DNA of 11,613 nucleotides, from NCBI GenBank assembly GCA_003695505.1, contig RFIY01000094.1, positions 1 to 11,613 on the forward strand, in the 5' to 3' direction. The notes under the pieces were generated by a model, which saw nothing but the letters and a program-made list of their open reading frames with translations, was not told the origin of the DNA and did not search any database. The position numbers and the translations under genes were made by a program. The DNA is from J088 sp003695505 [NCBI: Candidatus Dadabacteria bacterium] (lineage in GTDB: Bacteria > J088). Below, piece by piece: positions 1-11,613 of this stretch (positions are counted from its first letter, which is position 1; every line of letters begins with the position of its first letter).

Positions 1-522
1 CGCGGACAGATTCCTGGATGCCGGAGGTCGTCCGCAGCGTGATCTCGGAACCCGCACTGCGCACCAGGTATTCGATCTGCGCCAGATCCGGTGCATCGGC
101 GCCCAGCGGTGCAAGCGACGTGCGTGCAACGTCATTGATGATCGGTGCTGTGACGCCGTCCCAGGCGAGCGCGGCGCATTCGGCCCAGCGTAGCCGCTTG
201 ATCGTCGTCTGTGTCTGATACCGCCGCAGCCAGGCGATGTGCTCGAACAGGTCGATGGCGGGCGGAAGCGGCTGGACATACAACGCCAATGCATCAGGCA
301 GCGGGTGGCGGTCGATCCAGATGATATCCGCCTGCGCGGCGAGGTCGGCGACCACCTGGTTCGGTACGTCTGGATGATCGAGGACAAGGATGGCCGAGCT
401 GGTCTCGCGGGCCGCCGTCACGAACGACGCCGTATCGGTCGTGATGCGCAGCTCGATGTCCGCGCGTCGTTGCTCGAACCGGTCTGGCGCGTCGGTCAGG
501 ACGGGTATGACGAGCGCGTCCA

Positions 523-523
<1 letters not shown>
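1..523 (-). CDS. Hypothetical protein downstream of uvrB, partial (C-terminus beyond window)
   Basis: On the minus strand an ATG at 523-521 opens a frame with no stop for 174 codons, running off the left edge, so the C-terminus is missing. Its ATG shares one base with the uvrB stop (TGATG), which implies translational coupling in the uvrB operon. The visible part begins MDALVIPVLTDAPDRFEQRR and is soluble, with no signal peptide or membrane segment. Residues about 44-73 read like a strand, helix, strand with two acidic/His elements: LVLDHP (47-51 region) and IIWIDRHP (68-74). This vaguely recalls the 'IDHH' segment of DHH-type phosphoesterases, but the usual first DxD motif is absent and the second element has Arg where DHH has His. 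I do not assign a function. A gene is supported by the uninterrupted frame, protein-like composition and coupling. Confidence 0.7.
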
Positions 524-2522
<1,999 letters not shown>

Positions 2523-2526
<4 letters not shown>

Positions 2527-3131
2527 GCGTTGTGGAGTTCGGCCCAGAATGCCCGCAGGTCTTCGTCGGTTTGATCGGCGAGTGCGCGCAGTTCGTCGGC
2601 GACCGCGTTGTCGACATGTTCGGGCAACGCATCCGCCAGCGCCTCGGTGGCGGCGGCGCGACGACCCAGTCGCTCGAACAGTGCCGCGGCATCCGGCCGC
2701 AGTGCATCCGGATCAACGTTGGCGAGGTCGAGCCCGTCAGCAAAGCCATAGAGCGCGTCGGCCAGTGCGAGCGCAAACGGTCGGCCCGGTTGCGGCGACG
2801 AGACCGCCGTCAGCAGCGGCGCGCTGCGCGCGAGGGCGTCCGCCGTGGCGTCGACCAGCGCGGCGGCAAGCTCGATGGCCTGCAAACCCTGATTCGCCGA
2901 TGTCAGCTTCAGTGGGGCATCCGTATAGAATCCAAGAAGGTCGGCCGGCTCGATCGCATTCTTTGCGCACAGCGCGCCCGTCGTCGTCGCGATCAGTCGC
3001 CACGGATGCAGCGATGTCGGTACATACGGCGCAAGCAGTTGTGTCAGTGCGACGGCTGGGTGAGAGGTTGCGTTTGCAGGTTTCATCGGGGCAAAAATAT
3101 TCATTCGAAGCGTTGAGGCCAGCTTCTCCAT
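2523..3131 (-). CDS. Hypothetical Ala-rich helical protein, first gene of uvrB operon
   Basis: Unrecognised. Reading from ATG at 3131 gives 202 residues. The frame is open further upstream to 3272, but that extension is Arg-rich and unlike a protein N-terminus. In-frame ATGs at 3104 (193 residues) and 3086 (187 residues) are equally possible. None has a convincing Shine-Dalgarno site, so the start is uncertain. The product is rich in Ala, Leu and Asp, predicted mostly alpha-helical, with no signal peptide, membrane segment or recognised catalytic motif. The C-terminal half is acidic and helical, ending AFWAELHNA. Its TGA overlaps the uvrB ATG by four bases (ATGA), so the two are very likely co-translated. 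A link to DNA repair is only an inference from position. Third-position GC and the tight overlap support a real gene. Confidence 0.72.
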
Positions 3132-3298
3132 TCTCGCATGAGCGTCCACCGTTCTGGTAGTCTTCCGGTCTCCGATCGCGTCCCGGCGTTGGGATACGGT
3201 AGACTGCAATACAGGCCTCCGGTCGCGACGCGGGTCGCAAAGCCGCAGGCCTCTTGCGTCAATCGTTACCAAATACCCGGAGACAGGAAAGACGGATC
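3132..3298. other. Divergent intergenic region between uvrB operon and mce
   Basis: This 167-base gap separates minus-strand and plus-strand units and should hold both promoters. Towards mce, the hexamer TAGACT (3200-3205) is a possible -10 element, but no matching -35 is seen at 16-18 bases. Towards the uvrB operon I see no convincing promoter. No clear palindrome or operator stands out. Confidence 0.3.
3285..3290 (+). promoter_or_regulatory. Ribosome binding site deciding the GTG start of mce
   Basis: AGGAAA lies eight bases upstream of the GTG at 3299. It supports that codon rather than the in-frame ATG at 3254, which would add 15 residues not typical of the family. Confidence 0.7.
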
Positions 3299-3706
3299 GT
3301 GATCAAGAACGTTGACCACATCGGTATCGTGGTTCGCAGCATTGCCGACGTGCTGCCGGTCTACCAGACCATGTTCGAACTGGAATACCTTGGCGAAGAA
3401 GTCGTGCCTGATGGTACGGTCAAGGCGGCCTTCCTGAAAGCACCGGACGGCCCGACGAAGCTGGAACTGATCGAGCCGATCGACAATCCGGGCGTCGAGC
3501 GCTTCATCGAGAAACGCGGTGGCGGTCTGCATCACATCTGCTTTCTGACCGACGATATTGACCGTGAGCTGGCCGAACTCGCTGACAAGGGTGCGCAACT
3601 GATCGACAAACAGGCTCGTCCGGGTGCGCTGGGCAAACGGGTGGCGTTCCTGCACCCGAAGACCACGCAGGGTGTCCTTGTCGAACTGGCCGAGAAGCCG
3701 AAGTGA
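3299..3706 (+). CDS. mce: Methylmalonyl-CoA epimerase (VOC/glyoxalase fold)
   Basis: Interconverts (2R)- and (2S)-methylmalonyl-CoA in the cytoplasm. It links propionyl-CoA carboxylase to methylmalonyl-CoA mutase, and so propionate, odd-chain fat and branched amino-acid breakdown to succinyl-CoA. The 135-residue product has the family's usual length and begins (M)IKNVDHIGIVV, the standard N-terminus, when the GTG at 3299 is used. Expected metal ligands of the vicinal-oxygen-chelate fold are visible: His7 in DHIG, His79 in GGGLHHICF, and Glu129 in GVLVEL. LELIEP (55-60) and VAFLHPK (115-121) are further family signatures. The stop overlaps the GTG of the next gene by four bases (GTGA), placing an outer-membrane protein gene in the same transcript. 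No mutase or carboxylase gene is in the window. A related VOC enzyme is the only alternative, and the motif match makes it unlikely. Confidence 0.92.
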   Translation: MIKNVDHIGIVVRSIADVLPVYQTMFELEYLGEEVVPDGTVKAAFLKAPDGPTKLELIEPIDNPGVERFIEKRGGGLHHICFLTDDIDRELAELADKGAQLIDKQARPGALGKRVAFLHPKTTQGVLVELAEKPK

Positions 3707-5169
3707 ACCCGCGCAACATCTTTGCATTGCTGCTTGCGGCGGCGCTGTGGCCTGCAATGGCTGGCGCCGCCAGTCTGTTCGCCGACGACATTGCCGTTGG
3801 CGTCGACGGAGAGTGGCGTAACTGGTTCGAGTACGCCGTCGAACCCGACGGAGATCCGGTCGAGCGGCCCGAGACCGTCAATGTTGCGCAAAGCCGACTG
3901 CGCCTTGCACCGGAGCTGCTGGTCAACGAGTTTGTTCGGATCGAAACGCAGATTGATGCGATCGCATCCTGGGGGCAGGGCACCGGACCTTTCGACGTTG
4001 CGGCCGAAGGCGCTGACGCGACGTTGAGGATCGGCCGTGCGGCGCTGCACTGGCAGACGCCGATCGGCGCGATTTCCGTTGGGCGCGTCGGCTGGCACTG
4101 GGGGCTTGGCCTGTTCGACCACGACGGCCGCACGGATCTGGATCGTCCGGGGTTGCAACACGGGACGGGTGCCGCGGACATGTTGTTGCTTCGCGCCGCG
4201 CCACTGGGCGTCGATGAGCCAATGACGGTCTCGGTATTTGTGCGTCAGTGGTACTTTGGCGACCGCGGTCTGGGTTACGTCAGCGACGGCTGGAGCTACG
4301 GCGCGGCCGTCGAATATGAGGGAGACACGCGGGGCGGTCTGCAATTACGCGCCGATCGGCAACGTGATGCCGGGCTGCGGCAGCTCTGGGCCGACGGGTA
4401 CGGCATTGTGCCGATGGGCTCGCTGGCATTGCGGGCGGAAGCGGCTGTTCGCTTCGGCAAGGCCGATGAGGTTCCGCGGATCGACGCAACGGGGCTGTCG
4501 CTGTCCGAGCAGCCCGCCCAGTGGTTCGGCGGCGCGGCGATCGCGCGACTTTCGCTCGAGCAGGTGCGCGCGGGCAAGGTCAGCTTTCGGCCCACCGCGC
4601 TCGAGGGCGGTGCGATCTCTGGAGGAGCCTTCAATGACGTCCTGACGCGAAAATCCTGGGGTTGGGTGTCCTTGAATCCGGATTATCGCATTGGCTTGTT
4701 GCTGTTCGAGCAACTCTGGCGCGCACGGCAGGCGGCGTTGGCCGATGCGTTGCTCGACCGCGCGGTCGTGCGTCTTGGGACGGGGCGAGAAACGCTTGCG
4801 CAGACGCTGGACGGGCGCATCGGGGAGGGGCCCGGGAACGCCTGGTACCTTGCGCCGACGTTCGGAATCGAGACTGACGATCAGTTGCGGTTTCGTCTGG
4901 GTGCCGTCTGGGCAAGGGCGTTCTGGCCGGTGCCGACCCTGGAACTCCTCGATGATCGCGGCACGGCGCAACCACTCGACGATATCTATGGCTCCGGCCG
5001 CAATTACGGTGCCGAGATCAACCTGCATCTGAGCTATCCGCTCTGGGGTGGCGTCGTCGGTGTGATCGAGAGTGCAGTCGCGTTTCCCGGAAACATTTTT
5101 ACCAACAGTGCCGGACGGCGTGGTGATACGGCTTTCAGCCTGATGCCACGTTTGACAGTGTCGTTTTGA
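3703..5169 (+). CDS. Secreted outer-membrane beta-barrel protein, paralog 1 (TIGR04551-like)
   Basis: 488 residues starting at a GTG that overlaps the mce stop. A signal peptide is clear: NPR, then a hydrophobic core (about 6-19), with likely cleavage after AMA (20) or AGA (22). The mature protein is a run of amphipathic, Trp/Tyr/Gly-rich strands and ends in Phe (RLTVSF), the usual C-terminal signature of Gram-negative outer-membrane barrels recognised by the Bam complex. Two segments are shared with the next gene: GWHWGLGLFDHDG (130-142) and SLNPDYRIGLLLF (323-335), with the same order and spacing of surrounding strands. These recall a family of myxobacterial outer-membrane proteins (TIGR04551, from memory, not searched). 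Substrate and role are unknown; porin, exporter or adhesin barrel are all possible. Co-transcription with mce suggests, weakly, a metabolic uptake or export role. Confidence 0.85.
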   Translation: MNPRNIFALLLAAALWPAMAGAASLFADDIAVGVDGEWRNWFEYAVEPDGDPVERPETVNVAQSRLRLAPELLVNEFVRIETQIDAIASWGQGTGPFDVAAEGADATLRIGRAALHWQTPIGAISVGRVGWHWGLGLFDHDGRTDLDRPGLQHGTGAADMLLLRAAPLGVDEPMTVSVFVRQWYFGDRGLGYVSDGWSYGAAVEYEGDTRGGLQLRADRQRDAGLRQLWADGYGIVPMGSLALRAEAAVRFGKADEVPRIDATGLSLSEQPAQWFGGAAIARLSLEQVRAGKVSFRPTALEGGAISGGAFNDVLTRKSWGWVSLNPDYRIGLLLFEQLWRARQAALADALLDRAVVRLGTGRETLAQTLDGRIGEGPGNAWYLAPTFGIETDDQLRFRLGAVWARAFWPVPTLELLDDRGTAQPLDDIYGSGRNYGAEINLHLSYPLWGGVVGVIESAVAFPGNIFTNSAGRRGDTAFSLMPRLTVSF

Positions 5170-5181
5170 ATGGTCTAAGAT
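5152..5181 (+). promoter_or_regulatory. Sigma-70-type promoter for second barrel gene
   Basis: A perfect -35 TTGACA (5152-5157) and a four-of-six -10 TAAGAT (5176-5181) are separated by 18 bases. The -35 lies inside the last codons of the upstream barrel gene. The predicted transcript start near 5188 leaves only about 14 bases to the ATG at 5202 but about 62 to the ATG at 5250, which favours the latter as translation start. Confidence 0.65.
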
Positions 5182-5249
5182 AGCGCCATCGGACTGTCCC
5201 AATGTCCGGCTATATTGCCAACCGTACGCCAGAGGTTTCGGGCTTCCCT

Positions 5250-7046
5250 ATGCAGAGAACACGCCGTATCGCCCAGTCACGTCTGAACTCGGAACTCATC
5301 CTTCCGGCCATTGCCGCCGGAATCCTGAGCGCGGGGCTGTCCGGGGCGGCCTTTGCGCAGGAAGAACCGACGGAGGCCGCGCCGGCGGCTGAGGCGGCAG
5401 CCGCTGCATCTGAACCGGCAACGGCGGCAACCTCCAGCACCGAGTCGAGTGACAGCGACCTCTACTTTTTTGGCGATGACAGCGACCTCAGCGCCATTGA
5501 TGCGCTGCTCGAAGAACCGACATGGGACGGCCCGCGATTCGGCATCGATGGGTATTACCGCGCCCGCTGGAATGTCATCGGGAATCCGGGCGCCGAGTCC
5601 GACCGTGTGCAGGTTGGCCCCGATCGCCTTGATTTCATCCAGCACCGCCTGCGTTTGCAGCCACGCATTGAACTGAACGACAAGACCCGCATCGTCGCCG
5701 ACGCGATCGTCGGCGAGGGTGTACGTCGCTGCGATCCGTCAAATGCGATCCAGCCCTACCATCCGGGACCATGTAATGGATTCTGGGGTGCAAACGGGCT
5801 GACGGTGCTCGACAAACAGGCGGTGGACACCTTTTTCAATTTCAAGGTCGTCAGCTTTTGGGGCGAGGTCACCACCCCCGTCGGGGTCGTGCGTGTCGGC
5901 CGTCAGCCATCGCACTGGGGCCTGGGGATTTTTTCGAATGATGGTCTGCATGACCAGGATTTCGGAGACAACCACTTTGGCGACAACTACGATCGCTTCG
6001 TCTTCGCGACGAAACCGATGGGCGAAGACAGTGACCTGATCACCGCGCTGATTTACGATCGTATGTCGGCAGGAACGCCACAGCTCGGCATTCCAGGAAT
6101 GGCGCAGATCCAGGATCCGTCGAAGACGATTCACGAAGGCATCCTGGTGCTGCTGTACAAGACCGCGCCGCTCGATCTGGGTGTGTATCAGGTATTGCGG
6201 ACGCAAAACAATCCATTCTCGCGTATCATCGCAACCGACGTGTACGGACGGCTCGATATCGGGCTGTTGTATGGCGCGTTCGAAAGTGTCTGGGTCTATG
6301 GCAAGTCGCGCTCGCTGCCGTTCCTCGACCAGGAAGACCTGTCGTATCGCCTCGGTGACAAGGTCAAGGTCGGGCAGTGGGGCTGGGCCTTCGAGGGCGG
6401 CCTGCGGTTCGACTGGTACGACTTCAAGCTGAAGATGGGGAACGCCCAGGGCGATCAGAACCTGACCAACGACCGCCCGCGCCCGAAAGTCAAGTCGATT
6501 ACGTTGCATCCCGACTACAATATCGGCCTCGTGATGTTCGACTATGCGTACGCCAACCTGGTCGAGCGGCGCATTGCGCAGAACTTCGACCGCCTCGGCG
6601 TCCTCGTCGACGATGGTGTCCTGACGCAGGCCCAGGTTGACGAACTGCAGATCGCGGCCGATCTGGCGCGTACGAACGGCGGCGTATCCAATGCCTTCTA
6701 TGTCAATCCGATCGCGGTCCTGAATCCGACCGAGGATCTGACGGTCAAGGCCGGCCTTCTCTGGGCCCGTTCCAACGCCGGGATCGCGGTGCTGGGTGAG
6801 GGCGCGAATGCTGTCTACCATCACAACCTGGGCTGGGAATTCGACGGCGGATTCGAGTACCGGTTCCGGCAGCGGTTCGCCGTCGGCGCCGAGGGTGGCC
6901 TGTTGTTGCCTGGAGACGCGTTCGATCAGCCCGAGACGCGTCTCGATGTCGAGTCGGGGTTGAACGTTCCTGTTGCCGGCACGCTGTACAGCGCCGATCC
7001 GGTCTGGCTGAGTCAGTTGCGCTTCACGTTCTACATTCAGCCCTGA
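5250..7046 (+). CDS. Secreted outer-membrane beta-barrel protein, paralog 2 (TIGR04551-like)
   Basis: 598 residues from ATG 5250. An in-frame ATG at 5202 would add 16 residues before the basic start of the signal peptide (MQRTRR), so I prefer 5250; a loose AGAGG lies 14 bases upstream. The signal peptide has a hydrophobic core at about 17-35 and cleavage after AFA (36). A Pro/Ala/Glu/Ser-rich linker (about 37-67) follows, then an acidic stretch and a long barrel. Shared with the upstream paralog: PSHWGLGIFSNDG (220-232) and TLHPDYNIGLVMF (418-430). This copy is over 100 residues longer, with the added linker and a loop with two Cys (161 and 175) that could form a disulfide in the periplasm or outside. 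It ends RFTFYIQP, so the terminal aromatic is not the last residue. Function unknown. Its own promoter sits in the end of the previous gene. Confidence 0.85.
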   Translation: MQRTRRIAQSRLNSELILPAIAAGILSAGLSGAAFAQEEPTEAAPAAEAAAAASEPATAATSSTESSDSDLYFFGDDSDLSAIDALLEEPTWDGPRFGIDGYYRARWNVIGNPGAESDRVQVGPDRLDFIQHRLRLQPRIELNDKTRIVADAIVGEGVRRCDPSNAIQPYHPGPCNGFWGANGLTVLDKQAVDTFFNFKVVSFWGEVTTPVGVVRVGRQPSHWGLGIFSNDGLHDQDFGDNHFGDNYDRFVFATKPMGEDSDLITALIYDRMSAGTPQLGIPGMAQIQDPSKTIHEGILVLLYKTAPLDLGVYQVLRTQNNPFSRIIATDVYGRLDIGLLYGAFESVWVYGKSRSLPFLDQEDLSYRLGDKVKVGQWGWAFEGGLRFDWYDFKLKMGNAQGDQNLTNDRPRPKVKSITLHPDYNIGLVMFDYAYANLVERRIAQNFDRLGVLVDDGVLTQAQVDELQIAADLARTNGGVSNAFYVNPIAVLNPTEDLTVKAGLLWARSNAGIAVLGEGANAVYHHNLGWEFDGGFEYRFRQRFAVGAEGGLLLPGDAFDQPETRLDVESGLNVPVAGTLYSADPVWLSQLRFTFYIQP

Positions 7047-7086
7047 GTCAGGTGCAGAACGGGATCGATACCTGAGGGCTCGTTTT
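7039..7086 (+). terminator. Weak terminator-like hairpin after barrel gene 2
   Basis: AGCCC (7039-7043) pairs with GGGCT (7076-7080) and TCAGGT (7048-7053) with ACCTGA (7070-7075). This gives an interrupted 11-bp stem with a four-base bulge and a 16-base loop, followed by CGTTTT. The stem begins in the last codons. The short T tract and large loop make efficient termination doubtful. Confidence 0.35.
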
Positions 7087-7099
7087 CGGCCGTTGCGGC

Positions 7100-7108
7100 T
7101 GATAGAAT
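7100..7108 (+). promoter_or_regulatory. Extended -10 promoter for the PATAN-pyrF operon
   Basis: TGATAGAAT combines a TGn extension (7100-7102) with TAGAAT (7103-7108), five of six matches to the -10 consensus. No good -35 is present at 16-18 bases, which fits an extended -10 promoter. Transcription would start near 7115, giving a leader of about 27 bases before the GTG at 7142. Confidence 0.5.
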
Positions 7109-7141
7109 ACAGCTCGGAATCTGGCTTTCTGACCGGGCGGC

Positions 7142-8368
7142 GTGACCGTGTCGAACAATGACATCCTGATCCGGCTTTCGCCGCAACAACTGCGGGGCTT
7201 CGACGCTTCCTCCGAACAGCTTGCACTCGTTCAGGCGACCGGTGACGCAATTGTACTGCGGCGTGTCGCCGGTCAGGGGCGTTCACATGACCAGATTCGT
7301 GCCATCGGCACGACGGCGACGATTCCCGCAGCGGATCTGTTCCATGTCCTTAACCTGAATCACCTGACCGGCACGGTCGTACTCGCGGATGACGCGGCGA
7401 GCAAAACGGTTTTCTTGCGGAACGGCGAAATCATTTTCGCACAGAGTACACTGGCAGATGACAGGCTCGGCGAGAGCCTGATCCGGGCAGGGCTATTGAC
7501 CCAGCAGCAGCTCGACGACGCGGCGCGGTCCATTTCCGCCGACCGCAAGCTTGGGCAGATCCTGGTGGAGCAAGGGTGGATTACGCCGCAGCAGTTGTTT
7601 CAGGGGGTACGTCGGCAGGTCCGGGAGATCGTCTGGTCGCTGATCGACTGGAACGCCCGATTCGTCGTTTATGAGGGTTTTCGCGACCCATCCGCGGTTC
7701 TGGCGCTGAATCTGTCGACGTGGCATCTGCTGATCGACGGTATTCGCCGGAGCGCCGCGTGGGCGCATATCCCCCCTGAAGTGCCGGACAAGGAGATCAT
7801 CGTGCAGATCGCGGAGGATCCCGGCAACATGGCACTTACCCAGGAAGAACGGCGCGTGCTGGCACTGGCCGCTCCCGGTATTACGCTGGCGGAGCTGACC
7901 GCACAGGCGGGTCTCGGACGGCTCGAGACGGTGAAGGTCGTGCATCATCTGTTGCGACGGGGCATCGTCATTACAGGAGTGAGCGGACAGAAACCGGCCG
8001 GACAGCGCGATCCGGCGACGGAGCTCGCGCAGATCGTGGCGGCGTTCGGCGATGTCTTGCGTCTCGTGGATCGCCTCGTGCGCGCCAGCCATCCGGACGT
8101 CGATGTCTTCGGGCGGGTGAATCAGTTCATCGACGACATGCCGAAAGAGATGGCAGCCGTATTCGGTGCGCAGCGATTTGGCCCGGATGGCTCGCTCGAT
8201 GCAGGTTTGATCGCGGAACACCTGGCGGCCGCATCCGCGGGTCGCGTGCAGCTCGTTTCCGCATTCAATGAAGTACTCTATTTTATGCTGTTCGAGATCA
8301 AGCATCTGTTGTCCGAGTCCGAAACCGATCAGGTGCTCGCGGCAATCGACAAGATGAAACTGTTCTGA
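7142..8368 (+). CDS. DUF4388/PATAN-domain signalling protein, paralog 1
   Basis: 408 residues, cytoplasmic (no signal peptide or membrane helix). Layout: (1) residues 7-42, a short beta-rich unit, ILIRLSPQQL to DAIVLRRV, resembling a diverged AbrB/MazE-type swapped hairpin; (2) residues about 60-180, the DUF4388/PATAN core, with ADLFHVLNLNHLTGTVVL, the hallmark VFLRNGEIIFAQS (90-102), then two RLGESLIRAGLLT / KLGQILVEQGWIT repeats; (3) residues about 231-280, a winged-helix-like segment; (4) residues about 292-408, a conserved helical tail with FNEVLYFMLFEIKHLL (375-390). PATAN domains are known in deltaproteobacterial signalling proteins, often with receiver domains; no receiver is present here, so it is more likely an adaptor or output protein. 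The start is GTG 7142, with GTG 7148 as alternative; a weak GGGCGG precedes it. It lies 39 bases before its paralog. Confidence 0.85.
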   Translation: MTVSNNDILIRLSPQQLRGFDASSEQLALVQATGDAIVLRRVAGQGRSHDQIRAIGTTATIPAADLFHVLNLNHLTGTVVLADDAASKTVFLRNGEIIFAQSTLADDRLGESLIRAGLLTQQQLDDAARSISADRKLGQILVEQGWITPQQLFQGVRRQVREIVWSLIDWNARFVVYEGFRDPSAVLALNLSTWHLLIDGIRRSAAWAHIPPEVPDKEIIVQIAEDPGNMALTQEERRVLALAAPGITLAELTAQAGLGRLETVKVVHHLLRRGIVITGVSGQKPAGQRDPATELAQIVAAFGDVLRLVDRLVRASHPDVDVFGRVNQFIDDMPKEMAAVFGAQRFGPDGSLDAGLIAEHLAAASAGRVQLVSAFNEVLYFMLFEIKHLLSESETDQVLAAIDKMKLF

Positions 8369-8407
8369 ATCGATGGCTGACGCTACTGCAGTTGGAGCGC
8401 CTCTGCG

Positions 8408-9730
8408 ATGAGCAACGCACCCCGCATTGAAATCGAAGCCGGCGGCGTGCTCCGTCTGCCACCGGGTCTGCTGCGCGCCATGCGCGCGCCGCTCGGTACC
8501 GCATTTACGCCGCTGGCGGCGGGACAGAATGCATTGATTCTTTTCCGGGACGATGAACAGCAGCCCGTACACATCAACCCTCAGGACTGCGCATTGCTCG
8601 GGCGAATCGGCGCATTCGGTATCGCGGACCTGTTCAGCACGATCAATATGAGTCAGAAATCCGGTGTGCTGATGTTTGAATCCGGCACCGTCGTCAAGCG
8701 GGTCTTCTTTGAGTCGGGCGAGATCGTGTTCGCCGAGTCGAGTGATCCGCAGCATCGCCTGGGCGAGTTTCTGGTACGTCGCGGCAAGCTCAGCCGCGAA
8801 CAGGTCGATACGCTGTTGCGCCAGAAGACGCCAGGGGTGCGACTCGGCGCGCGGCTCGTTCAGGAAGGCTTTCTCAGCGCCCGCGATCTCTATGACAATG
8901 TGCGCGCGCAGATCGAGGAGATCATTTATAGCATTTTCCCGATGAGCGAGGGCTGGTTCTGGTTTTTCGAAGGTGATTTTCTCGACGAGGATCTGTCGCA
9001 GTTTCGCCTCAACACGCAGAACATCCTGATGGAGGGGTACCGCAGGCTGGATGAGTGGAGTCTGATGCGCGAAAAGATTCCACATCAGGATGTCATCATC
9101 GTTGTTCGGGAGGGTGCGACGCCCGATCGCTTCGACTCGCCGCAGGCAGAGAAACTGTTCGGACTCATCGACGGCAAGCGCTCGTTGAAGGTGCTCATGC
9201 AGAGATCCGGACTCGGGGAATTCGAGGTCACCCGGGCCGTATACGACCTGATGCGCAAGGGCCTGATTGACACCGTGGATCCGAAGGCCGTCCAGTCGGA
9301 GCGCGGCAAGACGGTCGAGGGGCTGATCGAGGCATATGACCGTCTGTTCCAGGTCATCGCGCAGGCGCTCGTCCGCGCCGGCCAGGGGGCCCTGATTGAG
9401 CCGCAGGCTTTCCAGGATCTCGTCGTCGGACTGGATGAGCGCGCTCGTGCCCTGCTTGACGGCGTGGCGTTTGACGCGGAGCGGGGACTGAGCGGATCGA
9501 TTCCGACGATTGTCGCAAATCTGGAACGTCTCCAGAAAGGGCAGAAGAGCGCCCTGGGCCAGATCGCGGGACTTGGAGACATGTTCCGACGGAAACAGGT
9601 TCAGAGCACGCTCGATGAGCTGCTCAATTATCTGTTGTTTACGTTGAAGAACGCGCTGCCGCCAGAGCAGGCCGACGCATTCATTACGCGAATTCGCACC
9701 GCACATCGGAAGCTGCGCGATGCGCGTTGA
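8408..9730 (+). CDS. DUF4388/PATAN-domain signalling protein, paralog 2
   Basis: 440 residues with the same four-part layout as the preceding gene, so the pair arose by tandem duplication and has diverged strongly. Residues 7-47 (IEIEAGGVLRLPPGLLRAM to NALILFRD) look more clearly AbrB-like than in paralog 1. The PATAN core (about 70-192) has ADLFSTINMSQKSGVLMF, VFFESGEIVFAES (99-111), then HRLGEFLVRRGKLS and VRLGARLVQEGFLS. A winged-helix-like segment spans about 245-290 (AEKLFGLIDGKRSL, EFEVTRAVYDLMRKGLI). The helical tail (about 303-440) contains LDELLNYLLFTLKNALP (402-418), matching the tail of paralog 1. Unlike paralog 1, its core ends in an aromatic run, GWFWFFEGDF (182-191). ATG 8408 follows TTGGAG (8392-8397) by 10 bases. 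Its last 11 bases overlap pyrF. No receiver, GTPase or enzymatic domain is seen; partner and signal unknown. Confidence 0.87.
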   Translation: MSNAPRIEIEAGGVLRLPPGLLRAMRAPLGTAFTPLAAGQNALILFRDDEQQPVHINPQDCALLGRIGAFGIADLFSTINMSQKSGVLMFESGTVVKRVFFESGEIVFAESSDPQHRLGEFLVRRGKLSREQVDTLLRQKTPGVRLGARLVQEGFLSARDLYDNVRAQIEEIIYSIFPMSEGWFWFFEGDFLDEDLSQFRLNTQNILMEGYRRLDEWSLMREKIPHQDVIIVVREGATPDRFDSPQAEKLFGLIDGKRSLKVLMQRSGLGEFEVTRAVYDLMRKGLIDTVDPKAVQSERGKTVEGLIEAYDRLFQVIAQALVRAGQGALIEPQAFQDLVVGLDERARALLDGVAFDAERGLSGSIPTIVANLERLQKGQKSALGQIAGLGDMFRRKQVQSTLDELLNYLLFTLKNALPPEQADAFITRIRTAHRKLRDAR

Positions 9731-10421
9731 TGCCGCCGGGCGCGTGATCCTTGCGCTGGATACCGATGACGCCGCGCAGGTGGATGCCTGGCTTGCGCAG
9801 TGGCCGGAGCTTCGCTGGGTCAAGGTAGGCCTGCAACTGTTCGTTCGCCAGGGGCCACAACTGGTGCGTGATTTGCGCGAGCGCGGCCTGCGGGTCTTTC
9901 TCGATTTGAAACTTCATGATATTCCCAACACCGTGGCCCACGCGGTTGCCGCCGCCGCCGATACCGGCGCGGATCTGTTGACGGTCCATGCGCTCGGTGG
10001 ACGCGCGATGCTGGAGGCTGCAGCAGATGCGAGGGATCGATCGGGCGGTGACCTGCGTCTGTTGGCGGTCACCGTATTGACGGCGCACGATGACGCGGCC
10101 TGGGCAGAACTGGGCATGGGCGACTCCATCGACCGATCCGTCGAGCGCCTGGCTGAACTGGCGCGGTTCTCGGGCATCGATGGGCTCGTTTGCAGCCCGC
10201 TCGAAGTCGCGCGGCTCAGGCAGCAGCACCCAGACGCCCTGCTGGTCACGCCAGGTGTCCGTCTGCAGGGGCAGGCAGCCGGCGATCAGCGGCGGGTCGC
10301 GACGCCCGGAGGAACGCTTGCCGCAGGCGCGGATCTGCTGGTTGTCGGTCGCGCGCTGACGGCCGCAGAAAACCCTGCGCAAGCGTGGCGCGATCTCGTC
10401 GCCGATATCGACGGATCTTGA
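9720..10421 (+). CDS. pyrF: Orotidine 5'-phosphate decarboxylase
   Basis: Catalyses the last step of de novo pyrimidine synthesis, OMP to UMP plus CO2, in the cytoplasm. 233 residues, normal for the bacterial group I enzyme, a (beta/alpha)8 barrel. Active-site residues: Asp14 in VILALD, Lys35 in WVKVG, and the catalytic Asp62-x-Lys64-xx-Asp67 set in FLDLKLHDIPNTV. LLTVHALGG (86-94) is the next conserved strand. LLVTPGVRLQG (174-184), GDQRRVATP (188-196) and VVGRAL (208-213) form the pyrimidine and phosphate-binding end. ATG 9720 lies 11 bases inside the upstream PATAN gene, in a different frame, so translation is probably coupled. The TGA overlaps the TTG start of the next gene (TTGA). A pyr gene in operon with signalling adaptors is unusual. 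No other pyrimidine gene or PyrR-like attenuator is visible nearby. Confidence 0.97.
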   Translation: MRVDAAGRVILALDTDDAAQVDAWLAQWPELRWVKVGLQLFVRQGPQLVRDLRERGLRVFLDLKLHDIPNTVAHAVAAAADTGADLLTVHALGGRAMLEAAADARDRSGGDLRLLAVTVLTAHDDAAWAELGMGDSIDRSVERLAELARFSGIDGLVCSPLEVARLRQQHPDALLVTPGVRLQGQAAGDQRRVATPGGTLAAGADLLVVGRALTAAENPAQAWRDLVADIDGS

Positions 10422-11140
10422 ATCACAAGTCCTCAGACCGGAAGTCGCGGTCGCTGACGGTTGGTGGCCGACACGTCTGCGAAGCCGCGGCCGCAGCCGG
10501 ACGACTGCAGCGGCTGTTCGTATCCGACAGCGAACCAGCATGGGCGCGCCGCCTGGATGTCCCCGTTGAAACGGTATCGGCGGGGGAGCTGCGTCGACGT
10601 TTCGGTAGTGAAGCATCTCGTGGCGCCGTTGGTGAGGTGGTTGCACCGGAACCGATTGCCGCGGATGAAGTCCTGGCACGCGCTGCAGACCTCGAACGGC
10701 CGGTGGTCGTCCTCGAAGATGTTCAGGATCCGCAAAATCTCGGATCGGTCTTTCGTGCCGCCGCGGCATTCGGGGCTGCGGGCATCATCCGCACGCGCCA
10801 CCGCAGCGCGCCGTTATCTGCGACCGTCTTGCGTGCCTCAGTGGGGACGGCCTTTCGCGTACCGTGGGCAGAGGTCGGCGGGTTGCCGAACTGGCTGCTG
10901 AAGGTGGAGATCCCGGCCGTGGGTTTCGTCGTGAATGGCGGTACGCACCCGGCAGGATTGAACCTGCCACAACCTCTGCTTCTCTGCTTTGGCAGCGAGG
11001 GGCGCGGACTACGCCGGCTGACAGTGAAACGATGCAGTGACCGCGCAACCCTGCCCATGGAGTCGGCCGAGAGCCTCAATGTCGCGCAGGCCGTCACAGC
11101 GGTACTGTACGAATTTCAGCGTCAGCGTTTGTATCCCTGA
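10418..11140 (+). CDS. TrmH/SpoU-family RNA 2'-O-ribose methyltransferase
   Basis: SAM-dependent SPOUT methyltransferase that methylates a ribose 2'-OH in tRNA or rRNA. The trefoil-knot motifs are all present: motif 1 VVVLEDVQDPQNLGSVFRAA (96-115), with the Asn and Arg pair of the active site; motif 2 LLLCFGSEGRGLRRL (187-201); motif 3 LPMESAESLNVAQAVTAVLYEF (212-233). An N-terminal substrate-binding region (13-80) begins LTVGGRHVCEAA, like RlmB, but the usual HQG turn reads SRGAVGEV (68-75). 240 residues from TTG 10418, which overlaps the pyrF TGA. The frame stays open far upstream, but that extension is an Arg/Ala-rich shadow of pyrF. The next in-frame starts downstream would cut into the conserved N-domain. 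Target site (tRNA Gm18, 23S G2251 or another) cannot be told, so no symbol is given. Last gene of the operon. Confidence 0.93.
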   Translation: MNHKSSDRKSRSLTVGGRHVCEAAAAAGRLQRLFVSDSEPAWARRLDVPVETVSAGELRRRFGSEASRGAVGEVVAPEPIAADEVLARAADLERPVVVLEDVQDPQNLGSVFRAAAAFGAAGIIRTRHRSAPLSATVLRASVGTAFRVPWAEVGGLPNWLLKVEIPAVGFVVNGGTHPAGLNLPQPLLLCFGSEGRGLRRLTVKRCSDRATLPMESAESLNVAQAVTAVLYEFQRQRLYP

Positions 11141-11164
11141 AACAGCGGTTGCGCTCGCTGCACA

Positions 11165-11193
11165 TTGCTGGACAAACGGCCATTCGGTACAAT
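11165..11193 (+). promoter_or_regulatory. Sigma-70-type promoter for lipoprotein gene
   Basis: TTGCTG (11165-11170, three of six) and TACAAT (11188-11193, five of six) have the ideal 17-base spacing. The transcript would start near 11200 and carry a leader of about 95 bases. It begins shortly after the methyltransferase stop, so the lipoprotein is a separate unit. Confidence 0.6.
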
Positions 11194-11215
11194 AGTGGAC
11201 TTGTACGCGTTGAAA

Positions 11216-11234
11216 AACCGCAACAGATGCGGTT
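11216..11234 (+). promoter_or_regulatory. Leader hairpin 1
   Basis: AACCGCA (11216-11222) and TGCGGTT (11228-11234) form a perfect 7-bp stem around a five-base loop (ACAGA), near the 5' end of the predicted lipoprotein mRNA. There is no T tract, so it is not a terminator. It could stabilise the mRNA 5' end or be part of a regulatory leader. Confidence 0.45.
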
Positions 11235-11252
11235 ACGCCGTTCGAAAGATTC

Positions 11253-11274
11253 TGGCGGGGAGTGCCCCACGCCA
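11253..11274 (+). promoter_or_regulatory. Leader hairpin 2, next to the Shine-Dalgarno site
   Basis: TGGC (11253-11256) pairs with GCCA (11271-11274), and GGGG (11257-11260) with CCCC (11265-11268) around a four-base loop AGTG. A two-base bulge sits on the 3' side. This GC-only helix ends nine bases before the AAGGAGG site. It does not itself hide the site but could restrict ribosome access or position it. Confidence 0.45.
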
Positions 11275-11283
11275 AGCACGATC

Positions 11284-11290
11284 AAGGAGG
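11284..11290 (+). promoter_or_regulatory. Strong Shine-Dalgarno site of lipoprotein gene
   Basis: AAGGAGG, five bases before the ATG at 11296, is the best ribosome binding site in the window. It fixes the start and suggests high expression. Confidence 0.85.
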
Positions 11291-11295
11291 TTCTG

Positions 11296-11613
11296 ATGCG
11301 TGCATTGTTCCGAGTTCTGTTTGCACTACCGCTGGCGGGCGCCGTCGTCGCGTGTGGCGGCGAGAGTAACCCCGTCAAAGATATTGCGGCCGAAGTGCCG
11401 GCTGCGGTCGACGATTGTGCCGCGCTGGAAACCGATGCAGGCGTGCCGGTCTGTCTCGCCGACGCCGATTGTGCCGGAGACGACTTCAGTTGCATTGGCG
11501 TCAGCGATATTGTCACCGTCGCGAAAGCAAACCCGCACGCGACGCATCCCGCCACGCTCTCACTGGCGTTCAAACAACTGCAACTGAACAAATCCGACAA
11601 GGCCAAATCGACG
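11296..11613 (+). CDS. Cys-rich lipoprotein, partial (C-terminus beyond window)
   Basis: 106 codons without a stop run off the right edge. The start is MRALFRVLFALPLAGAVVAC: a short basic n-region, hydrophobic core and lipobox VVA-Cys20, so lipidation at Cys20 by Lgt and cleavage by signal peptidase II are expected. Residues GGE follow the Cys, with no Asp at +2, which in enterics would favour outer-membrane sorting; rules in other lineages differ. Four further Cys (41, 53, 60, 66) lie in a short acidic stretch with LADADCAG, a spacing reminiscent of small disulfide-rich repeats common in myxobacterial surface lipoproteins. A Lys-rich region follows (from about 94). Function unknown. It has its own promoter, leader and strong ribosome binding site. 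Confidence 0.85.
   Translation, partial: MRALFRVLFALPLAGAVVACGGESNPVKDIAAEVPAAVDDCAALETDAGVPVCLADADCAGDDFSCIGVSDIVTVAKANPHATHPATLSLAFKQLQLNKSDKAKST

Follow-up and report, generated by a model that had tools for sequence, protein, structure and literature searches.

Two adjacent PATAN genes and their architecture

The analysed window comprises 11,613 nt of contig RFIY01000094.1 (GCA_003695505.1) from J088 sp003695505 (NCBI: Candidatus Dadabacteria bacterium). Its forward strand carries two unbroken frames spaced by 39 bases: P0001 ("P1"; 7142..8368, 408 aa, GTG start) and P0002 ("P2"; 8408..9730, 440 aa, ATG start). Each protein was searched against profiles, as an earlier sequence-only reading had proposed, and each gave a single match to DUF4388/PATAN (PF14332) above the cut-off of 25 bits, with 69.1 bits in P0001 (aa 59-207, 7316..7762) and 100.8 bits in P0002 (aa 65-218, 8600..9061). 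In both proteins, the domain is split by an insertion. The two proteins share 26% identity (E 9e-35) in an alignment that spans nearly their full length, indicating that the common order of their parts is not due to chance. This level of identity also rules out a recent duplication, so that the adjacent, diverged and not recently duplicated pair described by the sequence-only reading was borne out.

In the AlphaFold models, both proteins have a strand-helix-strand core that harbours four inserted helices, and a winged helix then leads into a tail that is also helical. The winged helices (P0001: aa 213-282, 7778..7987; P0002: aa 222-292, 9071..9283) aligned with known winged helices at VIA-align Z scores of up to 10.7 and 9.8, respectively, and were followed by the tails (P0001: about aa 291-407, 8012..8362; P0002: about aa 303-438, 9314..9721). 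The four-part order proposed previously held for the core, winged helix and tail, while its beta-rich N-terminus was seen only at low model confidence (block-mean pLDDT 33-52 in P0002). PATAN, a domain of unknown function, connects signals with cell pattern and with type IV pili. In Myxococcus xanthus, MXAN_3211 and MXAN_4965 are PATAN genes (PMC11580455).

In the structural comparison, the top-ranked winged helices for both models came from GATOR1/KICSTOR and SEA complex chains (Z 9.4-9.8 for P0002; 8.7-10.7 for P0001), which we take to be NPRL2/NPRL3. In GATOR1, NPRL2/NPRL3 form a longin plus winged-helix heterodimer. However, other winged helices (2yu3, 8hkr) came close (Z 8.3-9.3) and the best whole-chain Foldseek matches were insignificant (E 0.12-0.16), and we do not read the ranking as kinship. 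For the N-terminus, an AbrB/MazE type was convincing by eye, but profile and PDB searches gave no confirmation. The Pfam search at E ≤ 1 found no MazE_antitoxin match in either of the two proteins, and the N-terminus of a relative in genome G091 matched this profile at E 0.0039 (17.6 bits, under the cut-off of 24.7). The N-terminus of another relative matched only polyubiquitin chains in the PDB, with no stretch significant alone.

Both proteins share the PATAN core (PF14332) with the PATAN-receiver regulators of cyanobacteria (PixG, PixE and PatA type). Unlike these regulators, they carry no receiver domain (PF00072) at E ≤ 1 in the profile search. It is true that the window encodes neither a receiver nor a GTPase, but this says little. 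Two roadblock (PF03259, MglB-type) domains were found elsewhere in the host genome.

The MshEN_N-type insertion

The LGE/LGQ repeats had been read as part of the PATAN core. This was rejected because the short forms of the domain lack them; the repeats instead form a 52-residue insertion that matches NF053729. In P0001, the insertion spans aa 108-159 (7463..7618, where the genome search also places the match) and scored 45.2 bits. In P0002, it spans aa 117-168 (8756..8911), and its match (aa 117-164) scored 38.6 bits, barely over the NCBIfam cut-off of 38. At E ≤ 1, NF053729 matched all nine members of alignment A2, of which eight are pair proteins and one is the single G091 protein. In ATPases of pili and secretion systems, MshEN_N is the module that binds c-di-GMP.

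The insertion of P0002 is predicted to form four helices (118-124, 130-138, 146-152 and 158-174). Superposition of the predicted models on the MshE-c-di-GMP structure (5HTL) gave an rmsd of 1.8 Å over 60 residues for P0002 (33% identity) and 2.0 Å over 59 residues for P0001 (29% identity), with middling VIA Z scores (5.8 and 5.9) under the tool's own safe level. A Foldseek search of the PDB matched neither model at E ≤ 0.001. The insertion resembles MshEN_N (the GSPII N-terminal subdomain, as in MshE and PilF GSPII-B) in its two 24-residue motifs, its four helices and the retention of most contact residues. However, MshEN_N lies N-terminal to an ATPase, whereas the insertion lies within the PATAN domain, and the linker between the motifs has five residues in MshEN_N but four in P0001 and P0002. 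Judged by the motif match and the predicted models, the LGE/LGQ repeats are a 52-residue insertion homologous to MshEN_N with a four-helix fold. Makarova (2006) reportedly names a helical insertion in its title, a feature in common with the cyanobacterial PATAN-receiver regulators.

We surveyed DUF4388 domains in 386 genomes; figures from this survey, and from one search with the P2 profile, refer to the best matches listed. The domain occurred, in short or long form, in 146 genomes, and among the best 150 PATAN matches its length was either 98-102 aa (45 matches) or 151-189 aa (105 matches), with none between. Short-form proteins thus share the core domain with P0001 and P0002 but lack the insertion. 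NF053729 matched 12 of 42 PATAN domains (22 long and 20 short) at E ≤ 0.01.

A second profile used the N-terminal parts of 28 PilB-type ATPases, drawn from 30 loci of which two (L155, L158) were dropped for a late match start. Scores of 8 bits or more were reached by 38 of the 52 long PATAN domains, compared to 0 of 20 short domains and none of 1040 shuffles; this threshold was set after the scores had been seen, and the short domains were picked by the authors. The long domains comprised the two of the window (2/2 at 8 bits), 30 loci that the search tool selected for its best survey matches, L067-L096 (27/30), and 20 domains that the authors took from other listed rows, L117-L136 (9/20). At 5, 15 and 20 bits, the profile matched 46, 37 and 32 of the 52 long domains, and 2, 0 and 0 of the 1040 shuffles. 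Among the 14 long domains below 8 bits were those of L073 and L083, two PATAN-receiver proteins that carry an insertion without a match to the PilB-derived profile. The long PATAN domains of L070 and L076, both PATAN-TPR proteins, have all 14 motif positions.

Residues of the two guanine half-sites were counted in 17 pair proteins, by an ungapped reading in MshE numbering. The results showed that the Gua2 half-site (R38, G40, L10, L54, L58, Q61) is retained: G40, L10, L54 and Q61 occurred in 17/17 proteins, position 38 was R or K in 16 and H in one, and position 58 was V or I. Gln61 corresponds to Q159 in P0001 and Q168 in P0002. The Gua1 half-site (R9, G11, L25, L29, L39, Q32) is incomplete. 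R9 (16/17) and G11 (17/17) were kept, but Gln32 was replaced by I, V, L, M or K in all 17 proteins and Leu29 by A, S or E in 16. The turn glycine 47 was kept in only nine of the 17. In P0002, an alternative reading places Q139 at position 32 if its one-residue gap moves.

Leu10, Gly11, Gly18, Gly40, Leu54 and Gln61 were invariant (17/17). The pair proteins have 12 invariant positions, of which seven lie in the 52-residue module (p 2e-4, hypergeometric); six of the seven are among its 14 positions that belong to the motif (p 4e-7). Similarly, when each of four lineages was represented by a single P1 and a single P2, seven of 14 invariant positions lay in the module (p 6e-4) and six on motif positions (p 1e-6). 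Mean entropy in the pair proteins was lower at motif positions than in the rest of the module (0.73 vs 1.52 bits, p 0.001). Since Gua2 is nearly invariant while Gua1 lacks its Gln and mostly its Leu, these residues suggest that the pair may bind c-di-GMP weakly, at a site to which both chains contribute, or no longer at all. In Thermus PilF, a single Gln-to-Glu change lowers affinity 77- or 158-fold and both changes together abolish binding (PMC11731258).

Conservation and genomic context of the pair

A survey of gene neighbourhoods, also proposed earlier, found P1 directly before P2 in ten genomes from four phylum-level lineages: the window, one of two genomes surveyed in the phylum of G044, the one genome surveyed in that of G014, and seven of nine in that of G020. 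The window, G044, G020 and G014 supplied the sequences for the P2 profile and match it by construction. In all eight pair genomes whose contig runs on, the pair is followed by pyrF (orotidine 5'-phosphate decarboxylase). In the window, pyrF (9720..10421, forward strand; NF001273, 253.4 bits, cut-off 193) shares its first 11 bases with the end of P0002 and is followed by an RlmB-like rRNA methyltransferase frame (10250..11140, forward strand; TIGR00186, 99.2 bits, under the cut-off of 160), a neighbour also present in G044 and G014. The genes upstream of the pair differ between lineages. No genes of pilus or c-di-GMP function were recognised beside the window's pair in profile searches, and a promoter and terminator scan of 6900-11000 gave no signal above shuffles. 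Among viral sequences, 52 stretches matched a search pattern and none encoded a relative.

In the tree, P1 required three changes and P2 two; P1 formed one clade in 2% of bootstrap trees and P2 in 54%, and the tree did not recover a single origin of the pair. The claim that the two genes are kept together was upheld by their constant order in ten genomes and weakened by P2 standing beside pyrF without P1 in G149 and G288 and by the unrecovered P1 clade. The recurrent order makes a joint function of P1 and P2 plausible.

The host genome encodes 10 GGDEF domains and a PilB-type ATPase (named by eye) that carries the NF053729 motif. Receivers and Ras-like GTPases had been given as the usual context of PATAN, and mglA/mglB genes are indeed found in the neighbourhood of some PATAN genes, according to extracts of PMC4316618; since the repeats appear to be an MshEN-type module, c-di-GMP signalling would be an equally natural context.

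Proposed function and alternatives

The best overall explanation, to which we give an even chance, is that P0001 and P0002 form a c-di-GMP-responsive adaptor pair. They would be cytoplasmic long-type PATAN adaptors, in which a core with an inserted MshEN_N is followed by the winged helix and the helical tail. That the module still senses c-di-GMP seems about as probable as that it does not, and its affinity is probably reduced, since Gln32 and mostly Leu29 of one half-site are replaced. P1 and P2 rather probably act as one complex. Ligand binding would alter the way in which the core, the winged helix or the tail docks on a partner. Of all candidate partners, PilB, the extension ATPase of type IV pili, is the most probable, albeit a tentative one, because PATAN proteins bind PilB in Synechocystis (extracts of PMC10519157 and PMC12288463). 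The link to pyrF would reflect conserved co-transcription and not a role in pyrimidine synthesis.

Loss of nucleotide binding would leave the insertion, though descended from MshEN_N, as a helical scaffold or docking surface and the pair as purely structural adaptors. The replacement of Gln32 in 17/17 and Leu29 in 16/17 pair proteins agrees with this, as do the 14 of 52 long PATAN domains (L073 and L083 included) that scored below 8 bits with the PilB-derived profile and the existence of non-binding MshEN-type domains in XpsE/GspE (PMC5013675) and in PilF GSPII-A, which does not bind even after its consensus motif is restored (PMC12002112). However, retention of Gln61 is unexpected for a pure scaffold, five further residues are invariant beside it, position 38 is limited to R, K or H, and the motif positions are less variable than the rest of the module, so that we consider this possible, at clearly less than an even chance. 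It is unlikely that the genes are tandem duplicates that do not work together and share an operon with pyrF by chance: their order is constant across four phylum-level lineages though the upstream genes differ, even if P1 evolves fast and forms no single clade, independent duplications are possible, and G149 and G288 have P2 without P1.

A transcription regulator, with the winged helix, an AbrB/MazE-type beta-rich N-terminus and the MshEN insertion as ligand sensor, would account for the good winged-helix matches (best Z 9.8 and 10.7) and for the MazE_antitoxin score of the G091 relative, whose N-terminus other P2 N-termini resemble by eye. Nevertheless, that score lies under its cut-off, the window's proteins have no MazE match, the N-terminus of P0002 is modelled at low pLDDT and many winged helices do not bind DNA, making such a regulator very improbable. 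A bolder form of the c-di-GMP-responsive adaptor reading is decidedly unlikely. It holds that long PATAN proteins make up a large unrecognised class of effectors, their helical insertion being an MshEN module for c-di-GMP that is intact or decayed depending on the lineage, and that one two-fold symmetric c-di-GMP between P1 and P2, each giving one intact half-site, assembles the heterodimer.

The motif matches and models suggest that many PATAN/DUF4388 proteins are unrecognised c-di-GMP sensors. If the insertion is an MshEN module, PATAN gains a candidate ligand, part of the widespread DUF4388 family becomes testable for c-di-GMP binding by calorimetry, and c-di-GMP would gain a direct point of contact with the PATAN regulation of PilB, which itself carries an MshEN module. 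Our literature search found no paper tying MshEN to PATAN or its length classes; the supplementary tables of Wang 2016, outside this search, may list DUF4388 proteins. The homology is already implicit in NCBIfam, whose motif model matches such proteins.

A c-di-GMP-type module within the PATAN domains of P0001 and P0002

The sequence-only reading had described a tandem pair of diverged PATAN proteins without a receiver domain, and this description held. P0001 (7142-8368; P1) and P0002 (8408-9730; P2) are intact tandem genes whose products each carry a single DUF4388/PATAN domain above the Pfam cut-off and align over nearly their full length at 26% identity; the Pfam profile search found no receiver domain in either. 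They are flanked by two TIGR04551-like genes on one side and pyrF on the other. The same reading had taken the LGE/LGQ repeats for the PATAN core, an assignment that had to be replaced: the repeats match the MshE-related c-di-GMP motif NF053729 of NCBIfam (45.2 bits in P0001, 38.6 in P0002; cut-off 38) and lie in a 52-residue insertion that is missing from short PATAN domains. The genome containing the window (the host) has six DUF4388 domains, and only those of P0001 and P0002 coincide with an NF053729 match above the cut-off.

To compare the insertion with MshEN_N, the c-di-GMP-binding module of MshE-type ATPases, we used sequence and structure searches. In PDB sequence searches, the top hit was PilF for P0001 (E 3.5e-6) and MshE (5htl) for P0002 (E 0.0055), with SurE rows near the latter (E 0.013) that did not cover the motif in register. 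The AlphaFold models (pLDDT 76.7 and pTM 0.61 for P0001; 79.2 and 0.51 for P0002) placed four helices at the repeat segment, with PATAN-core strands on either side. VIA-align against 5HTL (MshE with c-di-GMP) gave Z 5.9 for P0001 (rmsd 2.0 Å, 59 residues, 29% identity) and Z 5.8 for P0002 (1.8 Å, 60 residues, 33% identity), values below 8 being weak evidence by themselves. Foldseek matched the P0001 model to 5HTL with probability 1.00 and 1.1 Å over 53 columns, yet with E 0.48, and returned no match at E<=0.001 for either model. Because sequence profile, motif register and fold agree, we conclude from sequence and models that the insertion is homologous to MshEN_N and has a predicted MshEN_N fold.

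PATAN and MshEN are each known already; what is new is how they are arranged. In the portions of the literature searched, no paper linked PATAN/DUF4388 (PF14332) to MshEN, GSPII or c-di-GMP, and none on PATAN with a helical insertion made the MshEN link. DUF4388 turned up in one paper, on nitrite reductase, and three papers, PMC5812497 among them, mention both a PATAN domain and MshEN. The main text of Wang 2016 (PMC5013675), as far as available, lists receiver, HD-GYP, CheA, CheX, cyclase and kinase domains as MshEN partners, with PATAN not among them.

In both models, the winged helix (aa 213-282 of P0001; 222-292 of P0002) had GATOR1/SEA complex chains as its top matches, a predicted likeness that perhaps reflects merely a common arrangement.

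Long and short PATAN domains

DUF4388 was detected at E<=1e-5 in 146 of 386 sampled genomes. The best 150 matches fell into two length classes, 98-102 aa (45 matches) and 151-189 aa (105 matches), and no length lay in the gap. When 22 long domains were aligned with 20 short ones, they differed by one insertion, located after the fourth core strand in the AlphaFold models. We then applied a profile built solely from PilB-type ATPases (28 N-terminal sequences), which therefore contains no PATAN sequence. At a threshold of 8 bits it matched 38 of the 52 long domains, none of the 20 short ones and none of 1040 shuffled sequences. Gln or Asn occupied both ligand-binding Gln positions in 16/52 long domains (counting P0002 with its gap placed favourably), and 15 of these 16 kept both glycines too. 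Long domains fused to TPR repeats (L067, L070, L076) retained at least 13 of the 14 motif positions, and L070 and L076 retained all of them. For the 14 long domains scoring below 8 bits, among them the PATAN-receiver proteins L073 and L083, the insertion's place and length suggest homology to MshEN_N. The L073 and L083 insertion, unmatched by the profile, has a different layout, possibly that of a decayed module.

Further long-form or motif-bearing genes were observed. The long-form PATAN gene at locus L226 of G151 (about 3329-6465) is divergent from adjoining pilM- and pilN-like genes (by eye). The C-termini of long-form L069 and L094 match T2SSG (PF08334) at 23.6 and 24.2 bits, barely above the cut-off of 21. 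On host contig C323, the 561-aa L051 protein matches NF053729 above the cut-off (55.7 bits), its remainder being divergent PilB-like by eye, and this contig holds a further DUF4388 gene at a distance of about 3.6 kb.

The pair is conserved across lineages

P1 immediately precedes P2 in the window, G044, G014 and 7 of 9 genomes in G020's phylum. G044, G014 and G020 lie outside the window's phylum by kinship labels and are mutually separate in phylum searches; no other genome of the window's own phylum was among those returned. The exceptions are G189, the second genome of G044's phylum (a P2-tail fragment and a different PATAN protein), G389 (a P2-tail fragment and another PATAN match only, E<=1e-25) and G386 (no part of the pair at E<=1e-25). 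The pair was present in 8 of 10 named loci, on contigs that are, judged by length or position, those of eight of the pair genomes; the remaining two (L065, L066) held only a weak P2 relative. These results show that the P1-P2 pairing is conserved. In the tree, P1 and P2 labels clustered more than in shuffles, a pattern that near-copies alone could produce; P1, with long branches, was not recovered as a single clade.

Downstream, eight pair genomes (the host and seven others) have pyrF next to P2, and the contig ends at P2 in two pair loci (L057, L062). rlmB is next in the window as well as in G044 and G014; no rlmB was found downstream in the remaining pair genomes. The P2 profile at E<1e-100 identified eight of 386 surveyed genomes, four of them profile sources; pyrF lay beside P2 in 8/8 and P1 was present in 6/8. 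Weaker P2 relatives in G091 and G360 also adjoin pyrF, and pyrF was found at E<=1e-3 in 0/8 other fetched loci (G056, G151, G297, G009, G003, G123, G175, G136). Upstream genes vary by eye (MgtE-like transporter, PurA, sigma-54-type regulator).

Just upstream of P0001 in the window, 3703-5169 and 5202-7046 form another tandem pair; their products are diverged homologues (24% identity) with weak TIGR04551 likeness (60.5 and 99.1 bits; cut-off 300), perhaps outer-membrane barrels. A 249-aa frame on the minus strand (2523-3272), with uvrB and the gene for methylmalonyl-CoA epimerase on either side, had no Pfam match at E<=1 and no NCBIfam match at E<=0.1; its start may be misread.

Ligand half-sites and a candidate partner

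To assess the ligand site, we mapped the c-di-GMP contact residues of MshE, taken from the available text of Wang 2016 (PMC5013675), onto 17 pair proteins. The Gua2 half-site was retained, with L10, G40, L54 and Q61 each in 17/17, R/K at position 38 in 16 and H in one, and V/I at position 58. At the Gua1 half-site, G11 (17/17) and R9 (16/17) were kept, position 29 (Leu in MshE) was A, S or E in 16/17, and position 32 (Gln in MshE) was I, V, L, M or K in all 17. The turn glycine 47 was retained in 9/17, and by inspection the same Gua1 loss is seen in G149 and G288, whose P2-type protein is unpaired. The module accounted for seven of the 12 invariant positions (p 2e-4), and six of these coincided with its 14 motif positions (p 4e-7). 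When the set was reduced to a single P1 and a single P2 per lineage (four lineages), the values were p 6e-4 and 1e-6; all these p-values are a guide only, because the calculation assumes exchangeable positions and the proteins share ancestry. These alignments show one half-site of the module to be under constraint.

In Thermus PilF, according to the accessible part of PMC11731258, replacing one Gln raised the KD from 6 nM to 460 or 950 nM, and no binding was left when both were replaced. Partial half-site loss in the pair is therefore compatible with weak binding. PilF GSPII-A, as presented in the available part of PMC12002112, shows that sequence by itself does not decide c-di-GMP binding.

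We propose that c-di-GMP or a related guanine nucleotide might bind the module, that P1 and P2 may work as one complex, and that ligand binding could alter docking to a partner through the PATAN core, the winged helix or the tail. No recognised gene indicative of pili was found in the pair's neighbourhood. By analogy, PilB is a candidate partner, since PATAN proteins bind PilB1 in Synechocystis (available portions of PMC10519157 and PMC12288463) and the host genome encodes a PilB-type ATPase, identified by eye, as well as ten GGDEF domains.
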